Assembly (NCBI GenBank): GCA_030263455.1
Contig: SZOZ01000002.1
Location: 496,001 to 560,000, forward strand
Source: Synechococcales cyanobacterium CNB
GTDB taxonomy: Bacteria > Planctomycetota > Phycisphaerae > Phycisphaerales > UBA1924
Length of the DNA: 64,000 bases
Direction: 5' to 3'
Below are positions 1 to 64,000 of this stretch, in pieces. The notes under the pieces were generated by a model. That model was not told the DNA's origin and did not search any database. It worked only from the letters and a program-made list of their open reading frames with translations. The position numbers were made by a program, and so were the translations under genes. Numbering within the stretch: the stretch's first letter is position 1; each line of letters starts with the position of its first letter.

Positions 1-1
1 C

Positions 2-2065
2 GGGCCGAGCGCGATCACCCGGACACCCGCGGCTTCGCAGATCGAGCCTTCGCTGGCAGCGACGGCCGAGGGCTTCGTGATCGTGTGGCTCGACGCCGAG
101 AGCGACGGCGACGACTACGGCGTGCTGGCTCGCCTGCTGGACGCTCGCGGCGTGCCGACCGATGGTGAGCCGGTCGTCGTGAGCGGCGCATCGCCGGGAC
201 CGCAGACCGCCGCGGCCGTGGCCGTATCGCCAGACGGCACGATCGCGGTGGCCTACAACGGGCTGGCGGACGCCGTGCCCGGCGTGTTCGGACGGCTGTA
301 CTCGGCATCGCTGGACGCCCTGTCGGACGAGTTCCGAGTGACCGAGCGGTGCGAAGGACCGCAGGCGATGCGCGTCGCCGCCGCCACATCGCGCCTCGCG
401 TTTGCGCCCGATGGCACGCTGCTGTGCGCGTGGTCGGGCGATGGCGGGCTGGGCGATTCGTCCGCGGCCCACGTGACAATGCTGGCCTCTTCGCTCCCGG
501 AGCCAGCAGGCGAGCGCGGCGTGACGCCCGCGATGAAGCCCGCGCTGCCGCCGCGCGACGAGGACGGGCGGATCGTCCTCGCGCAGGGGCCGGGGCCGCA
601 CGAGCCGCCGACGTTCGATCCGCGCGACATCGAGCACGCCGAGCGTGAGTTCGTCTTCACGCCGCGCGGCGTGGGATTCACCGCGATCACGAACACGGGC
701 TGGACACCCCCGGACCCGCACATGGCCGTCGGACCGAACCACGTCGTCGTGATGACGAACGGCGCCATCGCCTTCTTCCTGAAGGACGGCACCAAGACCT
801 TCCAGGACGAGATCGAAGACTCGTTCGGTTTCTGGGGATCGGTCGGCGCGACGGGCTTCGTGTTCGACCCCGAGGTGCTCTATGACGAGTTGTCGGGGCG
901 GTTCTTCGCCATGGCGGCGGAGGCGTACGCGCCGGGCAACCGCTCGTACGTGCTGATCGCCGTCTCGGACGACAGCAACCCAAACGGGACGTGGTACAAG
1001 TACCGGCTGGACACCACGGGCCTCGCGGGCAACCTGTTCGACTCGCCCAACATCGGCGTCACGAGCGACGCGGTGATCGTGACCGGCGACGGGTTCGGGA
1101 TGGGCGCGAACTACCCCGTGTACATCTTCGACAAGGCGTCGATGCTCGCGGGCAACCCTCCGACCATCACCAAGTCCTTCACGCTGACGACGAGCACCCA
1201 GTCCGCGGGCCTTCCCCCGGTGAGTTTCGACAACCCGCCCGCGCTCTACCTGATCGAGCACCGGGAGCAGAACAGCAACACCTCGGTGCGGCTGATCGCG
1301 ATCCGCAACCTGCTGACCACGCCGGTCGTGTCGGACTTCTCGCTCACGGTGCCGACCTACGGCCCGCCGGAGAACCCGCCCCAGCAGGGCACCGGCGTGC
1401 GCCCCACCGCGTTCGACGCGCGGTTCTGGTCGGTGGCCTACCGCAACGGCTCGCTCTGGGCCACGCACCACATCAACAGCAGCCGCGTGCTGGCGCGGTG
1501 GTACGAGATCTCGATGAACGGGTGGCCGACCTCGGGCAACAACCCCACGCTGGTGCAATCCGGGAACGTGGACCTCGGGCCGACCGTTCGGACGTACTTC
1601 TCGTCCATCACGGTGTCGGACGAGGGAGCAGCGGCGGTGTGCTACGCTCGCTCCTCGCCGACCGAGTACATCTCCATGGAGACGGTCTACCGCCTGCCCT
1701 GCGACCCGCTCGGCACGATGCGACCGCCCGTGCGCCAGGCGGACTCGAACGCCCCATACACGACGAGTCGATGGGGCGACTACTCGGCGGTGCAGGTCGA
1801 TCCCGCGGACGGGCGCACCTTCTGGTCGCACCACGAGTACTCGGTCAACAACTCCTGGCGCACCTGGGTCGCCTCGATCATCCCCGAATCGTGCTTCTGC
1901 GATGCCGACCTGAACCAGGACGGAACGACCGACTCGCTCGACTTCCTCGTCTATCTGAACCGGTACGCCGCGGGCGATCCCTCGGCGGACCTCAACGGCG
2001 ACACGAAAGTCGATACGCTGGATTTCCTGATCTTCCTGAACCTGTGGACGGCGTGCCGCGACTGA
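2..2065 (+). CDS. Secreted protein with C-terminal dockerin-type tail, 5' end outside window
   Basis: The reading frame is open to the left edge of the window, so the N-terminus and any signal peptide are missing; 687 residues are visible. The first ATG at 77 is probably internal. The middle carries a PDPHMAVGPNHVV stretch and an SDDSNPNGTW motif, a style common in large secreted planctomycete proteins. The last 60 residues hold two calcium-loop repeats (D-x-N-x-D-x-x-x-x-x-LDFL) preceded by CFC and followed by a terminal Cys (TACRD), the GC-type dockerin tail also seen at 2098, 5642 and 58406 here. Extracellular or surface location is inferred; no enzymatic motif was recognised. Confidence 0.8.
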   Translation, partial: GPSAITRTPAASQIEPSLAATAEGFVIVWLDAESDGDDYGVLARLLDARGVPTDGEPVVVSGASPGPQTAAAVAVSPDGTIAVAYNGLADAVPGVFGRLYSASLDALSDEFRVTERCEGPQAMRVAAATSRLAFAPDGTLLCAWSGDGGLGDSSAAHVTMLASSLPEPAGERGVTPAMKPALPPRDEDGRIVLAQGPGPHEPPTFDPRDIEHAEREFVFTPRGVGFTAITNTGWTPPDPHMAVGPNHVVVMTNGAIAFFLKDGTKTFQDEIEDSFGFWGSVGATGFVFDPEVLYDELSGRFFAMAAEAYAPGNRSYVLIAVSDDSNPNGTWYKYRLDTTGLAGNLFDSPNIGVTSDAVIVTGDGFGMGANYPVYIFDKASMLAGNPPTITKSFTLTTSTQSAGLPPVSFDNPPALYLIEHREQNSNTSVRLIAIRNLLTTPVVSDFSLTVPTYGPPENPPQQGTGVRPTAFDARFWSVAYRNGSLWATHHINSSRVLARWYEISMNGWPTSGNNPTLVQSGNVDLGPTVRTYFSSITVSDEGAAAVCYARSSPTEYISMETVYRLPCDPLGTMRPPVRQADSNAPYTTSRWGDYSAVQVDPADGRTFWSHHEYSVNNSWRTWVASIIPESCFCDADLNQDGTTDSLDFLVYLNRYAAGDPSADLNGDTKVDTLDFLIFLNLWTACRD

Positions 2066-2097
2066 ACCCGCGACGCCCCACACGGAGGAGCCACGCT

Positions 2098-2925
2098 ATG
2101 AGTACGGGAAAAGCCGCAGCGCTGCTGTGCGCCTTCGTCGCGGCGTCCGCCGCTTCCGGCCAGATCGCGGACCTGACCGTGGACCAAGTCCAGTCGTCGA
2201 TCACCGCTCGCATCTGCATCTCGCCCCCCGGCATCGGACAACGGTGCGATACCGAGTCGTCGCCGATCGCCGGCGGCGTGAGCGTGGAACTCGACCACTA
2301 CGGCACACCGACCGCAATCCTGCTGCACGACTTTCACCTCGCCCTGACGAACACGATGGTGTACGACTTCAGCTGGGGGCCGTTCATCGGTTCGCTCAAG
2401 ATCACGCTGACGAACGTGGCGTCGTCATACGCAACCCCAGGCACGCCCACCGGGCCGGTCGGCGTGGACGACGCGGGCGAGTTCACGTTCCCTGCGGTCG
2501 AGACGCTCCTGACCGGCCACGGCGCGTACGTCGGCAGCGGGCCGATCATCGGGCCGCTGATCGGGTCCGGCGAGTTCGAACTCGCCGACTTCGGCACGAT
2601 GGAAACCGAGTTCACCGGGGTCGTCTGGGTGGTCGGCGATCAGGTGATGCTGACCAGCACGATGGTCTTCGCGGTCGAAGGCGAAGTGGAGGGTGTGCAG
2701 ACGACGCTCGACGGCACGGCGATGATCGTCGCGACCGGCCCCGTGCCCCCGCCCGACTGCAAGGCGGACTTCAACGGCGACACCATCGTCAACACCTTGG
2801 ACTTCCTGGCGTTCCTCAACGCCTACACCGCCGGCGATCCCGCCGCGGACTTCAACGGCGACACCACCGTCAACTCGCTGGACGTGCTGGCATACCTGAA
2901 CGCCTTCGTCGCCGGGTGCGACTGA
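2098..2925 (+). CDS. Small secreted protein with dockerin-type tail
   Basis: A 275-residue protein, 32 bases after the preceding gene. The ATG at 2098 follows a GGAGG-type ribosome site and starts a clear signal peptide (ALLCAFVAASAASG then QIADL). The body of about 200 residues is rich in Thr, Val and Gly and looks beta-structured; no family was recognised. Residues about 218-275 form the dockerin-type tail: Cys, two copies of ADFNGDT-x-VN-x-LD-x-L-x-(F/Y)LNA, then AGCD at the end. The same tail on neighbouring proteins suggests a shared sorting or anchoring route rather than a shared activity. Co-transcription with the gene upstream is likely from spacing. Confidence 0.82.
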   Translation: MSTGKAAALLCAFVAASAASGQIADLTVDQVQSSITARICISPPGIGQRCDTESSPIAGGVSVELDHYGTPTAILLHDFHLALTNTMVYDFSWGPFIGSLKITLTNVASSYATPGTPTGPVGVDDAGEFTFPAVETLLTGHGAYVGSGPIIGPLIGSGEFELADFGTMETEFTGVVWVVGDQVMLTSTMVFAVEGEVEGVQTTLDGTAMIVATGPVPPPDCKADFNGDTIVNTLDFLAFLNAYTAGDPAADFNGDTTVNSLDVLAYLNAFVAGCD

Positions 2926-3100
2926 ACGGTCTGAACTCGCTCCGTACCGTGGCGACGTGACGATGACCAAGGCCTGCCGAGTGCGGGCTTTGTTCGTTCC
3001 GATCCGTGCGAATCGCGAGCGTTTCTTGTCATTCCGGTGCGATGAATGTCGCTTGGGGGTGGGCGCGCCGGGCAGCGCGACCACAGCCAGGAGGAGCGCC

Positions 3101-5524
3101 ATGCACCGGAATGATCGTTCTGTCATGCTTGCCGCGACGTTGACGGTTGCGATCGGGTCTTGTCCCTGCTTGGCACAGGCACAGACGAACGAGAGGTTCG
3201 AGGCCATCACTGCGCACGCGGAGCAGCCCGAACAAGTCGCCGGCGCGGGCGTGCTGGTGTACGAGGGCGTGCTGGTCTATCTCGGAACGCCGGTGGATGG
3301 CGAGGTGGACCTTGTAATCACAGCATGGGACCGTCCGATGGGCGGCGCGGTGCTGGACGGGCCGACCGAGTACGCGGGTGTGTTGGTGGAGAATGGGTGG
3401 TTCCGGGTGGAACTGGAGCCGACCCTGTTGGAGCGGGGGCGTGGGTTCGCATGGCTGGACCTTGCGGTGCGCTGGCCCTCGGGGCTGGGCGAGTACGAGA
3501 CGCTCGACGGCCGTCAGCGCCTGGACTTTGCGTCGGTGTCGTTCGTGCCGCGTGACGGGGGCGATGGCGCGGCGTTGAGCGACGACGGGGCTGCGCTGGA
3601 GGACGGGCCGGACGGCGTGCGCGCGCCGACCGACGTTCCGGCGCGAACTTCGACGCCGATCTCGTCGGGCCGGAGACTGGCGGGTGACGGAGCGCCCGGC
3701 GTGCGCGGTGGGGCCGCGTTCGATCGCGTCGGCAGCGGCTCGTTCGGCGCGGGCGGTGACGGCGACGAAGGCGGCGGCGGGCGCGCGTGCGACTGGACCA
3801 TCAGCGGCAACAACATCTACTACCTCTGCGGCAACGTGGGCGTCGGCACCACGAACCCGCTCTACCCGCTGCACGTCGTCAGCGCGGGCCAGCACACCAT
3901 CTTTGGTGTCAATACGCGGACGACCAACGACTTCGCCTACGGCGTGTGGGGTGAGTCGAGGTCGCCGCGCGGGCGTGGCGTGCTCGGGTTCGCGACGGCC
4001 AAGACCGGGGAGGCAGCGGGCGTGTTTGGACGCAGCGACAGCACGGCCGGTCGCGGCGTGTTCGGGGTGGCGACGTCGCCGAGCGGCTTCGCCTACGGGG
4101 TGTGGGGCGAGTCGGCCTCAACGACCGGACGCGGCGTGCTCGGGTTCGCAACGGCGAAGAGTGGGGCCAACGCAGGTCTCTACGGACGCAGCGACAGCAC
4201 GACGGGGTACGGCGTGTACGGCCTGGCCACCGCCACAAGCGGCACCAACTACGGCGTGTACGCGGAGACACGAAGCACCTCCGGCCGGGGAGTGTGGGGA
4301 TACTCATCGGCACCGACCGGAGGCGGAATAGGCGTGATGGGTCACAGCTGGGGCTCCTCGGGGCGCGGAGTGTTCGGCGTGGCGCTCGCGCAGAGCGGGG
4401 ACGCGTACGGTGTCTACGGCATGTCCCACAGCAGTTCCGGGAACGGGGTGCGTGGCCTGTCGAGCGCCACGAGCGGCGCCGCGTCCGGTGTGTTCGGCTC
4501 GTGCCAGAGCCCCGATGGGAGCGGTGTGGAGGGGTATGCCGCCCAACTCTCGGGAAACGCCTACGGCGTGCGGGGCCGAACCGACAGTTCGACGGGACGC
4601 GGCGTCTTCGGTTGGGCCGTCAACTCGACAGGCATGAACTATGGTGTCTATGGCCACAGCCTGAGCACGAGCGGACGCGGCGTCTTCGGGGAGGCAACCG
4701 CAGAGAGTGGTGTGACCTACGGGGTTCGCGGCGAGGCGCACAGCAGTGCACTCGGCACGGGCGTGCATGGCAGAGGTGGGCTGATCGGCGTGGCTGGTGA
4801 GGTGCTGGCCGCCTCGGGAACCACAGTCGGCGTGCTCGGCCAGACCGCAAGCACCTCCGGTCGCGGCGTGCGAGGCTTCGCGACATCCAGCACCGGTACG
4901 AGCTTCGGCGTCTATGGCGAGGCCAACAGCACGAGCGGCAGAGGTGTCTACGGGCTGGCAAGCAGCAGCAACGTGAACGCTCGCGGTGTTGTGGGACAAG
5001 CCACCTCCCCTGCCGTTGCCGTGTACGCCGTCGGCGACACGGGCGCGAGCGGGACCAAGGCCTTCGAGATCGACCACCCGCTCGACCCGGCCAACAAGTA
5101 CCTGCGTCACTACAGCACCGAGGCGCCCGAGCCCATCAACTTCTACTCCGGGAACACGGTACTCGACGAGGCGGGCCAGGCGTGGGTCGATCTGCCCGAC
5201 TACTTCGAGGCCATCAACCGCGACTTCCGGTACCAACTGACCACCATCGGCGGCTGGGCGCCGGTGTTCATCGCGCTCAAGGTCGAGAACAACCGCTTCC
5301 TGATCGCCGGCGGCCAACCGGGGCTTGAGGTCTCATGGCGCGTCGAGGCGATCCGCAACGACGCGTACGTCCGTGCCTACGGCGCGCCCGTCGAGATCGA
5401 CAAGCCCGCCGAGGTCCGCGGCCGGTACATCCACCCGGAACTCTTCGGCCAGCCGCGCGAGATGGGCATCTACCACCATGCCGCGATGCCGGAGCCGATC
5501 GAGACCGCCGAGGTGCACCCGTAA
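3101..5524 (+). CDS. Large secreted repeat protein with 26-residue GVYG repeats
   Basis: The ATG at 3101 is chosen because a GGAGGAG ribosome site lies just upstream and the following residues form a signal peptide ending near CLAQAQ; an ATG at 2957 in the same frame gives no sensible N-terminus. The 807-residue protein has an N-terminal beta-rich region, an Asp/Gly/Ala-rich stretch (about residues 150-230), then about 13-14 repeats of 26 residues (residues about 281-645) of the form GVYGxSxSTSGRGVFGxATAxSGxxY. The last 160 residues are a non-repeat domain with DPANKYLRH and GGWAPVF, of a type found after such repeats in surface and fibre-like proteins. A fibrous beta-helix exposed at the cell surface is the likeliest structure; function unknown. 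Confidence 0.8.
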   Translation: MHRNDRSVMLAATLTVAIGSCPCLAQAQTNERFEAITAHAEQPEQVAGAGVLVYEGVLVYLGTPVDGEVDLVITAWDRPMGGAVLDGPTEYAGVLVENGWFRVELEPTLLERGRGFAWLDLAVRWPSGLGEYETLDGRQRLDFASVSFVPRDGGDGAALSDDGAALEDGPDGVRAPTDVPARTSTPISSGRRLAGDGAPGVRGGAAFDRVGSGSFGAGGDGDEGGGGRACDWTISGNNIYYLCGNVGVGTTNPLYPLHVVSAGQHTIFGVNTRTTNDFAYGVWGESRSPRGRGVLGFATAKTGEAAGVFGRSDSTAGRGVFGVATSPSGFAYGVWGESASTTGRGVLGFATAKSGANAGLYGRSDSTTGYGVYGLATATSGTNYGVYAETRSTSGRGVWGYSSAPTGGGIGVMGHSWGSSGRGVFGVALAQSGDAYGVYGMSHSSSGNGVRGLSSATSGAASGVFGSCQSPDGSGVEGYAAQLSGNAYGVRGRTDSSTGRGVFGWAVNSTGMNYGVYGHSLSTSGRGVFGEATAESGVTYGVRGEAHSSALGTGVHGRGGLIGVAGEVLAASGTTVGVLGQTASTSGRGVRGFATSSTGTSFGVYGEANSTSGRGVYGLASSSNVNARGVVGQATSPAVAVYAVGDTGASGTKAFEIDHPLDPANKYLRHYSTEAPEPINFYSGNTVLDEAGQAWVDLPDYFEAINRDFRYQLTTIGGWAPVFIALKVENNRFLIAGGQPGLEVSWRVEAIRNDAYVRAYGAPVEIDKPAEVRGRYIHPELFGQPREMGIYHHAAMPEPIETAEVHP
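3941..5030 (+). repeat. 78-bp tandem coding repeats
   Basis: About 13-14 head-to-tail copies of a 78-bp unit inside the gene at 3101, encoding 26-residue GVYG/GRGVFG repeats. Copies diverge at the wobble and X positions but keep the Gly, Val and aromatic frame. One copy near 4740-4810 is longer and irregular. Copy-number change by recombination is possible. Confidence 0.85.
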
Positions 5525-5545
5525 CCACGAGCCTCGGCGATTGTG

Positions 5546-5635
5546 CGGAGCGCCACGCGCTCCGAGGCAGTCGTCACGCCCGAGTGTGTTCCGCCCGCAC
5601 GCCGGCGACCCTTGCCCAGGGGCGCCGGCGTGCGG
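5546..5635. terminator. Strong hairpin(s) between convergent genes
   Basis: Between the stop codons at 5524 (+) and 5642 (-) lies a perfect 13-bp stem (5595-5607 with 5623-5635) whose loop also contains a CCCTT/CAGGG pairing. A shorter stem lies at 5546-5552/5558-5564. There is no T-tract on either side, so it may end transcription in both directions by structure alone or protect the 3' ends. Confidence 0.6.
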
Positions 5636-5641
5636 CCATCA

Positions 5642-7213
5642 TCACGGGCAACCGCTGACGTACGCGTTCAGGAAGGCGATGAAGTCGAGCGAGTTGATGA
5701 CGGTGTCGCCGTTGAAATCGGCCCTGGGGTCGTTCGCCGAATAGGCGTTCAGGAAGGCGATGAAGTCGAGCGAGTTCACGACGGTGTCGCCGTTGAAGTC
5801 GGCCGGGCAGGCGGGAGCCTCGCAGGCGTCCGCCTTGCCGTTGCCGTTGTTGTCGGCGCAGGTCGTGCCCGGCCCCATCCACGTCGCGCCCGCGGCGTTG
5901 GCCTCCGCCTCGGTCAGCACGAGACAGAAGCCGTTCGGGAAGCAGGCCGCGCCGACAGGCTCGGGGCAATCGACGGTCGCGCAGGTCGTGCCGTGTCCCT
6001 GGAAGACGCCCCCGAGAGCGTCGGCTTCGTCCGGCGAGACGCCGTCGATGCAGGTGCCGTCGGGCAGGCACGCCGCGCCGATCGGGAAGCAGACGTAGGT
6101 GTTGCACGTCTGGCCAGCCGGCCCGGGGATACCGCCGGCGGCGATGCAGTCGGACTCCTTGAGCATGACGCACCCGCCCGTGGACTCGAAGCAGCACGGG
6201 ATGTTGGGCTGGGGGCAGTCGGCGGTCTGGCAGTTCGAGCCGTCGCCCTTGTAGGTGCCGCCGAGGTTCTGGCAGTCGGCCGCGGTGGCGAGAACGCACG
6301 AGCCGTCCGGCTTGCAGCACGCGCCCACGCCCGGTTGGCACGAGAGGCTGGTCCACGTCGCACGCAGCACCCAGTCGCCCGAGGGTCGGCAGTACGACGG
6401 GAGCGCGGCGAAGGTGGACCACCCGCCGTTGGCGGGGCAGCCGAGCGGGCCGCAGTTCACGCCCCAGAGCCAGTTGTGCGAGGGCTGCGCGAGGCCCGAG
6501 ACGTCCGTGGTCGGGAAGGCGTTGCGGTTCGAGGGGGGGGGCGTGAAGCAGGGGTTCTGGGTCTGGTCGTTGTGCTTGTCGATGCGGAACCCGATCGAAA
6601 AGCGGTTCGTGCCGCTGGCGTTCGTGACGATGATCTGCTCAGGGTCGTTGGGGTCCACCAGAACGGCGACGTTCACGCCGTTCGTGCCCGGGGGCAGTTC
6701 GATGTGGGGCAGGATCAGCCCATCGGAGGAGTACTCCGCCACGAGGATGCCGGTGTTGGGCGGGCCGTCCCAGACCAGCACCGACCAGTGCGTGGTGGTC
6801 GGGACGACGGCGTTGACCGTGGCGAAGATGCACTCCATCAGGTCGATGCGGATGGGGAACTGCGAGGCGGAGATGACGTAGGAGGCGGCGAGGATCTCCT
6901 TCTCGGCGAACCCGGCCTGCACCGTGAACATACCGCCGCCGAAATCGGCATCCGTGTGCGTGCTCACGAAGGTGCAGGTGCGGTTCGAACCGCCGCCTTC
7001 GCCGTCGCCGTTCGGCGGCGGGAGGGTGTTCCAGAACACCGTGCCGTCGGTCGAGACCCCCAGTTGGTAGAGGTTGTCGAGGCGTGCCGGGATGGGGGTG
7101 CGGCCTGCCGCAGGCGTCGGCGCGGAGTATACCTGGCCGAACGCCGTTGGGACGGCAAACGCGAGCGCGGCGAGGGCGAGACTGGAGCGAACGATGCGGC
7201 GACGGAGGGTCAT
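5642..7213 (-). CDS. Secreted Cys-rich repeat protein with dockerin-type tail
   Basis: A 523-residue exported protein. The ATG at 7213 begins a signal peptide (RSSLALAALAFAVPTAFG then QVYS); upstream in-frame codons are ignored for lack of a ribosome site. Residues about 40-290 are an unassigned beta-rich domain. Residues about 297-467 hold four Cys-rich repeats of the form GACC-x-x-DG-x-C ... C-x-x-xGG-x-x-x-G-x-GT-x-C ... C, likely small disulphide modules. Residues about 468-523 are two dockerin-type repeats ending in SGCP. Runs of nine G (6533-6541 on the plus strand) lie in the coding region. Function unknown; extracellular location inferred. Confidence 0.82.
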   Translation of the reverse strand: MTLRRRIVRSSLALAALAFAVPTAFGQVYSAPTPAAGRTPIPARLDNLYQLGVSTDGTVFWNTLPPPNGDGEGGGSNRTCTFVSTHTDADFGGGMFTVQAGFAEKEILAASYVISASQFPIRIDLMECIFATVNAVVPTTTHWSVLVWDGPPNTGILVAEYSSDGLILPHIELPPGTNGVNVAVLVDPNDPEQIIVTNASGTNRFSIGFRIDKHNDQTQNPCFTPPPSNRNAFPTTDVSGLAQPSHNWLWGVNCGPLGCPANGGWSTFAALPSYCRPSGDWVLRATWTSLSCQPGVGACCKPDGSCVLATAADCQNLGGTYKGDGSNCQTADCPQPNIPCCFESTGGCVMLKESDCIAAGGIPGPAGQTCNTYVCFPIGAACLPDGTCIDGVSPDEADALGGVFQGHGTTCATVDCPEPVGAACFPNGFCLVLTEAEANAAGATWMGPGTTCADNNGNGKADACEAPACPADFNGDTVVNSLDFIAFLNAYSANDPRADFNGDTVINSLDFIAFLNAYVSGCP

Positions 7214-7277
7214 GGGTGGCTTCCTGCACGCAGGGCAGGCGGGGGCCGGGATCGGCCGCACACCCTGCCCCCGAGGC

Positions 7278-7283
7278 AAGATA
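7278..7283 (-). promoter_or_regulatory. Possible -10 element of the Cys-rich protein gene
   Basis: On the minus strand the hexamer reads TATCTT, 64 bases before the start codon at 7213 in an otherwise GC-rich stretch. No clear -35 element is visible; candidate only. Confidence 0.3.
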
Positions 7284-7410
7284 CCACGGCGCGGGGGCGT
7301 GACCAACCTTCTCGCGTGAAGGATGGCGGGTTTTCGGGCGTGAATCGAAGCAACCGGAGAAGCGAGCCGCCATCGACGATTCCGCGGATGCCCACTTGAC
7401 TGCGCGTTGC

Positions 7411-7530
7411 GACTCGTTATCCTCGCCTCCAGCATCAAGAGTCCCGGGTCAGCCAACTGCCCGGGCGGCAACCGAGTCGGCGTCCAGCCGGCCGCGGTGC
7501 CGAGGCCAGCCCCCGCGTGGGGAACGATGC
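7411..7530 (+). promoter_or_regulatory. SAM-clan riboswitch candidate (SAM-IV or SAM-I/IV-like)
   Basis: About 100 bases before the cystathionine-synthase-like gene. Visible parts: a closing stem TCGTT (7414-7418) with AACGA (7523-7527); CCAGCATCAAGAG (7429-7441), matching the SAM-IV-type CCAGCGUCAAG core; a stem CCCGGG...CCCGGG (from about 7443); then the SAM-clan hallmark CGGCAACC (7466-7473); and GCGGTGCC (7494-7501) followed by GAGGCCAGC, matching the conserved ...GGUGC... 3' core. SAM-sensing leaders commonly control methionine genes, which fits the gene that follows. The subclass is uncertain because a canonical SAM-I GAGGGA segment is missing. Confidence 0.7.
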
Positions 7531-7612
7531 GGCCGGAACCGTCCTCGGACGACTCGGGCAAAAAGGGCAGCGCGGTCCGCTGTCCACCCACGCACAAGGC
7601 AGGCCCGATTGA

Positions 7613-7633
7613 TGCCGTGAGGAGTTCGCGGCA
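7613..7633 (+). promoter_or_regulatory. Hairpin enclosing the ribosome binding site of the sulphur gene
   Basis: TGCCG (7613-7617) pairs with CGGCA (7629-7633), placing the GAGGAG ribosome site (7619-7624) in the loop and the A of the start codon in the stem. It could serve as the translational expression platform of the upstream riboswitch candidate; this is inference from position and pairing. Confidence 0.45.
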
Positions 7634-8901
7634 TGTGTCATTCCACCTTCGACGAACCGACTCCAGGCCCCTGCACGACCGCCATCCACGGCGGACTGGC
7701 CCCCGATCCCCAGACCGGTGCTCTTGTCACCCCCCTCGTCCAAAGCACGACCTACGTCAACGAGGCCGTGGGCGTGAGCAAGGGGCACGCCTACTCGCGG
7801 GTCTCGAACCCGACGGTGAGCGCGCTGGAGGCGCAACTGGGCGCGATCGAGGACGCTCCCCCAGCCGTCTGCTTCGTCACGGGGCTGGCCGCGGAAACCG
7901 CTCTCTTCCTCGCCCTGCTGCGCCAGGGCGACCACGCCGTGCTCGGCGACGCGATCTACGGCGGGACGGTGCGGCTCTTCCGGCAGGTGTTCAGCGGGCT
8001 GGGCGTCGAGTCCACCTTCGTCGACTCGTCCGACCCCGAGAACGTGCGGCATGCCCTTCGCCCGAACACGCGGCTCGTCTTCATCGAAAGCCCCGCCAAT
8101 CCGACCATGAAACTGACCGACATCGCGGCGGTGGCGCGGATCGCGCGCGGCGCGGGCGTGCCGCTGGCCGTGGACAACACATTCCTCACGCCCGTCATCC
8201 AGCGCCCGCTGGACCTCGGCGCGCACGTCTGCGTGTACTCGACGACCAAGCACATCGAGGGGCACTCGACGGCCATCGGCGGGTCGGTCGTCTCGCGCGA
8301 TGAGGCGCTGCTCGAGCGCGTGCGGTTCATCCGCAAATGCACCGGCGGCATCCAGGCGGCCTTCCAGGCGTGGCTGACGGTGCGGGGCGTCAAGACGCTG
8401 CCCCTCCGCCTGCGCCAGCACTCCGAGAACGCCCTGAAGGTCGCCATCGCCCTGCGCAACAACCCGCACGTCACCGCGGTCAACTACCCGGGGCTGGACG
8501 ACTTTCCGCAGCGCGACCTGGCGGCACGCCAGCACCGCGGCGGCCTCCACGGCGGGCTGCTGAGCTTCGAGGTCGCCGGCGGGACACAGGCCGCGGTGCG
8601 CGTCCTCAACGGCGTGCGGCTGTGCTCGCTCGTCGAGCACCTCGGCAGCGTGGAAACGCTCATCACGCACCCGGTAACGATGACGCACGCCGACGTGCCG
8701 CGCGAGCAGCGGCTGGCGGTCGGCATCACCGACGGGCTGATCCGACTCAGCGTGGGGCTGGAAGAACCGGAGGACGTGATCGCGGACCTGGAGCGCGCGA
8801 TCGCCGAGGCCCATCAGGGTGCACTGGGCGCCCACACCACCGGAGTGCGCGCGATCGAGGCAGAGGAAGAGAGAGGGGTGGCGCCGTGCGTGATCCGGTG
8901 A
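7633..8901 (+). CDS. metB: Cys/Met-metabolism PLP enzyme (cystathionine gamma-synthase / lyase / O-acylhomoserine sulfhydrylase family)
   Basis: A 422-residue fold-type I PLP enzyme. Family signatures are visible along the whole length: TPLVQSTTY near the N-terminus, YSRVSNPT, FIESPANPTM, AVDNTF and the PLP lysine in YSTTKHIEGHS (Lys206), then SVG near the C-terminus. The family includes cystathionine gamma-synthase, cystathionine beta/gamma-lyase and O-acylhomoserine sulfhydrylase, and residues alone do not settle which. The aspartokinase and aspartate-semialdehyde dehydrogenase genes directly downstream, and a SAM-type riboswitch candidate upstream, favour methionine synthesis from homoserine. 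Its last bases overlap the next gene, so translation is probably coupled. Confidence 0.85.
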   Translation: MCHSTFDEPTPGPCTTAIHGGLAPDPQTGALVTPLVQSTTYVNEAVGVSKGHAYSRVSNPTVSALEAQLGAIEDAPPAVCFVTGLAAETALFLALLRQGDHAVLGDAIYGGTVRLFRQVFSGLGVESTFVDSSDPENVRHALRPNTRLVFIESPANPTMKLTDIAAVARIARGAGVPLAVDNTFLTPVIQRPLDLGAHVCVYSTTKHIEGHSTAIGGSVVSRDEALLERVRFIRKCTGGIQAAFQAWLTVRGVKTLPLRLRQHSENALKVAIALRNNPHVTAVNYPGLDDFPQRDLAARQHRGGLHGGLLSFEVAGGTQAAVRVLNGVRLCSLVEHLGSVETLITHPVTMTHADVPREQRLAVGITDGLIRLSVGLEEPEDVIADLERAIAEAHQGALGAHTTGVRAIEAEEERGVAPCVIR

Positions 8902-9701
8902 TCGTGCTGAAGTTCGGCGGTTCCGTGCTACGCGACGAGGCGGCGGTGCGCGTCGCGGCTGGCGAGGTGGCCAGGTTCGTCGCCGACGGATGGCGCGTCG
9001 TCGCCGTCGTCTCAGCGCTCGAGGGAACCACGGATCGGCTGCTGGCGCAGTCGCGCGGCTACGGCGACAAGCCGCACGCCCACTCCGTCGCCCTCCTGCT
9101 CGCGACGGGCGAGCTGACCACCGCCGCGCTCCTCGGCCTCGCGCTCGCCGAGCGCGGGCTTGCGGTCGAGACGCTCGACGCGGCGTCGATCGGACTGCGC
9201 ACGACGGACGACGCGCTCGACGCATCGCCGATCTCGCTGGACGAACCGACGGTGCTCGGCACGCTCGCTCGCTCGCGGGCCGTCGTCGTGCCGGGGTTCG
9301 TCGGACGCGATTCCACGGGACGAACAACCCTGCTCGGACGCGGCGGGTCGGACCTGACCGCGCTCTTTCTCGCCGATCGCCTCGGCGCGACGTGCCGACT
9401 CGTCAAGGATGTGGACGGCCTCTACGAGTGGGACCCGGCCTCGCCCGGACCACGCCCGCGACGCTACGCCACGCTCCCGTGGGAGCAAGCGCTGCGGCTG
9501 GACGGCACGATCGTGCAGCACAAGGCCGTGCGCTGGGCGCTGGAGCGCGGACTGGCGTTCGAGGTGTCGTGCATCGGAGGACGCAGCCCGTCGAGAGTCG
9601 GTGCGCTGGGTGTGGGGTTTGAAGAAGAGGAGACGGGGCGCGCAAGACCACGCTCCGAGAGTTCGGAGAGAGAGGTGAGCGCATGCTGCGTGAGGGGCTG
9701 A
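8886..9701 (+). CDS. lysC: Short aspartokinase lacking ACT domains
   Basis: Amino-acid-kinase-fold protein of 271 residues with the aspartokinase KFGGS motif at the N-terminus, a VSAL-x-GTT segment, LATGE, and GRGGSDLTA plus DVDGLYEWDP in the second half. Aspartokinase makes aspartyl phosphate, the first step to Lys, Met and Thr. Usual enzymes have over 400 residues with two C-terminal ACT domains that bind Lys or Thr; here the protein stops soon after the catalytic domain, so classical feedback inhibition is not expected. GTG 8886 is chosen for the GAGAGGGGTGG site just upstream; GTG 8898 is the alternative. It overlaps both neighbours. Confidence 0.85.
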   Translation: MRDPVIVLKFGGSVLRDEAAVRVAAGEVARFVADGWRVVAVVSALEGTTDRLLAQSRGYGDKPHAHSVALLLATGELTTAALLGLALAERGLAVETLDAASIGLRTTDDALDASPISLDEPTVLGTLARSRAVVVPGFVGRDSTGRTTLLGRGGSDLTALFLADRLGATCRLVKDVDGLYEWDPASPGPRPRRYATLPWEQALRLDGTIVQHKAVRWALERGLAFEVSCIGGRSPSRVGALGVGFEEEETGRARPRSESSEREVSACCVRG

Positions 9702-10762
9702 TCGCGGTCGTCGGAGCGACCGGGGCAGTCGGGCGCGAGGCGCTGACCATCCTGGCGGAACGAAACGTGCCGGCATCGCGCGTCCGCGCCCTGGCAAGCG
9801 AGCGGTCGCACGGGCTACGCGTCCGCTACGGCGTGGGGGACGTCGGCGTCGGCACGCTCGGCGAGCGGTCGTTCGAGGGCGTGGGCACGGCCGTCTTCGC
9901 TGCGGACGCGGAGACCGCACGCCGCATCGTGCCTGCCGCGCTCGGTGCCGGCGCGTTCGTCGTGGACAACTCGTCGGCGTTCCGGGCCGACCCGGCCGTG
10001 CCGCTGGTGGTGCCTGAGATCAACGGCGGCGCCGTGACAGACTCGACGCGGCTCGTCGCCAACCCGAACTGCTCGACGACCATCCTGCTGCTCGCGCTCG
10101 AACCGCTGCGGCGCGCGTTCGGCGTGGTGGCGATCGACGTGGCGACTTACCAGGCCGTCTCGGGCGCGGGGCTGGCCGGGATCGAAGCCCTCCTGCGCGA
10201 AACACGCGAGGGCATCGCCACGCTGGACCGCGAAGGGTCGGCGATCGGCTGGACGCTGCAGGGCGGCGGCGCGGGGGGTGTGTTCGCCGAGCCGTGCGCG
10301 TTCAACGTCTTCAGCCACGACTCCGCGGTGGACGACACGACGGGCGTGAACGGCGAGGAGCGGAAGATGATCGACGAAACGCGGCGCATCTGGGCAGACG
10401 CCGCGATCCGCGTGACGCCGACGTGCGTGCGCGTGCCCGCCCTGCGCGCTCACACGCAGGCAATCACGGTCACGCTGGGTCGCCCGGCGTGTGAGAACGA
10501 AGTTCTCGACGCGCTGGCGGGCGGGCGCGGGCTGGAGATCGTGGACGATCGTGGCGCGAACTCGTTCCCGACGCCGCGCAAGGCCGCGGGACGCGACGAA
10601 GTGCTCGTCGGCCGCGTGCGCCCCGACCCCGGCGAGGCTGCGGGGCAGGGTCGTGCGCGTCGCCGCTGGTGCCTGCTGGCGAGCGGAGACCAGTTGCGCA
10701 AGGGGGCGGCGTTGAACGCGCTGCAGATCGCAGGGCTGTCGCCCGTGCCCGCGACCGTCTGA
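9683..10762 (+). CDS. asd: Aspartate-semialdehyde dehydrogenase
   Basis: A 359-residue protein with the N-terminal NADP-binding GATGAVG motif, the central DNSSAFR segment, the catalytic cysteine in NPNCSTT and the conserved RVPALRAHTQA region near residue 250. It reduces aspartyl phosphate to the semialdehyde, the branch point to homoserine and diaminopimelate. It overlaps the end of the aspartokinase gene by 19 bases; the pair performs consecutive steps, and with the PLP enzyme upstream forms a three-gene operon under the SAM-clan leader candidate. Length and motifs are normal for the family. Confidence 0.93.
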   Translation: MLREGLIAVVGATGAVGREALTILAERNVPASRVRALASERSHGLRVRYGVGDVGVGTLGERSFEGVGTAVFAADAETARRIVPAALGAGAFVVDNSSAFRADPAVPLVVPEINGGAVTDSTRLVANPNCSTTILLLALEPLRRAFGVVAIDVATYQAVSGAGLAGIEALLRETREGIATLDREGSAIGWTLQGGGAGGVFAEPCAFNVFSHDSAVDDTTGVNGEERKMIDETRRIWADAAIRVTPTCVRVPALRAHTQAITVTLGRPACENEVLDALAGGRGLEIVDDRGANSFPTPRKAAGRDEVLVGRVRPDPGEAAGQGRARRRWCLLASGDQLRKGAALNALQIAGLSPVPATV

Positions 10763-10770
10763 ACGCGCGC

Positions 10771-10788
10771 GCACGGGGTGTCCCGTGC
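10771..10788 (+). terminator. Perfect 7-bp hairpin after asd
   Basis: GCACGGG (10771-10777) pairs perfectly with CCCGTGC (10782-10788) around a GTGT loop, nine bases after the asd stop codon. No T-run follows, so its strength is uncertain. It separates the amino-acid operon from the phage-type cluster. Confidence 0.45.
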
Positions 10789-10955
10789 GGGCGGAAATCT
10801 TCGGAGTCACCGCACTTTTTTGCAGTCGCTTGCCGCTCACGGGTTTGCGCGACGGTTGCTGCTTGCGCACCGTCCGCCACCGTGCGCGCAGTCCTGTCCG
10901 CGCGGGGGGATGGGTGAGGGGACACGGTGTCCAGCCCGTCGGACAGGAGGCGTGC

Positions 10956-12416
10956 ATGAGCTTTCGCATCGACGACGTGTCGGGGATCGAGGGTGGGGCG
11001 ATCGCCGCGCTGATCGAGGAGCACGAGTCGCTCGTCAGGCCGCGCCTCGAAATGCTCTGGCGCTACTACCGCAACCCGATGGACGCCGCTGCGGGGACGT
11101 CGGGCGCGGGACGACGGCTCGCACAACGGGCCGGCCTGCCCCCGCGCCTTGTCGGCCGCCCGCCGGACGACGACGACCGCGCCGGCGATCGCGAGGTCGT
11201 GATCGAGAACGACATCGCCTGGCGCATCCACACGATGGTGGACTTCATGTTCGGCAAGCCGGTGCGCATCCTCAGCGCCGCCCGCGACGCCGCGACTCGC
11301 GAGCGCGTCGAACGCATCCTCGACGCGGTGTGGGAGGCCTCCGGCGGCGTCGCGCTGCTCCAGGACTTCGCGCTGCTCGGGCACGTCTACGGCCATGCGG
11401 ACCTCGTGCTCCGCCTCGACGAAGCCGGGCTGAGGCTGCTCGGAAGACGCGGCACGCCGCCGGACGCGGGCGAGATCGCCGAGCACGCGCGCATCGAACT
11501 GGTCGAGCCGACCCGCGGCGTCCCCGTGCTCAACCCCAGCGACTACCGGCGACTGGACGCCTACGCCGTCCACTTCGAACGCGAACTGAACGAGGTCGAG
11601 CGAACGCGGGGAGGCGTCTTCGGGCCCGGCACGCCGGCGCGGCGTCGGCGTTCTGTCGTCACCGAGGTCATCACGGGCGATACGCGCCGAGTGTACGACG
11701 ACGGCGAAATCGTCGAGGAATCGACGATCACCCTGACGGCCGGCCGAGTGCCGGTCGTGCACGTACAGAACGTCTCGCAGCCGTTCCGCTACTCGGGGCT
11801 GAGCGAGGTCGAGCCCCTCATCCCGCTCCAGGACGAACTCAACACGCGGCTGAGCGACCGCGCGAGCCGCGTCACGCTCCAGAGTTTCAAGATGTACCTG
11901 GCCAGGGGCATCGATGGATTCGAGCGGATGCCCGTCGGACCGGGACGCGTGTGGAGCACGGACAACCCCGAGGCGAGTGTCGAGGCGTTCGGCGGCGACG
12001 CGAGCAGCCCGAGCGAGGAAGCCCACGTGAAGGAAGTGCGCGACGCGCTCGACAAGACCTCGGGCGTGCCCCCGCTGGCAACGGGCGTGGTGCAGGGGCG
12101 CGTGGGGAACCTTTCCAGCGCGAACGCGCTCAAGATCACGCTCGTCGGGCTGCTCGGCAAGACGGAGCGCAAGCGCGTCACCTACGGGCGCGGCATCGTC
12201 GAGGCGTGCGCGATCGTGCTCGGCGCCCTCGACGCCGCGGGCGTGATCGAGATCGACGAGCGCGACCGGGGCGTGCGGCTCGAATGGCCGGACCCCCTGC
12301 CGAGCGACGTGCTCGACGAGACGCTGGCCGCGAAGCGGAAAGTCGAACTGGGCGTGCCCGCCGAGCGCGTGCTCGACGAACTGGGATACCAGCCCAGCGA
12401 CGCCGGCGTGGTGTGA
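10956..12416 (+). CDS. Phage portal protein (SPP1 gp6-like)
   Basis: A 486-residue protein beginning at an ATG with a near-perfect ACAGGAGG ribosome site. Its pattern matches SPP1 gp6-type portals: an N-terminal LEMLWRYYRNP segment, IENDIAWRIHTMVDFMFGKPVR, a central variable beta domain, then FRYSGLSEVEPLIPLQDELN-type wing residues and a C-terminal GNLSSANALKITL and helical region. In tailed phages a dodecameric portal sits at one capsid vertex, nucleates assembly and passes DNA. The scaffold-like gene and major capsid gene follow, as expected of a head module. No terminase gene precedes it, which is unusual. Confidence 0.8.
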   Translation: MSFRIDDVSGIEGGAIAALIEEHESLVRPRLEMLWRYYRNPMDAAAGTSGAGRRLAQRAGLPPRLVGRPPDDDDRAGDREVVIENDIAWRIHTMVDFMFGKPVRILSAARDAATRERVERILDAVWEASGGVALLQDFALLGHVYGHADLVLRLDEAGLRLLGRRGTPPDAGEIAEHARIELVEPTRGVPVLNPSDYRRLDAYAVHFERELNEVERTRGGVFGPGTPARRRRSVVTEVITGDTRRVYDDGEIVEESTITLTAGRVPVVHVQNVSQPFRYSGLSEVEPLIPLQDELNTRLSDRASRVTLQSFKMYLARGIDGFERMPVGPGRVWSTDNPEASVEAFGGDASSPSEEAHVKEVRDALDKTSGVPPLATGVVQGRVGNLSSANALKITLVGLLGKTERKRVTYGRGIVEACAIVLGALDAAGVIEIDERDRGVRLEWPDPLPSDVLDETLAAKRKVELGVPAERVLDELGYQPSDAGVV

Positions 12417-12435
12417 ACACCGGAAGGAGGACGCA

Positions 12436-12915
12436 ATGGAAGAGCACGAGGGCGCGGTGGTTGCGGAGGGAGAGATGGAAGGAACGGAAGGGCTGGAAGT
12501 GGAGCCTGCAAGGCACCGCCCCGGAGAGGGGACAGCGGAGAGCGAGCCGCTCGGCGGTCTGGCGGCGCGGCTGGCGGAGGCCGAGCGGCGCGCGAGCGAT
12601 GCCCTCGCGGAACTGGATCGCGTGCGCCACGAGCGCGAGATCGATCGCGAGCTGCTGCGGGCGGGCGCCGCCGACATCGAGGCAGCGCGGGAGGCGCTCG
12701 GCACGGTCGCGCCCGGCGGCGCGGCGGCGGCTGTGGCCGAGTTGCGGCGGAGGAGGCCCGCGCTCTTCGCGCGGCGCGAGGGCGTGCGTGCCTCGGCCGC
12801 GAGCGTGGCCCGGCGAGGAGCGGAGACCATCGACGAACTGGCCGCGGCGGCGCGGTCCAGCGGCGACCGGCGCCTCCTGCTGCGCTACCTGCGCCAGCGG
12901 CGCGCCGCGCCGTGA
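12436..12915 (+). CDS. Probable capsid scaffold-like protein
   Basis: A 159-residue protein with a strong GGAAGGAGG site before the ATG. Its first 45 residues are strongly acidic, followed by a long Ala/Arg/Glu-rich helical stretch (about residues 50-155) with coiled-coil character. There is no conserved motif that names it. The call rests on position between portal and major capsid genes, small size and composition, which match scaffolding proteins of tailed phages; such proteins guide shell assembly and are then lost. A minor structural role is the alternative. Confidence 0.5.
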   Translation: MEEHEGAVVAEGEMEGTEGLEVEPARHRPGEGTAESEPLGGLAARLAEAERRASDALAELDRVRHEREIDRELLRAGAADIEAAREALGTVAPGGAAAAVAELRRRRPALFARREGVRASAASVARRGAETIDELAAAARSSGDRRLLLRYLRQRRAAP

Positions 12916-13031
12916 CGGCGAAACGAGGAGCGAAGAGGCTCGCCGGCCGCGGCGCGGCGCGTGTCCGCGACCGTCCGGCGCAGAGCGAGCGGGGGTGAAC
13001 CGTGTCCGGCGGACTTGAAGGAGGAGGAGCG

Positions 13032-14210
13032 ATGAGTTTCACGGGAAAGGCGACGTATTCGGCGGGGTCCGGGCTTCCTGAACTGGCGGAGGACGTGTCC
13101 GACGTGATCGGCATCGTCAGTCCGTCCGAGACGCCGCTCCTGGACTACCTGGGCGACCCGCGACGCGAGGCGATGGGAACCGTGCACGAGTGGATCGAAG
13201 ACGCACTGCTGCCGAACTTCGACCACCTCAACCAGACGGTCTTCGTGCCCAACCCCGAGACGGCGACGTCGCTGACGGTCGACAACGGGTCGCGCTTCCG
13301 CATCGGCGACCTCGTGCGCCCGGACGGGTGGAACGAGGTGATGCTGGTGGCGAACGTGGTGGGGAACGTGCTGACGGTCGTGCGCGGGTACGGCGGGACG
13401 CCCAACGCAACGCTCGAGGACAACCTGCGCCTCATCATCATCGGCAACGCCGCGCTCGAGGGCGCGGAGGCCCCCACCGCCCGCTTCACCAACCGCGCCC
13501 GCAGGCGGAACTACACCCAGATCTTCACGGCGAGCGTCTGGGTCAGCGGGTCGATGCAGGCGGCGCGAGCCCACGGCGTCGAGGACGAGGCCGACTACCA
13601 GAAACAGGAACGCCTGCGCGAACTGATCCGCGACCTCGAGAACACCGTCATCAACGGCGTTGCGCCCACGAGCGACCAGCAAGGCTCGTCCACCGTGCGG
13701 CGCACCATGAACGGCGTCGTGCCCTCCATCGCCACCAACCGCTTCGCGCCGGGCCAGGGCGGCCTGCCCGACGGCGGGGGCACGAGCGGCACGGTCCTCA
13801 CCGAAGAACTCCTCAACTCCGCACTCCAGCGCATCTGGGAGCAGTCCAACGGCCCGATCGACACGATCGTGGTGAACGGCGTGCAGAAGCGGATGCTCAA
13901 CGAGTTCCTCGGCTCGCAGCGCTCCTTCGGGCCGGACGACGATTCGTTCCGCAACCTGGTCAACGTCTATGAGAGCGACTTCGGCGTCTGCCGCGTCGTG
14001 CTCAGCCGGTGGGCGCCCGCCGACAAGGTGCTGCTCCTCGACAGCAGCCGCATCCAGGTGATGCCGCTCGCCGGACGGTCGTTCCACTACGCGCCGCTGG
14101 CGGCGACCGGCGACTCCGTGCGAGGGCAACTCGTCGGCGAGTACACGCTCGAGTTCAAGAACGAGAACGCGCACGGGCTGATCGGAGGCCTGAGCGTGAC
14201 CGGCGACTGA
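13032..14210 (+). CDS. Major capsid protein (SU10-like, HK97 fold)
   Basis: A 392-residue protein; ATG 13032 has the AAGGAGGAGG ribosome site, whereas GTG 13002 has none. The body resembles SU10-type major capsid proteins: an early ISP/SETPLLDYLG segment, RNYTQIFTASVWVSGS in the middle, the QKQERLRELIRDLE helix followed by NG, then NGVQKRMLNEF and a C-terminal GRSFHYAPLA-x-TGDS block. These form HK97-fold shells. Together with the portal upstream this indicates a genuine phage-type head, not an encapsulin. G+C and codon use look the same as the surrounding chromosome, arguing for long residence. Confidence 0.8.
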   Translation: MSFTGKATYSAGSGLPELAEDVSDVIGIVSPSETPLLDYLGDPRREAMGTVHEWIEDALLPNFDHLNQTVFVPNPETATSLTVDNGSRFRIGDLVRPDGWNEVMLVANVVGNVLTVVRGYGGTPNATLEDNLRLIIIGNAALEGAEAPTARFTNRARRRNYTQIFTASVWVSGSMQAARAHGVEDEADYQKQERLRELIRDLENTVINGVAPTSDQQGSSTVRRTMNGVVPSIATNRFAPGQGGLPDGGGTSGTVLTEELLNSALQRIWEQSNGPIDTIVVNGVQKRMLNEFLGSQRSFGPDDDSFRNLVNVYESDFGVCRVVLSRWAPADKVLLLDSSRIQVMPLAGRSFHYAPLAATGDSVRGQLVGEYTLEFKNENAHGLIGGLSVTGD

Positions 14211-14310
14211 TCGCGGGGAGGGGGACTCCGCGTGCGTGCCCGCGGCCCGTCGAAAGGCGTGCCGCGGGTTTGAAGACGGCCGATCGCGCCGAGACGCGGA
14301 AGGGGGAACC

Positions 14311-14946
14311 ATGTTCGCCAGGGATCGCGACCTGCTCACGCTCGAACCGAACCTGCTGCGCGACGTCGGCTGGGCGGGACAACGCCTCGTGCGCGGCACG
14401 GGCGGCGCGGCCGGCACCACGCTCGCCATGTCCAGCCAGGACGCAGGCTTCGACGCCGCGGGCATCGGGGCGGGGAACATCGTGCTCGTGGACGGCACGG
14501 CGTACGAGGTGATCGAACGAACGACACCGGCGTCGCTGGTGATCTCGCGGCTGCGGGCGGCGGAGAGCGACCCGCTGCTGCCGGCCAGCCCGGTGTCCGG
14601 TGTGCCGGTGGAAGTGATGACGTTCCGCCCGCAGATCGCGCTGGTGAACGCCCAGACGATGCGCATGCTCGGGATCGACCCCGAAAGCGGGGACGGGCCG
14701 GGCGAGGCGAGCGTCACGAATCCGTGGGCGATGCGGCTGCTGGTGTCGCTGGGTGCGCTGCACCTGGTCTACGCGGCGGCGTCCGCCCTCGCGCCGGCAG
14801 GGTCGCCGCTGCGTGACAGGGCGGAGATGTACCGCGAGCGGTTCGCGGCCGAGCGGCAGCGCGTCGCCGCCCGCATCGACACCGACGGCGACGGCGAGGC
14901 GGATGCGGTGCGGAGGCCGAGCGTGCTGCTCTTGGAGAGACAGTGA
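14311..14946 (+). CDS. Phage-cluster protein, possible head-tail connector
   Basis: A 211-residue protein starting at an ATG with an AAGGGGGAA site. It lies directly downstream of the major capsid gene, where head-completion or head-tail connector proteins are usual, and its C-terminal half has the MRLLVSLGALHLVYAAASAL and helical region resembling gp15/neck adaptors of the type that includes a DTDGDGEAD acidic stretch. No diagnostic motif was recognised, so the assignment is positional. The next gene can start inside its stop codon (GTGA) or 90 bases later. Confidence 0.55.
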   Translation: MFARDRDLLTLEPNLLRDVGWAGQRLVRGTGGAAGTTLAMSSQDAGFDAAGIGAGNIVLVDGTAYEVIERTTPASLVISRLRAAESDPLLPASPVSGVPVEVMTFRPQIALVNAQTMRMLGIDPESGDGPGEASVTNPWAMRLLVSLGALHLVYAAASALAPAGSPLRDRAEMYRERFAAERQRVAARIDTDGDGEADAVRRPSVLLLERQ

Positions 14947-14966
14947 CGGAGCGACCGATCGTGCAG

Positions 14967-15018
14967 CCCGACTTCTTGCACCGCTCCCTTCGCGCTCTCC
15001 GCCCCCTCGCGTTCAGAT
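14967..15018 (-). repeat. Purine-rich GAACGCGAG-type dispersed repeat copy
   Basis: Read on the minus strand the segment gives TGAACGCGAGGGGGCGGA followed by GAGCGCGAAGGGAGCGG, the same style as copies at 15455, 40741, 56535 and 56675. It lies between the connector gene and the best start (15039) of the next gene, suggesting insertion into the phage cluster. Confidence 0.45.
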
Positions 15019-15038
15019 CGATCGTGCTGGAGACGAAC

Positions 15039-15446
15039 ATGCTGCTGCTGACGCCTCGGGTGGTTCGGTTCGGTGACGCGACCTGGGAGGACGTGTCGGC
15101 GGTCGTGGTGGACCGCTCGGCGCGGCGGAAGGTCGTCGAGTGGTCCGACCTGGGGCCGCACGTCACGCTCGCGGACGTGCCCGAACAGGAGGTCACCGTG
15201 CGCGTGGTGCAGGGGATCACGCGCGACGCGCCGGACGGCCCGAAGCCCGGCGACGCGGGCGAACTCTCGTTCGCCACCTCGCCCGCCGGGAGCGACGCGG
15301 CGCGGCGTCGCGTCCGGGCGCAGGCGGTCGTCCTGGACGTGCGGCACGAACTCTCGGTCAAGGGCGGCGCAACGCGGACGGTGACACTGGTGGCCGTTTC
15401 GCCGGACGGCGCGGCGGACCCTGTGGTCGTCGAGGATGCCGGCTGA
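15039..15446 (+). CDS. Phage-cluster protein, possible tail or neck component
   Basis: A 135-residue protein from ATG 15039, chosen because GGAG lies seven bases upstream and the sequence before it is repeat-like. The longer reading from GTG 14943 (167 residues, overlapping the previous stop) is possible. The protein is Val/Asp/Arg-rich and beta-structured, with no membrane segment or signal. Position among head genes, and small size, suggest a neck, tail-tube or tail-terminator role. No family recognised. Confidence 0.5.
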   Translation: MLLLTPRVVRFGDATWEDVSAVVVDRSARRKVVEWSDLGPHVTLADVPEQEVTVRVVQGITRDAPDGPKPGDAGELSFATSPAGSDAARRRVRAQAVVLDVRHELSVKGGATRTVTLVAVSPDGAADPVVVEDAG

Positions 15447-15454
15447 AGCGGACG

Positions 15455-15510
15455 AACGCGGAATGAGTTGAACGCGAAGATCACGAAGGGGCCGAGAGAA
15501 GGATGGGAAA
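15455..15510 (+). repeat. Purine-rich GAACGCGAAG-type dispersed repeat copy
   Basis: Contains GAACGCGGAATGAGT then TGAACGCGAAGATCACGAAGG, followed by a GAGAGAAGGATGGG tail, in the gap between two phage-cluster genes. Same family as the copies at 40741 and 56535. Confidence 0.5.
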
Positions 15511-15517
15511 TGCGAGC

Positions 15518-15545
15518 AGCCACTTCGTCACTCCATCACTCTGCC
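15518..15545 (-). repeat. Dispersed GTGACGAAGTGACGGAGTG-type repeat, copy 1
   Basis: The plus strand reads CACTTCGTCACTCCATCACTC; its complement is near-identical to the intergenic copies at 48068-48092 and 62070-62092. All three lie just after a coding region. Confidence 0.5.
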
Positions 15546-15578
15546 GCTGCGCAACTTCTCGCGCCTTGAGGAGGCATG

Positions 15579-15959
15579 ATGGCCAGTTCGTTCAAGGGCG
15601 TTGACCTGTTCGGGAGCGGGCCGCACCGGTTCGCGCAGGCTCGGCAGGGGCAGTTGATGCTGACCCGGCTGTACTTCGGAGACATCTCGCCGGGGACGAT
15701 CCCGATCGGGCTGCGCGAGCCGGACGTGATCGTCGCGGGCCGGCTGGTGGCGGCGAGCGAGAGCACGCTCTGGACGCTGCGCGACGCGGTCGTGGCGCAA
15801 CTCCAGGAGTCGCCGACGCCGGGCACGCTTGTGGACCTGCACGGCCGGTCATGGTCGAACATGACGTTCATCGACTGGCGCGAGGGCGATCGCACCGATC
15901 GCGGTCGCGTGCGGTCGGTGGCGTACGTGGCGGTGTTTCGGCGGGTGAGGACGTCGTGA
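15579..15959 (+). CDS. Phage-cluster protein, possible distal tail/baseplate component
   Basis: A 126-residue protein. Two ATGs occur in tandem at 15576 and 15579; the second is four bases from the end of the GAGGAGG site and is preferred. The sequence has alternating beta strands with VIVAGRLVA, TLVDLHGRSW and FIDWREGDR-x-DRGR, a pattern resembling small tail or baseplate hub proteins that end in a YVAVF strand. It follows the head genes in phage order. Assignment is tentative and based on position and fold impression. Confidence 0.5.
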   Translation: MASSFKGVDLFGSGPHRFAQARQGQLMLTRLYFGDISPGTIPIGLREPDVIVAGRLVAASESTLWTLRDAVVAQLQESPTPGTLVDLHGRSWSNMTFIDWREGDRTDRGRVRSVAYVAVFRRVRTS

Positions 15960-15992
15960 GGTGGTGATGAGGCCGAAGGCGGGAGGGGACGG

Positions 15993-16316
15993 ATGGAGGC
16001 GGGGCTGGCGGGCGCGGTGGCACAGTTCGGGGCGGCAGGGCTGGTCGGGTGGATGTGGCTCACGGAGCGTCGCGCGGCGGCATCGCGCGAGCGGCAGCTG
16101 GCCGAGGCTCACGACGCGCTGGCGCGCGAGCGGACCTCGCTCGACGCGCTGCTCTCGACGGTGGGCGCGAACACACGCGCGATGGCGGGCGTGGAGGGCG
16201 CGGTACGCGACCTGAGCGGCGCGATCGAGCGGCTGCGGTCGGCGTGCGACACCGGGGCGCGGGGGGCGCGGCGGCCGACGGGGCCGTCGCCGGCGCGGTA
16301 CACTGGACCGCGATGA
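15993..16316 (+). CDS. Small membrane protein, holin-like or lysis-accessory
   Basis: A 107-residue protein with a hydrophobic segment at about residues 5-24 (GAVAQFGAAGLVGWMWL), then a long charged helix with coiled-coil character (residues 25-85) and a basic, Pro-rich end. A single N-terminal membrane segment with a cytoplasmic coiled coil is typical of small phage membrane proteins such as XhlA-type lysis accessories. GGAGGGGACGG precedes the ATG. No endolysin gene follows; instead a chromosomal-type lipoprotein gene overlaps its stop codon (ATGA). Confidence 0.5.
   Translation: MEAGLAGAVAQFGAAGLVGWMWLTERRAAASRERQLAEAHDALARERTSLDALLSTVGANTRAMAGVEGAVRDLSGAIERLRSACDTGARGARRPTGPSPARYTGPR
16299..16304 (+). 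promoter_or_regulatory. TACACT -10-like element
   Basis: TACACT ends eight bases before the lipoprotein start at 16313, inside the end of the upstream gene. It fits the window-wide pattern of TAnnnT hexamers placed for leaderless transcripts. Confidence 0.4.
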
Positions 16317-16879
16317 GCCGCACGGTCGCCGCTTCGATGGTGGTGTGCGCCGCGACGCTGGCGTTCGTGCCGGGGTGCTCGTTGACGCGCGCCGGGGCGG
16401 ACGCCGGGCCGTCCGAGATGGCTGTGATGCGCCATCCGTTCGCGCCGACGGCGATCCGCATCTATCCGCTGACGCACCTGACGCGCGACCCGGAGCACGG
16501 CGACGTGATCATGTGCCACGTCGAGTTGAAGGACCGCTGGGGCGACGCCGTGAAGGCTGTCGGCGAGCTGGAGGTGCAGTTGTTTTCGTACCCGACGGAC
16601 GGGAGCACGCTGCGCCAGGAGGCGACGTGGCCGGTGCCGGAGATGATGCAGCCGGACGTGAACTCGGCCCTGTTCGACCCGGCGACGCGGACGTACCGGC
16701 TGCGGCTGGGCCGCGTGCCGCCCTGGGTGCGTGACATGATCTCGCGGCGCGAGGCGGTCGAGCGCGGCGAGACGCCGCACGGGCAGCGCAGGCGGTTGCT
16801 GCTGAAGGCGGTCTTCCGCACGGTCGATCCGCAGGGGCGTGAATCGACTCTCTTTGATGAGTTCGTGATCGAGCAGTGA
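16313..16879 (+). CDS. Unknown exported lipoprotein
   Basis: A 188-residue protein with a lipoprotein signal: hydrophobic AASMVVCAATLAFVPG followed by Cys at residue 23. The mature part carries ICPL-like beta segments (IRIYPLTHLTRD, DVIMCHVELKDRWGD) and a basic C-terminal region with REAVERGE; it may be a beta-sandwich. No family was recognised. Its ATG overlaps the stop of the holin-like gene (ATGA), which suggests coupled translation with the phage-type cluster, but a TACACT hexamer eight bases upstream could give it an independent transcript. Location: periplasmic face of the inner or outer membrane. Confidence 0.75.
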   Translation: MSRTVAASMVVCAATLAFVPGCSLTRAGADAGPSEMAVMRHPFAPTAIRIYPLTHLTRDPEHGDVIMCHVELKDRWGDAVKAVGELEVQLFSYPTDGSTLRQEATWPVPEMMQPDVNSALFDPATRTYRLRLGRVPPWVRDMISRREAVERGETPHGQRRRLLLKAVFRTVDPQGRESTLFDEFVIEQ

Positions 16880-17133
16880 GCGTCCGCAACGCGGGGCCGG
16901 CGCGAAAATGCCCCGCACCGATGAGGCGACCGGCGCGGGGCGTGGCAGGGGATCGGTCGCCCGTGAGGCTCCGCTCGGATCGGGCGCGGCAGGTCGAAAG
17001 GCCCCTGACCTTCGGCGGGCACGGAGGACGGCCCGCACAACGAACCGAGACGACTGTGCCAAACGGCGGAGCGCGAGACCACCGGCAGGGGGCACGAGAG
17101 CGGGCGCGTGTTCGGTCTGTGCGGGCTGGGCGG

Positions 17134-17139
17134 TAGACT
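17134..17139 (+). promoter_or_regulatory. TAGACT -10-like element of coaD
   Basis: TAGACT ends six bases before the coaD ATG and no ribosome site intervenes, so transcription would begin at or next to the start codon. The 266-base gap before coaD holds no other recognisable feature apart from a GCCCCGC/GCGGGGC pairing near 16910-16945. Confidence 0.5.
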
Positions 17140-17145
17140 TCGGCC

Positions 17146-17706
17146 ATGCCGCGCACCCACAGGGCTGTCTTCCCGGGATCGTTCGACCCCATGAGTTTCG
17201 GGCACCTCGACGTGGTGCGACGCGGTCGGCGGCTGTTCGACGAGTTGATCGTGGCGGTCGGCCGGCACCCCGGCAAGGACCAGCTGTTCACGGTCGAGGA
17301 GCGGGTGGAGATGGCGCGCCGGCTGGTGGCGGACCTCGCCGCCGAAGAGCCGGACGAAGCGCCGGTGCGCGTCGATTCCTACGGCGGACTGACGGTGGAC
17401 TACGCGCGGTCGGTCGGGGCGACCGCGCTGCTGCGCGGCATCCGCAACCTCTCGGACCTGCAGTACGAGGTGCAGCAGGCGGTGACGAACCGCGAGGTGG
17501 CGGGGCTGGAAACGGCGTTCGTGGTGGCGGGCGAGAGTTTCGCCTACACGAGTTCGAGCCTCATCAGGCAGATCGCCGCGCTGGGCGACGACATGGGACG
17601 GCTTCGAACCATGGTGCCCGCGCCGGTGATCGACGCCCTGGCGCGCAAGAAGCGCGAGAAGCACCCCGCGCTGGAGCGGCTGCGCAACGATCACGCGGAC
17701 CACTGA
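17146..17706 (+). CDS. coaD: Phosphopantetheine adenylyltransferase
   Basis: A 186-residue nucleotidyltransferase with the N-terminal GSFDPMSFGH motif (residues 11-20; usual form GSFDP-x-T-x-GH), the LLRGIRNLSDLQYE segment matching RG-x-RN-x-x-DF-x-YE, and the C-terminal YTSSSLIRQIA block that corresponds to ISSS-x-x-(K/R). It transfers AMP from ATP to 4'-phosphopantetheine, the penultimate step of coenzyme A synthesis. It is slightly longer than the usual 160 residues because of a charged C-terminal tail. A TAGACT element six bases upstream implies a leaderless message. Confidence 0.92.
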   Translation: MPRTHRAVFPGSFDPMSFGHLDVVRRGRRLFDELIVAVGRHPGKDQLFTVEERVEMARRLVADLAAEEPDEAPVRVDSYGGLTVDYARSVGATALLRGIRNLSDLQYEVQQAVTNREVAGLETAFVVAGESFAYTSSSLIRQIAALGDDMGRLRTMVPAPVIDALARKKREKHPALERLRNDHADH

Positions 17707-17724
17707 GGAACGGAGGCTCGTGCC

Positions 17725-18399
17725 GTGGAGGTTCGCGTCATCAGCATCGGCACGCTGGCGGAGCACCCGCTGCGTGACAAGCAGCGTCGCGTGCGCACCG
17801 GGCACGCGACGACAACGCTCGTGCGCGCGGGCGAGGCGGTGATCCTCGTCGATCCGGGCCTGCCGGGTCCGGCGGTGGCTGCGCGGCTGGACGAGCGGGC
17901 GGGACTTTCGCCCGACGACGTGACGCACGTGTTCCTGACGAGTTTCCAGGCGGACACCTGCCGCGGGATCGAGGCGTTCGACGGGGCGGAGTGGCTGATC
18001 TCGGAAGCGGAGCGCGAGGGGGTGGGCGTGCCGCTGGCGAGGCTGCTCGCCGACGCGGCGGACGCGGAGGAGGACGCGCGGGCGGAACTCGAGTACCGCG
18101 TCGCGTTGCTCCGGCGTTGCCGGGCCGCGCCGGATCGGCTGGAGCGCGGGGTTGACCTCTTCCCGGTGCCGGGCGTGACCCCGGGGACGTGCGGGCTGCT
18201 GATCGCCGGGGCGCAGACGACGCTGATCTGCGGCGACGCGATCCCGACGATTGAGCACCTGGAGCAGGGGCGTGTGCCGACGCGGTGCGCCGACCCCGAG
18301 CAGGCGCTCGAGAGCTTTCAGGAGGCGGTGGAGATCGCGGACGTGCTGGTGCTGGGGCGCGACAACGTGGTGCTGAACCCGACGCGCCGTCCGGTGTGA
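17725..18399 (+). CDS. Metallo-beta-lactamase-fold protein lacking metal ligands
   Basis: A 224-residue protein with the MBL-fold layout: VILVDPGLPG strand-turn, the DDVTHVFLTS strand, then where HxHxDH should be it reads SFQADTCRG; later VPGVTPGTCGLLI stands where PGHTPG is expected, then ICGDAI, and finally LGRDN in place of PGHG. All five usual histidine positions are replaced and only the aspartate of the DH pair remains. It is therefore probably not a hydrolase, and may be a binding or structural relative. GTG start with GGAGG 8 bases upstream, directly after coaD. Confidence 0.7.
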   Translation: MEVRVISIGTLAEHPLRDKQRRVRTGHATTTLVRAGEAVILVDPGLPGPAVAARLDERAGLSPDDVTHVFLTSFQADTCRGIEAFDGAEWLISEAEREGVGVPLARLLADAADAEEDARAELEYRVALLRRCRAAPDRLERGVDLFPVPGVTPGTCGLLIAGAQTTLICGDAIPTIEHLEQGRVPTRCADPEQALESFQEAVEIADVLVLGRDNVVLNPTRRPV

Positions 18400-18602
18400 G
18401 CGTGAAGCGGCTCCGGGTGGGGATGTGAGGGTTGCGCGGCGTGCGCGGGCGGGTCGGGCTGCGCGGAAGGGGGCGGCTCGGAACTCCGGGGGGTCTTTGA
18501 GGTTGGGTGAAGGGGAGCGCGGGTTGGGCCGATGGTGGCTTCGGCGGCGTGCCGCGCGCGCCGGGGGGTTGCGGTTCGGGCGCGCCGGGAGGTGAGCGGG
18601 CG

Positions 18603-19835
18603 ATGGCGTTTCGCGGTCTGGGCAGCAAGGTCGGGGCGTTGGGGCTGGTGAAGCAGCCCGGGCCGCCGGTCGCGGTGGACTTCGGGACGGCGTCGTTGAA
18701 GGTGCTGCAGATCGCGCCAGGGGAGACGCCGCAGCTGGTTGTCGCGGCGAGCCTGCCGACGCCGGAGGCGCTGCTCGACGATCCGCGCAAGCGACTTGAG
18801 TTCCAGGCGGAGCAGCTGCCCGGGCTGGTCCGTTCGGCGGGGATCCGTGCGAAGCGGGCGGTGTGCGCGATCCCGTCGTCGCACACGTTCTGCAAGCACG
18901 CGCAGTTCGCACGGACGGACGATGCACCGCTGGCGTCGATGGTGGAGCTGATGCTGGCGGAGCAGGTGGGGCGCGACCCTTCGCGGCTTGTGTACCGCTG
19001 CTACGAGGTGCCGGGGGCGGAGCGTGTGGGTGGCGGGAAGAGCGAGGTCATCTGCCTGGCGACGGGGCGCGAGGTGGTGAACCGGCTCATGCACGCGCTC
19101 AAGAATGCGAAACTCGAACCCGTCGGGATGCACGCCGAGTTCACCGCTCTGCTGCGGGCGTTCGACTACGTCACGCGGCGCGCGGAGGACAAGACGCGTG
19201 CGACGCTGTACCTCGACGTGGGGTGCGGCGGAACACGGGCGGTGATCGCCCACGGCCGGGAACTGGTCTTCACGCGCGTCATCAACGCCGGCGGCCTGCT
19301 GCTGGACCGGTCGGTCGCGGAGCAGATGGGGTGCCAGTTGGAGCGGGCGAGGGCGGTGCGGCTGTCGATGAACGACCTTGTGTCCCCGGCTGTGCGACCG
19401 CGGCCCGAACGGGCGACGGTCGGAGCGGCGTCGCACGGGGGAGTGGCGGTCGAGGAGGATCGGCGCGAGCGGGCGATCGCGCCCGGCCTGACGCCGAGCC
19501 TGGACGAGCAGCCTGACGCGCCGGCGTCGCCGCGCGGCGTGTCGCTGGCGGAGCAGGTCGAAATCCTGACGGACGAAGTCGGGCTGTGCCTGCGGTACCA
19601 CGAGTCGCTGTTCGGGCGGCGGATCGACAACGCGGTGTTCGTGGGGGGGGAGGCGCGGCACCGAGGGCTGTGCCAGCACGTGGCGCGAGCGCTGCGCGTG
19701 CCGGCGCAGGTGGCCGACCCGCTGGCGCGTCTGGCGCGCACGGGTGAGGAGCGGGTGGTGGGCGTTGACCTTTCGCAGCCGCAGCCGGGCTGGGCGGTCG
19801 CGCTGGGGCTGTGCCTCAGCCCGACGGATCTGTGA
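18603..19835 (+). CDS. pilM: Type IV pilus assembly protein PilM
   Basis: A 410-residue actin-fold ATPase relative. ATG 18603 has GGGAGGTG upstream; the longer frame from 18507 is Gly/Pro-rich and unlikely. The N-terminal VAVDFGTASLKVLQI matches the PilM/FtsA phosphate-binding strand, and the second half has ATLYLDVGCGGTRAVI and VFVGGEARHRGLCQHVA. PilM sits on the cytoplasmic side of the inner membrane and binds the PilN N-terminus. The next three genes encode PilN-, PilO- and PilP-like proteins. A run of eight G lies at 19646-19653. A 203-base gap before it contains no recognised feature. Confidence 0.85.
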   Translation: MAFRGLGSKVGALGLVKQPGPPVAVDFGTASLKVLQIAPGETPQLVVAASLPTPEALLDDPRKRLEFQAEQLPGLVRSAGIRAKRAVCAIPSSHTFCKHAQFARTDDAPLASMVELMLAEQVGRDPSRLVYRCYEVPGAERVGGGKSEVICLATGREVVNRLMHALKNAKLEPVGMHAEFTALLRAFDYVTRRAEDKTRATLYLDVGCGGTRAVIAHGRELVFTRVINAGGLLLDRSVAEQMGCQLERARAVRLSMNDLVSPAVRPRPERATVGAASHGGVAVEEDRRERAIAPGLTPSLDEQPDAPASPRGVSLAEQVEILTDEVGLCLRYHESLFGRRIDNAVFVGGEARHRGLCQHVARALRVPAQVADPLARLARTGEERVVGVDLSQPQPGWAVALGLCLSPTDL

Positions 19836-19846
19836 GGGAGGCCCCG

Positions 19847-20653
19847 ATGGACGACTTCAAGCGACCCGATGCCGGATCCCAGGGCTTTCTGCCGACGGAC
19901 TACGTGGAGCGAAAGACGGAGAGCCGGTTCTATGCGCTGACGCTGGCGTTGTTCTTCACGGTGATGCTGGCGGTGGTGGGCGCGTTCCTGGTGACGAACC
20001 AGCGCTGGTCGTCGGTGCGTTCGGACCAGCGTGCGATCAACGCGCAGTACGAGCAGGCGGCGTTGAAGCTGGAGCAGTTGAAGAGCCTCGAAGCGCAGCG
20101 GACGCAGATGCTGGACAAGGCGCGGATCACGACCGCGCTGCTGGAGCCGGTGCCGCGGTCGGTGCTGCTGGCGGAGATGGTGACGGCGTTGCCGCGTGGG
20201 GTGACGCTGCTCGAGGTGAAGCTGCAATCGAAGCGAATCCGCGTTGCCGCGGCGGCCGCGCCGGACCCGAAGGCGAAGCCTGCGGCGTCGCGTTCGCTGA
20301 GCAAGCCGGGCGTGGCCGCGCCGACGAAGCCGACGGAGCCGCCGAAGGTGGAGCCGCCGAGGTTCGAGTACTCGCTGACGATCGTGGGCGTGGCGTCGGA
20401 CAACAACCAGGTGGCGGACTACCTCCGGCTGCTGCAGCAGTCGCCGCTGCTGACGAGCGTGGAGTTGCTGTACATCGCGCAGACGACGCTGGACACGCTG
20501 GACCTCCGGCGTTTCGAGATCGTGGCGCGCCTGCGGGACGACGCGGACCCGCGCCAGGTGGGCAACGCTCGCGAGGTGGAGCTGGAGGCCCTGAGCGCGC
20601 CGGTGCGCGTGCCGCACGCTTCGGCGACGGCGTCGTCGCCGGGAGGAGAGTGA
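19847..20653 (+). CDS. pilN: PilN-like type IV pilus inner-membrane protein
   Basis: A 268-residue bitopic protein. ATG 19847 follows GAGGGAGG. A short cytoplasmic N-terminus is followed by a membrane segment (about residues 27-49, ALTLALFFTVMLAVVGAFLV), a coiled-coil region with EQAALKLEQLKSLEAQ, and a periplasmic domain with PRGVTLLEVKLQSK and DLRRFEIVARL, matching the alpha-beta fold of PilN. An Ala/Pro/Lys-rich linker lies near residues 130-165. PilN links cytoplasmic PilM to the periplasmic PilO-PilP complex. Eleven bases separate it from pilM. Confidence 0.75.
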   Translation: MDDFKRPDAGSQGFLPTDYVERKTESRFYALTLALFFTVMLAVVGAFLVTNQRWSSVRSDQRAINAQYEQAALKLEQLKSLEAQRTQMLDKARITTALLEPVPRSVLLAEMVTALPRGVTLLEVKLQSKRIRVAAAAAPDPKAKPAASRSLSKPGVAAPTKPTEPPKVEPPRFEYSLTIVGVASDNNQVADYLRLLQQSPLLTSVELLYIAQTTLDTLDLRRFEIVARLRDDADPRQVGNAREVELEALSAPVRVPHASATASSPGGE

Positions 20654-20656
20654 GCC

Positions 20657-21193
20657 ATGCGATTCGGCATCCGAGAGTTCGCGCTGCTCGCGCTCGTGCT
20701 GGCGATCCCGCTGGCGGCGTGGTTCTTCGTGTTCAGGCCGCAGAACGCCGAGATCGCGTCGGCGGTGCAGGAGATCGGTCTGAAGCGGGAGACGCTGCGC
20801 AAGCTGGAGCAGGAGACGGCCCGCAACTCGGACCTGGAGCGCGCGAACGCGCAGATCGCGGCGTCGATCGAGGAGATCGAGGCGCGGCTGCCGACGAACA
20901 AGGAACTGGACCACATCGTCCGGCAGATCTCCGACCTGGCGGTCGAATCCGGGCTGGACGTGCCCGCGCTCAAATCGGGCAAGCCGATCGAGGCGGCGAC
21001 GTACTGGGAGCAGCCGATCGAGGTGCAGACCGGGGGTGACTTCCGGGGGTACTACGAGTTCCTGCAGCGGCTGGAGCGGTTGCCGCGGATCACGCGGATC
21101 TCGGACTTCCACCTGCGCCGTTCGACGCGTGACGACGGGAAGGTGACGATCTCGTTCACGCTGAGCATCTTCTTCCAGGAGGATCGCAAGTGA
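20657..21193 (+). CDS. pilO: PilO-like type IV pilus inner-membrane protein
   Basis: A 178-residue bitopic protein three bases after pilN. Membrane segment at about residues 8-26 (FALLALVLAIPLAAWFFVF), coiled coil (residues 30-80), then the ferredoxin-like periplasmic domain with ARLPTNKELDHIVRQISDLA and GDFRGYYEFLQRLERLPRI, the most conserved PilO segment. It pairs with PilN and carries the PilP-like protein. Length is typical. The next gene starts inside its stop codon. Confidence 0.85.
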   Translation: MRFGIREFALLALVLAIPLAAWFFVFRPQNAEIASAVQEIGLKRETLRKLEQETARNSDLERANAQIAASIEEIEARLPTNKELDHIVRQISDLAVESGLDVPALKSGKPIEAATYWEQPIEVQTGGDFRGYYEFLQRLERLPRITRISDFHLRRSTRDDGKVTISFTLSIFFQEDRK

Positions 21194-21924
21194 GTCAGCG
21201 CGAGGCGGAGCACGAGACCCTGGAGGCGACGCCGGAGGATGCGCCGCTGATGCCGCTGGGCGTGTCGCTGCTCTCGGAGGGCGCGTCGGGCGAGGAGGAC
21301 CCCTTCGACGCGACGCCGAAGCGCGGGCCGCGACGGATCGTTGTGGCGGGGCTGGTGCTGGTCGGTGCTGCGGCGGGCATCTTCGCGATGCGCGCGATCG
21401 GGATGGGTCCGGGCGCGGCCCTCGCGGGCCTGGTGCTGGACTTCAAGCCGGGCGCGTCGGGGAGCACGGAGGTCTCGCCGCGGCTGCTGGCGGACCTCGA
21501 GCGGAGCAAGCGCGCGGTGCAGGTGCCCGCGGAGGTGATCGACAAGGATCCGTTCCGGCTGCGGACCGACGCCGGCACGCCATTGATGACCGACGACCCG
21601 GAGGCGATCGCCCGTGCAGAAGCGGCGCGACAGGCGAAACTGCTGGAGGAGCAGCGCCTGGAGCGCGAGCGGCGCCAGCGTGAGTTGCAGACGGCGTTCG
21701 GACGGTTCGAGTTGCAGGGAATCATGGGCGGGACGATGCCGATCGCGCGGATCAGCGGGAAGCTGGTGCGCGTGGGGGACATGCTCGAGGGCGGGTTCAA
21801 GGTAACGCAGATCGAGGGTCGGCGGGTGGTGCTGGTCGCCGAGGACACCGAGTTCGTGCTGGAGTTCGGCACGCCGTCGTCGCAGCCTCGGACCCCGCCG
21901 CGCACACCGCCGCGCCGGAACTGA
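21190..21924 (+). CDS. PilP/GspC-like periplasmic protein with membrane anchor
   Basis: A 244-residue protein whose GTG start overlaps the pilO stop codon (GTGA). It has an acidic cytoplasmic N-terminus, a weakly hydrophobic segment at about residues 50-66 (IVVAGLVLVGAAAGIF), a long charged helix rich in Arg, Glu and Gln (residues 140-180), and a C-terminal domain FELQGIMGG-x-x-PIARISGKLVRVGDMLEGGF-type that matches the homology-region fold of PilP and GspC. Such domains reach the secretin. PilP proper is a lipoprotein, so a bitopic form here is closer to GspC. Confidence 0.7.
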   Translation: MSQREAEHETLEATPEDAPLMPLGVSLLSEGASGEEDPFDATPKRGPRRIVVAGLVLVGAAAGIFAMRAIGMGPGAALAGLVLDFKPGASGSTEVSPRLLADLERSKRAVQVPAEVIDKDPFRLRTDAGTPLMTDDPEAIARAEAARQAKLLEEQRLERERRQRELQTAFGRFELQGIMGGTMPIARISGKLVRVGDMLEGGFKVTQIEGRRVVLVAEDTEFVLEFGTPSSQPRTPPRTPPRRN

Positions 21925-21948
21925 ACGCCCGACGCGAGGAGGCCCCCG

Positions 21949-23793
21949 ATGGCGAATCGCCGCGCGGACGACCTGCTGAACGAACTCGCCGCGGAGACAC
22001 CGCGGCACGCGCCGGTGGAGCGTGCCGACGACGCGGCGATGACGGACCTCTACACCCCGGAGAGCGATCCCACGCTCGACGAGTCGCGCGGTCTGGGCGA
22101 CCTGCTGATCGCGCGCGGCGTGGTGAAGCGTGAGCGCCTGACCTCGGCCGAGCAGGTGATCCGGCAGTCGCCGGGGCGTCGGCTCGCGGACGTGCTGATC
22201 GAACAGGGCGTCGACGAGGCGGAAGTGCAGCGGGGGATCGCGGAACTTGCGGGGGTGCCGTTCGAGCGGATCGACCTGAACCGCGGCCTGGACGGCGGGT
22301 TCGACGGGCGGCTCCTGCAGCGGCTCGGGGGGGAGTTCTGCAAGCAGCACCTCGTGGTGCCGCTGCGGACGGAAGGGACCCGCGTCGTGATCGGCGCGAC
22401 GCGGCCCGACGACGTCTTCCTGCTCGACGAGATCCGCTCGCGGCTGGGCGCGCACGCGGTGAAACTGGTGATCGTGACGGCGTTCGAGGTGCGGGCCGCC
22501 CTGGAGATCATCGGGCAATCCGACCAGCCCGAGCCGGACCTGTCGGCGATCCTGGAGGACGTGGACGAGGCGGACGTCGAGGTGGACGCCGCCAAGCAGA
22601 CCAACGAGGTCGATCTCGAGCAGCAGGCGGGCGAAAGCCCTGTGATCCGCTACGTGAACTACATCATCCAGACGGCGGTCAAGGAAGGCGCGAGCGACAT
22701 CCACGTCGAGCCGTCGGAGAAGAAGCTGAAGGTGCGGTTCCGCATCGACGGGGTGCTGTTCGAGATGATGAACCCGCCGGTGTCGATGGCGGCGGCGATC
22801 ACGAGCCGCCTGAAGATCATGGCGAACCTGGATATCTCCGAGCGCCGGCTGCCTCAGGACGGGCGCATCCGGTGCACGGTGCAGGGGCGGAAACTCGACC
22901 TGCGCATGTCCACCATCCCAACGCCCGCGGGCGAGAAGACGGTGATGCGCCTGCTGGACACGCGATCGATCAACGTGCAGCTGGAAGACCTCGGCTTCGC
23001 CGAGAACACGCTGGAACTGTGGAAGCGGCAGGTCAACGCCCCCCACGGCATCGTGCTCGTCACCGGTCCGACGGGGTCGGGCAAGACGACGACGCTCTAC
23101 TCCTCGCTGCGGCAACTGGACAAGAACAAGCTCAACATCTCCACCGTCGAAGACCCCATCGAGTACCACCTCGACGGCATCACGCAGACGCAGACGCACG
23201 ACCGGATCGGGATGTCGTTCGCGCGCGCCCTGCGGGCCCTGCTGCGACAGGATCCGGACGTGATCATGGTGGGCGAGATCCGCGACCAGGAGACGGCGCA
23301 CGTGGCGGTGCAGGCCGCGCTGACCGGACACCTCGTGCTCTCGACCCTGCACACGAACGACGCGCCAAGCTCGATCACGCGACTCGTGAACATCGGGATC
23401 GAGCCGTTCCTGGTGGGCGCGGCGGTGAACGCCGTGCTGGCGCAGCGGCTGGTGCGGCGCCTGTGCACGGCGTGCAAGACCCAGGAGGCGCCCGACGGCG
23501 AGTTGGCCGAGTACCTCGCCATGATGGGGATGCGCACGGAGACCGTCTGGACCGCGCCCGGCTGCGACCGGTGCCGGAGCACGGGATACTCGGGCCGCGT
23601 GGGCGTCTACGAACTGCTCGTCGTGGACGACCAGTTGCGCGACGTGATCGCACGGAACCCGAACGTCTCGGAGTTCCGGCGCATGTGCCTCGAACGAGGC
23701 ATGGTTTCGCTGCGGGACGACGGCATGGCGAAGGTGGCCAAGGGGCTGACGACCGTGCAGGAGGTTCTGCGGGTCACCGAGTCGGCGGTCTGA
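21949..23793 (+). CDS. pilB: Type IV pilus / type II secretion assembly ATPase
   Basis: A 614-residue GspE/PilB-family ATPase. N-terminal GspE-II domain (about residues 45-200), then an acidic linker, the ASDIHVEP motif, the Walker A GPTGSGKTTTL (near residue 373), the Asp box VEDPIEY, Walker B-like LRQDPDVIMVGEIRD and the His box TALT-GH. Two CxxC pairs (near residues 506-509 and 540-543) form the zinc finger usual in assembly-type ATPases and absent from PilT. It powers pilus or pseudopilus polymerisation. It closes a five-gene operon with pilM, pilN, pilO and a PilP-like gene; no pilin, PilC or secretin gene is in the window. Confidence 0.92.
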   Translation: MANRRADDLLNELAAETPRHAPVERADDAAMTDLYTPESDPTLDESRGLGDLLIARGVVKRERLTSAEQVIRQSPGRRLADVLIEQGVDEAEVQRGIAELAGVPFERIDLNRGLDGGFDGRLLQRLGGEFCKQHLVVPLRTEGTRVVIGATRPDDVFLLDEIRSRLGAHAVKLVIVTAFEVRAALEIIGQSDQPEPDLSAILEDVDEADVEVDAAKQTNEVDLEQQAGESPVIRYVNYIIQTAVKEGASDIHVEPSEKKLKVRFRIDGVLFEMMNPPVSMAAAITSRLKIMANLDISERRLPQDGRIRCTVQGRKLDLRMSTIPTPAGEKTVMRLLDTRSINVQLEDLGFAENTLELWKRQVNAPHGIVLVTGPTGSGKTTTLYSSLRQLDKNKLNISTVEDPIEYHLDGITQTQTHDRIGMSFARALRALLRQDPDVIMVGEIRDQETAHVAVQAALTGHLVLSTLHTNDAPSSITRLVNIGIEPFLVGAAVNAVLAQRLVRRLCTACKTQEAPDGELAEYLAMMGMRTETVWTAPGCDRCRSTGYSGRVGVYELLVVDDQLRDVIARNPNVSEFRRMCLERGMVSLRDDGMAKVAKGLTTVQEVLRVTESAV

Positions 23794-23837
23794 CGGGCGC
23801 GAGCGCGGGCTGACTTGTGGCGATCGCGGACCCCGGT

Positions 23838-23843
23838 TAGCAT
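23838..23843 (+). promoter_or_regulatory. TAGCAT -10-like element before the LptD-like gene
   Basis: TAGCAT lies 60 bases before the start codon in the 110-base gap after pilB. It is the only TAnnnT hexamer there; weak candidate. Confidence 0.25.
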
Positions 23844-23903
23844 CCGCTCTCTCCGGGTCCGCGCCGTGGTGGCCGGGTCCGGTGGCACCCCACGAGCGGC
23901 CGT

Positions 23904-26900
23904 ATGCCCCGGCGGTTTCGACATCCCGCGCGCCGCTGGCTGGCCCTGCCGATCGTCGGAGGCGCGATTGCGATCGGTGCTCCCGCGGCGGGCGTGTCTG
24001 GGGGCGCGCCCGCCCACCAGCCCGAGCAAATCACGGCACTGGACTTCGGCACGATGCGGCTGCCGGCCGGTGCGGTCAGGGGCAGGGTCGAGTTCGCGGC
24101 GCGCCGGGCGCGCGTGTGGGCGGAGCCGGGCGTGCGGCGCGGTGACGGGAGCGTTTCGCCGCCTGTCCGACGCATGTTGCTGGAGGGTGACGTCGTCGTC
24201 ACGCTCGGGCTGCACAGGTTCAACGCGAAGCGTGCGGTGGTTTGGATTCGCCGGTTGGAACCGCGCGAGGCCGACGATGCCCCGCCGGGCGCGTCGGTGC
24301 ACCAGGTGTACGTCTACTTCGACCGGGTCGGGGGCGGCGCGGCGGACGCGGCGGTCACGGTGAGCGCGGACCGGCTTTCGGTGCAGGGCGTGGTGGCGAC
24401 GGAGGAGCCGGTGCGGATGCACGTGGACCTGGCGGAGGAGGGGCGGCCGCGCGACGCGCTCATCGACGAGGCCGAGGCGGAACTCGCGGAGCACCTGCGG
24501 GCGATCGTTGCGCCTCCCGCGCCGCCCGTGCGCGCGGAACGACGGTGGCGGCCGGATCGGCCCATCGTCGAACGCCCGCCGGCGCGCGAGGAGCCTGCGC
24601 GTGCGGTTCCGCCGCCCGTGCGTGAGCCTGCCCCCCCCCCACCTCCGCCGGTGGAGGTCATGCGCGTGCCCGAGGAGCGCGGCGCGCCGCCGCGCGAGGC
24701 GCCCGCGCCGGTCGATGAAGCCGCGACGCACCCCCCCCCTGTGCCGGGCGGGCGGGTGGTCGAGCCGGAGCCGCCGCCGACGCGCATCTTCCCTTCCGAC
24801 GGCGTGTTCACGTTCTCGGCCGGGCAGATCGTGCTGGTGCCCGGCGAGGACGAGCGGGCCGTGCTGCTGACGGGCGGGGTGCGCGTGCAGTACTGGCAGC
24901 CCCGATCGCAGCGGACGATGCAGCTGACGGGCGAGCGTGCGGTGATCTTCCTGTCGCCGGGCGGCGCGGCGGACCTCTCGCGGCTTTCGGCGGAGGACGT
25001 GCTGGGCGTGTACCTGGAGGGCGACGCGAACGCGACGGACGGGAAGTACACGCTCCGCGGGCCGCGCATCTATTACGACGTGCGCGAGGACCGGGGCCTG
25101 GTGGCGGACGCGGTGCTGTGGTCGTACGACGCGCGGCGGCGCATCCCGCTCTACGTGCGCGCGTCGTCGATCCGGCAGGAGGGGGAACGGCAGTTCGTGG
25201 CGGAGCGCGCGACGCTGGCAAACACGCGGTTCTCGCGGCCTCACTTCTCGATCGGGGCGGGTTCGGTGTCGGTGACGCAGTACTCGCGCCGCGACGGGAC
25301 GAGCGGGCACCTGGTGGACGCGCGCGACCTGACGCTGCGCGGCGCCGGCGTGCCGTTCCTGTACTGGCCCCGGTTCGTGGGGGATCCGAACGCGATCCCG
25401 CTGCGGAACGTGGCGTTCGAGTCGTCGTCCCGGACCGGGCCGGCGTGGAAGACGTCGTGGGACGCGTGGAGCCTGCTGGGGCTGCGCCCCCCCGACGGCG
25501 TGAGCACGGAACTGCTGGCGGACTACTACAACGAGCGCGGGTTCGCGGTCGGGACGGAGGCCTCGATCCGTCGGCGAGACCACGAGGGGAACCTGTTCGC
25601 GTACATGCTCTTCGATGACTCGGGGACGGACGTGATGAAGCCCGGGCCGAGGCTGTCGCGCGAAGGCGGGACGCGAGGCATCGTGCTGGCGGACCACCGC
25701 TGGCGCGTGAACGACCTGTGGACGCTGACGCTGGAGGGGTCGTACATCTCGGACCCGCGGCTGGCGCCCGCGCTGTTCCAGGGGATCACGGAGCGGCGTC
25801 GGGAGGTGACGACGCGGGGGCACCTGGCGCGGCGCGACGACCACACCCTGCTGCAGATCGAGGCGAAGGCGAACCTCGACGACTTCATCACGAACGACTA
25901 CCTGCTGTCGAGCCAGGGCTACAGCGTCGACAAGTTGCCCGAGGCGGTGTACTCGGTCGTCGGGCTTGACCTTTCGCCGGACCGGTATCCGGGGCTGTTC
26001 ACCTACCACGGCGAGCACCGCGTCGGCCAGCTCGCGCTGAACTTCCACGACCCGGAGGCACGCGAGACGGGGTACCGCACGCGCCGGACGGCGGAGGCCG
26101 CCTTCGGGATCGACCCCGTGGACTCGATCGCGGACCGCCTGCGATCCGAGGGGCTGCACGAGTCGCCGATCGTACGCGCGGATACGCGCAACGAGTTCTC
26201 GATGCAGCTGGCGGCAGGCCCGATCAACGTCAACCCCTTCGTGGTGGCACGCGGCACGGCGTGGGACACGGACTTCAGCGCCTACTCGCCCGAGGAGACC
26301 GACAACGCGAGGCTCTGGGGCGGGGCGGGCGTGCGGTTCTCGACGACGATCCACCGGGTGGACGACTCGGTGGACAGCCGGCTGCTCGATCTGCACCGCG
26401 TGCGCCATGTCATCGAGCCGGGGGTGACGGTGTGGCACGGGTTCACGAACGTCGATCGCGTGAACCTGCCGGTGTACGACGACTCGGTCGAATCGATCGC
26501 CGAGGGCACCATGATCCGCGCGGGCATCGACCAGGCGTGGCAGACGAAGCGCGGCGGGCCGGGCCGCTGGCGGACGGTGGACGTGCTGACGCTGCGGACG
26601 GAGTACGTGTGGTCGTCGGAGGACACGGACCCCGAGTCGCCGATCGGTCGATGGTTCGAGGACAGGCCGGAACTGTCCAACCCCGGCGAGTTCCTCAACG
26701 CCGAGGCGTTGTGGCAGGCGACGGACGCGGTGGGGATCGCGGGGCGGATGGTGTACGACTTCGAGAGGAATCAGCCGTCGTACTCGTCGGCGGGCGTGGT
26801 GGTTGACCACACGCCGGACTTCCGCACGTACGTCTCGACGAACTTCGTGAACGCGATGGACTCGACGATCGTGTCGTTCGGGGCGAACTACACGCTCACG

Positions 26901-27140
26901 TCGAAGTACCGCGCGGGGGTGAGCGCGAACTACGACACGGACGCGGGCGACTTCGAGCGGATCTCCGCGACGGTGACGCGGGACTTCCCGAACCTCACGC
27001 TTGGCGTGGCGTTCAGTTACAACAAGATCACGGACGAGGCGGGGATCGGCGTGATCGTCAGCCCGCGTGGGCTGAGCGGGGCCGTCGGGGTAACGGGTTT
27101 GGGAACGGCGCGGAGCGGCTCGTCCCGGCTGGGAGGATGA
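23904..27140 (+). CDS. lptD: LptD-like outer-membrane assembly protein
   Basis: A 1078-residue protein with an N-terminal signal (LALPIVGGAIAIGAPAAG). Residues about 35-170 form a first OstA-type beta domain; a Pro/Arg/Glu-rich linker follows (about residues 205-290, containing runs of ten and nine C at 24631-24640 and 24731-24739). A second OstA/LptD-type beta-jellyroll is at about 295-450, and the C-terminal half is a long beta-barrel with alternating aromatic strands (GVPFLYWPRFVGDP is the LptD plug-like motif; YNERGF, NYTLTSKYRAGVSANYD in the barrel). LptD inserts lipopolysaccharide into the outer leaflet. It is larger than typical 780-residue LptD because of the duplicated N-terminal part. 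Confidence 0.75.
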   Translation: MPRRFRHPARRWLALPIVGGAIAIGAPAAGVSGGAPAHQPEQITALDFGTMRLPAGAVRGRVEFAARRARVWAEPGVRRGDGSVSPPVRRMLLEGDVVVTLGLHRFNAKRAVVWIRRLEPREADDAPPGASVHQVYVYFDRVGGGAADAAVTVSADRLSVQGVVATEEPVRMHVDLAEEGRPRDALIDEAEAELAEHLRAIVAPPAPPVRAERRWRPDRPIVERPPAREEPARAVPPPVREPAPPPPPPVEVMRVPEERGAPPREAPAPVDEAATHPPPVPGGRVVEPEPPPTRIFPSDGVFTFSAGQIVLVPGEDERAVLLTGGVRVQYWQPRSQRTMQLTGERAVIFLSPGGAADLSRLSAEDVLGVYLEGDANATDGKYTLRGPRIYYDVREDRGLVADAVLWSYDARRRIPLYVRASSIRQEGERQFVAERATLANTRFSRPHFSIGAGSVSVTQYSRRDGTSGHLVDARDLTLRGAGVPFLYWPRFVGDPNAIPLRNVAFESSSRTGPAWKTSWDAWSLLGLRPPDGVSTELLADYYNERGFAVGTEASIRRRDHEGNLFAYMLFDDSGTDVMKPGPRLSREGGTRGIVLADHRWRVNDLWTLTLEGSYISDPRLAPALFQGITERRREVTTRGHLARRDDHTLLQIEAKANLDDFITNDYLLSSQGYSVDKLPEAVYSVVGLDLSPDRYPGLFTYHGEHRVGQLALNFHDPEARETGYRTRRTAEAAFGIDPVDSIADRLRSEGLHESPIVRADTRNEFSMQLAAGPINVNPFVVARGTAWDTDFSAYSPEETDNARLWGGAGVRFSTTIHRVDDSVDSRLLDLHRVRHVIEPGVTVWHGFTNVDRVNLPVYDDSVESIAEGTMIRAGIDQAWQTKRGGPGRWRTVDVLTLRTEYVWSSEDTDPESPIGRWFEDRPELSNPGEFLNAEALWQATDAVGIAGRMVYDFERNQPSYSSAGVVVDHTPDFRTYVSTNFVNAMDSTIVSFGANYTLTSKYRAGVSANYDTDAGDFERISATVTRDFPNLTLGVAFSYNKITDEAGIGVIVSPRGLSGAVGVTGLGTARSGSSRLGG

Positions 27141-27149
27141 GAGCGCGGC

Positions 27150-28763
27150 TCAGCCGCCCCGCCGCGTCGGAACGCGCCCGCGCAGGGTCTTGGGCGGGAG
27201 TTTCGCGGGCACGATGCCGCCTGGGAACTTGGCGGCGAGTTTGGCGGGGTCGTCGGGAAGTTGCGGCCCCTCCGGCGCGGCGAGCCGGTTGCGGGGCTTC
27301 TCGGGGACTCCCACGATCTCGACGGGCGGTCGGCCTCCGGTCGGCTCGGGCCGCCATGTCTCGGGCTTGGGCGTGGGGGTGAAGTCGGGGTAGTCCATGC
27401 GCGGGATTTCGGCGTTGACGAGGCGCTCGATCTGCGTCAGCAGCTTGCCCTGCTCGGGCGTCACGAAGGCCCAGGCGACGCCCTTGCGACCGGCGCGAGC
27501 GGTGCGGCCGATGCGGTGGACGTAGAGGTCGGGGTCTTCGGGGAGGTCGTAGTTGACGACGTGACTGATGCCGTCGACGTCGATGCCTCGGCTGGCGAGG
27601 TCGCTGGCGATGAGAACGGCGAGTTCGCCCTCCTTGAACTTGCGCATGGTCGCGGTGCGCCGGCTCTGGCTCATGTCGCCGTGGATGGCGTGGGTTTCGA
27701 CGCCCTTGGCGTTGAGGTAGCGGGCGAGTTCATCGACGGTGCGCTTGAGGCGGCAGAAGACGAGGGTAAGGGCCGGCTCCTCGTGCTTGAGCAGGTGGAG
27801 GAGGAGTTTCTTCTTGTCCCACGGGTTCACGGTGAGGTAGTGCTGCTCGACCATGCTGGCGGTGAGCGAGCCGGCGGTGGTGACGATCTTCTCGGGGTTG
27901 CGCATGTAGCGGCGGGCGAGGTCCTCGATGTCGCGGCTGATGGTCGCGCTGACGACGACGGTCTGCCGCTCGGCTGGGCACCTGGAGAGGATGCGCCGGA
28001 TGTCCTCCCGGAAGCCGATGTCGAGCATGCGGTCCACCTCGTCGAGCACGGCGAAGCGGACGTTCTTGAAGTGGAGATGGCCGCGATCCACCATGTCGAG
28101 GATGCGGCCGGGGGTGCCGACGATGATCTCGGGGCCTCGGCTGAGCTTGTCCACCTGGGTCTGGATGCGCTGCCCGCCGTAGACGGTGACGGCGGTGAGT
28201 CCGGTGTGCCGTCCGAGGTGGTTGATCTCCTCGGTGATCTGCATGGCGAGTTCGCGGGTGGGTGCGAGGACGAGCGCGCTGAAGGCCGCGCCCTTGCGCA
28301 CCATGTGCAGGAGAGGAAGGCCGAAGGCGGCGGTCTTGCCGGTCCCGGTCTTGGCCTGGCCGAGCACGTCGCGGCCGGTGAGGACGGCGGGGATGAGCCG
28401 CGCCTGGATGTACGTGGGCCGCTGGAAGCCGGCCTCGTGCAGCCCGCGCAGCACAGGCTCAGCCAGGCCGAGGGTATCGAAGGCGGTGGTCTGATCGAAG
28501 ACCTCGGGGTTGGCGGTATCCGCGCCGATGCCGCGCTGACGCGCGGGCGCGGGGCGCGAGGGGGGGGCATCGCCGTCGAGGCGTTCGCGCGTGTCGGGGG
28601 CTGCGCCGGCGGGCGCGCCGGAGCGTCCCTTTCCGCCGCGTCTGCGGCGTCGCTTGCGACGGGGCTTGTCGCCCTCGGGCGAGCCGTCGGCGGGCTGGCC
28701 GTTTGGCGTGGCGTGGGCGTGGTCCGGGTCTGCGCCGGCGTCCGGCATCATCATCTGGGTCAT
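27150..28763 (-). CDS. DEAD-box-type ATP-dependent RNA helicase (DEVD variant)
   Basis: A 537-residue protein convergent with the LptD gene. ATG 28763 follows GGAGA; upstream codons lack a ribosome site. The N-terminal 90 residues are low complexity with a KRRRRRGGKG basic patch. The helicase core has the Q motif (FQRPTYIQ), Walker A AKTGTGKTAA, PTRELA, TPGR, motif II as LDEVD instead of DEAD, SAT, and the second domain with ARGIDVDGI and HRIGRTARAG. A Pro-rich tail ends it. Such enzymes remodel rRNA or mRNA and act in ribosome assembly or cold response. The DEVD spelling is unusual but conservative. Confidence 0.92.
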   Translation of the reverse strand: MTQMMMPDAGADPDHAHATPNGQPADGSPEGDKPRRKRRRRRGGKGRSGAPAGAAPDTRERLDGDAPPSRPAPARQRGIGADTANPEVFDQTTAFDTLGLAEPVLRGLHEAGFQRPTYIQARLIPAVLTGRDVLGQAKTGTGKTAAFGLPLLHMVRKGAAFSALVLAPTRELAMQITEEINHLGRHTGLTAVTVYGGQRIQTQVDKLSRGPEIIVGTPGRILDMVDRGHLHFKNVRFAVLDEVDRMLDIGFREDIRRILSRCPAERQTVVVSATISRDIEDLARRYMRNPEKIVTTAGSLTASMVEQHYLTVNPWDKKKLLLHLLKHEEPALTLVFCRLKRTVDELARYLNAKGVETHAIHGDMSQSRRTATMRKFKEGELAVLIASDLASRGIDVDGISHVVNYDLPEDPDLYVHRIGRTARAGRKGVAWAFVTPEQGKLLTQIERLVNAEIPRMDYPDFTPTPKPETWRPEPTGGRPPVEIVGVPEKPRNRLAAPEGPQLPDDPAKLAAKFPGGIVPAKLPPKTLRGRVPTRRGG

Positions 28764-28963
28764 GGGGTCTCCGTGGCCGCGACGGATTCGTCCGGCCCAC
28801 GGCGGATGACAGGCGTTGGCAGCCCCGAAGAAAGGGGGATGGGAACGCTCGCCATCCGCCGCAGACGGTTCGGACAGAAGCGCGGCGTGCCTCTGAACAT
28901 CGGCCCGAGACGCGGTGCGTCGCCACTCCGGCATCGCCAGCCCGGCCTCGGGTCACGAGAAGT

Positions 28964-29767
28964 CTAGGCGCGGGGTGGGGGCGGACCTTCGGAGGCCTTG
29001 CCGGAGCGTTCGATGAGGAGGATGTGCTTCATCAGCGTGGAGGCGGCAGTCGAGCCTGCGGCGGCCCAGCCGCGCCAGCCGTCGCGCCAGGCGGCCTTCA
29101 GAACGATCTGCTTGAGGAAGGCCGCGGGGGGGGAGGTGGCAAGCCGCCAGACGCTGCCGCGCCGGCCGAGGGTGTGCAGGCTCTCGGCGGAAACGCGGGC
29201 GTGCCGGACCTGGTTGGCGAGGTGGTCGGCCATGTCGGTGAAGGAGTCGTGGCGGAGCGTGCCGGGAAGGTCGATGACGCGGCGTCCCGGGCCGGTCTCG
29301 ACGCCGAGTTTGTCGTGGGGGTTGACCCCCCCCCACTTGGCGCGCTCGGCCCTGACGTCGTCGCGGCGCACCAGCCGGAGCCGCCACTCCGGCTGCCAGG
29401 CGTGCTCGAGGAACCGCCCGGCGAACCAGACCTTGCGGTTCACGCGGGCGGCGACCGTGCCAGGCTCGGGCGAGGCGAGGAAGGCCCGGAGCGATGCGGC
29501 CAGGTCTGGCTCGACGGACTCGTCGCTGTCGATGCTGAGAATCCAATCGCACGAGGCCGCGCGGAGGGCGAGCTGCTTGGTGGCAACGTGGCCCCGCCAC
29601 TGGACACGCTCGACTCGCGCGCCCTCGCGCTCGAGGAGCGGGATGGTGCCGTCGGTAGAGCCGGAGTCGAGGGCGACGATCTCCGTGGCGAGGCTGGCGA
29701 CGCTGGCAAGGGTTCGGCCGATGGTGGGCTCGTTGTCGCGGCAGACAATGACGACGGAGAGAGTCAT
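28964..29767 (-). CDS. Family 2 glycosyltransferase, LPS-core type (WaaE/KdtX-like)
   Basis: A 267-residue GT-A glycosyltransferase with LSVVIVCRDNEPTIGRTL at the N-terminus, ALDSGSTDGT, the DxD-like WILSIDSDE motif and a C-terminal part with GWRGWAAAGSTAAS membrane-associating helix. The FLEHAWQPEWRLRLVRR and DLPGTLRHDSF segments match LPS-core enzymes such as WaaE, which add a glucose to heptose. The divergent neighbour is a Kdo/WaaP-like kinase, supporting a role in lipopolysaccharide core assembly on the cytoplasmic side. A run of nine C lies at 29326-29334. Confidence 0.8.
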   Translation of the reverse strand: MTLSVVIVCRDNEPTIGRTLASVASLATEIVALDSGSTDGTIPLLEREGARVERVQWRGHVATKQLALRAASCDWILSIDSDESVEPDLAASLRAFLASPEPGTVAARVNRKVWFAGRFLEHAWQPEWRLRLVRRDDVRAERAKWGGVNPHDKLGVETGPGRRVIDLPGTLRHDSFTDMADHLANQVRHARVSAESLHTLGRRGSVWRLATSPPAAFLKQIVLKAAWRDGWRGWAAAGSTAASTLMKHILLIERSGKASEGPPPPRA

Positions 29768-29836
29768 CCGTCCGCATGGTCGGGCGCGGGGGGACGGATG
29801 TCAATGGGGCGCCGCCCGTCCCATGCCGTGCCACGC

Positions 29837-29842
29837 TACCGT
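29837..29842 (+). promoter_or_regulatory. TACCGT -10-like element
   Basis: TACCGT ends eight bases before the ATG of the LPS-kinase-like gene; no ribosome site lies between, consistent with a leaderless start. Confidence 0.35.
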
Positions 29843-29850
29843 GTCCGCCG

Positions 29851-30651
29851 ATGGACTTCGTGCCGGGCAGGACGTTGCGGGAGGACCGTGCCGGCGGTTG
29901 GGCCGAGCGGCTGTCGGGGGGGGCGTGGGCGCGCACGGCGCGCGTGCTGAAGGAGCACGAGGGCAGCCGAGTGTTCGAGGCCGACGCGGTCGGCGCGTGC
30001 GTGATCGTGAAGGCGTGGCCGGTCGAGGGCGTACGGCGACGCCTGCAACTGCTCACCGCGACGACGCGCGGCCACCGCCACTGGCAGGGCGCGGAGCGTC
30101 TGGCACGGGCGGGCGTGGCGACGGCGCGCCCGCTGTGGCTGGCGACGGCGCGCATCGACAGTCGCCCCGTCGTCGTGCTGGCGATGGAGCGGTTGCAGGG
30201 CAAGACGCTGCTGGCGCACCTGACCGACGGAACGATGAGCGAACGCGAAGCCGAGTCGCTGGCGGGCGCGGTGGGCGAGCAGGTGGGCGCGATCGTGCGC
30301 TCCGGGCTGTTCAACCGCGACCACAAGCCCTCGAACCTGATCGTGACGGGCGCGGTCGGGTCGCGGCCGTCGGTCGCGGTCGTGGACTGCGTGGCGGTGC
30401 GGCGGTCGCGGGGACGGCGGCTGGGGCCGATGGCGCGGATGATCGCGTCGCTGCTCATCGAACCGGCGGGCGTCGGCTCGCCCATCCCCATGCGGACGGT
30501 GCAGGTGGTCTTCGAGTCGGCCGTCGCGTCCGCGTTCCCTCTGGCGTCCGACGACCTGCGCCGTCGCTTGACGTGGGTGGTGGTGCGGCTCGTGGGCAAG
30601 CGCGTTGCCGAGCACGGCGACCCGACACCGCTGCACGACCCGCTGGCCTGA
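29851..30651 (+). CDS. LPS kinase-like protein (Kdo/WaaP family)
   Basis: A 266-residue protein-kinase-fold member. It shows an N-terminal Lys in VIVKAW corresponding to the VAIK lysine, then an RDHKPSNLIV catalytic loop (family form HxDxxxxN), and AVVDC in place of DFG. This pattern belongs to the Kdo kinase/WaaP group that phosphorylates heptose or Kdo of LPS core from ATP. The divergent glycosyltransferase supports that role. ATG 29851 is chosen over an earlier start at 29776 because of the hexamer TACCGT just upstream and the lack of a ribosome site for either. Confidence 0.65.
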   Translation: MDFVPGRTLREDRAGGWAERLSGGAWARTARVLKEHEGSRVFEADAVGACVIVKAWPVEGVRRRLQLLTATTRGHRHWQGAERLARAGVATARPLWLATARIDSRPVVVLAMERLQGKTLLAHLTDGTMSEREAESLAGAVGEQVGAIVRSGLFNRDHKPSNLIVTGAVGSRPSVAVVDCVAVRRSRGRRLGPMARMIASLLIEPAGVGSPIPMRTVQVVFESAVASAFPLASDDLRRRLTWVVVRLVGKRVAEHGDPTPLHDPLA

Positions 30652-30662
30652 GCGGCGGTCGC

Positions 30663-30668
30663 TAGGAT
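30663..30668 (+). promoter_or_regulatory. TAGGAT -10-like element
   Basis: TAGGAT lies 33 bases before the GTG start at 30702, with GGAAGGGA as ribosome site in the resulting short leader. It is within 20 bases of the previous stop codon. Confidence 0.35.
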
Positions 30669-30701
30669 GGGCCGGGGAAGGGAACCGGAAGGGATCGCAC
30701 G

Positions 30702-31523
30702 GTGTTCACGCTGAAGCGCAGCAAGTCCGCGGAGACGGAACCGGACGCGGTGAGGGTTGCGCTGCCGCGCGAACAGTTGCGGTTTTTCCCGCGCAACGAC
30801 GGGCCGCACCCGACCCGCTGGGAGTTCCCGGCGTGGCTGGACAACCCGCGCGTGCGCTGGCTGCAGGCGTTGAAGGAGATGTACGCGATGCCGATCACGT
30901 TCCCGGCGTCGCTCAGCCCGGAGGCGGGCCTGATGCTGCACGGGCTGATCCGCAACCTGCAGCCGCGGGTGATCGTGGAGGTTGGGTCGTTCTGCTCGGT
31001 GAGCACGCACTGGATGGCGGCCGCGCTGCTCGAAGCGGGGCGCACGCCGGGCGCGGGCGGGCCGGGCGGTGCGGAGATCCATTGCTTCGACGATTTCGGA
31101 CCGATCCACAAGGGGCCGTGGCGCGACGCCGAGATGCTCGAGGGGCGGCTGGACTTCGTGAAGGAGCGGCTGGAGCGGGCGGGGCTGATCGACTTCGTGC
31201 GGTTCCATCCCGGTCTGAGCTGGGAGACGCTCCCGCCCGCGCGCGACGAACTGGCGCATCTCGGCGGCGTGGACTTCGCGTTCATCGACGGCGACCACTC
31301 GGTGCCGGGGGCGACGGCGGACTTCCACGCGGTCGAACCGGTTCTGAACACGGGCGGGTACGTGCTGCTGCACGACACGTTCCCGGAACAGTGCGGCGGG
31401 CACATGGGGCCGCGGCACATCCTGGACCATGCGGGCGCGATCGGGCAGGGGCGGTACGAGCAGGTGGAGTTGTACCTGTCGCCGCTGAACTACGGGATGG
31501 GGCTGATGCGTCGGATCGGGTGA
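30702..31523 (+). CDS. Class I SAM-dependent methyltransferase-like protein
   Basis: A 273-residue protein with GTG start behind GGAAGGGA. The fold core is visible: VIVEVGSFCSVSTHWMA (motif I, form EVG-x-x-x-G-x-S), IHCFDDFG (motif II), then VDFAFIDGDHSVPGATADF (IDGDH motif) and GGYVLLHDTFP. This set matches the Methyltransf_24/cephalosporin-hydroxylase-like group that methylates small molecules or sugars. The substrate is unknown. The position next to LPS core genes would allow a sugar-modifying role, but this is only context. Confidence 0.75.
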   Translation: MFTLKRSKSAETEPDAVRVALPREQLRFFPRNDGPHPTRWEFPAWLDNPRVRWLQALKEMYAMPITFPASLSPEAGLMLHGLIRNLQPRVIVEVGSFCSVSTHWMAAALLEAGRTPGAGGPGGAEIHCFDDFGPIHKGPWRDAEMLEGRLDFVKERLERAGLIDFVRFHPGLSWETLPPARDELAHLGGVDFAFIDGDHSVPGATADFHAVEPVLNTGGYVLLHDTFPEQCGGHMGPRHILDHAGAIGQGRYEQVELYLSPLNYGMGLMRRIG

Positions 31524-31562
31524 TGGCGAGGCGGCACGGTTGCGCGGGCGCGCGCGGGCCGC

Positions 31563-31568
31563 TACGCT
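31563..31568 (+). promoter_or_regulatory. TACGCT -10-like element
   Basis: TACGCT ends ten bases before the ATG of the DNA methyltransferase gene, with no ribosome site between them. Confidence 0.35.
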
Positions 31569-31578
31569 ACGTCCGCCC

Positions 31579-32514
31579 ATGACGACGCTGCCACGAACAC
31601 AGACCAAACCGAGGCTGTCGAGGCCGCTCGCCGTGCCGGCGAAGGGCGGGCGCGGCGATGCGCGGGTGTGGGTCGGCGACTGCCGCGAGGTGCTGCCGCG
31701 GCTGGAGGAAGCGCGCGAGCAGCAGATCCGGCTTGTCTTCGCGGACCCGCCGTTCAACTGGAACCGGGCGTACGACGAGTGGCACGATGCGATGCCGGAC
31801 GAGGAGTACCTCGGCTTCACTCGACGCTGGCTCGACCTGTGCGTGGATGCCCTGACGCCCGACGGCTCGATGTGGGTGAACATCCCGGACGACTGGGCGG
31901 CGGAGATCGTGGTGCATCTGAAGCAGCGCGAGATGCACATGGTGAACTGGTGCATCTGGCACTACCGGTTCGGGCAGAACACGTCGCGGCGGTTCATCAA
32001 CTCGAAGGTGCACGCGCTGTACTTCTGCCGCGATCCGTTCAACCGGGTGTGGCGCCCCGAGCGCGTGCTGGAGGTCTCGGACCGGCGTTCGATCTACGGC
32101 GATCCGCGCACCGAGAGCAAGCGTGACGGGATGCCGGCGGGGCTGCGCGTGCCGATGGACGTGTGGTACGGGCGGTACTGGGGGCGGGTGCAGGGGAACA
32201 ACAAGGAGCGCCGGGCCGGGCACGACAACCAGTTGCCGGAGGTGTACCTCGAGCGCGTGATCCTCGCGTGCAGCGAGGAGGGCGACCTGGTGCTCGACCC
32301 GTTCACGGGGAGCGGGACGACGGGCGTGGTGGCGTGCGCGCACGGGCGGCGGTTCATCGGCGTCGAGTACAGCAAGGCGAACGCGGAGCGCGCGGTCGAA
32401 CGCATCGGCGCGGGGATGATCCGCAAGGGCACGGCGTCGTCGCCGACCAGCACGGCGATCCACCCGCCGCGACCGGGACTGAACGGGAAGCGCGCGCGGC
32501 GCGCGTCCGAATGA
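31579..32514 (+). CDS. Orphan DNA methyltransferase (beta-class N6-adenine/N4-cytosine)
   Basis: A 311-residue amino-methyltransferase. The catalytic motif DPPFNW lies near the N-terminus (about residue 56) and the SAM-binding DPFTGSGTTGVVA near residue 240, the order of the beta class (CcrM, HinfI-type). HDNQLPEV in the target-recognition half and an F-x-GxG context are usual. No restriction endonuclease gene lies beside it, so it is probably a solitary epigenetic methylase rather than part of a restriction system. The next gene begins within its stop codon. Confidence 0.85.
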   Translation: MTTLPRTQTKPRLSRPLAVPAKGGRGDARVWVGDCREVLPRLEEAREQQIRLVFADPPFNWNRAYDEWHDAMPDEEYLGFTRRWLDLCVDALTPDGSMWVNIPDDWAAEIVVHLKQREMHMVNWCIWHYRFGQNTSRRFINSKVHALYFCRDPFNRVWRPERVLEVSDRRSIYGDPRTESKRDGMPAGLRVPMDVWYGRYWGRVQGNNKERRAGHDNQLPEVYLERVILACSEEGDLVLDPFTGSGTTGVVACAHGRRFIGVEYSKANAERAVERIGAGMIRKGTASSPTSTAIHPPRPGLNGKRARRASE

Positions 32515-32807
32515 TCTCGCCGGCGAACGAGCCTCACGCGGTGCTGCTGGCCGTGAAGGTCGTGCCGGGGGCGAAGCGGGACGGCATTGTCGGACGGCTG
32601 GGGGACCGGCTGAAGGTGCGCGTGGCCGCGCCCCCGGAGGGGGGGCGGGCGAACCGGGCGGTGTGCGAACTGATCGCGCGCGAACTCGGCGTGCGGGCGT
32701 CGGCGGTCGAGGTCGTCTCGGGGCACGCGAGCGCGGAAAAGACGCTGCTGGTGCGCGGGGTGCGCGCCGAGAACATCGAGGCGAAATGGTGCGCCGACGG
32801 GGCCTGA
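32511..32807 (+). CDS. YggU/DUF167 family protein
   Basis: A 98-residue protein overlapping the methyltransferase stop codon (ATGA). It carries the family pattern VKVVPGAKRDGIVG, LKVRVAAPPEGGRANRAVCELIA and VEVVSGHASAEKTLLVRG. Members are small conserved alpha-beta proteins of unknown biochemical role, widely found in bacteria and eukaryotes. Its stop codon is the first base triplet of a series of 34-bp direct repeats. Confidence 0.88.
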   Translation: MISPANEPHAVLLAVKVVPGAKRDGIVGRLGDRLKVRVAAPPEGGRANRAVCELIARELGVRASAVEVVSGHASAEKTLLVRGVRAENIEAKWCADGA

Positions 32808-32899
32808 AAGGCCCCGCCCCGGTTGCTGCGACGAAGCGTGAAAGGCCCCGCCCCGGTTGCTGCGACGGAGCGTGAAAGGCCCCGCCCCGGTTGCCGCGC
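32805..32899 (+). repeat. 34-bp tandem direct repeats upstream of an MntR-like gene
   Basis: Two full copies and a 27-base partial copy of a unit starting TGAAAGGCCCCGCCCCGG with TTGCTGCGACG(A/G)AGCG, beginning at 32805, 32839 and 32873. The copies differ by one base. The array fills the whole gap between the YggU-family gene and the -10-like element of the metalloregulator gene. Confidence 0.9.
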
Positions 32900-32902
32900 T
32901 GC

Positions 32903-32908
32903 TATTCT
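32903..32908 (+). promoter_or_regulatory. TATTCT -10-like element of the metalloregulator gene
   Basis: TATTCT ends seven bases before the ATG at 32916, immediately after the 34-bp repeat array, with no ribosome site between. Confidence 0.5.
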
Positions 32909-32915
32909 GGGCGCG

Positions 32916-33356
32916 ATGTCGGCGAAGGGAAGCAGGCCGGAGCGCGGCGACGCGGAGCGGTTCCGGACGACGCGGTCCGCGCACCGGGACGAGACGGCCG
33001 AGGACTACACCGAGGCGATCATGCAACTGGTCGAGCGGCGCGGCGAGGCACGGGTACGCGACCTGGCCGCGATGATGGGCGTGAGCCACGTGACGGTGTC
33101 GCGCATTCTCGGTCGTTTGCATGAATGCGGGCTGGTGGAGACCGCGCCGTACAAGCCGGTGACGCTGACGGCGGAGGGGCGGCGCATGGCCGCGGCCGCC
33201 CAGCGTCGGCACGTGGTGGTGCTGGAGTTCCTGGTCGCGCTGGGCGTGAAGCCCGACCAGGCCGAGATCGACGCCGAGGGGATCGAGCACCACGTCTCGG
33301 ACGCGACCATCCGGGCCATGCAGCGGCACACGGCACGGCTGCGGAGGGATGGCTGA
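32916..33356 (+). CDS. mntR: MntR/DtxR-family metal-dependent repressor
   Basis: A 146-residue regulator: winged helix with RVRDLAAMMGVSHVTVSRILGRL, followed by a dimerisation domain with the metal-ligand pattern IDAEGIEHHVSD, matching AEG-x-EHH of MntR and DtxR. There is no C-terminal SH3 domain, so it is MntR-like in size. MntR represses Mn uptake genes on binding Mn(II). It could also regulate the feo genes 2.5 kb away, which is unproven. It starts directly downstream of the 34-bp repeat array, an attractive operator region. Confidence 0.85.
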   Translation: MSAKGSRPERGDAERFRTTRSAHRDETAEDYTEAIMQLVERRGEARVRDLAAMMGVSHVTVSRILGRLHECGLVETAPYKPVTLTAEGRRMAAAAQRRHVVVLEFLVALGVKPDQAEIDAEGIEHHVSDATIRAMQRHTARLRRDG

Positions 33357-33409
33357 GGAGAACAGGAACCGCCGCACGACGACTCACGAACCGCAAACGG
33401 GAGGCGGCC

Positions 33410-34969
33410 ATGAAGCGAACACGGGGCCTCGGGGTGTGGGGGCGGTTTCTTGTCGCGACGATGGTCGCTGTGGCGGCGGCGGCCGCGCCCGCTGCTGGGC
33501 AGGGGGGGGACGGGCCGTTCACGGGCTTGTCGCTGGACGACGCGCTCGAGTTGAGCAAGCAGCGGCACCGGTTCCTGGTGGTGTATCCGCGCGGGCACGT
33601 CCCGGCACGGCCGGGCAGTGTGACGCTCGCTCCGGGAACGACGATCAACACGAACTCCGGTGAGAGCGGCTTCGACAAGATGGACAAATACACCTGGCGC
33701 AGCCCGACGCTGAGGGCATGGCTGGAGTGGCACGCGATCACGATCCGGGTCGATCAGGTCGAGCACCCGCAGGATTGGGCAAGGCTTCAGGAACTGGTGC
33801 CGCGCCATCCGGTGTCCGGCAGGCCCATCGGGCAGGAGCCGGTGGTGATGATCTTCAAGGACGGCCGGCTGTTCCGGACCGTGCCTGACAAGCGGTTCAG
33901 GAACAATAAGGGCGGGCTGCCGATCGTCGGCGACTACGACCAGGGCCGGTTCTACATCAAGCCGCTGCAGATTCTGCTGGTGGCGGACCTCGCGATGTCG
34001 TCGCTGGAATCGACGGACCCGGTGTGGCACACGCTGCACACGATGAAGAACCCGCCGCCGCAGCGCCCGGAGATCGAGACCTTCCACGACATGGAGACCG
34101 GGCGGATCGCCGCGGTCGAGGACGCGCCAGATGCGGCGCCGTCGGTGGTGCTCGATCGCTGGCGCGAGGCGCGGGAGCGCGCCGCCCTGGGCGGAACCGC
34201 GGAGGCGATCGGGCTGTACACCTGGCTCTGGGAGCGCGGGCGCACGCTCGACCCGCACGCCGCGAGCGCGATCAGGATCGTGGCGATCGACGAGATGCGC
34301 GCGCACGCGCTGCGCGGCGGGCCTGCGATGGAGCGGTTCGCAGCGATGTATCGGGCGCAGGATCGGCTGGCGCCGTGGTACGACGGCTCGGACATGCACG
34401 ACCTGATCCTGCTGGCCGAGGCGGCCCACAAGGAGGCCGACCTGCTGGAGTACTTCTCGATCCTGATGTTGCAGGACGACGAAGGCGTGGACCTTGAGGC
34501 GTCGGTTTTCTCGATCGTTGAGCGGGCGGAGATCGACCTCGTCACCTCGCGCGGGCGGTGGAGCGGGCTGGACGAGGAGCGGCCGAACGCGCACGCGTGG
34601 CTGGCGCGGCAGGTCGGGCTGCTCGGGGCGAGGCGGCCCGCGAACGCTCCGGCGGACCAGTGGGACGAGTTGCAGGCGCTCCGCCGGCGGCTGATCGCCG
34701 ACGAGGCCTGCCGGCACCACGCGGCCGCGCTGCTGCGGGGTGACGAGCCGGCCGCGATGCGGTTCGCGGACCTCTACCTGCGCGCTCCGCGTGCCGAAGG
34801 AGACGCGGACCCGAGGCTCGCGCTCGCCATCACCGCGCTGGCGGCGGACGCGGTGAGGCCCGTGCACCTCGCGTGGATCGAGGAAGCGGCACGCGACGGG
34901 ATCGACCGACCGGACCTGCGCGCCTGGTCGGAAGAGGCGATCGGCGGGCGGTGCGTGGCGTTCCGATAA
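33410..34969 (+). CDS. Secreted protein with thioredoxin-like N-terminal domain lacking CxxC
   Basis: A 519-residue protein; ATG 33410 follows GGGAGG. Signal peptide LVATMVAVAAAAAPAAGQ. Residues about 35-190 resemble a thioredoxin fold (DDALELSKQRHRFLVV, then EPVVMIFKDGRLFRTV corresponding to the TP-x-x-FF-x-G strand), but there is no CxxC and no Cys at the expected place. The rest is a helix-rich, TPR-like region with repeated Ala/Leu/Arg/Glu helices. No family name can be given. The redox function of thioredoxins is unlikely; a scaffold or binding role is possible. It lies 53 bases after the mntR-like gene. Confidence 0.75.
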   Translation: MKRTRGLGVWGRFLVATMVAVAAAAAPAAGQGGDGPFTGLSLDDALELSKQRHRFLVVYPRGHVPARPGSVTLAPGTTINTNSGESGFDKMDKYTWRSPTLRAWLEWHAITIRVDQVEHPQDWARLQELVPRHPVSGRPIGQEPVVMIFKDGRLFRTVPDKRFRNNKGGLPIVGDYDQGRFYIKPLQILLVADLAMSSLESTDPVWHTLHTMKNPPPQRPEIETFHDMETGRIAAVEDAPDAAPSVVLDRWREARERAALGGTAEAIGLYTWLWERGRTLDPHAASAIRIVAIDEMRAHALRGGPAMERFAAMYRAQDRLAPWYDGSDMHDLILLAEAAHKEADLLEYFSILMLQDDEGVDLEASVFSIVERAEIDLVTSRGRWSGLDEERPNAHAWLARQVGLLGARRPANAPADQWDELQALRRRLIADEACRHHAAALLRGDEPAAMRFADLYLRAPRAEGDADPRLALAITALAADAVRPVHLAWIEEAARDGIDRPDLRAWSEEAIGGRCVAFR

Positions 34970-34982
34970 CGATGCCGGCGCG

Positions 34983-35071
34983 ACATGCGAGAGCCGTCTC
35001 GGGCATCGTCCGGTAGTTGCGCGCCGGGCGTCGCATGTGCCGCGCCAATCGGCGTGATTGTCGCACATGCG
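34983..35071. other. Inverted copies of GTCGCATGT-type octamers in the gap before the STAS gene
   Basis: The 219-base gap holds ACATGCGA (34983-34990), its complement TCGCATGT (35031-35038), and GCATGTGC (35033-35040) with its complement GCACATGC (35063-35070). The middle octamer can pair with either flank. An operator cluster or alternative hairpins are possible; nothing else was seen. Confidence 0.35.
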
Positions 35072-35188
35072 CCAAGGCGGCGGGGGGAGTGGGCTTTCGG
35101 GGGGCGACATGGTGGCGTCGCGGGCGTGCGTTTGGCACGTCATCCGTGCGGCCGACCCTGGCAGGGGCGGTTGACGCGGAGCGCGACC

Positions 35189-35629
35189 ATGACAACGCGA
35201 TCGCTGGACGGAGCGACGGCCGACGCGGGGGGGCTGCTCGACGTGACGCGGGGGCCGGGTTGGGCGATCGCGGAGGTGATCGAGCCGAACATGCACGACA
35301 TGCACGCGACGCGGATGGAGCGTCAGTTGGGAAGCCTCGCGGAGCGGTGCGCGTGGCGCATGGTGGTGAGTTTTCGCCCGGGGGTGCGCCTGTCGGTGAG
35401 TTGCCTCAGCGTGCTGGCGCGGCTGGGCGAGGCGTGCGAGGCGTCGGGCGGACGGCTGGTGGTGGCGGGGCTTCCGATGGACGCCTGCCGGCTGATCCGC
35501 TCGACGGGGCTTGCGCGCAAGTTCGTGCTGGCGGAGACGGGCGCGCACGCGGTGCGCCTGCTGCACGGCGAGGGAGACGGGCAGCGCACGCGCCGGCTGA
35601 CGCGGCTGTTCTCGCGTCCGGCGGCCTGA
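35189..35629 (+). CDS. STAS-domain (anti-anti-sigma-type) protein
   Basis: A 146-residue protein with a STAS-like alternation of strands and helices: VSFRPGVRLSVSCLSVLARLGEAC (the helix-loop region), then GGRLVVAGLPMD and a helix with CRLIRSTGLARKFVLAE. Anti-sigma factor antagonists carry this fold and a phosphorylatable Ser or Thr in a D-x-S/T-G motif; here RLSVSC stands at that site, so Ser phosphorylation is possible but the Asp is missing. An ATG without obvious ribosome site; 219 bases after the secreted-protein gene. No partner anti-sigma kinase is nearby. Confidence 0.6.
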   Translation: MTTRSLDGATADAGGLLDVTRGPGWAIAEVIEPNMHDMHATRMERQLGSLAERCAWRMVVSFRPGVRLSVSCLSVLARLGEACEASGGRLVVAGLPMDACRLIRSTGLARKFVLAETGAHAVRLLHGEGDGQRTRRLTRLFSRPAA

Positions 35630-35728
35630 CGCCCGTCGCGCAAGCGGGGGCCGGGTCGGGGTTGTCGTGTGTCCTGCGCCCGACGCCCCCGCTTGCCCGG
35701 CGGGCGCACCCGCGCGCACCAACGGCGG

Positions 35729-35911
35729 TCAGGCGCCCTTGCCGTGCGACCGATCGACGGCGCGGCCGCCGACGGTCAGCGTGGCGCGGCGACCCTGCGG
35801 CCTGCGCCTTCGCCACCACGCGAGGCGCGGCAGCGCACGCCGCAGCAGGAACGCCAGCGCGCCGATCGCAACGATCGTAACCGCCCAGAACTGCCAGTCG
35901 GCGAGTGGCAC
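35729..35911 (-). CDS. Small membrane protein following feoB
   Basis: A 60-residue protein whose GTG start lies eight bases after the feoB stop codon. It has one membrane segment (FWAVTIVAIGALAFLL) followed by a strongly basic stretch (RRALPRLAWWRRRRPQGRR). Small single-pass proteins after feoB are common and often called FeoB-associated membrane proteins; most carry Cys, which this one lacks. No ribosome site is visible, so translation may be coupled to feoB. A partner role in Fe(II) uptake is inferred from position only. Confidence 0.6.
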   Translation of the reverse strand: MPLADWQFWAVTIVAIGALAFLLRRALPRLAWWRRRRPQGRRATLTVGGRAVDRSHGKGA

Positions 35912-35919
35912 GGCGAACG

Positions 35920-37908
35920 CTAGGCGACGCCCGCGGCTCGGAGGGACTGGTGGACGATGAGCGCGCTCGCGTAGGCGAGGCCCCACATCCAGCCGAGTTG
36001 CACCAGCGCCCACTTCCAATGGCCCGATTCCTTGGCGGTGACGGCGAGCGTCGGCAGGCACTGCATGGCGAGCACGTAGTAGACGAGCAGCGACCAGCAC
36101 GTGGCGCGCGTGAAGATGGGCGTGCGTCCGTCATCGCGTGTGGCGGTGGCGACGGCCTCGAAGACGCCGGACTCCTCGACGTCGTCGCGCCCCGCGATCT
36201 GGATCGCCATGGTGGCGACGAAGACCTCGCGGGCCGCGAAACTCGCCAGCACGCCGACGGTCAGCTGGCGGTCGTAGCCGAGCGGGCGGAAGATCGGCTC
36301 GGCGGCCTCGCCCATGCGCCCGAGAAAGGAGCGGCGCGTGGCGTGGCGGGCCTCGACCGCGTTCGCCTCTTCGAGCAGGGCGTCGGCGTCCGCGCCGGCG
36401 GCCTCAGCACGCTCGCGCAGTTCGACGGCCTCGGGGGGGGGCTGCGTCCCGGGGTAGGCGCCGAGCCACCAGAGCACGATCGAGATGGCGAGGATGATCG
36501 TGCCGGCCTTCCGGAGAAAGACCAGGCCGCGGTCCCACGCGGCGAGCAGCGCGGTGCGCAGGCTGGGGAGGCGGTAGGAGGGAAGTTCGAGCGCCATCGG
36601 TCGGCTCGGGCCGCGGAGGATGGTGCGGCGCGCGACGAGCGCGCTGAGCAGACCCGCCGCAATGCCCAGCGCGTAGCAGCCGGTGAAGGCGAGCGCCTGC
36701 ATGAGCGGGCTGTCGCGGAAGAGGAGCACCGTGAGCAGGACGTAGACGGGGATGCGCGCGGTGCAACTCATGAACGGCGCGGTGAGGATGGTGGCGAGGC
36801 GGTCGCGCCGGTCGGGCACGGCGCGGGCGGCGATGATGCCGGGCAGGGCGCAGGCGTGGCTGGAGAGGAGCGGCACGAAGGCGTGGCCGTTGAGGCCGAA
36901 GGGGCGGAGCACGCGGTCCATCACGAAGGCGGCGCGGGCGAGGTAGCCGGTGTCCTCGAGCAGCGAGATCAGGAAGAAGAGGAGGCAGATCTGCGGGAGA
37001 AAGACGACGGTCGCGCCGATGCCGGCGACCACGCCGTCGGCCACGAGGTCGTGGATCGCACCCGGGGGCAGCACGCGACCGACGAGCGCGCCGAGGTGCG
37101 CGAAGATGCTTTCGATCCAGCCCATCGGATAGGCGGCGAGGGAAAAGATGACGAAGAACAGCCCCGCCATCACGGCGACGAACGCCCCCAGCCCCAGCAG
37201 CGGGTGCGTGAAGGCGCGGTCCAGGCGGTCGGTGAAGGTGTCCGGGCGCGGCGGGTCGTAGCCGGCGGCCATCCGGGCGTAGAGGTCATCGGCCCAGAGG
37301 GCGAGGCCGTCCTCGCTTGGGGGAGGGGACTCCGTCGGGATGCGGGCGCGCGTCAGCGCGGCGAGCAGGGCGTCCAGCCCCTCGCCGGTGCGCGCGCTGC
37401 ACGGCACGGCCTCGACGCCCAGGCTGCTCATCAGCACGCCCTCGTCGGCGTGGATGCCCTTGCGACGCGAGGCGTCCACCATGTTGATCGCGATGACCGT
37501 CGGCAAACAGCGGCGGATCGCCTCGCCCACGAGCATCAGGTTCCGCGGCATGTTCGTCGCGTCGGTCACGACGAGCACCACGTCCGGCGCCTCCACCGAC
37601 TCGCCGCGCGGCGCGAGCTGCCCGGCGAGCACGTCGCGGCAGATGGCGGCCTCGGACTGGTCGAGTTCGAGGGAGTAGACGCCCGGGAGGTCGATGAGTT
37701 CGCTGCCCTCGGGCAGGCCGCGCGGGAACCCGATGCGGGCCTCCTGGGTGGTGCCGGGGAAGTTGCTCGTCTTGTGCCGCACGCCGCAGAGGCGGTTGAA
37801 GAGCGTGGTCTTGCCGGTGTTCGGGTTGCCGAGGATGGCGACGCGGACGGCGCGGGTCGCGCGTGCAGACCCGGAGGGGGGGGCGGCCGGGGCGGGGGCG
37901 TCGGACAC
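35920..37908 (-). CDS. feoB: Ferrous iron transport protein FeoB
   Basis: A 662-residue protein. N-terminal GTPase domain: G1 GNPNTGKTTLFN, G2 T in NFPGTT, G3 DLPGVYSL, G4 as INMVD (family NMID/NKxD variant), G5 SARTGEG. The second half is the polytopic membrane domain with two Gate motifs: VVFLPQICLLFFLISLLEDTGYLARAAF, FVPLLSSHACALPGI (SSHACALPG includes the conserved Cys) and the later FIREVFVAT-like segment. It moves Fe(II) across the inner membrane. It lies 24 bases after feoA. A G7 run sits near its N-terminus. Confidence 0.95.
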   Translation of the reverse strand: MSDAPAPAAPPSGSARATRAVRVAILGNPNTGKTTLFNRLCGVRHKTSNFPGTTQEARIGFPRGLPEGSELIDLPGVYSLELDQSEAAICRDVLAGQLAPRGESVEAPDVVLVVTDATNMPRNLMLVGEAIRRCLPTVIAINMVDASRRKGIHADEGVLMSSLGVEAVPCSARTGEGLDALLAALTRARIPTESPPPSEDGLALWADDLYARMAAGYDPPRPDTFTDRLDRAFTHPLLGLGAFVAVMAGLFFVIFSLAAYPMGWIESIFAHLGALVGRVLPPGAIHDLVADGVVAGIGATVVFLPQICLLFFLISLLEDTGYLARAAFVMDRVLRPFGLNGHAFVPLLSSHACALPGIIAARAVPDRRDRLATILTAPFMSCTARIPVYVLLTVLLFRDSPLMQALAFTGCYALGIAAGLLSALVARRTILRGPSRPMALELPSYRLPSLRTALLAAWDRGLVFLRKAGTIILAISIVLWWLGAYPGTQPPPEAVELRERAEAAGADADALLEEANAVEARHATRRSFLGRMGEAAEPIFRPLGYDRQLTVGVLASFAAREVFVATMAIQIAGRDDVEESGVFEAVATATRDDGRTPIFTRATCWSLLVYYVLAMQCLPTLAVTAKESGHWKWALVQLGWMWGLAYASALIVHQSLRAAGVA

Positions 37909-37932
37909 GGCGAGGCTCCCCCGTTCGCCCGC

Positions 37933-38199
37933 TCAGGCGGGCATCGGCTCGACGATGATGTGGACGGCGAGGTGGCGCGACAGGGCGACGCGGCAGCACG
38001 GCCCGCCGCACCCGCACCCGACCTCGACGATGCACGGCCCGCCCTGCCGACAAAGCCGGACGCGGCTGCGGGGCCGGATGCCCAGAGCACGCAGATAGGC
38101 GGCGTCGCCCGGAGAAAGAGCGTCGGTGTCGCGGACGAGGCCGCTCTGGCCCGGCTGGAGGCTGGCGAGCGTCACGCTGGCTGGCGATTCAGGCTGCAC
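37933..38199 (-). CDS. feoA: FeoA-like SH3-fold protein
   Basis: An 88-residue protein from a GTG start with GGGAGG eight bases upstream. The FeoA pattern is present: an LASLQPGQSGLV strand, LSPGDAAYLRALGIRPRSRVRLCR, and a final AVHIIVEP strand. It has an unusual Cys-rich loop, CIVEVGCGCGGPCCRVAL, absent from typical FeoA; this could bind metal. FeoA interacts with FeoB and supports Fe(II) uptake. The operon promoter and an inverted repeat lie upstream at 38252-38294. Confidence 0.85.
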   Translation of the reverse strand: MQPESPASVTLASLQPGQSGLVRDTDALSPGDAAYLRALGIRPRSRVRLCRQGGPCIVEVGCGCGGPCCRVALSRHLAVHIIVEPMPA

Positions 38200-38251
38200 G
38201 GCAGAGGCCTCCCGGAGCCGCCGAGGTGGGCGGGCGAAGGATGATATCCCC

Positions 38252-38270
38252 GCGACTGAGACTCGGTCGC
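38252..38270. promoter_or_regulatory. Inverted repeat, operator candidate for feoAB
   Basis: GCGACTGAG-A-CTCGGTCGC is a 19-base palindrome with one mismatch, 53 bases before the feoA start and 18 bases downstream of the -10 element. Its layout (9-1-9) suits a dimeric metalloregulator of the Fur or DtxR type; no match to a known box is claimed. Confidence 0.45.
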
Positions 38271-38288
38271 AGGGGCATTTCGGAGGGG

Positions 38289-38294
38289 AGTATA
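38289..38294 (-). promoter_or_regulatory. TATACT -10 element of the feo operon
   Basis: On the minus strand TATACT stands in an AT-rich pocket (CCATATACTCCC) 89 bases before the feoA start. It is the best -10 match in this gap. Confidence 0.5.
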
Positions 38295-38454
38295 TGGAAT
38301 AGGGGGGACGGGGGCAAGGGGCGGAGGCGTGGGCCAGGTCGGGAGATTGTGGGCAGCCTCGCCGTGCTGCGTTGATGCTCGCACAGCGCGGGCCGCGACG
38401 AAGCCCGCCGACGCGAAACCCATCGCGTGCATCGCCTGTCTCGGCCCGCAATCC

Positions 38455-38811
<357 letters not shown>

Positions 38812-38861
38812 TCATCGGTGCGGGAGTGGTAAAACCGCGGCCAGCGGATGGCCGGCCGGGA

Positions 38862-41489
38862 TCAGAGCCGGGCCTCGGCGGCGCGGGCGTGGGCTTCGAG
38901 GCCCTCGACGCGGGCGAGGCGTGCGGTGTCGAGGGTGAGGGGGCGCGCGGCGGCGGGGTCGTCGATGCGGAGCCAGGTGCGCGTGCGGAGGAAGTGCAGA
39001 ACGCTCAGGCCCGCGGCGGAGCGGGCCGCGCCGCCGGTGGGGAGCGTGTGGTTCGGGCCGGCGCCGTAGTCGCCGAGGACTTCCGCCGCGCCCGCGCCGA
39101 TGAAGACCGCGCCGAAGTGCGTGCACCGGCGGGCGATGGCCTCGGCGTCGCGCGTCATCACTTCAAGGTGCTCGGGCGCATAGCGGTCGGAGAGGGCGAC
39201 GGCCTCGGCCAGGCCGCGCGCGACGACGGCGAAGCCGTTGGCGAGGGCGGCGCGGGCCGTGGCGGCCGTCGGGAGCGTGGCGAGTTGCGATGCGAGTTCG
39301 CGCTCGACAGCGTCGAGAAGGGGGGGGTGCGTGGTGACGAGGACGGCGCAGGCGTCCGTGTCGTGCTCGGCCTGGGCGAGCAGGTCCGCGGCGACGACGC
39401 GCGCGTCCGCAGTGTCGTCGGCGATGACGAGCAGTTCGCTCGGGCCGGCGAGGGTGTCGATGGCGACCTGCCCGGCGACGAGTTGCTTGGCGGCGGTGAC
39501 CCAGCGGCTGCCGGGACCGACGACTGCGTCGCAGGGTGCGAGGGGGGAGCAACCGAAGGCCAGAGCGGCGACGGCCTGCGCGCCGCCCACCGCGAGCAGG
39601 GCGTCCACGCCAGCGATGGCCGCCGCCGCGAGGGTGGCGGGCGCGGGGCGCGGCGAGGCGACGAGGACCTCCCGCACGCCCGCGGTACGGGCGGTGATGG
39701 CGGTCATCAGCACGCTGGAAGGGAGCGGGAATCGGCCGCCGGGGGCGTAGCAGCCGGCGCGCTCGACGGGAGCGATCCAGTGGCCGGCCCGGCCGCCGGG
39801 GATCGCGAGCGCGAGTTCGTGCAGGCTGTCGCGCTGGGCCTGCGCAAAGGTTCGGATGCGATCCGCGGCGCGCTCGAGAGCGGCGCGGTCGTCACGGTCG
39901 AGCGAGTCAAGAGCGCGGCGCATCGCGGCGGGCTCGACGATCAGCGGCTCGCCGGGGCGAAGATCGCCCAGGCGCTCGGCGTGGGCGCGGACCGCCGATC
40001 CGCCGCGGACGCGCACGTCGTTCACGATCTCGGAGGCGGTGGCGAGCGTCGCGGCGTCCACCGCGCCGCGGCGCAGCGAGGGGACAGCGGCAGCGTCGAT
40101 GATGCGAAGAAGACGATCGGGTTTCGTCGGCGATGGCGCGGAGCGCTCGGCCTTTGCATCGCCCGGACGACGCGAGACCTTCAGGGCGCGGCGGTCGAGT
40201 TCTCGCTCGACGGCCTCCAGCGGCACGCCCGCGGCGGCGAGTCGCGCGAGCGTGAAGTAGAGCACGTCGGCGGCTTCGTGCGAGACCTCGTCGGGCGTGC
40301 GCGCGTCGGCGAGTTCGCCGGCCTCCTCTCGGAGTTTGCTCGCGAGGAGCGCAGGGTCGCGGAGCAGGCGCGAGGTGTAGGAGGCGGGGTCGCGAGACCC
40401 GGGGGGGGCTGCGAGGCGGCGGGCGAGGGCGTGCAGGCCGCGGGAATCGCCGAAGCAGGTGCGCGTGCCCGTGTGGCAGAAGCCGCGGCCGCGCTGTCGG
40501 ACGGTGAAGCGGAGCGCGTCGCGGTCGCAGTCCACGTCGATGCGGACGAGTTCCTGGGTGTCGCCGGAGGATTCGCCCTTGCGCCAGAGGGCGCTGCGCG
40601 AGCGCGAGAAGTAGACGCCGCGCCGTTCTGCAACTGCGGCGCGGAGGCTCTCGGGTGAGGAGTAGGTGAGGCCGAGGGCGTGTCCGGCTTCGTCGCAGAC
40701 GACAGTGGGCCAGAGGCGGATGGCGGAGGACTTGGAGCCTGGTTGCTTCTCCCCGATTCCACGCTGCGCAGCCCGCGTTCCTTCTCTGTGATCTCCGCGT
40801 TCGTCGGGTGTGCTCAGCACGGCGGCGAAGGCGTCGGCGGGGTCGAGCGCGCCGCTATAGATGGCCATGCCGACCTGGGCGTCTGCGCCGAGTCGGTCGA
40901 GCGCGGCGATCTCGTCGGCGGCGCTGACGCCGCCAGCGATCGTAACGCGCGCGTCGCCCGCGGCCTGCACGATCGCTGCGGCGCGGTCGAGATCGGTGCC
41001 TTCCATGCGGCCCTCGCGCTCGACGAAGGTGACGAGGAAACCGCCGGCGTGCGCACGGAGCGCTGCGATGCGGTCGAGGATGCGCGCCCCCGTGCCGCGC
41101 TGCCAGCCTTCGACGACGACCTCGTCGTGGCGCGCGTCAAGGGCGGCGATGACGCGATGGCGGGGGAGCTGCGAGAGGACCTCGGGCGTGGCGGCAGTGC
41201 CGAGGATGACGCGCTGCACGCCCGCGTCGAGCCACTCGCGGGCGGATTCGACGGAGCGGATGCCGCCGCCGACGCGGACCGGGAATCGGCGGGCGATCTC
41301 GCGGATGACGGGGGCGTTCGTGCCGCGCCCGAGCGCGGCGTCGAGGTCGATGACGGCGATCTCGCCCAGGATCGCAAAGCGTTCGGCGACGGCGACCGGG
41401 TCGCCCGCGTCGATCTTGACCATGGACGGATCGCCGCCGACGAGTTGCACGGCGCTGCCGCCGAGGATGTCGATGGAGGGGATGAGCAT
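38862..41489 (-). CDS. HisA-HisI-HisE-HisD four-activity fusion protein
   Basis: A single 875-residue frame joins four histidine enzymes. Residues 1-228: HisA isomerase (N-terminal IPSIDILGG, VRVGGGIRS, IAGGVSA). Residues 229-250: linker. Residues about 251-350: HisI cyclohydrolase with SRSRSALWRKGESSG and zinc Cys at 321 (VDCDRDA), 338 (FCHTG) and 345. Residues about 351-436: HisE pyrophosphohydrolase (KLREEAGELADA, HEAADVLYF). Residues about 456-875: HisD dehydrogenase with AGPSELLVIAD, APEHLE and GPNHTLPTGG. All active-site patterns look intact. The HisI-HisE-HisD order matches fungal HIS4; HisA in front is unusual. pyrE lies 32 bases upstream. ATG at 41489. Confidence 0.93.
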   Translation of the reverse strand: MLIPSIDILGGSAVQLVGGDPSMVKIDAGDPVAVAERFAILGEIAVIDLDAALGRGTNAPVIREIARRFPVRVGGGIRSVESAREWLDAGVQRVILGTAATPEVLSQLPRHRVIAALDARHDEVVVEGWQRGTGARILDRIAALRAHAGGFLVTFVEREGRMEGTDLDRAAAIVQAAGDARVTIAGGVSAADEIAALDRLGADAQVGMAIYSGALDPADAFAAVLSTPDERGDHREGTRAAQRGIGEKQPGSKSSAIRLWPTVVCDEAGHALGLTYSSPESLRAAVAERRGVYFSRSRSALWRKGESSGDTQELVRIDVDCDRDALRFTVRQRGRGFCHTGTRTCFGDSRGLHALARRLAAPPGSRDPASYTSRLLRDPALLASKLREEAGELADARTPDEVSHEAADVLYFTLARLAAAGVPLEAVERELDRRALKVSRRPGDAKAERSAPSPTKPDRLLRIIDAAAVPSLRRGAVDAATLATASEIVNDVRVRGGSAVRAHAERLGDLRPGEPLIVEPAAMRRALDSLDRDDRAALERAADRIRTFAQAQRDSLHELALAIPGGRAGHWIAPVERAGCYAPGGRFPLPSSVLMTAITARTAGVREVLVASPRPAPATLAAAAIAGVDALLAVGGAQAVAALAFGCSPLAPCDAVVGPGSRWVTAAKQLVAGQVAIDTLAGPSELLVIADDTADARVVAADLLAQAEHDTDACAVLVTTHPPLLDAVERELASQLATLPTAATARAALANGFAVVARGLAEAVALSDRYAPEHLEVMTRDAEAIARRCTHFGAVFIGAGAAEVLGDYGAGPNHTLPTGGAARSAAGLSVLHFLRTRTWLRIDDPAAARPLTLDTARLARVEGLEAHARAAEARL
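40741..40803 (-). repeat. Purine-rich GAACGCGGAG-type repeat inside the HisA-HisI linker
   Basis: Read on the minus strand: GAACGCGGAGATCACAGAGA, then AGGAACGCGG, followed by CTGCGCAGCGTGGAATC. It encodes the linker residues of the fusion (DERGDHREGT and following). The same family occurs between genes at 15455 and 56535. Confidence 0.6.
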
Positions 41490-41521
41490 GGTGGCGGCTC
41501 TGTCGTCGGCGTGGCGCTCCG

Positions 41522-42070
41522 TTATTCGTCGGTGATGCCGAGGTCGTGCTTCGTGAAGAGAGATTCGAATCGGAGTCCCTCTGCCTCGACGTTCTCGCGC
41601 GCGCCCTCCTGGCGATCGATGACGCAAATGACGGCGAGAACCTCCGCGCCCGCTCCGCGGAGCGTACGGACGGCCTCGAGGGCCTGGCCGCCGGTGGTGG
41701 CGACGTCCTCGACGAACACGACGCGCTCGCCCGGTTCGAGCCGGCCTTCGAGTTGACGCGCGGTGCCGTAATCCTTCTTCGCGTTGCGGACGAAGACGCT
41801 CGGGATGCCGGTGGCGAGGCTCGCGGCGGTGACCAGGGGAATGCCGCCGAGTTCCGCGCCCGCGAGTCGATCCGGGGGCGTGCGGCCGGTGACGAGGGCG
41901 ATGCGCTCGGCGAACATCTCGCCTAGTTCGCGGAGGAGCTCGGGCCGGGTGCTGAAGAGGTACTTGTCGAGGTAGTAGCGGCTGGTGCGGCCGGAGCGGA
42001 GGGTGAAAGTGCCGCGAAGAAGGGCGACCTCGGCGATGGCCCTGGCGAGTTCGTGGCGGGCGGTGGGCAT
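41522..42070 (-). CDS. pyrE: Orotate phosphoribosyltransferase
   Basis: A 182-residue enzyme with the phosphoribosyltransferase pattern VVFVEDVATTGGQALEAV (PRPP loop, D-V-A-T-T-G), an N-terminal FTLRSGRTSRYYLDKY segment and AGAELGGIPLVTA. It joins orotate to PRPP to form OMP in pyrimidine synthesis. A TACCCT element ends six bases upstream and no ribosome site is present, so the message is probably leaderless. It shares a transcript with the his fusion gene 32 bases downstream; both enzymes use or consume PRPP-derived substrates. Confidence 0.93.
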   Translation of the reverse strand: MPTARHELARAIAEVALLRGTFTLRSGRTSRYYLDKYLFSTRPELLRELGEMFAERIALVTGRTPPDRLAGAELGGIPLVTAASLATGIPSVFVRNAKKDYGTARQLEGRLEPGERVVFVEDVATTGGQALEAVRTLRGAGAEVLAVICVIDRQEGARENVEAEGLRFESLFTKHDLGITDE

Positions 42071-42076
42071 GGAGGG

Positions 42077-42082
42077 AGGGTA
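42077..42082 (-). promoter_or_regulatory. TACCCT -10-like element of pyrE
   Basis: On the minus strand TACCCT ends six bases before the pyrE start codon; the spacer CCCTCC has no ribosome site. Confidence 0.4.
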
Positions 42083-42275
42083 GAGCGGGCCGTGCCGGGC
42101 CGGTGACGCGGAAATCGGCGTGTGAAATCGAACCGTGGGCTTGATTCTGCCGAAACGGATGGTAATATCCTCTATCAATCCCATGCCCCCGGAAGGGCGG
42201 CGCAGGCGCACCCGTGCCTCGCCGCCTCTTTTCGTTCGAGGAGGGATGAGGGAGCAGGTGCTGAGGGAAACAAGA

Positions 42276-42299
42276 TGATTTCAGAATATTCTGAAATCA
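42276..42299. promoter_or_regulatory. Perfect 24-bp palindrome, operator candidate
   Basis: TGATTTCAGAAT joined to its exact complement ATTCTGAAATCA. It is AT-rich against a GC-rich background and lies 39 bases before the GbsR/MarR-type regulator gene, just upstream of a CATACT -10-like hexamer (42327-42332). Autoregulation by the regulator downstream is the simplest reading. Confidence 0.7.
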
Positions 42300-42338
42300 A
42301 TGGTGGACCTTCGGGTCGGCCGCAGGCATACTGGGGAC

Positions 42339-42905
42339 ATGAGCGGCAGCCTTCAGCCCGACACGCTGGGCGAAGCCCAGGACCGGTTCATCGCGGTCTG
42401 GGGACAGATGGGAGGAGCGTGGGGGATCACGCGGACGATGGCGGAGGTGCACGCGCTGCTGTACGTGACGGGCGAGCCGCTGTGCACGGACGACGTGATG
42501 GACCGCCTGCAGATCTCGCGTGGGAACGCTTCGACGTCGCTGCGGGCGTTGCTGGACTGGGGCGTGGTGTCGCGGACGCACAAGCGCGGCGACCGGAAGG
42601 AGTACTTCGTCGCGGAACAGGACGTGTGGACGATGTTCCGGGCGATCGTGCGCGAGCGGATCAAGCGCGAGGTGGACCCGCTGCTGGCGTCGATGCACGA
42701 GATCCGCGAGTTGACCGAGCCGGCGCGGCGCGCGGCGGGACTGGCGGCGGATGAGCGGGCGCGGGTCGAAGCGCACAACGAGCGGCTGGACCAGTTGCTC
42801 GAGTTCCTGACCACGGTGGAGCGGCTGGGGCACCGGTTCGTGAGTCCGGCCGGGCGGGGCTTGCAGGCAGCGGCGACGCTGCTGGCGTCGAAGGTCGCGG
42901 GGTGA
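42339..42905 (+). CDS. GbsR/MarR-family transcriptional regulator
   Basis: A 188-residue winged-helix protein. The helix-turn-helix block TMAEVHALLYVTGEPLCTDDV followed by LQISRGNASTSLRALLDWG matches the GbsR group (RGN-x-S-x-x-L), and the wing VVSRTHKRGDRKEYF follows; the rest is a helical dimerisation arm. Family members control osmoprotectant uptake, lipid or envelope genes in response to small ligands; the ligand here is unknown. The 24-bp palindrome upstream is its probable operator. ATG 42339 is preferred over 42300, which would put the palindrome next to the start. Confidence 0.85.
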   Translation: MSGSLQPDTLGEAQDRFIAVWGQMGGAWGITRTMAEVHALLYVTGEPLCTDDVMDRLQISRGNASTSLRALLDWGVVSRTHKRGDRKEYFVAEQDVWTMFRAIVRERIKREVDPLLASMHEIRELTEPARRAAGLAADERARVEAHNERLDQLLEFLTTVERLGHRFVSPAGRGLQAAATLLASKVAG

Positions 42906-43369
42906 AAGCGATGGGGCGTCGCGCGAACATGGCGGAGGTGGTGGTGCTGGCGGGGCGCAACGGGCACGCGGCCGCGGCCCACGCCGCGCGGCGGAGGCTG
43001 ACGCTGCGCTGGCGGATCGCCCTCGCGGGGGGGGGCGAGGCGACGCTCGAGTGCGCCGTCGAGGAGCCGACGGCGCACGAGCCGGGCGGGTCGCTGGCGT
43101 TCACGCTGGCCGAGGGCGAGGTGCGGCGCGAGGTCGAGTACGGCGCGGCGGGGCGGGTGTCGTGGGTGCGGGACGCGGAATCCGGGCTGGAGCACGTCGA
43201 TGCGCCGGGGCTGCTGGCGTGCTCATTCGAGCGCGACGAGGGGGGGGCTGTCCGGGTGCTCTATGCCAGGACACCGGTGCTTGTGGGGGTTGGCTCGGGC
43301 GGGGGACGGCACGAGTTGGCGGGGGCGGAGGTCGAGGTGGCGGCGGGCCGCCAACTTGAGCGCATCTGA
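42902..43369 (+). CDS. Hypothetical protein downstream of the GbsR-like gene
   Basis: A 155-residue frame whose GTG start overlaps the previous stop codon (GTGA); ATG 42911 or 42932 are alternatives. It has no signal or membrane segment and is rich in Val, Ala, Gly and Glu, with alternating strand-like segments (LTLRWRIALAGGGEATLECAVEE-type) that suggest a beta fold. No family was recognised. Overlap with the regulator gene argues for co-expression. Confidence 0.5.
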   Translation: MKAMGRRANMAEVVVLAGRNGHAAAAHAARRRLTLRWRIALAGGGEATLECAVEEPTAHEPGGSLAFTLAEGEVRREVEYGAAGRVSWVRDAESGLEHVDAPGLLACSFERDEGGAVRVLYARTPVLVGVGSGGGRHELAGAEVEVAAGRQLERI

Positions 43370-43590
43370 CGGTGGTCGAGGGCTGGTGGCCGCTTCGCGT
43401 TCGCCTCGGCGCGGTCGGCGCGTTCAGGTGAGCGTGACGCCCGGGAACCGGCGAGCGGCCTTGCGGAGGAGGGAAGCGAGGTCGCGGGGGATCATGGGGC
43501 ATAGCAGGGGGAGAGAACGGCTGATTCAAAGTTGGAGTTTGGATCAGCAGAACCGCGTTCTCCAACGCTTGCGAATCCTGGACCTTGGCT

Positions 43591-43596
43591 TATCCT
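43591..43596 (+). promoter_or_regulatory. TATCCT -10-like element
   Basis: TATCCT ends seven bases before the ATG at 43604, again without a ribosome site between. Confidence 0.35.
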
Positions 43597-43603
43597 CGTG
43601 GTC

Positions 43604-43930
43604 ATGACTCTGGACGATTCGGCTGAAATCGTGCGCTCTTGGCGGAGCTCGCAGTTCCAGGACCTCGTGGCGGATGTCCTCGATTCGTGCGTGCGCTATG
43701 CGGGCTATCGGGCCGCTTGGGCACTTGCAGACCCCGACAAGCGCCGGGAGATGAACGAAGCGCGTACTCGGTGCCATAATGCGCTCATCGATCGCATCGG
43801 CGTACTCGCGAGAGAGCAAAAAAAGGTTGGGGAGGATACCGCGTGGCACACCGGACTGCCGCCGGATCGGCGGGAACTGGGCGACTTCGCCTGTCTCGTG
43901 CATGCGGTGCTCGCGTTGAGCACTGGATGA
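43604..43930 (+). CDS. Hypothetical helical protein
   Basis: A 108-residue soluble, mostly helical protein with DLVADVLDSCVRYAGYRAAWA, EARTRCHNALIDRIGVLARE and an ELGDFACLVHAVLAL end. G+C is visibly lower than in neighbouring genes and it contains an eight-A-like tract (AAAAAA near 43820), suggesting recent arrival. The start ATG 43604 is taken because of the TATCCT element; an earlier GTG/ATG at 43532 gives an unlikely N-terminus. The 233-base gap before it holds only repeat-like GC-rich sequence. Function unknown. Confidence 0.55.
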   Translation: MTLDDSAEIVRSWRSSQFQDLVADVLDSCVRYAGYRAAWALADPDKRREMNEARTRCHNALIDRIGVLAREQKKVGEDTAWHTGLPPDRRELGDFACLVHAVLALSTG

Positions 43931-44083
43931 CGTTGCAGGCCGAACTCGTCCTCATCCGCGTACGGAGCGGATGCTTGCCGTGCTTCCGGTTCATGACACG
44001 TACATGAGGATGGGTTACCCTGGCAACGGCCTCGGACTCGCCGCGAGGAGCCTTCTGTCTGCATGAGGCCCCATCGCAAGTGG

Positions 44084-44707
44084 TCAGCCCTGCGTTTCCT
44101 TCTCCCCCCCCCCACCCCTGCCAACGAGGATGCGGGCGATGACGTCCTGGACGTGCAGGCCGGTCTGGTCGCGGCCGTGGCCTTGGACGTGCATCGCGGA
44201 GACCACGCCGTAGCCCAGGCCGAGGTAGATCATCAGCCAGCCGAGGATGGTGGCGGTGAAGCGGGAGGTAACGCGGCCTTTCTCCTGCGCGCGGACGAGT
44301 TCCTCGGCGATGAAGTCGTGCAGCGAGCGGATGTGGTGGACGAGCGCCTCGTGGATTTCGGGGTCGTCGACCTCGGTGATGGCCTGGAGGAAGACGCGGT
44401 AGGCGGCGCGGCCTCGCTCGGAGACCATCGGGTTGTCGCCGATGAGGCGGCGGAGACGCTCGGCCGGGTCTTCCGCGTCCTTGAGATCCTGCTCCCACTG
44501 GCGGAGGGTCTCGCGGCCTGATCGCTCGATGAGGGCGATGAAGAGTTCGCGCTTGGACTTGAAGTGGCGGTAGATGATCGGCTCGGTCACGCCGGCGGCC
44601 TTGGCGAGTTCGGAGGTGGTGGCGCGGGCGTAGCCATGCTTGGCGAAGAGATCGGCGGCGCAGTCGAGGAGCTGCTCCTTGCGCTTGGCGGCGGGCAGGC
44701 GGCTCAT
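44084..44707 (-). CDS. TetR-family transcriptional regulator
   Basis: A 207-residue regulator. The N-terminal helix-turn-helix is typical: LLDCAADLFAKHGYARATTS, then AKAAGVTEPIIYRHFKSKRELF. The C-terminal ligand-binding half has an amphipathic helix and a hydrophobic stretch (ATILGWLMIYLGLGYGVVSAM). It overlaps the yidD stop by four bases, so it is last in the operon with rnpA and yidD, an odd partner for RNA and protein-insertion genes. Ligand unknown. It ends with a Gly-rich tail. Confidence 0.9.
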   Translation of the reverse strand: MSRLPAAKRKEQLLDCAADLFAKHGYARATTSELAKAAGVTEPIIYRHFKSKRELFIALIERSGRETLRQWEQDLKDAEDPAERLRRLIGDNPMVSERGRAAYRVFLQAITEVDDPEIHEALVHHIRSLHDFIAEELVRAQEKGRVTSRFTATILGWLMIYLGLGYGVVSAMHVQGHGRDQTGLHVQDVIARILVGRGGGGEKETQG

Positions 44708-45036
44708 CTGGATCCTTCCTGAGTGGGCGGAGGCTCTTTATACGGTGCCGGGCCGGTCTCTGCACGCGGGGGCGCTTCGGGGATGGGGACGGGGTCGTAT
44801 CCGCCGCGGACGAAGGGGTGGCAGCGGAGGAGTCGGCGGATGGTGAGCGTCGTGCCGCGGATGGGGCCGTGGAGGCGGTAGGCCTCGAGGGCGTACCGGG
44901 AGCAGGTGGGTTCGTATCGGCACTGGCCGCCGACGATGGGGGAGAGGGTCCAGCGGTAGAGGTGGATGAGGGCGATGAAGGGCGCAGAGGCAACTCGGGC
45001 GAACGGGCCGGGGCGAGAGTCGGAGGGCGCGATCAC
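44704..45036 (-). CDS. yidD: Membrane protein insertion efficiency factor YidD
   Basis: A 110-residue protein with the family pattern LIHLYRWTLSPIVGGQCRYEP and TCSRYALEA-x-x-LHG, then TIRRLLRCHPFVRGGYDPVP. YidD is a small amphipathic inner-membrane-associated protein that aids YidC-dependent insertion. The gene overlaps rnpA by four bases (ATGA-type), the conserved order rnpA-yidD. yidC does not follow; a TetR gene does. A short Pro/Glu-rich tail is extra. Confidence 0.95.
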   Translation of the reverse strand: MIAPSDSRPGPFARVASAPFIALIHLYRWTLSPIVGGQCRYEPTCSRYALEAYRLHGPIRGTTLTIRRLLRCHPFVRGGYDPVPIPEAPPRAETGPAPYKEPPPTQEGSR

Positions 45037-45455
45037 GCTCCGCCTCCGTCCTCCGAGCGACGGGCGCGACGCTCCACTTCGCGGTGGGCGCGCTCGGCGA
45101 GCGTGAGGAGCACGCGGCGGTACTCAGGCGCGGGGAGCGGGTCGTGGGCACGCACGCTGAGGATGAGGTCGTAGGAGTTGCCGTCGGCGGCGCGGGGCAG
45201 GTCGTGCTGGACGTGACGGAAGGCCTCGCGGAGTCTGCGCTTGATGGCGTTGCGTCGGACGGCGATGCCGACGCGGCGCGAGACCGAGAGGCCGAGTCGC
45301 GGGTGTGCGAGGCCGTTCGGACGGGCGAAGAGTGTGAGCGGGCCGAGCGACTTGCGGAGGCCGCAGTCGAAGACGGCCTGGTAGTCGCGGTCGCGTGAGA
45401 GACGGCGGCTGGGTGGGAGCGTCAGTCGCGGGCGCGGGGGTCGGCCCGTGGTCAT
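45033..45455 (-). CDS. rnpA: Ribonuclease P protein component
   Basis: A 140-residue basic protein with LTLPPSRRLSRDRDYQAVF at the N-terminus and the RNR-type signature VGIAVRRNAIKRRLREAFR. It binds the catalytic RNA that trims tRNA 5' ends. It is longer than the usual 115-120 residues. The classical rpmH gene is not upstream; a membrane-protein gene ends 21 bases before it. Convergent or coupled genes yidD and tetR follow. Confidence 0.95.
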   Translation of the reverse strand: MTTGRPPRPRLTLPPSRRLSRDRDYQAVFDCGLRKSLGPLTLFARPNGLAHPRLGLSVSRRVGIAVRRNAIKRRLREAFRHVQHDLPRAADGNSYDLILSVRAHDPLPAPEYRRVLLTLAERAHREVERRARRSEDGGGA

Positions 45456-45476
45456 GAGGGAGGATAGGGGCCGGCG

Positions 45477-45956
45477 TCACCGGCGCGAGGGCGGCATGAG
45501 GCCGACCATGAGGCAGAACGCCCCGCCCGCGATCAACCAGAGGCGGGAGCGCTGGCCGGTGGCGAGACGGCTGAGCGTCGAGGCGACGGTTCGCTGCTCG
45601 GGGAGCCGGATCGGGGCGGGCTCGAGGGTCGGAAAGACCGAGGCGTCCGCGTTCAAGTTGACCGGGAGGATCGGCACGCGGCCCTCCGGAACCAGGTGGA
45701 GTTGCGTCGCGGCGAGGGACTGGACCACGCCAGGCTCGCGGGCTTCAAGGGCGCGGAGATAGCGTTCGTGGCGGAGAAGCCGCTCGCGGCGCTGGCTCTC
45801 GATGGCAAGGGCACGGTCGCGCTGCCAACGGGCCTCGTCGAGGTCCGCCTTGGCCGGGAGGAGTATGGTGGCGGAGAGAATGGCGACACCGGCGAGCAGA
45901 AAGAGCCAGCCGGGGTCGAAGCGGGTGATGGGAGCGTCGCGGGTCGGGCGGAGCAC
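45477..45956 (-). CDS. Hypothetical bitopic membrane protein upstream of rnpA
   Basis: A 159-residue protein from a GTG at 45956, chosen because TACTCT (minus strand, 45962-45967) ends five bases before it; the longer frame from further upstream has no signal. It has two membrane segments (WLFLLAGVAILSATILL near residue 18 and LWLIAGGAFCLMVGL near 140) with a coiled-coil region (DEARWQRDRALAIESQRRER) between. No family recognised. It heads the rnpA-yidD-tetR operon. Confidence 0.6.
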   Translation of the reverse strand: MLRPTRDAPITRFDPGWLFLLAGVAILSATILLPAKADLDEARWQRDRALAIESQRRERLLRHERYLRALEAREPGVVQSLAATQLHLVPEGRVPILPVNLNADASVFPTLEPAPIRLPEQRTVASTLSRLATGQRSRLWLIAGGAFCLMVGLMPPSRR

Positions 45957-45961
45957 GGGGA

Positions 45962-45967
45962 AGAGTA
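45962..45967 (-). promoter_or_regulatory. TACTCT -10-like element before the rnpA operon
   Basis: Read on the minus strand, ATACTCT in a GC-rich context, five bases before the GTG start at 45956. Consistent with a leaderless start for the operon. Confidence 0.4.
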
Positions 45968-46059
45968 TCGGGCGGCGCGGGGCAAAGGGCCAAATCGGCA
46001 AATCCGGAAGATGCAACGCAGCACCACTACGGCGCGGGGGAGAGAGGGAGAGCGGGGCG

Positions 46060-46065
46060 TAGAAT
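46060..46065 (+). promoter_or_regulatory. TAGAAT -10-like element
   Basis: TAGAAT ends nine bases before the ATG at 46075 of the degenerate beta-ketoacyl synthase gene; no ribosome site lies between. Confidence 0.45.
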
Positions 46066-46074
46066 CCGGCTCGC

Positions 46075-47457
46075 ATGCGCAGGCGGGTGGTCATCACGGG
46101 TGTCGGGGCGGTCTCCGGCTTTGGAGTGGGTCTGCCCGCGCTGTGGTCCGGGCTGGTAGAGGGAAGGTCGGCCCTCCGGCGGATCGGCCTGTTCGACGCG
46201 TCGGGGTTTCCGTGGCGGCTGGGGGCGGAGGCCGCGGGGTTCAGCGCGCGGGACCACGTGCCCAAGCACTACCGCAAGGCGGTGAAGGTCATGGCCCGGG
46301 ACACCGAGTTGGCGGTGGCCGCGGCGGGATGCGCGGTCGCGGACGCGGCGCTTGTAACGCGGGTGACGGCGGAGAACGGCACACCGACGACGTACCCCGG
46401 CGAGCGGCTGGGGTGCCAGATCGGCGCGGGGCTGATCGCGGCGGAGGTGGGTGAGTTGGCGGCGGCGTTCTCGACGGCGGTGACCAGAGCGGGCGACGCG
46501 GCCTGGGGCGGGTTCGACCTGCGGGCATGGGGAACCGTGAAGGAGGCGGACGGAGGGGGAGGGATGGAGAACCTGCCCCCGCTGTGGATGCTCAAGTACC
46601 TGCCGAACATGCTGGCGTGCCACGTGACGATCCTGCACGGGGCGGAGGGGCCGAGCAACACGATCACCTGCTCGGAGTCGAGCGGGCTGCTCTCGATCGG
46701 GGAGAGCGTGCGGGTGATCGAGCGCGACGACGCGGACGCTTGCTTCTCGGGGGGGGCGGAGAGCAAGCTGAACCCGATGGGCGTGCTTCGGATCGGGCTG
46801 GCGGGCCGGCTCGCCGAGACGGGCGATGACGAGGACGGGGCCGCGTTCGTGCGCCCGTTCGACCCGGAGGGCACGGGCACGCTGCTCGGCGAGGGGGGGG
46901 GCGTGCTGATCCTCGAGGAGCGCGGAGCGGCGCTGCGTCGCGGGGCGCGGGCGTACGCCGAGGTTGCGGGGTTCGGAGCCTCGCACTCGCCGGCGCGGTG
47001 GAGCGGGATGGACGGCCCGCCCGCCACAGTCGGCGAGGGCGCGGACGAGGGCGTGCGCGACGCGATCCTCAATGCCCTGGACGACGCCGCGATCGGGCCG
47101 GAGGAGATCGACGCGATCGTGGTCGGCGCCTTCGGCGTGCCGTGGGTCGATGCCGGCGAGGCGGGCGCGCTGCGCGAGGTCTTCGCCGATCGACTGGGCG
47201 AGATCGAACTGGTGACGACGAAGCCCGCGATCGGCGACAGCATGGCGGGTGAGGGGGCGCTTCTGGCGGCGGTCGGCGCTGCGTGCGTGCGCGAGCAGCG
47301 ACTCCCGGCGCGGCTGCACGCGGGCAGGCCGGCGCAGGGGCTGCGGGCGGGTCCGGCCCAGACGCGAGGGGCGAACCTTCGCCACGTGCTGGTGTGCACG
47401 CCGTCGCTCTTCGGGCAGGTGGGCGCGGTCGTGCTGCGCCGCGCGGAGGACGGGTGA
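46075..47457 (+). CDS. Degenerate beta-ketoacyl synthase (chain-length-factor-like)
   Basis: A 460-residue thiolase-fold protein with RRVVITGVGAVSG and FSGGAESKLNPMG typical of FabF-like enzymes. The nucleophile Cys (C199) is present in TITCSESSG, an unusual context. The two histidines of the Cys-His-His triad are lost: AFGVPWVDAGE replaces HGTGT-x-x-ND, and KPAIGDSMAGEG has D where K-x-x-x-GH is normal. It may act as a non-condensing partner, like the chain-length factor of type II polyketide synthases, of the intact synthase at 48158. No acyl carrier protein gene is in sight. Confidence 0.8.
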   Translation: MRRRVVITGVGAVSGFGVGLPALWSGLVEGRSALRRIGLFDASGFPWRLGAEAAGFSARDHVPKHYRKAVKVMARDTELAVAAAGCAVADAALVTRVTAENGTPTTYPGERLGCQIGAGLIAAEVGELAAAFSTAVTRAGDAAWGGFDLRAWGTVKEADGGGGMENLPPLWMLKYLPNMLACHVTILHGAEGPSNTITCSESSGLLSIGESVRVIERDDADACFSGGAESKLNPMGVLRIGLAGRLAETGDDEDGAAFVRPFDPEGTGTLLGEGGGVLILEERGAALRRGARAYAEVAGFGASHSPARWSGMDGPPATVGEGADEGVRDAILNALDDAAIGPEEIDAIVVGAFGVPWVDAGEAGALREVFADRLGEIELVTTKPAIGDSMAGEGALLAAVGAACVREQRLPARLHAGRPAQGLRAGPAQTRGANLRHVLVCTPSLFGQVGAVVLRRAEDG

Positions 47458-47527
47458 ATCGGAGTTCAGCGCACACGCCCGCGTGGGCGGTGCGGCTACG
47501 TGTTTCTTCCTCTTACGGAGAACAACC

Positions 47528-48061
47528 GTGTACGACGATCGAAACAGAGGCCGGCGGTACGGCAGCCACGAGGGACAGCGCGAGCGTCGCGGGACGCCGC
47601 TCTCGGACCTGGACCCGAACCTGACGGAGATGAGCCGCAAGGTGATCGGCGCGGCGATCGAGGTGCACCGCGCGCTGGGGCCGGGCTACGACGAGAGCGC
47701 GTACGCCGGCGCGCTGAAGCAGGAACTGGACGGGCTGGGCGTGGCGTACAAGGCCGGGCACCGCTTCGACGTGCGCTACAAGGACCGCGTCGTGGGCGGG
47801 ACGACTGCGGACCTGTGGGTGGGCGACCGGTTCGTGGTCGAGGTGATGGCACGCACGGGCGAGATCGGCGGGGCTGAGCGTGCCGCCCTGCGGGCGCAAC
47901 TGCGCGCGGCCGACGTGGAACTGGGACTCATCATCAACTTCGGCGAGCGCCGGCTCAAGGACGGGCTGGTGCGCGTGCTCAACCCCGACAAACTCAACGC
48001 GATGCGGGGGGATGACCACGAGGGCGATGACGATGAATACGAGGACGATGACGAAGAGTGA
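47528..48061 (+). CDS. GxxExxY family protein
   Basis: A 177-residue protein from GTG 47528 with CGGAG seven bases upstream. The family signature is ALGPGYDESAYAGAL (G-x-x-E-x-x-Y), followed by a restriction-enzyme-like alpha-beta core ending RFVVEVMARTGEIG, in which most relatives have ELKA. The protein closes with an acidic tail (DDHEGDDDEYEDDDEE). The family is related to PD-(D/E)xK nucleases but has no proven activity. It sits between the two ketoacyl synthase genes; its role there is unclear. Confidence 0.85.
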   Translation: MYDDRNRGRRYGSHEGQRERRGTPLSDLDPNLTEMSRKVIGAAIEVHRALGPGYDESAYAGALKQELDGLGVAYKAGHRFDVRYKDRVVGGTTADLWVGDRFVVEVMARTGEIGGAERAALRAQLRAADVELGLIINFGERRLKDGLVRVLNPDKLNAMRGDDHEGDDDEYEDDDEE

Positions 48062-48067
48062 AGAAGC

Positions 48068-48092
48068 GTGGGAGTGACGAAGTGACGGAGTG
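48068..48092 (+). repeat. Dispersed GTGACGAAGTGACGGAGTG-type repeat, copy 2
   Basis: Reads GGGAGTGACGAAGTGACGGA then GTGCGG, after the GxxExxY gene. It is followed by an 8-bp hairpin (48092-48099 with 48115-48122) that may end that transcript. Confidence 0.5.
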
Positions 48093-48157
48093 CGGTGGCG
48101 CGGGTGTGTCCTGTGCCACCGCCTCCGGCCTCAAGACGCAAGACTCAGGACTTCTCC

Positions 48158-49519
48158 GTGTCACGCCGTGTCGTCATCACCGGGATGGGCTGGATCACGC
48201 CGCTGGGGTGCGGCGTGGAGCCGGCGTGGCGCGCGCTGCTCGAAGGACGCAACGCCATCGGGCCGGTGACGCGGTACGACGCCTCGACGTTCGCCACGAA
48301 CTTCGCGGCGGAGGTCAAGGGATTCCGGCTCTCGGATTTCATCACGGACCCCGCGCGGCTGGCGGCGTGCCGCGACGCGGGGCTGCACGCGCAGTACGCG
48401 CTCGCGGCCGCGGCGATGGCGTGGGAACAGTCCGGGCTGGGCACGCGGAACGGCGAACCGCTGTACGCGGGGTTGAACCCGCGCCGCGTGGGCGTGTACC
48501 TGGGCGCGGGCGAGGGGTGCCTGGACTACCCGAACTTCGTGGCGACGAACCTGGCGTCGTGGGACGCGGGGTCGCGGGCGGTGGACGCGCGCCGGTGGGC
48601 GGAGGCCGCGCTGGCGCGGATGGACATGCGGCGTGAGCTGGAGCAGGAGCCGAACGCCGCGCTGACGCACGTGGCGTCGGCGTTCGGGTGCCGCGGACCG
48701 GCGTTCAACTGCATGACGGCGTGCGCGGCGAGCACGCAGGCCGTGGGCGAGGCGTTCGAGATGCTGCGCCGCGGCGACGCGGACGTCATGCTCGCGGGCG
48801 GGTCGCACAGCATGATCCACCTGCTGGGGATGACGGGGTTCATCCGGCTGACGGCGATGAGCACGCGGCGCGAGACGCCGGAATCGGCCGCACGCCCGTT
48901 CGACCAGACCCGCGATGGGTTCGTGATGGGCGAGGGGGCGGGCGTGCTGGTGCTGGAGACACTCGAACACTTCGAGAAGCGCAAGGGCGAGATCGAACCG
49001 CTCGCGGAGCTGGTGGGGTACGGCTCGAGCGCGGACGCCTTCCGCATCACGGACATGCACCCGGAGGGGAAGGGGCCTGCGTCGGCGATGTCGCGCGCGT
49101 TGCGCCAGGCGGGGATCGATCCGCGCGAGCCGCGCGAGGGCGGACGCGCGCCGGTGGACTACGTCTCCGCGCACGGCACGGGAACGAGCGAGAACGACTC
49201 GATCGAGACCCGCGCGATCCGGCAGGTCTTCGGCCCGCAGGCACCGCGGCTGGCGGTGAGTTCCATCAAGTCGATGATGGGGCACCTGATCCAGGCGGCG
49301 GGAGCGGTGGAGCTGATGACCTGCGTGCAGGCGATCCGGACGGGGTGGCTGCCCCCCACGATGAACCTGCATCGGCCCGACCCCCAGTGCGACCTCGACT
49401 ACATCCCGAACAGGGCTCGCGACCTGAACCCGTCCGGCGGCGTCGAGGTATGCCTGTCGAACAGTTTCGGTTTCGGCGGGCAGAACGACACGCTGGTGGT
49501 GCGGCGTTACCGGCCCTGA
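48158..49519 (+). CDS. fabF: Beta-ketoacyl synthase II-like enzyme
   Basis: A 453-residue condensing enzyme. It starts SRRVVITGMGW from a GTG at 48158; an ATG at 48095 is the alternative. Active-site residues are all present: Cys189 in NCMTACAAST, HGTGTSEND for the first His, and SIKSMMGHLIQAAG for the Lys and second His. It condenses malonyl-ACP with an acyl chain. The intact copy following a degenerate copy parallels the KS-alpha/KS-beta order of type II polyketide synthases, but an ordinary FabF role is possible. Confidence 0.9.
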   Translation: MSRRVVITGMGWITPLGCGVEPAWRALLEGRNAIGPVTRYDASTFATNFAAEVKGFRLSDFITDPARLAACRDAGLHAQYALAAAAMAWEQSGLGTRNGEPLYAGLNPRRVGVYLGAGEGCLDYPNFVATNLASWDAGSRAVDARRWAEAALARMDMRRELEQEPNAALTHVASAFGCRGPAFNCMTACAASTQAVGEAFEMLRRGDADVMLAGGSHSMIHLLGMTGFIRLTAMSTRRETPESAARPFDQTRDGFVMGEGAGVLVLETLEHFEKRKGEIEPLAELVGYGSSADAFRITDMHPEGKGPASAMSRALRQAGIDPREPREGGRAPVDYVSAHGTGTSENDSIETRAIRQVFGPQAPRLAVSSIKSMMGHLIQAAGAVELMTCVQAIRTGWLPPTMNLHRPDPQCDLDYIPNRARDLNPSGGVEVCLSNSFGFGGQNDTLVVRRYRP

Positions 49520-49587
49520 GCGGCATCCCGCGGCCTGGTCATGCGTCCGGGTCGCGACCGCCGATGAGCAGTCGGGAGGGCTGTGCG

Positions 49588-50232
49588 ATGGCGGCGACGG
49601 CGTTTGTGCGCGTGGTGTCGGCTGGCGCGATGATCGCCCTGGCGGGGCTGGGGAGCGTGCTGGGGTATCGGTTCCTGCGCTCGCAGGCGGAGGCGGCGGT
49701 CTACCGCGACCGGCTGGCGACGCTCGCCGAGGAGTACGAGGGCCTGCGCGCCACGTACAACGAAGCGGTGCGGCGGACGGCCGTGACGGAGCTGGTCGTG
49801 CGCGACGGGCGGCTGAGCGTGCGCGTGCGGACTGCGGACGGGGCGATCCGGGAGACGCCGACGCCCTACGACCCGCGCGGCGAGGTGTACGTGGACTACG
49901 TGGTGCGCGACGGGCGGCTGTGGATCCGGCGCGTGTTCGATGCCTCGACGCCGCCGAGCAGGGCGGTGGTGATCGACCCCGCGTTCGGCGAGGTGGCGTG
50001 GGGAGACGGCGAGGTGGGCAAGGCGGTCTACCGGAGCCTGGGCGAAGGGCGATGGGTGGTGAGCGTGACAGGGGGGGGGTCGCTGGGGCTGGTGCGCGCA
50101 GGCGACGCGGACGAGGTGGAGTTGTCGAGCGCGCCGGCGGTGCGCGACTACGAACCGGCCCTGCGCGAGGCGGACGCGGCGGCGCGGGCGATCGGTCTGC
50201 GCGAGGTGCTGTCGTCGGCGATCGGGCGGTGA
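49588..50232 (+). CDS. Membrane-anchored hypothetical protein
   Basis: A 214-residue protein. ATG 49588 follows CGGGAGGG by seven bases; an earlier ATG at 49564 is possible. Membrane segment at about residues 9-28 (VVSAGAMIALAGLGSVLGYRF), then a coiled-coil region (AEAAVYRDRLATLAEEYEGLRATYNEAVRR) and a beta-rich periplasmic part with two DGRLS/DGRLW hairpins. A nine-G run at 50071-50079 encodes GGG. No family recognised; it lies between the ketoacyl synthase and glycyl-tRNA synthetase genes. Confidence 0.6.
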   Translation: MAATAFVRVVSAGAMIALAGLGSVLGYRFLRSQAEAAVYRDRLATLAEEYEGLRATYNEAVRRTAVTELVVRDGRLSVRVRTADGAIRETPTPYDPRGEVYVDYVVRDGRLWIRRVFDASTPPSRAVVIDPAFGEVAWGDGEVGKAVYRSLGEGRWVVSVTGGGSLGLVRAGDADEVELSSAPAVRDYEPALREADAAARAIGLREVLSSAIGR

Positions 50233-50244
50233 ACGGTCCCGCCC

Positions 50245-50250
50245 TATAGT
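50245..50250 (+). promoter_or_regulatory. TATAGT -10 element of glyQS
   Basis: TATAGT lies 23 bases before the ATG at 50274, giving a short leader that includes CGGAGG as ribosome site. Confidence 0.5.
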
Positions 50251-50273
50251 TGGCCCCGCATCGGAGGCCGCGC

Positions 50274-51845
50274 ATGACGACGGTGAAGAAGTCCATGGAC
50301 GACATCATGGCGCTGTGCAAGCGTCGGGGGTTCGTCTACCAGGCGAGCGATATCTACGGCGGGATCAACGGGTTCTGGGACTACGGGCCGCTGGGCGCGC
50401 AGTTGAAGAAGAACCTGCGCGACGCGTGGTGGGAGGACATGGTGATGCATCCGTGCCGCGGGCGGCGCGGGCCGGACGGGGAGCGTGTGCGGTGCGTGCC
50501 GCTGGAGACGTGCATCATCCAGCACCCGAAGGTGTGGGGGGCGAGCGGGCACGTGGCGGGGTTCAACGACCCGATGATCGACTGCCGCGAGTCGAAGATC
50601 CGCTACCGGGCCGACCACCTGCGCGCGGTGAAGGCGTCGGGCGAGCAGGGTCGGATGTTCGCGTTCGTCGAGGGGGACGAGGCGACGTTCGAGCAGGCGC
50701 TGAAGAAACTGGGCAAGTACGTGAAGCGCGACCTCGGGACGCACGACACGGAGATCGTGTCGCTGGCGGGGCTGGACGCGCAGGAACTGGCGCGGGTGGT
50801 CGGGCCGCACGCGAAGGAGCCGGGAACGCTCACGGAACCGCGCCAGTTCAACCTGATGTTCCGCACGTACATCGGGGCCACGGCGACGGAGGATGACAAG
50901 GCGTACCTGCGGCCGGAGACGGCGCAGGGCATCTTCGTGCAGTTCAAGAACGTGGTGGACACGACGCGCGTGAAGGTGCCGTTCGGGATCGGGAACACGG
51001 GGCGGAGTTTCCGCAACGAGGTGACGCCGCGCAACTTCACGTTCCGGTCGCGGGAGTTCGAGCAGGCCGAACTGGAGTTCTTCTGCCACCCTGACGAGGC
51101 CGCCGGCTGGTACGCCTTCTGGCGCGACTTCCGGCTCGAGTGGTGGCGGTCGGTGGGGCTGGGGAGCGACAACCTGCGACTGCGCGAGCACGAGAAGGAC
51201 GAACTCTCCCACTACTCGACGGCGACGTGCGACATCGAGTACCGCTTCCCGTTCACCGCCCCTGACTTCGGCGAACTGGAGGGCGTGGCGCACCGCGGGT
51301 GCTTCGACCTGACGCAGCACGCGCAGCACTCGGGCGTGAAACTGGACTACTTCGACACCGAGCGGGGCGAGACGCTGCCGAACGGGTCGAGGAAGGGCGA
51401 GCGCTACGTGCCGCACGTGGTCGAGCCCGCGGCGGGGCTGGACCGGGGCGCGCTGGCGATCATGTGCGAGGCGTACACGCGCGACGAGAGCCGACCCAGC
51501 CCGGAGATCATGCGCTTCCACCCGCGGGTTGCGCCGATCAAGGCGGCCGTCTTCCCGCTGGTGAACAAGGACGGGATGCCCGAGGTCGCCGAGCGGCTGC
51601 ACGAGGCGCTGTTCGCGCGGTTCGGCCGGACCGGCTTCGTCGAGATGGACGCGAAGCAGTCGATCGGCAAGCGCTACGCGCGAATGGACGAGGCAGGATG
51701 CCCGTGCTGCTTCACCGTGGACGGCGACACGCTGAAGGACCAGACGGTCACGGTGCGCGACCGCGACACCGGGGCGCAGGAGCGGATCGCGATCGACCGC
51801 GCGGCGGAGTACCTGGCGCAGCGACTCGGGTCGCAGCGTGCGTGA
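50274..51845 (+). CDS. glyS: Glycyl-tRNA synthetase (single-chain, eukaryote-type)
   Basis: A 523-residue class II synthetase of the homodimeric type. Start at ATG 50274, preceded by CGGAGG. The CKRRGFVYQASDIYGGINGF opening and DYGPLGAQLKKNL motif 1 region are typical, as are RPETAQGIFVQFKN, motif 2 FRNEVTPRNFTFRSREFEQA and the C-terminal anticodon domain with VAPIKAAVFPLV. It charges tRNA-Gly with glycine and ATP. The protein is normal in length for the bacterial glyQS type. A TATAGT hexamer lies upstream. Confidence 0.95.
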   Translation: MTTVKKSMDDIMALCKRRGFVYQASDIYGGINGFWDYGPLGAQLKKNLRDAWWEDMVMHPCRGRRGPDGERVRCVPLETCIIQHPKVWGASGHVAGFNDPMIDCRESKIRYRADHLRAVKASGEQGRMFAFVEGDEATFEQALKKLGKYVKRDLGTHDTEIVSLAGLDAQELARVVGPHAKEPGTLTEPRQFNLMFRTYIGATATEDDKAYLRPETAQGIFVQFKNVVDTTRVKVPFGIGNTGRSFRNEVTPRNFTFRSREFEQAELEFFCHPDEAAGWYAFWRDFRLEWWRSVGLGSDNLRLREHEKDELSHYSTATCDIEYRFPFTAPDFGELEGVAHRGCFDLTQHAQHSGVKLDYFDTERGETLPNGSRKGERYVPHVVEPAAGLDRGALAIMCEAYTRDESRPSPEIMRFHPRVAPIKAAVFPLVNKDGMPEVAERLHEALFARFGRTGFVEMDAKQSIGKRYARMDEAGCPCCFTVDGDTLKDQTVTVRDRDTGAQERIAIDRAAEYLAQRLGSQRA

Positions 51846-51905
51846 ACGGCGAGCCCCGACCGTGGGGGAGCGGCATGTGAAGCGCTGGCAGGAAGAACCA
51901 TTCCC

Positions 51906-52268
51906 TTACGGTCGTGGCTCATCGGGCGCGGGATTGGGTGCGCGTTGCGGGTCGGGGAAGTCGCGGTAGAGGGCGGAGCGGAAGTCGGTGACCATCGAGT
52001 AGACGGGCCGGTGCAGGGATTCGATCTCGCCGGCGCGGGTGGCCACGAGGGAGAAGGCGGCGTCGAGCTGGGCGAGGTCGCGCGTGGCGACGGTGATGCA
52101 GAACTCACCCAGATCGGACGGGCCGAAGCCCAGTTTGCGACGGGTGAGGGACCATGACTCGACGAGGCCCCTTGACTTCAGGTGGTCGAGGTAGGCGGCG
52201 GCATGGCGGGCGAACTCGGCGTCCTTGTGCGAGTCCTTGAGGTTGAACCACATGTGGTAGTGCTGCAC
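51906..52268 (-). CDS. DUF6614-like small protein
   Basis: A 120-residue protein from GTG 52268; upstream frame is not preceded by a ribosome site. The pattern HYHMWFNLKDSHKDAEFARH, then RRKLGFGPSDLGEFCITV and RPVYSMVTDFRSALYRDFPD matches a conserved bacterial family of unknown function annotated DUF6614. It is ferredoxin-like in strand-helix order. It is convergent with glyS, 60 bases away, with a Pro-rich C-terminus. Function unknown. Confidence 0.7.
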   Translation of the reverse strand: MQHYHMWFNLKDSHKDAEFARHAAAYLDHLKSRGLVESWSLTRRKLGFGPSDLGEFCITVATRDLAQLDAAFSLVATRAGEIESLHRPVYSMVTDFRSALYRDFPDPQRAPNPAPDEPRP

Positions 52269-52357
52269 GGCGGCCTCCGGGATGAGCGCGGACCGGCGCC
52301 CGGCAGGAGCGTAGCAGCGACAGGCTGAGCGACCGCCCGGATCGTGCGCGACCGAAA

Positions 52358-52393
52358 GACACCACCTTCGGCCCGGAGCAGCCGAAGGTGGTG
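52358..52393 (-). terminator. Terminator hairpin after the CHRD gene
   Basis: CACCACCTTCGGC (52360-52372) pairs perfectly over 13 bp with GCCGAAGGTGGTG (52381-52393) around an eight-base loop. In the minus direction it follows the CHRD gene stop at 52439 and is trailed by TCTTT, as expected of a factor-independent terminator. Confidence 0.75.
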
Positions 52394-52438
52394 GCACAGT
52401 CGGTGGAAGAGCGGCGGATTGGTCGGCGAGGGGCGGGG

Positions 52439-52918
52439 TCAGCGGCGCCGGCGTGCAGCGACGAGCGAGCCGAGGCCGAGGAGCGCGAGCGAGGCGGGCG
52501 CAGGCACGACCTGGCCGCGGATTTCACCGCCGGGGAAGACGGAGGAGTGGACGTTGATGTAGGTGAGTCCGTCGAGGAGGCCCTGGAGGTTGGTGGGGCT
52601 GAGCGTTCCTGAGCCGAAGAACGTGCCCGAGGTGGAGCCGGTTGTGGTGAAGCCGATGAGGATGCCGGCGTTCTGGCCGTAGTCGGCCAGGCCGTGGAGG
52701 TGCGCGCCGGTGACGCTGCCGAGCAGGCCATCGAAGGTGCCCGTGACATCGACGAAGCCCGTGGCGACATTGACCTCGACATGGGCGGTCCCGGTGGCGG
52801 GGGAAGCATTCGGCGGGACTTCCTCAAGCCCCGAGAGGGCGATGTCGTAGACCTTGATCTGCGCGGAAGCGGAGGCAGCGAGCAGGGCGGAAACAGCGAC
52901 GCAAGCCGATCGACGCAT
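52439..52918 (-). CDS. Exported CHRD-domain protein with PEP-CTERM-like tail
   Basis: A 159-residue protein. ATG 52918 opens a signal peptide (CVAVSALLAASASAQ). The CHRD beta-sandwich motif is visible as LSGLEEVPPNASPATGTA, TGAHLHG-type and NVHSSVFPGGEIRGQV. The C-terminus VPAPASLALLGLGSLVAARRRR has the PEP-CTERM order (short motif, hydrophobic helix, Arg cluster) with VPAPA in place of VPEPA, so it may be an exosortase substrate. No exosortase gene is in the window. A strong hairpin follows the gene. Confidence 0.8.
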   Translation of the reverse strand: MRRSACVAVSALLAASASAQIKVYDIALSGLEEVPPNASPATGTAHVEVNVATGFVDVTGTFDGLLGSVTGAHLHGLADYGQNAGILIGFTTTGSTSGTFFGSGTLSPTNLQGLLDGLTYINVHSSVFPGGEIRGQVVPAPASLALLGLGSLVAARRRR

Positions 52919-53160
52919 GGTGATCTCTCCTATTCTCTCGTGCACGGGCGATCACCCGAAAACGGATGCGGCCCGAGCGGTCCCGGAATGCGCTGAAACC
53001 CCGTGGGCCGTCGGCCCAAACAAGAGGCAGCGACCCTCAGGGTACCGGTGGTGGGCGTGCCGGCGAAGACCGCACCGGACGGGAGTCCGTGTCTGAGAGG
53101 TGGTCGGGGCAAGTGGCGAAAGATTCCGCCGGTTCGAGGGCGGTGTAAGGGGGCCGATCG

Positions 53161-54468
53161 GTGTGGAAGGCTCTGATCATCGTGGGTGTGCTCGCCGTTG
53201 TCGGCGTGCTCGGCGCGGGCGGGTACGTGGTCGCGGCGACGCCGATCGGGGAAGGCATCCGCAAGGCGTTCAAGCGTGAGCCGCCGGCGGTCGAGGTGCG
53301 GTTGCACCACGCGGCCCGGGGTGGGCTGGTGCGGACGGTGAGCGCGCCGGGAACGATCGAGCCGCGGACGAAGGTGGAGATCAGCGCGCAGGTGTCGTCG
53401 CGGGTGGTTGCGCTGCCGTTCCGCGCCGGGCAGCGCGTGCGGCAGGGCGACGTGGTGGTGCGGCTGGACGCTCGCGACCTGATGGCGAGGCTCGAGGCGG
53501 CCAAGGCGAGGCTGGCGGCGCAGGAGGCGCGCCTGCGCGGCGCGGAGGCGACACTGGCGGTGGCGCGGTCCGAGTTCAACCGTCGCAAGGAGCTCTTCGA
53601 GAGCGGCGACGTGAGCCGGTCCGAGCTGGAACGCTCAGAGAACGACTACCTGCAGGCCGTGAGCGCGGCGGAGATGGTGCGTGCGGAGATCGACACGGCC
53701 CGGGCGCAGATCATCGAGGCGGAGAAGGACCTGGAGAACTCGGTGATCGAGTCACCGATCGACGGAGTGGTGACGAAGCTGAACGCCGAGGTGGGCGAGC
53801 TGGTCGTCATCGGCACCCTGAACAACCCCGGCTCGGTGATCATGGAGATCGCGGACCTGTCCGACATGCTGCTGCACGCGCGGGTGGACGAGTCGAACAT
53901 CGCGGACGTCTCGGCGGGGCAGGAGGCGGCGATCCACGTGAACGCCTACCGGGAGACACCGTTCCGAGGCGTGGTGGAGCGCGTGGACCTGGTGCGGCAG
54001 ACCTGGCGCGACGGGACGAACTACTTCCTTGTGGAGATCGTGGTGGACGCGGCCGCGGCGGGGCGCGAACTGCTCTCGGGGATGAACGCGACATGCGAGA
54101 TCGAGGTGCAGGAACTGACGGGCGTGCTGGTGGTGCCGAGCCAGGCGGTGCTGGACCGGCGCGTGGACGAACTGCCCAAGGCGCTCGTGGAGAGCAGCCC
54201 GCAGATCGACCCGCGCAAGACGTTCGCACGGGTGGTGTTCGTGTTCGAGGAGGGCAAGGCGATCGCGCGGCCGGTGCAGGTCGGTCCGAGCGACCTGACG
54301 GACACCGTGATCCTGAGCGGGCTGCGCGAGTCGGACCGCGTCATCACCGGGCCGTACAAGTCGCTGATCAACCTGAAGCACGAAGGTTTGGTGAAGGAGG
54401 AGGGCACGGGGACCGGAGCAACAAAGGCGGCCGAGAGCGCGGAGCCGGTCGCCGATTCCTCTGAATGA
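53161..54468 (+). CDS. macA: MacA-like periplasmic adaptor of an efflux/export system
   Basis: A 435-residue HlyD-family adaptor with GTG start. A membrane anchor lies at residues 3-26 (ALIIVGVLAVVGVLGAGGYVV), then the lipoyl half VSAPGTIEPRTKVEISAQVSSRV, a long coiled-coil hairpin (about residues 100-200), the second lipoyl half ESPIDGVVTKLNAEVGELV, beta-barrel and membrane-proximal domains. It bridges the inner-membrane ABC pump (next two genes) and an outer-membrane TolC-like factor (56624). The Ser/Glu/Ala-rich tail is extra. Confidence 0.9.
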   Translation: MWKALIIVGVLAVVGVLGAGGYVVAATPIGEGIRKAFKREPPAVEVRLHHAARGGLVRTVSAPGTIEPRTKVEISAQVSSRVVALPFRAGQRVRQGDVVVRLDARDLMARLEAAKARLAAQEARLRGAEATLAVARSEFNRRKELFESGDVSRSELERSENDYLQAVSAAEMVRAEIDTARAQIIEAEKDLENSVIESPIDGVVTKLNAEVGELVVIGTLNNPGSVIMEIADLSDMLLHARVDESNIADVSAGQEAAIHVNAYRETPFRGVVERVDLVRQTWRDGTNYFLVEIVVDAAAAGRELLSGMNATCEIEVQELTGVLVVPSQAVLDRRVDELPKALVESSPQIDPRKTFARVVFVFEEGKAIARPVQVGPSDLTDTVILSGLRESDRVITGPYKSLINLKHEGLVKEEGTGTGATKAAESAEPVADSSE

Positions 54469-54547
54469 AGAGCGGGCCGAAAGCACGAGAAGCGGCGGCA
54501 GAGGCGGCCGCCCTGCACGCACGTGAAGGGATTGAGGGCGCAGGCCT

Positions 54548-55297
54548 GTGACGATCCGGATCAAGAACCTGCACAAGGTCTACAAGCTCGGCGTCGAGCG
54601 GGTGCATGCGCTGCGCGGCGTGGACCTGACGATCGACCGCAACGAGTTCGTGGCGATCATGGGCGCGTCCGGCTCGGGCAAGAGCACGCTGATGAACGTG
54701 CTGGGGTGTCTCGACAGGCCGACGCGGGGAACGTACGAGCTGAACGGCAGGCCGACGCACAGGATGGGCGGGGCGTCGCTGGCGCGGGTGCGCAACGAGG
54801 AGATCGGGTTCATCTTTCAGAGTTTCGAGCTGCTGCCTCGGGCGACCGCGCTGAAGAACGTGATGCTGCCGCTGATCTACTCGCGCCGGCACTGGCGCTC
54901 GGCGCGGCGGCGCGCGGTCGAGGCGCTGGCGCGCGTCGGGCTGGCGGATCGCATGAGGCACAGGCCGAACCAACTCTCCGGCGGGCAGCGGCAGCGCGTG
55001 GCGATCGCGCGGGCGCTGGTGAACGGGCCGAGCCTGCTGCTCGCGGACGAGCCGACGGGGAACCTGGACTCGACGACGACGGAGGAGATCATCGCGCTCT
55101 TCCGCGCTCTGCACGCGGAGGGGCAGACGATCGTGATCGTGACGCACGAGGAGGAGGTCGCCGGGCACGCCTCGCGGATCATCCGGCTGCGGGACGGGCG
55201 GATCGTGAGCGACAACCCGACGGCGGCGGACCCGCTGCACCGGCAGTACCGCGAGTCGATGGCGGCGGCGGCGCGCGAGGCGGGGGTGGGGGCATGA
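54548..55297 (+). CDS. macB: MacB-type ABC transporter ATPase
   Basis: A 249-residue ATP-binding protein from GTG 54548: Walker [14 protein letters not shown]-loop FIFQSFEL, signature [15 protein letters not shown], Walker [14 protein letters not shown], and H-loop VTHEE. It matches the LolD/MacB group that power FtsX-type permeases and act on lipoproteins, antibiotics or peptides in the envelope. In this system ATPase and permease are separate genes. The next gene starts inside its stop codon, so the two are translationally coupled. Confidence 0.93.
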
Positions 55298-56535
55298 TCG
55301 TCGTCCGCATCATCGTGCAGACCCTCGGGCTGGCGCTCGGGCAGATCTGGGCGAACAAGGTCCGGTCGATCCTGACGACGCTGGGGGTGATCATCGGCGT
55401 GGCGTCGGTGGTCGCGGTGATCGCCGCGCTGCAGGGCCTTCGCCAGTCGGTGCTGACGCAGTTCGAGAAGATCGGGACGAAGCGCGTGTACATCGACGGG
55501 ACGCTGCCTCGCAGCATGTGGAACCGGATGAGCTGGCGCGACGTGCAGCTGAAACTGGAGGAAGTGGAGGCCATCGCGGAGTTGTGCCCGTCGATCGAAT
55601 CGATCACGCCGGAGTGGTGGGGCGGCTACCGGGCCGAGCACGCCGACTCGCTGCTCGAGAGCGTGGCGGTCGTGGGCATCTGGCCGACGTGGCACGGGAT
55701 CGTCGGGCGGCAGGTGCTGATGGGCCGCCCCTTCAGCACGATCGACGAGGAGGAGCGTCGCTTCGTCTGCCTGGTCAACGAGGCGGCGATCGACGACCTG
55801 GGCCTGGACCGCGACCCGGTGGGGCAGCACGTCCTGCTGGCGGGGCGGCGGTTCCTGATCGTGGGCGTCGTCGAGACGATCCAGTTCTCGGCCATGTTCG
55901 GGGGGGGGGACCGCTCCACCGAGATCTTCATCCCCTTCGGCACCGCGCAGATCATGAACCCCAACGGGTGGATCAACCAGGCCTGGGGGCAGCTGGCCAG
56001 CCCGGACAAGGTGGACGACGCGCGGGCGGAAGTGGCAAGCGTGCTCCGCAGGATGCGCGAACTCAAGCCCAGCGACGAGGACACCTTCGAGGTGCAGGTC
56101 ATCCAGCAGTTCATCGACCAGTTCAACGCCATGGCGGCCGCCATCACCGCGGGGGCGAGCGGGATCGTCGGCATCAGCCTGCTCGTCGGCGGGATCGGCA
56201 TCATGAACATCATGCTGGTGTCCGTGAGCGAGCGAACGCGGGAGATCGGGCTGCGCAAGGCGGTGGGCGCGCGGCCCGCCGTCGTGCTCGTGCAGTTCCT
56301 CGTCGAGGCGGTGACGCTCTGCCTCGCAGGGGGGGGGCTGGGCATCCTCATCGGGCAGGGGCTGATCCTCGCCCTGCGGCAGATCCCGGACTCGCCCATG
56401 GAGCAGGCGTCCGTCCCGCCCTGGGCCATCATGCTGGCGGTCGGGTTCTCCGCGGGTGTGGGCGTGGTGTTCGGGATGTTCCCCGCGCTGAAGGCGGCAC
56501 GGCTGGACCCGATCGTCGCGCTGCGACACGAATAG
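55294..56535 (+). CDS. MacB-type FtsX-fold permease
   Basis: A 413-residue inner-membrane protein with overlapping ATGA start. N-terminal membrane segment near residues 20-40 ([21 protein letters not shown], with the MacB-typical [10 protein letters not shown]), a large periplasmic domain with [17 protein letters not shown], and three C-terminal membrane helices ([53 protein letters not shown]). The [14 protein letters not shown] loop is the coupling helix of the family. A run of ten G at 55900-55909 and one of nine at 56329-56337 encode glycines and are candidate slippage sites. Confidence 0.93.
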
Positions 56536-56590
56536 AGCAGAACGCAGAGGCCGCGGAGAGTGAACGCAGGGGCGCAGAGCGGGAAGGAAT
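56535..56590 (+). repeat. Purine-rich GAACGCAGAG-type repeat, left arm
   Basis: Contains GAACGCAGAGGCCGCGGAGA, then GTGAACGCAGGGGCGCAGAG. It is inverted relative to the copy at 56675-56715 and the two could form a long stem around the start of the TolC-like gene. Confidence 0.65.
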
Positions 56591-56623
56591 GGATCCGAAG
56601 GCGGTCCGAGCCGGAGACGAGCA

Positions 56624-58339
56624 TTGAGCCGACAACTCCCACGATCTCTCGCGTCGAGATGCCCGGTATCCACCGGGCGTTCTCTGCGTTCGTTCTCCGC
56701 GGCCTCCGCGTTCCTGCTCGCCGGGTGCGCGACGAACCCGCTCTTCCCGCACGGCAGCGACTATGCGCCGGGCGGATTGCGAGAGAGGCTTCGCACGGCC
56801 GAGCCGTTCCGCCTGGAGGAACACCGGGCCGCGCAGCAGCCGGATCCGAAGGAACTGGCCTCGCCCCGCTCGCGCTTCGAGGGCGCGGAGCGCGTCGAAC
56901 TGACGCTGGAGCAGTGCCGGGCCACCGCACTGGAGCGGAACCTCAACCTGCGGGTCGCGCTGCTGGAACCCGCGATCGCCAACGAGAGCGTCTCGGAAGA
57001 GGAGGGCCGGTTCAACGCGGTCTTCACCACGCGGGCGCTCTGGTCGGACACCGACTCCCCCACCGCTTCCGACCTGGATTCGGCCCAGCGGGAGTTCGGG
57101 CTGCTCGAACCGGGCGTGACGATCCCCCTGCGCACCGGCGGCACGGCGACGGTCGGCCTGCCGATGACGCGCACCGAGACCAACAACATCTTCAGCACGC
57201 TGAATCCGGCGTACACGTCGGACCTGGAACTCTCGATCAGCCACAACCTGCTGCGCGGAGCCGGGCGACGCGCGAACACGCACGGCATCCGCATCGCGTC
57301 GTACGGGCGGCAGACGGCCGAGGCCCGCACGAAGGCGGAGGTCATCCGGCAACTGGCCGCGGTCGATCGCGCGTACTGGCGGCTGTACCGGGCGCGGGGT
57401 GAACTCGACGTGCGACAGCAGCAGTACGAACTGGCGGTACGACAACTCGAACGGGCGCGGCGTCGCTTCGGCGCGGGGCTCGCGCCCGAGATCGAGGTGA
57501 TCCGAGCGGAAGCGGGCGTGGCGGAGCGGCTCGAGGCGATCATCATCGCCGAGAACGCCGCACTGGCCCAGCAGCGGGAACTCAAGCGGCTGGTGAACCT
57601 GCCGGACCTCGGGCCGGAGTCGTCGGCGCAGGTTCTGCCCTCGTCGCCACCGGACCCCGTGCGCTACGAGTTCGATCCGGTTGCGCTCACGCAGGCGGCG
57701 GTCGAGAACCGCATGGAGATGCTGGAACTGGAGCTGCAACTGGCGATGGACGCGCTGAACGTGGAGTTCAACCGCAACCAGGCGTTGCCGCTGATCGTCC
57801 TGGACTACACCTACCGGATCAACGGCTTGGGCGAGGACGCGGGGTCGTCGTTCCGGACGCTGCGCGACAACCGCTTCGAGGACTGGCAGCTGGGGCTGCG
57901 TGCCGAGGTGCCCCTGGGCAACGAGGAACGCGAGTCGCGGGTGCGCCGGTCGATGATCCAGCGGCTGCAGCGGCTCGGGACGCGCGATGCCCGCGAGCAG
58001 GCCATCCGATCCGAGACACTGGACGCGATCGACGCGATCGAGGCGGGGTGGCAGCGCGTGCTGGCGTCGCGCCAGGCGGCGATCCTTGCGGCGCGGACGT
58101 TCGCGGCCGAGGAGCGACAGTTCGGCGTCGGCGCCTCGACGACGAACGACGTGCTGGACGCGGCGGCTCGCCTGGCGGACGCGCAGAGCGCGGAGTTGCG
58201 CGCCATCGTGGATTACCAGATCGCGCAGGTGGACCTCGCGTTCGCCACGGGGACGCTGCTCGGAGCGAACCGCGTGAGTTTCGAGCCGACGGACCCGCTG
58301 GGGCGGGTCGAGCGGCGCGAGCGACGCTGGGGCGAGTGA
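56624..58339 (+). CDS. TolC-like outer-membrane efflux lipoprotein
   Basis: A 571-residue outer-membrane factor. A TTG start at 56624 has GGAG seven bases before it. The lipobox is SAFLLAGC with Cys at residue 38, so it is probably lipid-anchored, as OprM-type factors are. The rest shows two long coiled-coil repeats (about residues 100-330 and 330-545) with ALERNLNLRVALLEPAI, QQYELAVRQLERARRRFGAG and NEVLDAAARLADAQ-type blocks. Together with the MacA- and MacB-like genes upstream it completes a tripartite exporter. The signal peptide is encoded by a dispersed repeat. Confidence 0.88.
   Translation: MSRQLPRSLASRCPVSTGRSLRSFSAASAFLLAGCATNPLFPHGSDYAPGGLRERLRTAEPFRLEEHRAAQQPDPKELASPRSRFEGAERVELTLEQCRATALERNLNLRVALLEPAIANESVSEEEGRFNAVFTTRALWSDTDSPTASDLDSAQREFGLLEPGVTIPLRTGGTATVGLPMTRTETNNIFSTLNPAYTSDLELSISHNLLRGAGRRANTHGIRIASYGRQTAEARTKAEVIRQLAAVDRAYWRLYRARGELDVRQQQYELAVRQLERARRRFGAGLAPEIEVIRAEAGVAERLEAIIIAENAALAQQRELKRLVNLPDLGPESSAQVLPSSPPDPVRYEFDPVALTQAAVENRMEMLELELQLAMDALNVEFNRNQALPLIVLDYTYRINGLGEDAGSSFRTLRDNRFEDWQLGLRAEVPLGNEERESRVRRSMIQRLQRLGTRDAREQAIRSETLDAIDAIEAGWQRVLASRQAAILAARTFAAEERQFGVGASTTNDVLDAAARLADAQSAELRAIVDYQIAQVDLAFATGTLLGANRVSFEPTDPLGRVERRERRWGE
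56675..56715 (-). repeat. Purine-rich GAACGCGGAG-type repeat, right arm, coding
   Basis: On the minus strand: GAACGCGGAGGCCGCGGAGA, then ACGAACGCAGAGAACGCC. In the plus frame of the TolC-like gene it encodes the signal-peptide residues RSLRSFSAASAF before the lipobox. Confidence 0.65.
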
Positions 58340-58347
58340 CAGCGCGC

Positions 58348-58378
58348 GAAAAAACGCCCCGCCGGGGGGGCGGGGCGC
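58348..58378 (-). terminator. Factor-independent terminator of the S8 protease gene
   Basis: CGCCCCGCC pairs with GGCGGGGCG over nine bp (58355-58363 with 58369-58377) around a G5 loop. In the minus direction it is followed by six T and lies 28 bases after the protease stop codon at 58406. It also separates that gene from the convergent TolC-like gene. Confidence 0.85.
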
Positions 58379-58405
58379 GTGGTCAGGGGTTCGTCGCGAT
58401 GGCGA

Positions 58406-60004
58406 TTACTGGCACTGATTCCAGGAGGCGAGGTAGGCGAGGACGTCGAGGGTGTTGATGACGCCGTCGTTGTTCCAGTCGGCCTTCTTGTCCTTGGCTC
58501 CGTAGAGGTTGAGGAACTCGAGCATGTCGAGCGTGTTGGCGACGGTATCGCCGTTGAGGTCGGCGGTGCAGGCCATGGACTTGGCCTTCTCGACGGCGGC
58601 GAGGATGTCCACGAATCCCGCGCCGTAGGTGTTGTCGGGGCCGGCCGTGCCGCGGTCGATGGCGGTGTCCTTGAGGATCTGCTTCACGTCGTAGTGGTCG
58701 AGGTTGGGATTGGCCCTGAGCATGAGGGCGATGCCGCCGGAGACGTGCGGGGTGGCCATGGAGGTGCCGCTGGCGGTGGTGTAGCCGTTGCAGAAGTTGT
58801 GGGAGACGGTGTTGTCGCCCGGTGCGGAGATGGTGGGCTTGAGCTTGCCGGGGGGGTAGGGCCAGTCGTTGTAGGGCGCGACGCTCTGCCAGGTGACCGG
58901 TCCGCGGCTGGAGAAGCCGGTGATGTTCATGTTGCAGTCGGTGGCGCCGACGGTGATCATGTCGGGCACGTCGCCCGGTGTGCGCACGTTGTCGAAGGGC
59001 GGGAAGCTGGTGCCCTCGTTCCCCGCGGCGAAGACGACGACAACGCCGGTGGCGAAGGCGTTCTCGCAGATCTGCCGCCAGGTCGCGCGGGCCGGGTTCC
59101 AGATGTGGAGCCAGCCGAGGCTCGCGGTGAGGACGTCCGCGCCGTTGGCCAGGCCGTACTGCATGCAGTTCCAGACGCTGGCCTCGCCGGAGAGGTTGTT
59201 CCAGAACTTGAGGGTCATGATCTGGGCGTCGGGCGCCATGCCGCACTGTGTGCCCTGCGTGCCGTCGCCGGCGACGGTGCCCGCGACGTGTGAGCCGTGG
59301 AAGTTGTTGTCGTTGACGTTGTTGTTGTTGTTCTCGAAGTTCCAGCCGTAGACGTCGTCGATGAAGCCGTTGCCGTCGTCGTCGATGCCGTTGCCCGGGA
59401 TCTCGCCGGGGTTCGTCCAGAGTTGGTTCTTGATGTCGGGGTGGGTGAGGCAGGTGCCGGTGTCAATGACGCCGACGATGACGCCCTGGCCGGTGTTGCC
59501 CTGCGCCCAGACCTGCGGGGCCTTCATGACGTTCACGCCGCACTCGATCGCGGCGGTGACGGGATCGTCGCCCTTGATGACAGGGAAGACCTCAGGCCCG
59601 ACGAGCGCCTCGCGGTGGACGAAGGCGACGTCGTCGCGCGCGGCGAGAGCGGCCTCGAGTTCGGGCGTCACGTGGGCCGCGACGGCGTTGGTCAGCCAGA
59701 GCGACCAGATGTTGTCGGCCTTGCCGTTCGCCGCTGCCGCCTCGAGCTCGGCGAGCACCCCGCCCTGAGTCTCCTGCGCCACCTGCTGGAGCGTGGAGAT
59801 CACGATCTGGCGGCGCAGTTCCTTGTTGTTGAGGTTGCGGAGCAGTTGCACGTCGAAGGGCGGCGCCTGCTCCTTCATCACGATGACGACCGGCGTCAGC
59901 CCGTTGATCTCGACCCGCTCCAGCTGCTGGCCGCTCACCAGCGCGGGCGCGCCGACCACGGCGCACAGCCCGACCACTCCCAGCAATGACTTCTTCCTCC
60001 GCAT
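58406..60004 (-). CDS. Secreted subtilisin-family (S8) protease with dockerin-type tail
   Basis: A 532-residue protein from ATG 60004 behind AGGAG; signal peptide LLGVVGLCAVVGAPALVSG. An inhibitor-like propeptide (about residues 26-145) precedes the catalytic domain, with Asp181 (VIDTGTC), His236 (FHGSHVAGT), oxyanion Asn329 (AAGNEG) and Ser415 (GTSMATPH). A NENNNNNVNDNN-type insert near residues 224-234 is unusual and may bind calcium. The last 55 residues are the two-repeat dockerin-type tail ending NQCQ. It degrades extracellular proteins. A strong terminator follows. Confidence 0.93.
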   Translation of the reverse strand: MRRKKSLLGVVGLCAVVGAPALVSGQQLERVEINGLTPVVIVMKEQAPPFDVQLLRNLNNKELRRQIVISTLQQVAQETQGGVLAELEAAAANGKADNIWSLWLTNAVAAHVTPELEAALAARDDVAFVHREALVGPEVFPVIKGDDPVTAAIECGVNVMKAPQVWAQGNTGQGVIVGVIDTGTCLTHPDIKNQLWTNPGEIPGNGIDDDGNGFIDDVYGWNFENNNNNVNDNNFHGSHVAGTVAGDGTQGTQCGMAPDAQIMTLKFWNNLSGEASVWNCMQYGLANGADVLTASLGWLHIWNPARATWRQICENAFATGVVVVFAAGNEGTSFPPFDNVRTPGDVPDMITVGATDCNMNITGFSSRGPVTWQSVAPYNDWPYPPGKLKPTISAPGDNTVSHNFCNGYTTASGTSMATPHVSGGIALMLRANPNLDHYDVKQILKDTAIDRGTAGPDNTYGAGFVDILAAVEKAKSMACTADLNGDTVANTLDMLEFLNLYGAKDKKADWNNDGVINTLDVLAYLASWNQCQ

Positions 60005-60222
60005 GGCATGCTCCTGTCTTCGTGTCGCCCGGAGCGGAACCCATGGCCGGGTATTGCGTCCTCCCCGGAACCCGCCGGGTGAGTCGTCCGCCCCGTCTGA
60101 CGCCACTGTACCGGATCATCCCGGACGAAGAAACGCCTATTTCCACACACCGCAACTTTCCTTCTCCGCCACTCGCCGTGCCCGAGCCGACGAACAGCAC
60201 CGGCAAGGGGAACCCCCTTCCC

Positions 60223-60228
60223 TATACT
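60223..60228 (+). promoter_or_regulatory. TATACT -10 element of aspS
   Basis: TATACT 35 bases before the aspS ATG in the 259-base gap after the divergent protease gene. A GGAG-like site (ACCGGAG) follows near 60248-60252. Nothing else was recognised in the gap. Confidence 0.5.
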
Positions 60229-60263
60229 CTCGGCCCCCGCGGGGGTACCGGAGCCGATCGGAC

Positions 60264-62060
60264 ATGCTCAAGCGAACCCACTCCTGCGGCCAGCTCCGCG
60301 AGGAGCACGTCGGACAGACCGCCACACTCGCCGGATGGGTGAACTCGTACCGGTCCCACGGGCAGGGCCTGGTCTTCGTGGACCTGCGTGACCGGGACGG
60401 CATCACCCAACTGGTCTTCGAAACCGAGGACGCACCGGCTGAGGTCGTCCGGGCAGCGGACAAGGTCCGCAACGAGGACGTGATCGCCGTGCGGGGCGAG
60501 GTGCGCCTGCGCAAGGGTGGGCCGAACCCGAAACTGGCCACCGGGCGGGTTGAACTGGTGGTCAAAGCACTCGATGTTCTGGCGAAGACGGACAACCCGC
60601 CATTCCTGCCGAGCGACGAGGAGAACCTTCCCGCCGAGGAGACGCGGCTGCGTTATCGGTACCTGGACCTGCGCCGGCCGCGGATGCAGCGGACTCTTCG
60701 ACTGCGGCACCGGGTGGCAAAGGTGACGCGGGACTACTTCGACGAGCAGGGCTTCACGGAGGTGGAGACGCCGATCCTGTGCAAGAGCACGCCGGAGGGG
60801 GCGCGGGACTTCATCGTGCCGAGCAGGCTGCAGCCGGGCATGTGGTACGCGCTGCCGCAAAGCCCGCAGTTGTTCAAGCAGATCCTGATGGTGGCGGGGT
60901 TCGAGAAGTACCTGCAGGTGTGCCGGTGCTTCCGCGACGAGGACCCGCGCGCGGACCGGCAGGCTGAGTTCACGCAGATCGACCTCGAGATGTCGTTCGT
61001 CGAGCGCGAGGACGTGATGGCGGTGATGGAGGGGTTCGCGCGCCGCCTGTGGGGCGAGGTCGCGGGGATCGACGTGCCGCCGATGCAGCGCATGACGTAC
61101 CGCGAGGCGATGGACCGCTTCGGGATCGACCGCCCCGACACGCGGTTCGGGCTGGAACTCGTGGACGTCTCAGACCTGGCGCGGCGCACCGATTTCAAGG
61201 TCTTCCACGATGCCATCGCCAAGCGCAGGGGCGTGGTGAAGGCGATCCGCGTGCCGGGCGGCGCGGAGAAACTCACCCGCAAACTGACGGACGGGTACTC
61301 GGAGTTCGTCAAGCAGTTCGGCGCGGGCGGTGTGCCGGTCGTGAAACTGACCGGCGCTGGCCTGGAGACCGGCATCGCCCGGTTCCTCGAACCGGTGAAG
61401 GACGAACTGATCGCGCGGCTCGGCCTGCTGCCGGGCGACACCGCGCTCTTCGGGGCGGACTCGTACTCGGTATGCACGAAGTCGATGGGCGAGCTGCGCC
61501 TGCGCGTGGCGCGCGATCTCGGGATGATCCCGGAAGACCGGTGGAACTTCCTCTGGGTCGTGGACTTCCCGATGTTCGAGTTCGACGAGAAGGAGGGGCG
61601 GTTCTTCGCCATGCACCACCCGTTCACCGCCCCGAACCCGGACCAGGTCGAGGCGTTCCTCGCGGCGAGAGCCGACGACCGCGACACAATCGAGGGGATC
61701 GTCTCGGCGGGGTACGACCTGGTGCTCAACGGGTCCGAGATCGGAGGGGGGTCGATCCGTATCCACCGGCGCGAGGTGCAGGAGAAGGTCTTCGGGCTGC
61801 TGGGCATCTCGCCGGAGGAGGCGAAGATCAAGTTCTCGTTCCTGCTCGACGCGCTGCGCTTCGGCGCGCCGCCGCACGGCGGGATCGCGTTCGGGCTGGA
61901 CCGGCTGGTGATGCACTTGGCGGGAACGGACAACATCCGCGACGTCATCGCGTTCCCGAAGACGCAGATCGGGGCGGACCTGATGACCGGCGCGCCGGGG
62001 CCGGTCTCGCCGGAACAACTCGTCGAACTGCACGTGCGGGGGACGTATGAGGGGGAGTGA
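60264..62060 (+). CDS. aspS: Aspartyl-tRNA synthetase
   Basis: A 598-residue class IIb synthetase of the bacterial type. N-terminal OB anticodon-binding domain with GWVNSYRSHGQGLVFVDLRD, then catalytic motif 1 (EVETPILCKSTPEGARDF), motif 2 (FRDEDPRADRQAEFTQIDLE), the GAD insertion domain (about residues 290-410), and motif 3 GIAFGLDRLVM near the end. It may charge tRNA-Asp only or also tRNA-Asn; the key determinant cannot be judged here. The start ATG 60264 is 35 bases downstream of TATACT. Length is typical. Confidence 0.96.
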   Translation: MLKRTHSCGQLREEHVGQTATLAGWVNSYRSHGQGLVFVDLRDRDGITQLVFETEDAPAEVVRAADKVRNEDVIAVRGEVRLRKGGPNPKLATGRVELVVKALDVLAKTDNPPFLPSDEENLPAEETRLRYRYLDLRRPRMQRTLRLRHRVAKVTRDYFDEQGFTEVETPILCKSTPEGARDFIVPSRLQPGMWYALPQSPQLFKQILMVAGFEKYLQVCRCFRDEDPRADRQAEFTQIDLEMSFVEREDVMAVMEGFARRLWGEVAGIDVPPMQRMTYREAMDRFGIDRPDTRFGLELVDVSDLARRTDFKVFHDAIAKRRGVVKAIRVPGGAEKLTRKLTDGYSEFVKQFGAGGVPVVKLTGAGLETGIARFLEPVKDELIARLGLLPGDTALFGADSYSVCTKSMGELRLRVARDLGMIPEDRWNFLWVVDFPMFEFDEKEGRFFAMHHPFTAPNPDQVEAFLAARADDRDTIEGIVSAGYDLVLNGSEIGGGSIRIHRREVQEKVFGLLGISPEEAKIKFSFLLDALRFGAPPHGGIAFGLDRLVMHLAGTDNIRDVIAFPKTQIGADLMTGAPGPVSPEQLVELHVRGTYEGE

Positions 62061-62069
62061 GAGAGTCCG

Positions 62070-62092
62070 CAAGTGACGGAGTGACGGAGAGC
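62070..62092 (+). repeat. Dispersed GTGACGGAGTGACGG-type repeat, copy 3
   Basis: AAGTGACGGAGTGACGGAGA directly after the aspS stop. The following stretch to 62165 (TTCCCTCGCTCCC, then TTGTTTCCTTGATTTC) is pyrimidine-rich and low in coding character. Confidence 0.5.
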
Positions 62093-62190
62093 GTGAGACG
62101 GCGACTGGGTTCCCTCGCTCCCTCTCAGCCTGGATCCCTTGTTTCCTTGATTTCTCGACCCCTTCCCCCGTGCCTTCCGAAGGAGCCGCC

Positions 62191-62682
62191 ATGCGCATCC
62201 GAATGACGACCTCGATGGGCGACGTCGTGCTCGAACTCGACACAGAGAACGCGCCCGTCACCACGGAGAACTTCCTGGCCTACGTGGACGACGGGCACTA
62301 CGACGGCACGATCTTCCACCGCGTGATCGACGGGTTCATGATCCAGGGCGGCGGGTTCACGCCGGACATGAAGCAGAAGCGGACGCGACCGGGCATCGCC
62401 AACGAATGGCGCAACGGGCTGAAGAACCGGCGGGGGACGATCGCCATGGCGCGGCTCGGGGGCAAGCCGGACTCGGCCACCGCCCAGTTCTTCATCAACG
62501 TCAAGGACAATGCCTTCCTCGACCAGCCGCAGAGCGACGGCGCGGCCTACGCGGTGTTCGGAAAGGTGGTCGAGGGGATGGACGTGGTTGACCGCATCAA
62601 GGGCGTGCGCACCGGCAGCAAGGGCGGGCACGACGACGTGCCGGTCCAGCTGGTCGTGATCGAGAGCGTGTCGCGGGACTGA
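62191..62682 (+). CDS. Cyclophilin-type peptidyl-prolyl isomerase
   Basis: A 163-residue cytoplasmic cyclophilin from ATG 62191 with GAAGGAG upstream. The family core is present: [15 protein letters not shown] with catalytic Arg, then [19 protein letters not shown] and [12 protein letters not shown]. It speeds cis-trans isomerisation of prolyl bonds during folding. No signal peptide, so it is PpiB-like rather than periplasmic. The bacterial Trp/His switch residue is not assessed. It follows aspS by 130 bases of repeat-rich sequence. Confidence 0.93.
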
Positions 62683-62747
62683 ACGCGGGAGCGACAACGG
62701 ACAGCCGACAGCGGACTTTCGATCCGCTCACCCGCTTCAGCGCTCCG

Positions 62748-63503
62748 TCAGTTCAGCCCGTACTTGAGGATGCACCAGACGGCGGCCACGCCGTCGCGCC
62801 AGGTGATCTTCTTGCCCTCGGCGTAGGTTCGTCCGGCGTAACTCACCGGCACCTCGTAGATGCGGGCGGGGCGTGTCTCGCCCTCGCGGTCCTCGTGCTG
62901 CAGGCGGAGGCGGGCGAGTTTGGCGACCAGTTCCGGCTCGACGCCGAAGCGGTTCTCCTCGATGCGGATGCGCTCCAGGGCCTCGCGCCTGAAGGCCTTG
63001 AAGCAGCACTCGATGTCGGAGAGGTTGAGGTTCGTCAGCATGTTGCTGAGCGTGGTAATCACGCGGTTCGCCACCGAGTGCCAGTAGTAGAGGACGCGGT
63101 GCGCCTGCCCCTGGAAGCGCGTGCCGATGACGGCATCCGCCCGCCCGTCGAGGATCGGCCGCAGCAGCGCGGCGTGGTCGGCGGGGTCGTACTCGAGATC
63201 CGCGTCGTGGACGAGCACGACGTCCGCGCCGTCGGCGAGGGCCGCCGCGAAGCCGGAACGCAACGCCGCTCCCTTGCCCATGTTGCGCTTGTGGATCACC
63301 GTCAGCACGTCGGGTCGCTCGCCGAGGAGGCGCACGATGCGCGGCGTGTCGTCGGTCGAGCCGTCGTCAACCAGGATCAGGCGGCGTTCGAGGGGTTGCG
63401 AGCCGCCTGTGGTGGCTGGCGCCGGCACGGCGTCGAGGCGAGCGACCGCCTCGGCGAGCGTCGCCTCCTCGTTGAACACAGGCATGACCACGGCCAGGCG
63501 CAC
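62748..63503 (-). CDS. Family 2 glycosyltransferase (dolichol/polyprenol-phosphate type)
   Basis: A 251-residue GT-A enzyme from a GTG start. Motifs: LAVVMPVFNEEATLAEAV, LILVDDGSTDDT, KRNMGKGAALRSGF, VLVHDADLEYDP (DxD-type), VIGTRFQ and a C-terminal ITWRDGVAAVWCILKYG. This matches polyprenol-monophosphomannose or glucose synthases that make lipid-linked sugars for surface glycans. No membrane-domain extension is present. The divergent gene at 63575 encodes a secreted protein. Confidence 0.88.
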   Translation of the reverse strand: MRLAVVMPVFNEEATLAEAVARLDAVPAPATTGGSQPLERRLILVDDGSTDDTPRIVRLLGERPDVLTVIHKRNMGKGAALRSGFAAALADGADVVLVHDADLEYDPADHAALLRPILDGRADAVIGTRFQGQAHRVLYYWHSVANRVITTLSNMLTNLNLSDIECCFKAFRREALERIRIEENRFGVEPELVAKLARLRLQHEDREGETRPARIYEVPVSYAGRTYAEGKKITWRDGVAAVWCILKYGLN

Positions 63504-63562
63504 GGAGAGGAGCGTATCGCGGACACCCCGGCCCCGCCCGAAACCCGGCCGTGCGCGACCCG

Positions 63563-63568
63563 TACACT
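63563..63568 (+). promoter_or_regulatory. TACACT -10-like element
   Basis: TACACT ends six bases before the GTG start at 63575, the same spacing as at coaD, with no ribosome site between. Confidence 0.4.
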
Positions 63569-63574
63569 CACGCC

Positions 63575-64000
63575 GTGCCCGCGCGCCAACGCCCTGCCCC
63601 CGCCTTGCTGCTGCTCGCTGCCTTCGTCGCGGCGGCGTGCCCCCCCCTTGTGTCGGCCCAGCGACTGGACCTCGGGGGCGTGCGCGTGCCGGAGCGGGGT
63701 GAAGGTCGGGCCGCGCTGGCGGTCGCCGCTCTCATGGAGGATCAGGCGCGGACCATCGAGGCCCGCGACACCACGGCCCCGGCGCGGGTGCGGGTGGCGG
63801 CCCGGCGTCTGGCGGCCGCGCTGATCCGCTCGGGGGAGGAGGCCGGCGAGCGGGGGAGCGTGCGCGTGCTGACCGGACGGACGCTCGCGGGCAGAATGGC
63901 CGACCTCGATTCGCTGCTGACAAACCCGACCACCCTGCCGGAGCCGATGCTGCACGCGGCGGCGGATGAGCTCTTGCTGCTGGGCGCGGCGGTACCGCCG
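63575..64000 (+). CDS. Secreted protein, 3' end outside window
   Basis: An open frame from GTG 63575 to the window edge; 142 residues are visible. It begins with a signal peptide (PALLLLAAFVAAACPPLVSA then QRLD). The mature part is Arg/Ala-rich and helical (LDLGGVRVPERGEGRAAL, VAARRLAAALIRSGEE). A run of eight C at 63640-63647 lies in the signal peptide. No family recognised. It is divergent from the glycosyltransferase gene and has a TACACT element just upstream. Confidence 0.6.
   Translation, partial: MPARQRPAPALLLLAAFVAAACPPLVSAQRLDLGGVRVPERGEGRAALAVAALMEDQARTIEARDTTAPARVRVAARRLAAALIRSGEEAGERGSVRVLTGRTLAGRMADLDSLLTNPTTLPEPMLHAAADELLLLGAAVPP

Follow-up and report, generated by a model that had tools for sequence, protein, structure and literature searches.

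SAM-I/IV riboswitches carry a pseudoknot, PK-2, that joins the P3 loop to the tail following P5, as the RF01725 consensus also has it. The class has a P2 without an internal loop, according to the available parts of PMC2864571 and PMC6890682, and is described without the pseudoknot PK-1 in the available part of the latter, which gives SAM-IV a P2a and P2b with an internal loop, both PK-1 and PK-2, and no P4. As for the expression platform, the available part of PMC7270179 describes a Xanthomonas SAM-I riboswitch that sequesters the AUG and the Shine-Dalgarno (SD) sequence in one hairpin and acts mainly on translation; without SAM the AUG is released, the SD sequence still being held in a short hairpin.

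The leader reported here runs from about position 7431 to the ATG at 7633 of the window, by which we mean the whole stretch of 64,000 nucleotides that was analysed, from a genome of 3.2 Mb. We consider it likely that this RNA belongs to the SAM-I/SAM-IV clan of riboswitches, responds to SAM and, forming the 5' end of a methionine operon mRNA, works as a translational OFF switch. What we observe is conservation, covariation, a position at the 5' end and a gene context, and we infer SAM as the ligand, the OFF direction and a two-state mechanism. The features of the locus are as follows (A2 is the alignment, and R1 the covariance model, described below).

7396-7423, + strand: sigma-70-like promoter, TTGACT-16-TATCCT, from a promoter-pair scan; predicts a start at about the first base of the aptamer.
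7432-7436, + strand: P1 5' strand GCAUC, also half of the putative anti-sequestor helix; R1 match, P1 paired across the riboswitch family.
7437-7441, + strand: J1/2 AAGAG, conserved core, which from SAM-I structures we take to be a SAM contact; invariant in A2, deviating in some distant matches.
7443-7465, + strand: P2 hairpin CCCGGG/CCCGGG without internal loop, loop 7449-7459; pairs and compensatory types.
7452-7454, + strand: L2 strand GCC of PK-1, partner GGC at 7504-7506; permutation 0/1000, two-sided changes in A2.
7466-7502, + strand: P3 with the core CGGCAACC...GGUGCCG; invariant A2 columns, helix analysis.
7504-7506, + strand: J3/4 strand of PK-1; family-level permutation test.
7510-7522, + strand: P4 hairpin CCCC-CGCGU-GGGG, following P3 and preceding the 3' strand of P1; A2, helix analysis.
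7526-7530, + strand: P1 3' strand GAUGC; A2, pairing across copies.
7532-7564, + strand: P5 hairpin, then CAAAAA, with a small bulge relative to the copies of two congeners; permutation test.
7565-7585, + strand: P6 hairpin, no U-run after it; predicted fold, no terminator on the + strand.
7587-7593, + strand: segment CCCACGC, complementary to P4 loop and 3' strand 7515-7521; loop-swap test, free MFE.
7609-7615, + strand: putative anti-sequestor UUGAUGC, complementary to 7432-7438; complementarity tests, predicted fold.
7612-7634, + strand: ribosome-site hairpin whose loop contains GGAG (7621-7624) and whose stem includes the start-codon A and U; hairpin scans.
7633-8901, + strand: Cys/Met-metabolism PLP enzyme, cystathionine gamma-synthase-like; PF01053, E 3e-129.
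8886-9701, + strand: aspartate kinase, catalytic domain only, 271 aa; PF00696, TIGR00656 below cut-off.
9683-10762, + strand: aspartate-semialdehyde dehydrogenase; NF011456, 330 bits, cut-off 223.

A preliminary description made from the letters of the window had proposed that a methionine gene is preceded by a riboswitch of the SAM clan and a hairpin at the ribosome site, and this proposal is supported. The core elements it named, GCATCAAGAG (7432-7441), CGGCAACC (7466-7473) and GCGGTGCC (7494-7501), are present in that order, the GAGGGA-type kink-turn element of SAM-I is missing as it said, P2 having no internal loop, and the second hairpin (AUGCCGUGA 7612-7620, loop GGAGU 7621-7625, UCGCGGCAU 7626-7634) has GGAG in its loop and pairs not only the A of the start ATG (7633-7635), as claimed, but also the U. 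The core of the SAM clan (CL00012) is there, AUCAAGAG, GGCAACC and GGUGC being closed by P1. That description went astray on the closing stem, for which it took TCGTT/AACGA: TCGTT at 7413-7417 falls in the promoter spacer, upstream of the predicted start, and the actual closing helix is GCATC 7432-7436 with GATGC 7526-7530. The search it suggested with Infernal and the Rfam SAM models divided, as no model rose over threshold on the window alone (best SAM-I-IV, RF01725, at 19.5 bits, E 2.8, cut-off 41.1), whereas relatives of the window copy gave significant matches to clan models, with RF00162 E values down to 2.9e-5.

The element is real and conserved. Among 30 loci of enzyme relatives, 22 are at least 55% identical to the downstream enzyme and 21 of these have the leader (the exception is L013); it was not found in any of the eight more distant loci. 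R1 was built from alignment A2, which takes in 16 of the initial 21 leaders and leaves out the irregular L009, L010, L011, L012 and L015. It finds one copy in the window's own genome, matching 7432-7532; this copy, itself one of the training sequences, scores 99.6 bits, and the next best place in the window 16.6. Within the class 51 of 397 genomes have an R1 match, many genomes outside the training set giving E values of 1e-16 to 1e-22, and the 97 loci of the riboswitch family score 51-113 bits as against at most 30.1 bits for canonical SAM-I and SAM-I/IV loci. On the leaders of relatives three SAM-clan models of Rfam match at the same place. All but one of these matches are below cut-off, the exception being L040 with 41.5 bits against the 41.1 of RF01725; a further relative reaches 43.5 bits with RF01725, and E values against RF00162 run from 2.9e-5 to 0.03, including 0.00098.

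These figures point to a blind spot of the library: in the window's taxonomic family R1 matches 30 of 44 genomes, whereas the Rfam cut-offs are passed in only two (G231 and G017, both for RF01725), and that of RF00162 (44.4 bits) in none of the 44, the best being G231 with 38.8 bits. Across the class SAM-I passes its cut-off in 91 of 397 genomes and SAM-I-IV in 14 of 397, two of the latter being members of the variant family. As canonical SAM-I and SAM-I/IV occur in the class, the SAM clan is unsurprising here, so that the case the preliminary description made for a planctomycete copy is weak as regards a SAM riboswitch as such; what deserves notice is the mixed architecture, together with the poor reach of the library cut-offs in this family.

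When GTDB contigs were scanned with a pattern, 76 stretches were obtained; most come from Planctomycetota, and a few belong to records under the titles Acidobacteria, Thermoanaerobaculia, Deltaproteobacteria, Rhodothermia or Cyanobacteria. One of them, L131 (RHKP01000007), is titled Cyanobacteria bacterium and carries the phycisphaeral element; its title is probably wrong and the genome probably mislabelled. In all, 92 distinct copies have the core AUCAAGAG/GGCAACC/GGUGCC in order, the search expression behind them having demanded this core, which R1 did not. The expression gave a copy in 130 of 156 loci; nine loci without a leader had been excluded beforehand and 17 R1 matches were missed, either with short downstream sequence (L080, L082, L085) or read by eye and kept outside the counts (L054, L055, L137, L141, L144, L146, L148-L154 and L156). 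As the copies are related, the permutation figures given below overstate their independence.

A promoter-like pair scoring at least 8 of 12 is found directly before the aptamer in 72 of the 80 non-redundant leaders compared to 4.2% of shuffles, and the -10 element mostly ends 6-11 nt before the aptamer. Given this position of the promoter, the transcript probably begins with the aptamer itself, and since TCGTT lies within the spacer, upstream of the -10 hexamer at 7418-7423, it is probably not transcribed. A transcription terminator was considered and rejected, the only terminator-like site being on the opposite strand; U-runs are found in only 6 of 66 leaders, and terminator-based control is unlikely.

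Covariation supports P2, P5 and PK-1. The six pairs of P2 stand in 84-90 of the 92 distinct copies, with compensatory types. For PK-1, which joins L2 with J3/4, none of 1000 permutations reaches the pairing observed at the level of the family; its variants include GCCU/AGGC, GUCU/AGAC and GCUU/AAGC, and two of its pairs show two-sided changes in A2. In the window copy PK-1 has only 3 bp, which compete with a 3-bp extension of P2. P5 is paired in 305 of 385 cells against a permuted mean of 218, a value that 0 of 1000 permutations attain (77 of the 80 leaders). A PK-2 at the P3 loop, of the SAM-IV and SAM-I/IV type, is not supported, as 175 and 47 of 1000 permutations reach the observed pairing. 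Neither the window copy nor any of the 16 A2 rows departs from the core. This combination, a P2 without internal loop, an L2-J3/4 pseudoknot, P4, and P5 followed by CAAA, matches no single described class.

Two observations lie beside this anatomy. R1 matches at L137, L144, L149, L153, L154 and L156, mostly from a sister family, have an altered J1/2 (CCUGAG, UCCGAU, CCCGAG and GAAGAG are examples, instead of CAAGAG), some with a compensated P3 (CAGC/GCUG), and these loci may possibly have changed ligand specificity or be decaying. By eye, the canonical SAM-I/IV loci L158, L160 and L161 of a sister family have a hairpin after P3 and before the 3' strand of P1, which the RF01725 consensus leaves unmodelled.

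The P4 loop is fully complementary to the copy's own segment after P6 in 33 of 59 copies, compared to 7.4% with swapped loops, and 0 of 2000 permutations reach this value; the 59 are those of the 92 copies in which a simple P4 and CAAA were found, and the test was redefined after the sequences had been seen, the loop being set at 5 nt and the tail narrowed, and was thus not blind. In its earlier form, with a loop of 3 nt and a wide tail, the observed value was reached in 108 of 400 permutations (all copies) and 227 of 400 (non-redundant) when G-U pairs were allowed, and in 21 and 72 of 400 with Watson-Crick pairs only. The loop and segment pairs found are GGCGU/ACGCC, GACGU/ACGUC, AACGU/ACGUU, GGCAU/AUGCC, UGCGU/ACGCA, UGCGA/UCGCA and UGGCG/CGCCA. 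In the window copy four of the five loop bases pair, plus three of the P4 3' strand, and the resulting helix GCGUGGG/CCCACGC forms in the free MFE. This helix may constitute a second exchange, against P4, that would reinforce the free state. Alternatively, CCCACGC and the P4 loop may form a lasting pseudoknot within the aptamer when SAM is bound, in effect a PK-2 shifted from P3 to P4, a reading to which we give slightly less than even credence. The part that covaries is the 5-nt loop, in L113 and L125 the segment CUCACGCC matches the loop better than it matches the P4 3' strand, and the place in the chain is that of SAM-IV PK-2, in which the P3 loop pairs with the end after P5. Yet the complementarity usually continues into the P4 3' strand (CCC/GGG), which would be superfluous for pairing of the loop alone, it extends in L053 up to 9 nt by eye, and the alternative helix belongs to the free MFE of the window.

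Returning to the translational OFF switch, we propose that binding of SAM stabilises P1 (GCAUC/GAUGC) and that, with P1 closed, the ribosome-site hairpin would form, with the start AUG paired in the stem and the SD sequence in the loop. Without SAM the first strand of the aptamer, GCAUCAA (up to GCAUCAAGAG in relatives), would pair with UUGAUGC (up to CUCUUGAUGC), and as the latter is the anti-AUG half of the ribosome-site hairpin, this pairing would release the AUG. Of 80 leaders, 43 have a ribosome-site hairpin with a stem of at least 8 bp, compared to 7 of 400 shuffles; stems of at least 7 bp occur in 52 leaders, with 38 different stem pairs, and in 33 of these 52 the 3' arm contains the AUG; under a permissive rule the hairpin is missing in 14 of 92 leaders. 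Complementarity of at least 7 bp between the 5' side of the hairpin and the first strand of the aptamer is seen in 36 of 59 leaders compared to 2.3% after shuffling and 0.4% for other leader windows. The flank adds at least two pairs beyond the 5-bp core in 35 of 54 leaders against 3.4%, and all five in 11 of 54, about one third of leaders having only the complement of the 5-bp core. Where P1 reads CCAUC, the partner is GAUGG or GGUGG (L121, L015), and L011 has CCAUU/GAUGG. The anatomy of the leader, as read from its complementarities, is that of two mutually exclusive states.

Folding comparisons were made on the 59 of 80 non-redundant leaders in which a hairpin stem of at least 6 bp was found, and the figures for at least 6 bp refer to 38 of those 59. 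In these 38 the predicted openness of the AUG is 0.63 with the anti-sequestor held and 0.38 with P1 held, rising by at least 0.3 in 15 and falling as much in none, and the structure with the anti-sequestor is at least as stable as that with P1 in 23. In the free ensemble of the 59 leaders the gain is slight (0.44 against 0.38 with P1 held), the mean probability of the anti-sequestor being 0.21 and that of the ribosome-site hairpin, without P1 held, 0.80. The window copy folds differently depending on the construct, the ON structure being the MFE in one and the hairpin dominating in a shorter one. The calculated energies are thus near balance and do not amount to a clean switch.

Judged by its genes, the window operon would supply the methionine branch. 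The PLP enzyme is below every NCBIfam equivalog cut-off among the matches listed, and in the aspartate kinase Pfam recognises no regulatory domain. The first gene after the 92 leaders is a Cys/Met enzyme in 82, a share inflated because 21 loci were found via the enzyme, a MoxR-type ATPase in seven and aspartate kinase in one, none being seen in two that lie at contig ends; aspartate kinase is nearby in 32 of 32 loci with at least 3.5 kb downstream. In the three MoxR loci with enough sequence a VWA-like protein follows and a diverged SAM synthetase (MetK) ends the operon.

The MoxR operon, preceded by the same riboswitch family at L066:2083-6879 and also at L097, L114, L116, L098 and L076, consists in order of a MoxR AAA ATPase, a 178-aa protein without a family, a 459-aa protein that has no Pfam match and in which we read VWA-like and HExxH-like motifs, and the diverged SAM synthetase (PF00438, PF02772, PF02773; TIGR01034 below cut-off). 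Two tandem SAM-type aptamers precede a MoxR gene at L142:1-2562 (G249:C35), and L054, L144 and L149, among the 14 loci read by eye, stand before MoxR-type genes. The operon appears to be a SAM-controlled system to which we assign no function, and the tie of a MoxR/VWA-like system to SAM through both its regulator and a MetK homologue makes a testable theme. A second paralogue of the Cys/Met enzyme (L025, L026, L028, L029) has a different conserved upstream leader, GGACATG...CATGTCC followed by CCAGCCCGG...CGGCTGG and CCGTCCGGGC, for which Rfam yields no credible match; it is possibly a new leader RNA.

Whether the element belongs to one of the known classes depends on both score and anatomy. 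It could be an ordinary SAM-I/IV riboswitch (RF01725) whose score is low only because of a G+C-rich genome and long loops, which we regard as possible though rather unlikely. RF01725 is the best-scoring model for the window copy and often for its relatives, two of which just exceed the cut-off; P1, the P3 core, the P2 without internal loop and the P5 with its CAAA are as in SAM-I/IV, the last two being traits of that class; and the three sister-family loci described above also have, by eye, the hairpin between P3 and P1. However, the variant has a covarying PK-1, absent from SAM-I/IV as described in the available part of PMC6890682, as well as the P4-loop pairing, which the swap test supports, and an extra P6; the P3-loop PK-2 is unsupported, nearly all members are below the cut-off, and with R1 the six RF01725 loci L157-L162 do not exceed 29.5 bits, four having no listed match, as against the scores of the variant family. 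On PK-1, on PK-2 and on the 19.5 bits of the window copy against the 41.1 required, we do not file the element in SAM-I/IV.

A SAM-I riboswitch that lost the kink-turn and gained a 3' P5 is an unlikely reading. P1-P4, the L2-J3/4 pseudoknot and the core are those of the S box (RF00162), P4 and PK-1 being SAM-I traits; RF00162 gives the best E value for several members (2.9e-5 and 0.00098 among them), and canonical SAM-I is common in sister families. Against it, P2 is without the internal loop and kink-turn, P5, located downstream of P1 and followed by CAAA, is a feature of SAM-IV and SAM-I/IV and not of SAM-I, and no genome of the 44 passes the RF00162 cut-off, on which grounds, with the kink-turn, we do not file it in SAM-I. 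That another ligand of methionine metabolism such as SAH is sensed, as the altered J1/2 of distant matches and the control of MoxR operons by a subset might suggest, is highly improbable given the intact core in the window copy and all A2 rows and target genes that make methionine or SAM.

The SAM-IV identity favoured in the preliminary description fails as well: PK-1 and P5 are shared with SAM-IV (RF00634), but P2 has no internal loop, P4 is present and a P3-loop PK-2 is without covariation support, which rules out membership, and RF00634 is the best model of the clan in just two weak matches (L006, 26.9 bits; L008, 23.8 bits). As the element fails on a defining feature of each of the three classes, we file it as a new variant of the clan. 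The literature searched on SAM riboswitches, planctomycetes and MoxR, with most subscription papers outside its scope, gave no description of it, and relative to that literature the variant appears to be new and to combine traits held to separate classes. It may represent a fourth architecture of the SAM-I/SAM-IV clan, a proposal we put at even strength, with a SAM-I-like junction (PK-1 and P4), a SAM-IV-like P5, a P4 loop that replaces the P3 loop in long-range pairing, and a binding strand of the aptamer that doubles as anti-sequestor, controlling in addition the operon of MoxR ATPase, VWA-like protein and diverged SAM synthetase.

The met operon leader of Xanthomonas campestris, in the available part of PMC7270179, resembles the variant in its anti-AUG and anti-SD hairpin and in the translational control of a methionine operon; it differs in that the aptamer there is SAM-I, whereas in the variant the anti-AUG arm has its complement in the aptamer's own first strand together with J1/2. 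In the terms of PMC6890682, as far as the available part sets them out, P2 is as in SAM-I/IV, PK-1 and P4 are as in SAM-I and P5 is as in SAM-IV. The variant is a natural bridge between SAM-I, SAM-I/IV and SAM-IV, and by this position it bears on how different peripheral scaffolds came to carry one ligand pocket.

Follow-up and report, generated by a model that had tools for sequence, protein, structure and literature searches.

Within the 64-kb window analysed here (the whole stretch of DNA under study, taken from a 3.2-Mb Planctomycetota genome whose relatives are labelled Phycisphaerae or Phycisphaerales), eight consecutive genes include those of a tailed-phage head, and the question is what such genes are doing on a bacterial chromosome. 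The sequence-only reading regarded a domesticated gene transfer agent (GTA) or a repurposed DNA or protein compartment as possible and took a decayed prophage as the plain alternative. From comparative sequence analysis we consider it likely that the cluster is the head and tail-tube locus of a GTA, which would derive from a tailed phage captured before the Phycisphaerae diversified and would have been inherited mostly vertically since then.

Gene content of the head and tail-tube cluster

The genes lie head to tail on the plus strand between positions 10956 and 16879:

10956-12416, plus strand: portal protein, 486 aa (Pfam SPP1_portal, E 5.9e-15; PHROG portal, 5.7e-22; dN/dS 0.10; class-wide)
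12436-12915, plus strand: scaffold-like protein, 159 aa (between portal and capsid, kept there in relatives; dN/dS 0.51)
13032-14210, plus strand: major capsid protein of SU10 type, 392 aa (SU10_MCP, E 1.1e-85; PHROG major head protein, 1e-77)
14311-14946, plus strand: probable head-tail adaptor, 211 aa (AlphaFold model, weak structural matches; class-wide)
15039-15446, plus strand: protein modelled as a tail tube, 135 aa (AlphaFold model and Foldseek match)
15576-15959, plus strand: conserved protein in tail/neck position, 127 aa (present from the host's own family to Sedimentisphaerales)
15993-16316, plus strand: small protein, holin-like in appearance only, 107 aa (23 homologues aligned)
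16313-16879, plus strand: lipoprotein with lipobox VPGC (found behind the cluster also in genera whose flanking genes differ; dN/dS 0.15)

Judged by their sequence matches, the identities of the portal and the major capsid protein are certain, and the Pfam and PHROG searches confirmed both where the sequence-only reading had placed them. The gene between them, the fastest-evolving of the set, gave no convincing family match in Pfam or PHROG; we keep the label scaffold-like, already proposed in that reading, because of its position and its conservation there in relatives. The connector- or tail-like genes were also rightly noted: they have no sequence-family match in Pfam or PHROG, and profile searches of PDB with the adaptor, tube and 127-aa proteins gave no match, but one of them models as a tail tube. 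AlphaFold models were built from alignments of relatives. For the 14311-14946 product (pLDDT 95), Foldseek returned no good PDB match and BFVD no clear match, while a second-look comparison aligned it weakly (Z 6.4-6.8 over 90-105 residues) with tail proteins of the podoviruses B2, KHP30, SU10 and N4; it is probably a head-tail adaptor. The 15039-15446 product (pLDDT 88) has the tail tube of siphophage R4C as its top Foldseek match (E 8.7e-5, TM 0.68-0.70), and the second-look comparison gave Z 10.8, with Z 9.1 for the RcGTA tube.

As to the end of the cluster, the aligned homologues of the 107-aa protein have a single N-terminal hydrophobic stretch and a charged tail, and the bacteriocin-type holin families of PHROG were matched at E 0.3-0.5 only. 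Its gene overlaps that of the lipoprotein (16313-16316), as had been reported; the description of the lipoprotein as chromosomal-type probably needs correction. It follows the cluster in 28 loci, including genera with different flanking genes, and since it travels with the cluster across differing chromosomal settings it probably belongs to the module; we regard it as a candidate lysis partner. The G+C content (0.68-0.75 against about 0.70 in the surroundings) is host-like, in agreement with the earlier claim; equally in agreement, we could recognise neither integrase nor terminase, tape measure or lysin within the cluster, and no tRNA was found in the window.

The terminase operon and its linkage to the head genes

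True of the cluster, the lack of a terminase does not extend to the genome, in which the search for a distant gene of this kind found an intact large terminase (contig C2:439560-441083) 66 kb upstream of the portal. It belongs to the following locus:

contig C2:439560-444226: terminase, GNAT, sigma-region-4-like HTH protein and divergent repressor

A search of the genome with Pfam PF03237 gave no terminase, and the protein scores 17.4 bits against Pfam Terminase_6C, below the 22.6-bit cut-off, so that its identification rests on PHROG, motifs and linkage. The PHROG phrog_2 profile finds a terminase-like frame of 500-540 aa in most family genomes, as a rule a single one at a distance from the capsid; a family-specific profile gave a far stronger match than phrog_2 and found the terminase class-wide. 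Walker A (WANRGGGKT), Walker B (LRCDE) and the nuclease residues (GMDFG, the Asp of (D/V)DxAG, and KDGxDH..DALRY) show little or no variation across 14 genomes.

The GNAT gene and the gene of the HTH protein lie upstream of the terminase. The GNAT matches PHROG phrog_886 (ABC transporter ATP-binding subunit; 3.3e-9). An ABC ATPase gene stands in the terminase operon of several relatives, while in the operon of this genome no ABC gene was found, GNAT only. Genes of these two types (GNAT, or the ABC ATPase of relatives) lie in terminase operons at L140:5365-6288, L148:12504-13226 and L212:13214-15205, all on the minus strand. The divergently transcribed repressor combines HTH and Peptidase_S24 domains (LexA/cI-like) and matches the PHROG transcriptional repressor family (2.2e-26). 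The residues of LexA-type self-cleavage (Ala-Gly site, Ser and Lys) are kept in eight of nine aligned repressors, the ninth (L149) being a divergent partial match. The genome has a single copy of the palindrome ATGTTCAATGAACAT, which lies in the gap between the S24 repressor gene and the HTH gene (C2:443271-443285, L261); the intergenic region of the sister species lacks it and a similar palindrome was found in only one other relative, and on these grounds we do not claim it as an operator.

Throughout the class, terminase and capsid are found together in 180 genomes, capsid only in 6, terminase only in 31 and neither in 179 (Fisher p 3e-70, uncorrected for phylogeny, i.e. for shared ancestry); some of the 31 terminase-only genomes may have missed capsids or other terminases. 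Of 12 deep relatives selected because they carry the capsid, 11 also have the terminase. In the deep relative G170 a single strand carries, successively, ABC ATPase, GNAT, terminase, portal, scaffold, capsid and adaptor, the stretch from terminase to adaptor falling within 8 kb, and in G037 the head and terminase loci are 5 kb apart.

That terminase presence tracks the capsid across the class argues against a protein-only compartment, and so against the protein half of the earlier suggestion of a repurposed DNA or protein compartment. Enzyme compartments are known that arose from domesticated HK97-fold shells (PMC8346489), and an encapsulin-like compartment without DNA would share with our system an HK97-type shell protein encoded in a bacterial chromosome. 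An encapsulin shell gene is, however, free of portal, terminase and tail genes, whereas here it is accompanied by portal, terminase, adaptor and tail tube, and the portal, terminase and tail tube are co-conserved with it; this explanation therefore seems to us exceedingly remote.

Conservation, selection and descent

Within the host's family, 147 of 163 genomes (109 of the 112 good ones) have the capsid gene, usually as one copy and at 57-94% identity; in the class Phycisphaerae, 186 of 396 genomes have it. Elsewhere in the phylum, strong capsid matches are confined to six genomes of three families; family f4 of the same order is wholly without the system, as are many other class members, and, the genomes being mostly metagenome assemblies, some absences may be assembly loss. 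Within the genus, the cluster occupies the same asd-coaD place (the window and L032), and in other genera the flanking genes differ.

According to NG86 estimates for the window and its genus relative, dN/dS is 0.104 for the capsid and 0.103 for the portal, 0.126 for the terminase, 0.148 for the repressor, 0.13 for the adaptor and 0.17-0.32 for the small tail-position genes; the neighbouring host genes give 0.226 (asd), 0.239 (nuoL), 0.112 (PLP-enzyme) and 0.026 (coaD). No stops were found between the two genus members compared. The cluster is under purifying selection. A recent decaying prophage, suggested by the small gene number and by the absence of a visible integrase or att repeats, should show patchy presence, relaxed selection and stops; the class-wide conservation, the occurrence in close relatives, the dN/dS of 0.10 and the reading frames free of premature stops in the genus pair refute what the sequence-only reading had called the plain alternative, and we find it barely credible. 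The domesticated GTA admitted as possible in the same reading is supported by the class-wide retention, the purifying selection and the co-diversification with the host.

From the host's family to Sedimentisphaerales, the portal is succeeded by scaffold, capsid and adaptor in the same order, and in Sedimentisphaerales more tail-like genes come after them. The longer clusters of deep relatives (L110 12354-19405; L212 2850-6017) carry uncharacterised tail-like proteins, among them a conserved protein of about 610 aa without a PDB sequence match. A search of 15 family genomes found the large Sedimentisphaerales hub-like protein in none of them, and in the host's family neither a tape measure nor a tail hub, fibre or endolysin was recognised. 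The missing tail genes are the main weakness of the GTA reading; the broken capsid genes of 17 family genomes, the class members that lack the system and the 31 genomes with a terminase but no detected capsid also count against it. The lack of tail genes, and with it the fact that the genes best preserved are portal, terminase and capsid, speak for a domesticated DNA-packaging head with a non-delivery use, such as protection or disposal of intracellular DNA, in the host's family at least, whose tail gene set seems reduced. We nevertheless consider such a use unlikely, in view of the retained tail-tube protein and adaptor and of the long tail-like clusters in deep relatives; moreover, tail genes could be unrecognisable or reside in a third locus.

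As for descent, single-gene FastTree trees of 35 genomes from nine families gave correlated distances (capsid-terminase 0.85, capsid-rpoB 0.83, terminase-rpoB 0.89; Mantel p 0.001 each), and the families f1, f11, f15, f23 and f24 are monophyletic in the capsid, terminase and rpoB trees, with f20 as an exception. Well-supported conflicts among the three trees are also present. In the genome G456 (L241-L243) capsid and terminase both sit with f23 and rpoB does not; since the two regroup together, a joint transfer of both loci is suggested.

No close phage relatives were found among 50,697 phage records, the best identities being about 32-34% for the capsid, 27% for the portal and 24% for the terminase, the last to a single phage, a Microcystis phage. 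Thus SU10-like podoviruses and siphophages with SU10_MCP capsids resemble our system in the capsid family (1.1e-85) and, weakly, in the adaptor-like protein, but differ by these low identities. A single-sequence scan of IMG/VR gave no relatives and alignment scans gave a handful. The IMG/VR loci L167-L169, on contigs listed as viral, carry the capsid at 58-60% identity. The best-covered of them, L169, may be a chromosomal cluster miscalled viral, because its gene order and composition are those of the Sedimentisphaerales clusters.

The few IMG/VR contigs, the phage-type repressor and the regrouping in G456, with the occasional joint transfer that it suggests, would suit an ancient phage lineage, defective or latent, that occasionally still spreads as a virus. 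Such a lineage is hard to reconcile with two separate loci with varying neighbours, at neither of which a replication or integrase gene is recognisable, with a single copy per genome nearly throughout the family, with host-like G+C and congruent trees, and with the domesticated gene order of L169; we hold it to be distinctly improbable.

In 17 family genomes the capsid match begins abruptly near residue 57 (or 48), and in several of them the first 60-67 residues are encoded about 11 kb upstream, the insertion point being the codons just after 57 of the capsid gene (about codon 60). Four copies of the inserted 11-kb element were read across:

L112 3313-14282: 11-kb element
L113 3384-14279: 11-kb element
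L117 3573-14704: 11-kb element
L114 1411-12268: 11-kb element

The element encodes a large serine integrase (PHROG integrase, 4e-83), a Mu-gpT-type capsid-protease fusion (4e-76), a primase-like AAA protein, a sigma-like protein and methyltransferases, not each gene having been identified in each of the four copies, and it ends in the inverted arms CCCGTCTGAC and GTCAGACGGG. Three copies from different genera share 86-91% DNA identity over about 7.2-7.5 kb, and as the interrupted capsids differ much more, the element has moved recently. A similar capsid split occurs in G305, a genome of another family. We describe the insert as a satellite-like parasite with its own capsid gene; a programmed, excised element is a conceivable alternative reading. 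A mobile element that targets the capsid gene fits the expectation for a dependable chromosomal gene.

The methyltransferases carried by the element, along with the phage-type induction switch, might point to a defence or interference device, in which capsid and terminase would spoil infecting phages. Capsid interference, however, needs neither a complete catalytic terminase nor a portal, the terminase and GNAT gave no PADLOC match, and the ABC ATPase gave weak P-loop matches only, which makes a defence role very improbable.

Comparison with gene transfer agents

By definition (PMC9662315), GTAs consist of tailed-phage-derived proteins, have a fully endogenised genome, often in several loci, and are inherited mostly vertically, co-diversifying with the host; further, they contain mostly random host DNA, have a head too small for their own genome, and deliver the DNA to other cells. 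Three of these six features can be judged from sequence, and all three were found in this system, known here from its genes: phage-derived proteins (the capsid, portal and terminase matches and the tail-tube fold), endogenisation in several loci (at a distance of 66 kb here and 5 kb in G037, united in G170) and vertical inheritance (r 0.83-0.89; five monophyletic families, with f20 as an exception). The class-wide retention, together with a packaging motor encoded elsewhere on the chromosome, suggests that the carriers probably make virus-like particles that move their own DNA between cells.

Taking the observed gene content, motifs, linkage, conservation, selection and congruence as the basis, we propose that expression, regulation, packaging and modification of host DNA, release and delivery could proceed as follows. 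Under stress or DNA damage the repressor would cleave itself, allowing expression of the HTH activator and the terminase operon and switching on the head locus. Portal, scaffold and capsid would assemble into a prohead, which the terminase would pack with chromosomal DNA, possibly modified chemically by the ABC/GNAT pair. The adaptor and tube would then close the filled head, and the small membrane protein and the lipoprotein may assist release.

Among the known systems, GTAs of the RcGTA type (Rhodogtaviriformidae, Caulobacter GTA) are similar in having phage-derived head and tail genes that are vertically inherited, under selection and distributed over several loci; the likeness to RcGTA is one of description and of tube fold (Z 9.1). 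Differences from RcGTA are the host phylum, the SU10-type capsid and the separate terminase operon with GNAT and ABC ATPase. In Caulobacter, the LexA-like RogA represses the GTA activators gafYZ (PMC9632790), and a LexA/cI-like repressor beside an activator gene is thus common to both systems; RogA, however, lacks key cleavage residues (PMC9632790), whereas the repressor here keeps the catalytic ones. Pairs of ABC ATPase and GNAT are predicted to acylate DNA bases, according to a statement in PMC7824862 that cites earlier work; the resemblance to these predicted base modifiers lies in the protein types and their adjacency in the terminase operon of relatives, the operon of this genome having GNAT only. 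That the pair modifies DNA bases is our conjecture, and modification would be a reason for keeping it in a packaging operon.

Three groups of GTAs, two of alphaproteobacteria and one of spirochaetes, have been classified, each a separate phage capture (PMC9662315), and among the listed titles and abstracts of papers naming both GTAs and Planctomycetes (outside subscription journals and preprints), none appeared to describe such a system in this group. Only tentatively, and with considerable doubt, do we suggest the fuller picture of an independent, class-old Planctomycetota GTA with a self-cleaving SOS-type repressor and ABC/GNAT-marked DNA, parasitised by a capsid-encoding element that integrates in the GTA capsid gene.

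The GTA reading is testable, as the terminase and capsid are known genes in known places, the intact self-cleavage site of the repressor predicts induction by DNA damage, and the element within the capsid gene provides a natural knock-out in many genomes. If the reading is true, one more capture, maintained over a class of Planctomycetota and several of its families, would show that bacteria repeatedly and stably retain such particles, and the question of why they do so could be put to a second deep lineage.

Follow-up and report, generated by a model that had tools for sequence, protein, structure and literature searches.

The window is a 64,000-nucleotide stretch of a planctomycete genome (G000; 3.2 Mb in 17 contigs). 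Its minus strand carries an ORF, running from 41489 to 38862, whose stop-free translation of 875 amino acids combines four enzymes of histidine biosynthesis. The gene, its parts and its upstream neighbor are as follows.

38862..41489, minus strand: hisA-hisI-hisE-hisD gene, 875 codons plus TGA (translation, Pfam, 875-aa orthologue in G001)
40806..41489, minus strand: HisA (ProFAR isomerase) domain, aa 1-228 (Pfam, alignment, fold match)
40722..40805, minus strand: HisA-HisI linker, aa 229-256, an insert with CACAGAG / CGCGGAG repeat remnants
40440..40721, minus strand: HisI (PRA-CH) domain, aa 257-350 (Pfam, alignment, fold match)
40167..40439, minus strand: HisE (PRA-PH) domain, aa 351-441 (Pfam, alignment)
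40107..40166, minus strand: HisE-HisD linker, aa 442-461, the site of the hisAIE stop and hisD start in relatives
38865..40106, minus strand: HisD (histidinol dehydrogenase) domain, aa 462-875 (translation, Pfam, key residues)
41522..42211, minus strand: pyrE-like phosphoribosyltransferase (PF00156), immediately upstream, 32 bases before the his start codon

Pfam placed four domains on the 875-aa protein, all above the curated cut-offs: His_biosynth at 2-215 (6e-44), PRA-CH at 274-346 (6e-27), PRA-PH at 354-434 (1e-15), and Histidinol_dh at 479-875 (8e-130). NCBIfam agreed with the HisD assignment, and the HisD domain scored 434 bits to its family. The window HisA reached 153 bits with TIGR00007 (equivalog cut-off 229) and the HisIE part reached 122 bits with NF002747 (equivalog cut-off 187), and these scores below the cut-offs are a first sign that we are dealing with a divergent subfamily. 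The first-pass annotation had described four enzymes in one uninterrupted frame of a planctomycete, in the HisI-HisE-HisD order of fungal HIS4 with a HisA in front, so that three consecutive steps (HisE, HisI, HisA) and the last step (HisD) would be on one chain; the translation and the Pfam domain order bear out this description. The segment 40741-40803, where a hidden frameshift or stop had been considered, is in frame and proved to be an insert of 25-odd residues without a counterpart in most relatives. On inspection of the window sequence, the first in-frame ATG or GTG at the HisD junction comes only about 15 codons into HisD, so that HisD translation would depend on the HisA start. A FeoB ferrous-iron transporter (FeoB_N, Gate, FeoB_C) lies downstream of the his gene at 35920-37908 on the minus strand. 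In another genome of the genus, G002, the place immediately before the four-enzyme gene is occupied by hisHF, and not by pyrE as in the window genome.

The frame is shared within the genus. The second genome (G001) encodes an orthologous 875-aa protein. In the third (G002), the frame stays open across HisA, HisI, HisE, and the greater part of HisD, until one extra C in a run of C residues shifts it (L008); the remainder is 93% identical in another frame, which suggests either a homopolymer error or a lesion of very recent date. Codon comparison of each genome pair among G000, G001, and G002 gave dN/dS values of 0.09-0.40 for HisA, HisI, HisE, and HisD, which indicates that each domain is maintained under purifying selection. 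We considered whether an assembly or base-calling error had merged neighboring hisAIE and hisD genes into one frame, given that two genes stand at this place in all relatives outside the genus, that in some of these (L009, L030, L040) the two share a frame with a single intervening stop, and that a homopolymer frameshift is present in one sister genome. However, the junction is read through in frame in three genomes of the genus that were assembled separately, with linkers that differ in length, and the window linker has no nearby in-frame stop. An assembly error is largely refuted by the two further genomes, G001 and G002, and we regard this explanation as very improbable. On these comparisons, the four-enzyme ORF is confirmed as a real, conserved fusion that is predicted to carry HisA, HisI, HisE, and HisD on one chain.

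Searches of the window genome, which is 98.7% complete, found no second HisD, no second PRA-CH, and no second PRA-PH domain, and the HisA/HisF family was represented above cut-off only by the fused HisA and one hisF. Stand-alone copies of hisA, hisI, hisE, and hisD, which the first-pass annotation would have held against its reading, were thus absent, each enzyme being present once. The single hisF is itself a HisH-HisF fusion (GATase plus His_biosynth; L002:850-2346) on contig 10, adjoining hisB, with hisG about 1.4 kb upstream of hisB on the same contig. Since the fused gene provides the sole HisA, HisI, HisE, and HisD copies, and hisG, hisB, and hisHF are present, the histidine pathway is apparently in use and reliant on the fused gene. 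A PriA-type HisA/TrpF double function was rejected, as trpF is a separate gene in the genome. In the window's family (f1), about half of the genomes, many of them more than 92% complete, are without any histidinol dehydrogenase, in some cases although other members of the same genus have HisD; this absence is a patchy loss of histidine synthesis.

Active-site conservation was judged on an alignment of 64 proteins. The first-pass annotation had called all active sites intact, and this stands for HisI, HisE, and HisD and for most of HisA. In HisA, the general base D7, the beta-5 aspartate D118, the loop glycines G74-G76, and W129 were invariant, as were the Cys/His metal ligands of HisI (C321, C338, H339, C345) and the EExxE and ExxD motifs of HisE (E388, E389, E392, E405, D408); the Zn and catalytic residues of HisD (Q706, H709, E773, H774, D807, H867) are all found in the translation. 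The exception is the loop-6 catalytic acid of HisA, which is E159 (codon 41015..41013) where Asp is standard. Counted in the phmmer alignment, Glu159 aligns with D171 of S. coelicolor PriA, which we take to be equivalent to D175 of the M. tuberculosis enzyme and D176 of the S. enterica enzyme. The catalytic Asp is D175 in M. tuberculosis PriA and D176 in S. enterica HisA (PMC9088769). The HisA-like domain might therefore have lost the standard reaction or gained something extra, since a catalytic position (Asp171/175/176; PMC9088769) is Glu in 109/109 fused proteins, while it is Asp in 8/8 stand-alone HisA proteins of order relatives, and the score falls under the HisA equivalog cut-offs. Nevertheless, the genome has no other HisA, a carboxylate is retained by Glu, the remaining key residues are invariant, and with a separate trpF there is no need for PriA-type double duty; we consider an altered reaction unlikely. 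As no other HisA is available in the genome, Glu159 most likely serves as the acid.

The AlphaFold model of the HisA-HisI-HisE part was confident (pLDDT 92, pTM 0.88), apart from the linker at 232-249, which was of low confidence and disordered. It matched HisA and PriA crystal structures (TM 0.82-0.85 by target length), among them structures with bound ProFAR or PRFAR (TM about 0.83-0.85), in line with Pfam in giving the HisA domain a HisA/HisF-type (beta-alpha)8 barrel, and it also fold-matched bifunctional HisIE (6j2l) and plant HISN2 (7bgn). A PDB sequence search with the HisI piece returned no match. The model of the full-length protein was weak (pLDDT 65), so the arrangement of the domains cannot be read from it.

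In 26 loci of the family and order outside the genus, a single ORF of about 415-480 aa encodes HisA-HisI-HisE, and hisD follows as a separate ORF. The border between the two is mostly an ATGA-type overlap, and most of the hisAIE ORFs end in a conserved RRxGDAKP-like tail. A scan of named public genomes gave 508 confirmed stretches, and among the best 80 loci, which were examined, HisA-HisI-HisE was in one frame in 80/80, with a hisF match upstream in nearly all and hisD usually downstream. The usual gene order is hisF, hisAIE, hisD, with a fusion of about 425 aa. Submitter labels of these loci include Phycisphaerales, Myxococcota, Gemmatimonadota, Acidobacteriota, Bdellovibrionota, and Alphaproteobacteria. 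Labels of metagenome-assembled genomes are unreliable, as a contig labeled "Cyanobacteria" (L064) is identical to L024, which belongs to the same family as the window; firm hosts are two Geminicoccaceae isolates, Geminicoccus flavidas and Marinimicrococcus flavescens. Because relatives have HisA-HisI-HisE fused and HisD separate, the three-enzyme fusion is the old one and HisD a late addition. The wording of the first-pass annotation had instead suggested a HisA put in front of a HIS4-type protein, and this order of events is not supported by the relatives, in which HisA-HisI-HisE is older and HisD comes last.

An uninterrupted four-enzyme frame was confined to the genus (g1) among the matches listed from a search of 397 genomes of the class. 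Four-enzyme ORFs were also present in a locus assigned to Polyangia (L096), in two of Gemmatimonadota, Candidatus Palauibacter (L103 and L112), and in one of Phycisphaeraceae (L116). On the HisA-HisI-HisE tree, whose backbone is weak, fusion to HisD requires four state changes, and the AU test on a 39-row subset rejected a single clade of four-enzyme fusions (p = 8e-5), ruling out on that subset a common origin of all of them as one clade. HisD apparently joined separately in four lineages; one gain followed by many later splits would be the less parsimonious account. Taken together, these comparisons point to a HisA-HisI-HisE fusion that is old and widespread across bacteria and to a later fusion with HisD, limited to the genus and a small number of further lineages. 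In eight loci (L009, L030, L031, L040, L049, L053, L074, L081), hisAIE and hisD share a frame with little beyond a stop between them, and these are one substitution away from a four-enzyme fusion.

A different history would be transfer from a eukaryote, in which a HIS4-type HisI-HisE-HisD gene was acquired and HisA was put in front afterwards. The order of these three domains is indeed shared with fungal HIS4 (PMC1963479), but the nearest relatives carry a fused HisA-HisI-HisE and a separate HisD, identity between the fused HisD and the neighboring separate hisD genes of the family is mostly 53-66%, and no HisA-less HisI-HisE-HisD fusion occurs among the loci fetched. We find this history hardly credible.

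The HisE-HisD joint of the genus probably lies where a dispersed CACAGAG/CTCTGTG palindromic repeat was inserted. In G002, the linker contains a full 120-bp inverted repeat, CACCACAGAGACACAGAG...CTCTGTGCCTCTGTGGTG, precisely between the tail of HisE and the start of HisD; in G001, one arm of the element is kept and scored better than all 2000 shuffles. Most dispersed copies, of the form TTCACCACAGAGGCACAGAG...CTCTGTGCCTCTGTGGTGAA (L117-L136), measure 74-75 bp, and the longest reaches 206 bp. Copy number is very uneven, with 58 arm matches in G002, 19 in G001, and 2 in G000, while a reversed control pattern had zero matches in the genus genomes. The element folds as a hairpin, with z = -8 for a genomic copy in G000 and z = -3 for the his copy in G002. 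No recognizable remnant is left in the HisE-HisD linker of the window, which scored no better than shuffles (p 0.47), and such an element is missing from the junctions that were read in the remaining four-enzyme lineages. With a whole copy in one sister genome and half a copy in another, the element is most likely the source of the linker. The best reading would be that the element was inserted once in the ancestor of the genus and later decayed in the lineage of the window; the window's own linker no longer resembles the element, and we infer its insertion there from G001 and G002.

The HisA-HisI linker contains an insert of similar style in G000 and G002, the latter having a longer inverted-repeat version, and it is absent from G001. 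A search of the G000 genome for copies of the window's insert found only itself. Synonymous distances group G001 with G002, and the protein tree groups G000 with G002; the insert was either gained twice or lost once. A third insert of such style lies in frame inside the HisF of G000 (L002:1888-1976, arms GAACGCAGAG/CTCTGCGTTC), and its hairpin was weak against shuffles. Small palindromic mobile repeats inside genes are known, such as the Rickettsia palindromic elements and others (PMC2229807). These are likewise short repeats within a gene, but the element of this genus differs in sequence and apparently joined two genes.

We propose that the single-chain enzyme was built in two stages, HisA-HisI-HisE first and HisD joined later through a linker supplied by the repeat, and put the probability of this reading at about 0.85. 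In the first stage, the old and widespread HisA-HisI-HisE fusion would have arisen at the central position of the gene order hisF, hisAIE, hisD. In the second, in the ancestor of the genus, the overlapping stop and start of hisAIE and hisD would have been replaced by an in-frame linker, most likely supplied by the dispersed palindromic repeat, with removal of the stop and start signals. HisE converts PR-ATP to PR-AMP, HisI converts PR-AMP to ProFAR, HisA converts ProFAR to PRFAR, and HisD performs the final two oxidations from histidinol to histidine. From its domain families, the chain is predicted to carry out step 2 (HisE), step 3 (HisI), step 4 (HisA), and the last two oxidations (HisD). 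As HisI and HisD are known homodimers, the working form is likely a homodimer with the HisA barrels at its ends. The gene structure implies co-translation and a fixed one-to-one dosage of the four enzymes. Channeling of unstable intermediates, as suggested by the first-pass annotation, may be possible from HisE to HisI to HisA only; the reactions of HisD come too far down the pathway for it to have intermediates in common with these three. The independent fusion of HisD in three other lineages hints at some benefit.

Fusions of his genes as such are known already, and the closest systems are fungal HIS4, archaeal HisA/F-HisIE, and a protein of Acanthamoeba. A 2007 survey listed five his fusions and held HIS4 to be peculiar to eukaryotes, with no HIS4-like protein in prokaryotes (PMC1963479). 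Fungal HIS4 resembles the window protein in having HisI-HisE-HisD on one chain and a variable linker ahead of HisD, but its N-terminal region is of unknown function (PMC1963479), whereas the bacterial fusion has the HisA barrel there. A 2024 archaeal survey reported HisA/F-HisIE fusions in four metagenomic assemblies (cluster 787.1; PMC11237513); in these, HisA/F is likewise joined to HisIE, but, unlike in the window protein, HisD is lacking (PMC11237513). Bacterial HisIE and plant HISN2 share the HisI-HisE pair without HisA or HisD. HisHF (HIS7), a fusion also present in the window genome, is a separate protein for another step. Our literature search found no description of a bacterial HisA-HisI-HisE-HisD protein.

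The Acanthamoeba protein is a heptafunctional histidine enzyme of 1,682 aa, with listed domains IGP synthase/cyclase, ProFAR isomerase, PRA-CH, PRA-PH, HisD, and ATP-phosphoribosyltransferase (PMC6029752). By this list, the HisA-HisI-HisE-HisD order was apparently already known inside a larger eukaryotic fusion. That protein differs in carrying IGP synthase/cyclase and ATP-phosphoribosyltransferase on the same chain and in its eukaryotic host (PMC6029752); the window protein has no HisH/F before HisA and no HisG after HisD, and these are encoded on a different contig by separate hisHF and hisG genes. In seven bacterial loci (L008, L043, L046, L056, L067, L073, L116), hisHF is followed by hisAIE, with hisD next where the contig reaches, and this hisHF, hisAIE, hisD order is colinear with the Acanthamoeba protein. 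Translation of the published Acanthamoeba primers gives GTRSGYDT, GQGFCHRA, and RKGETSG, which fit the bacterial subfamily: GF precedes CH in 98/109 fused HisI proteins, while stand-alone HisI of order relatives has Ala, Cys, or Ser before CH. This likeness of the primer peptides to bacterial fused HisI is a hint of common descent. Somewhat speculatively, and with the odds rather against it, bacterial hisHF, hisAIE, hisD might be ancestral to the Acanthamoeba protein, having moved into the protist, where the remaining borders fused much as the HisE-HisD border did repeatedly in bacteria.

The main additions to this picture are a repeated, two-stage origin, a repeat element where HisE meets HisD, Glu as a hallmark of the fused HisA, and a gene order colinear with the Acanthamoeba protein. 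The standard survey treats the HisIE-HisD fusion as a eukaryotic invention (PMC1963479), whereas here several bacterial lineages appear to have arrived at it from a shared HisA-HisI-HisE precursor, a widespread yet little-noticed bacterial gene whose HisA subfamily is marked by a swapped catalytic residue. The genus also offers an example of a small repeat element apparently welding two enzyme genes together. Families in which HisD occurs both fused and separate provide natural before-and-after pairs, in which a gain in flux may be set against co-expression only.
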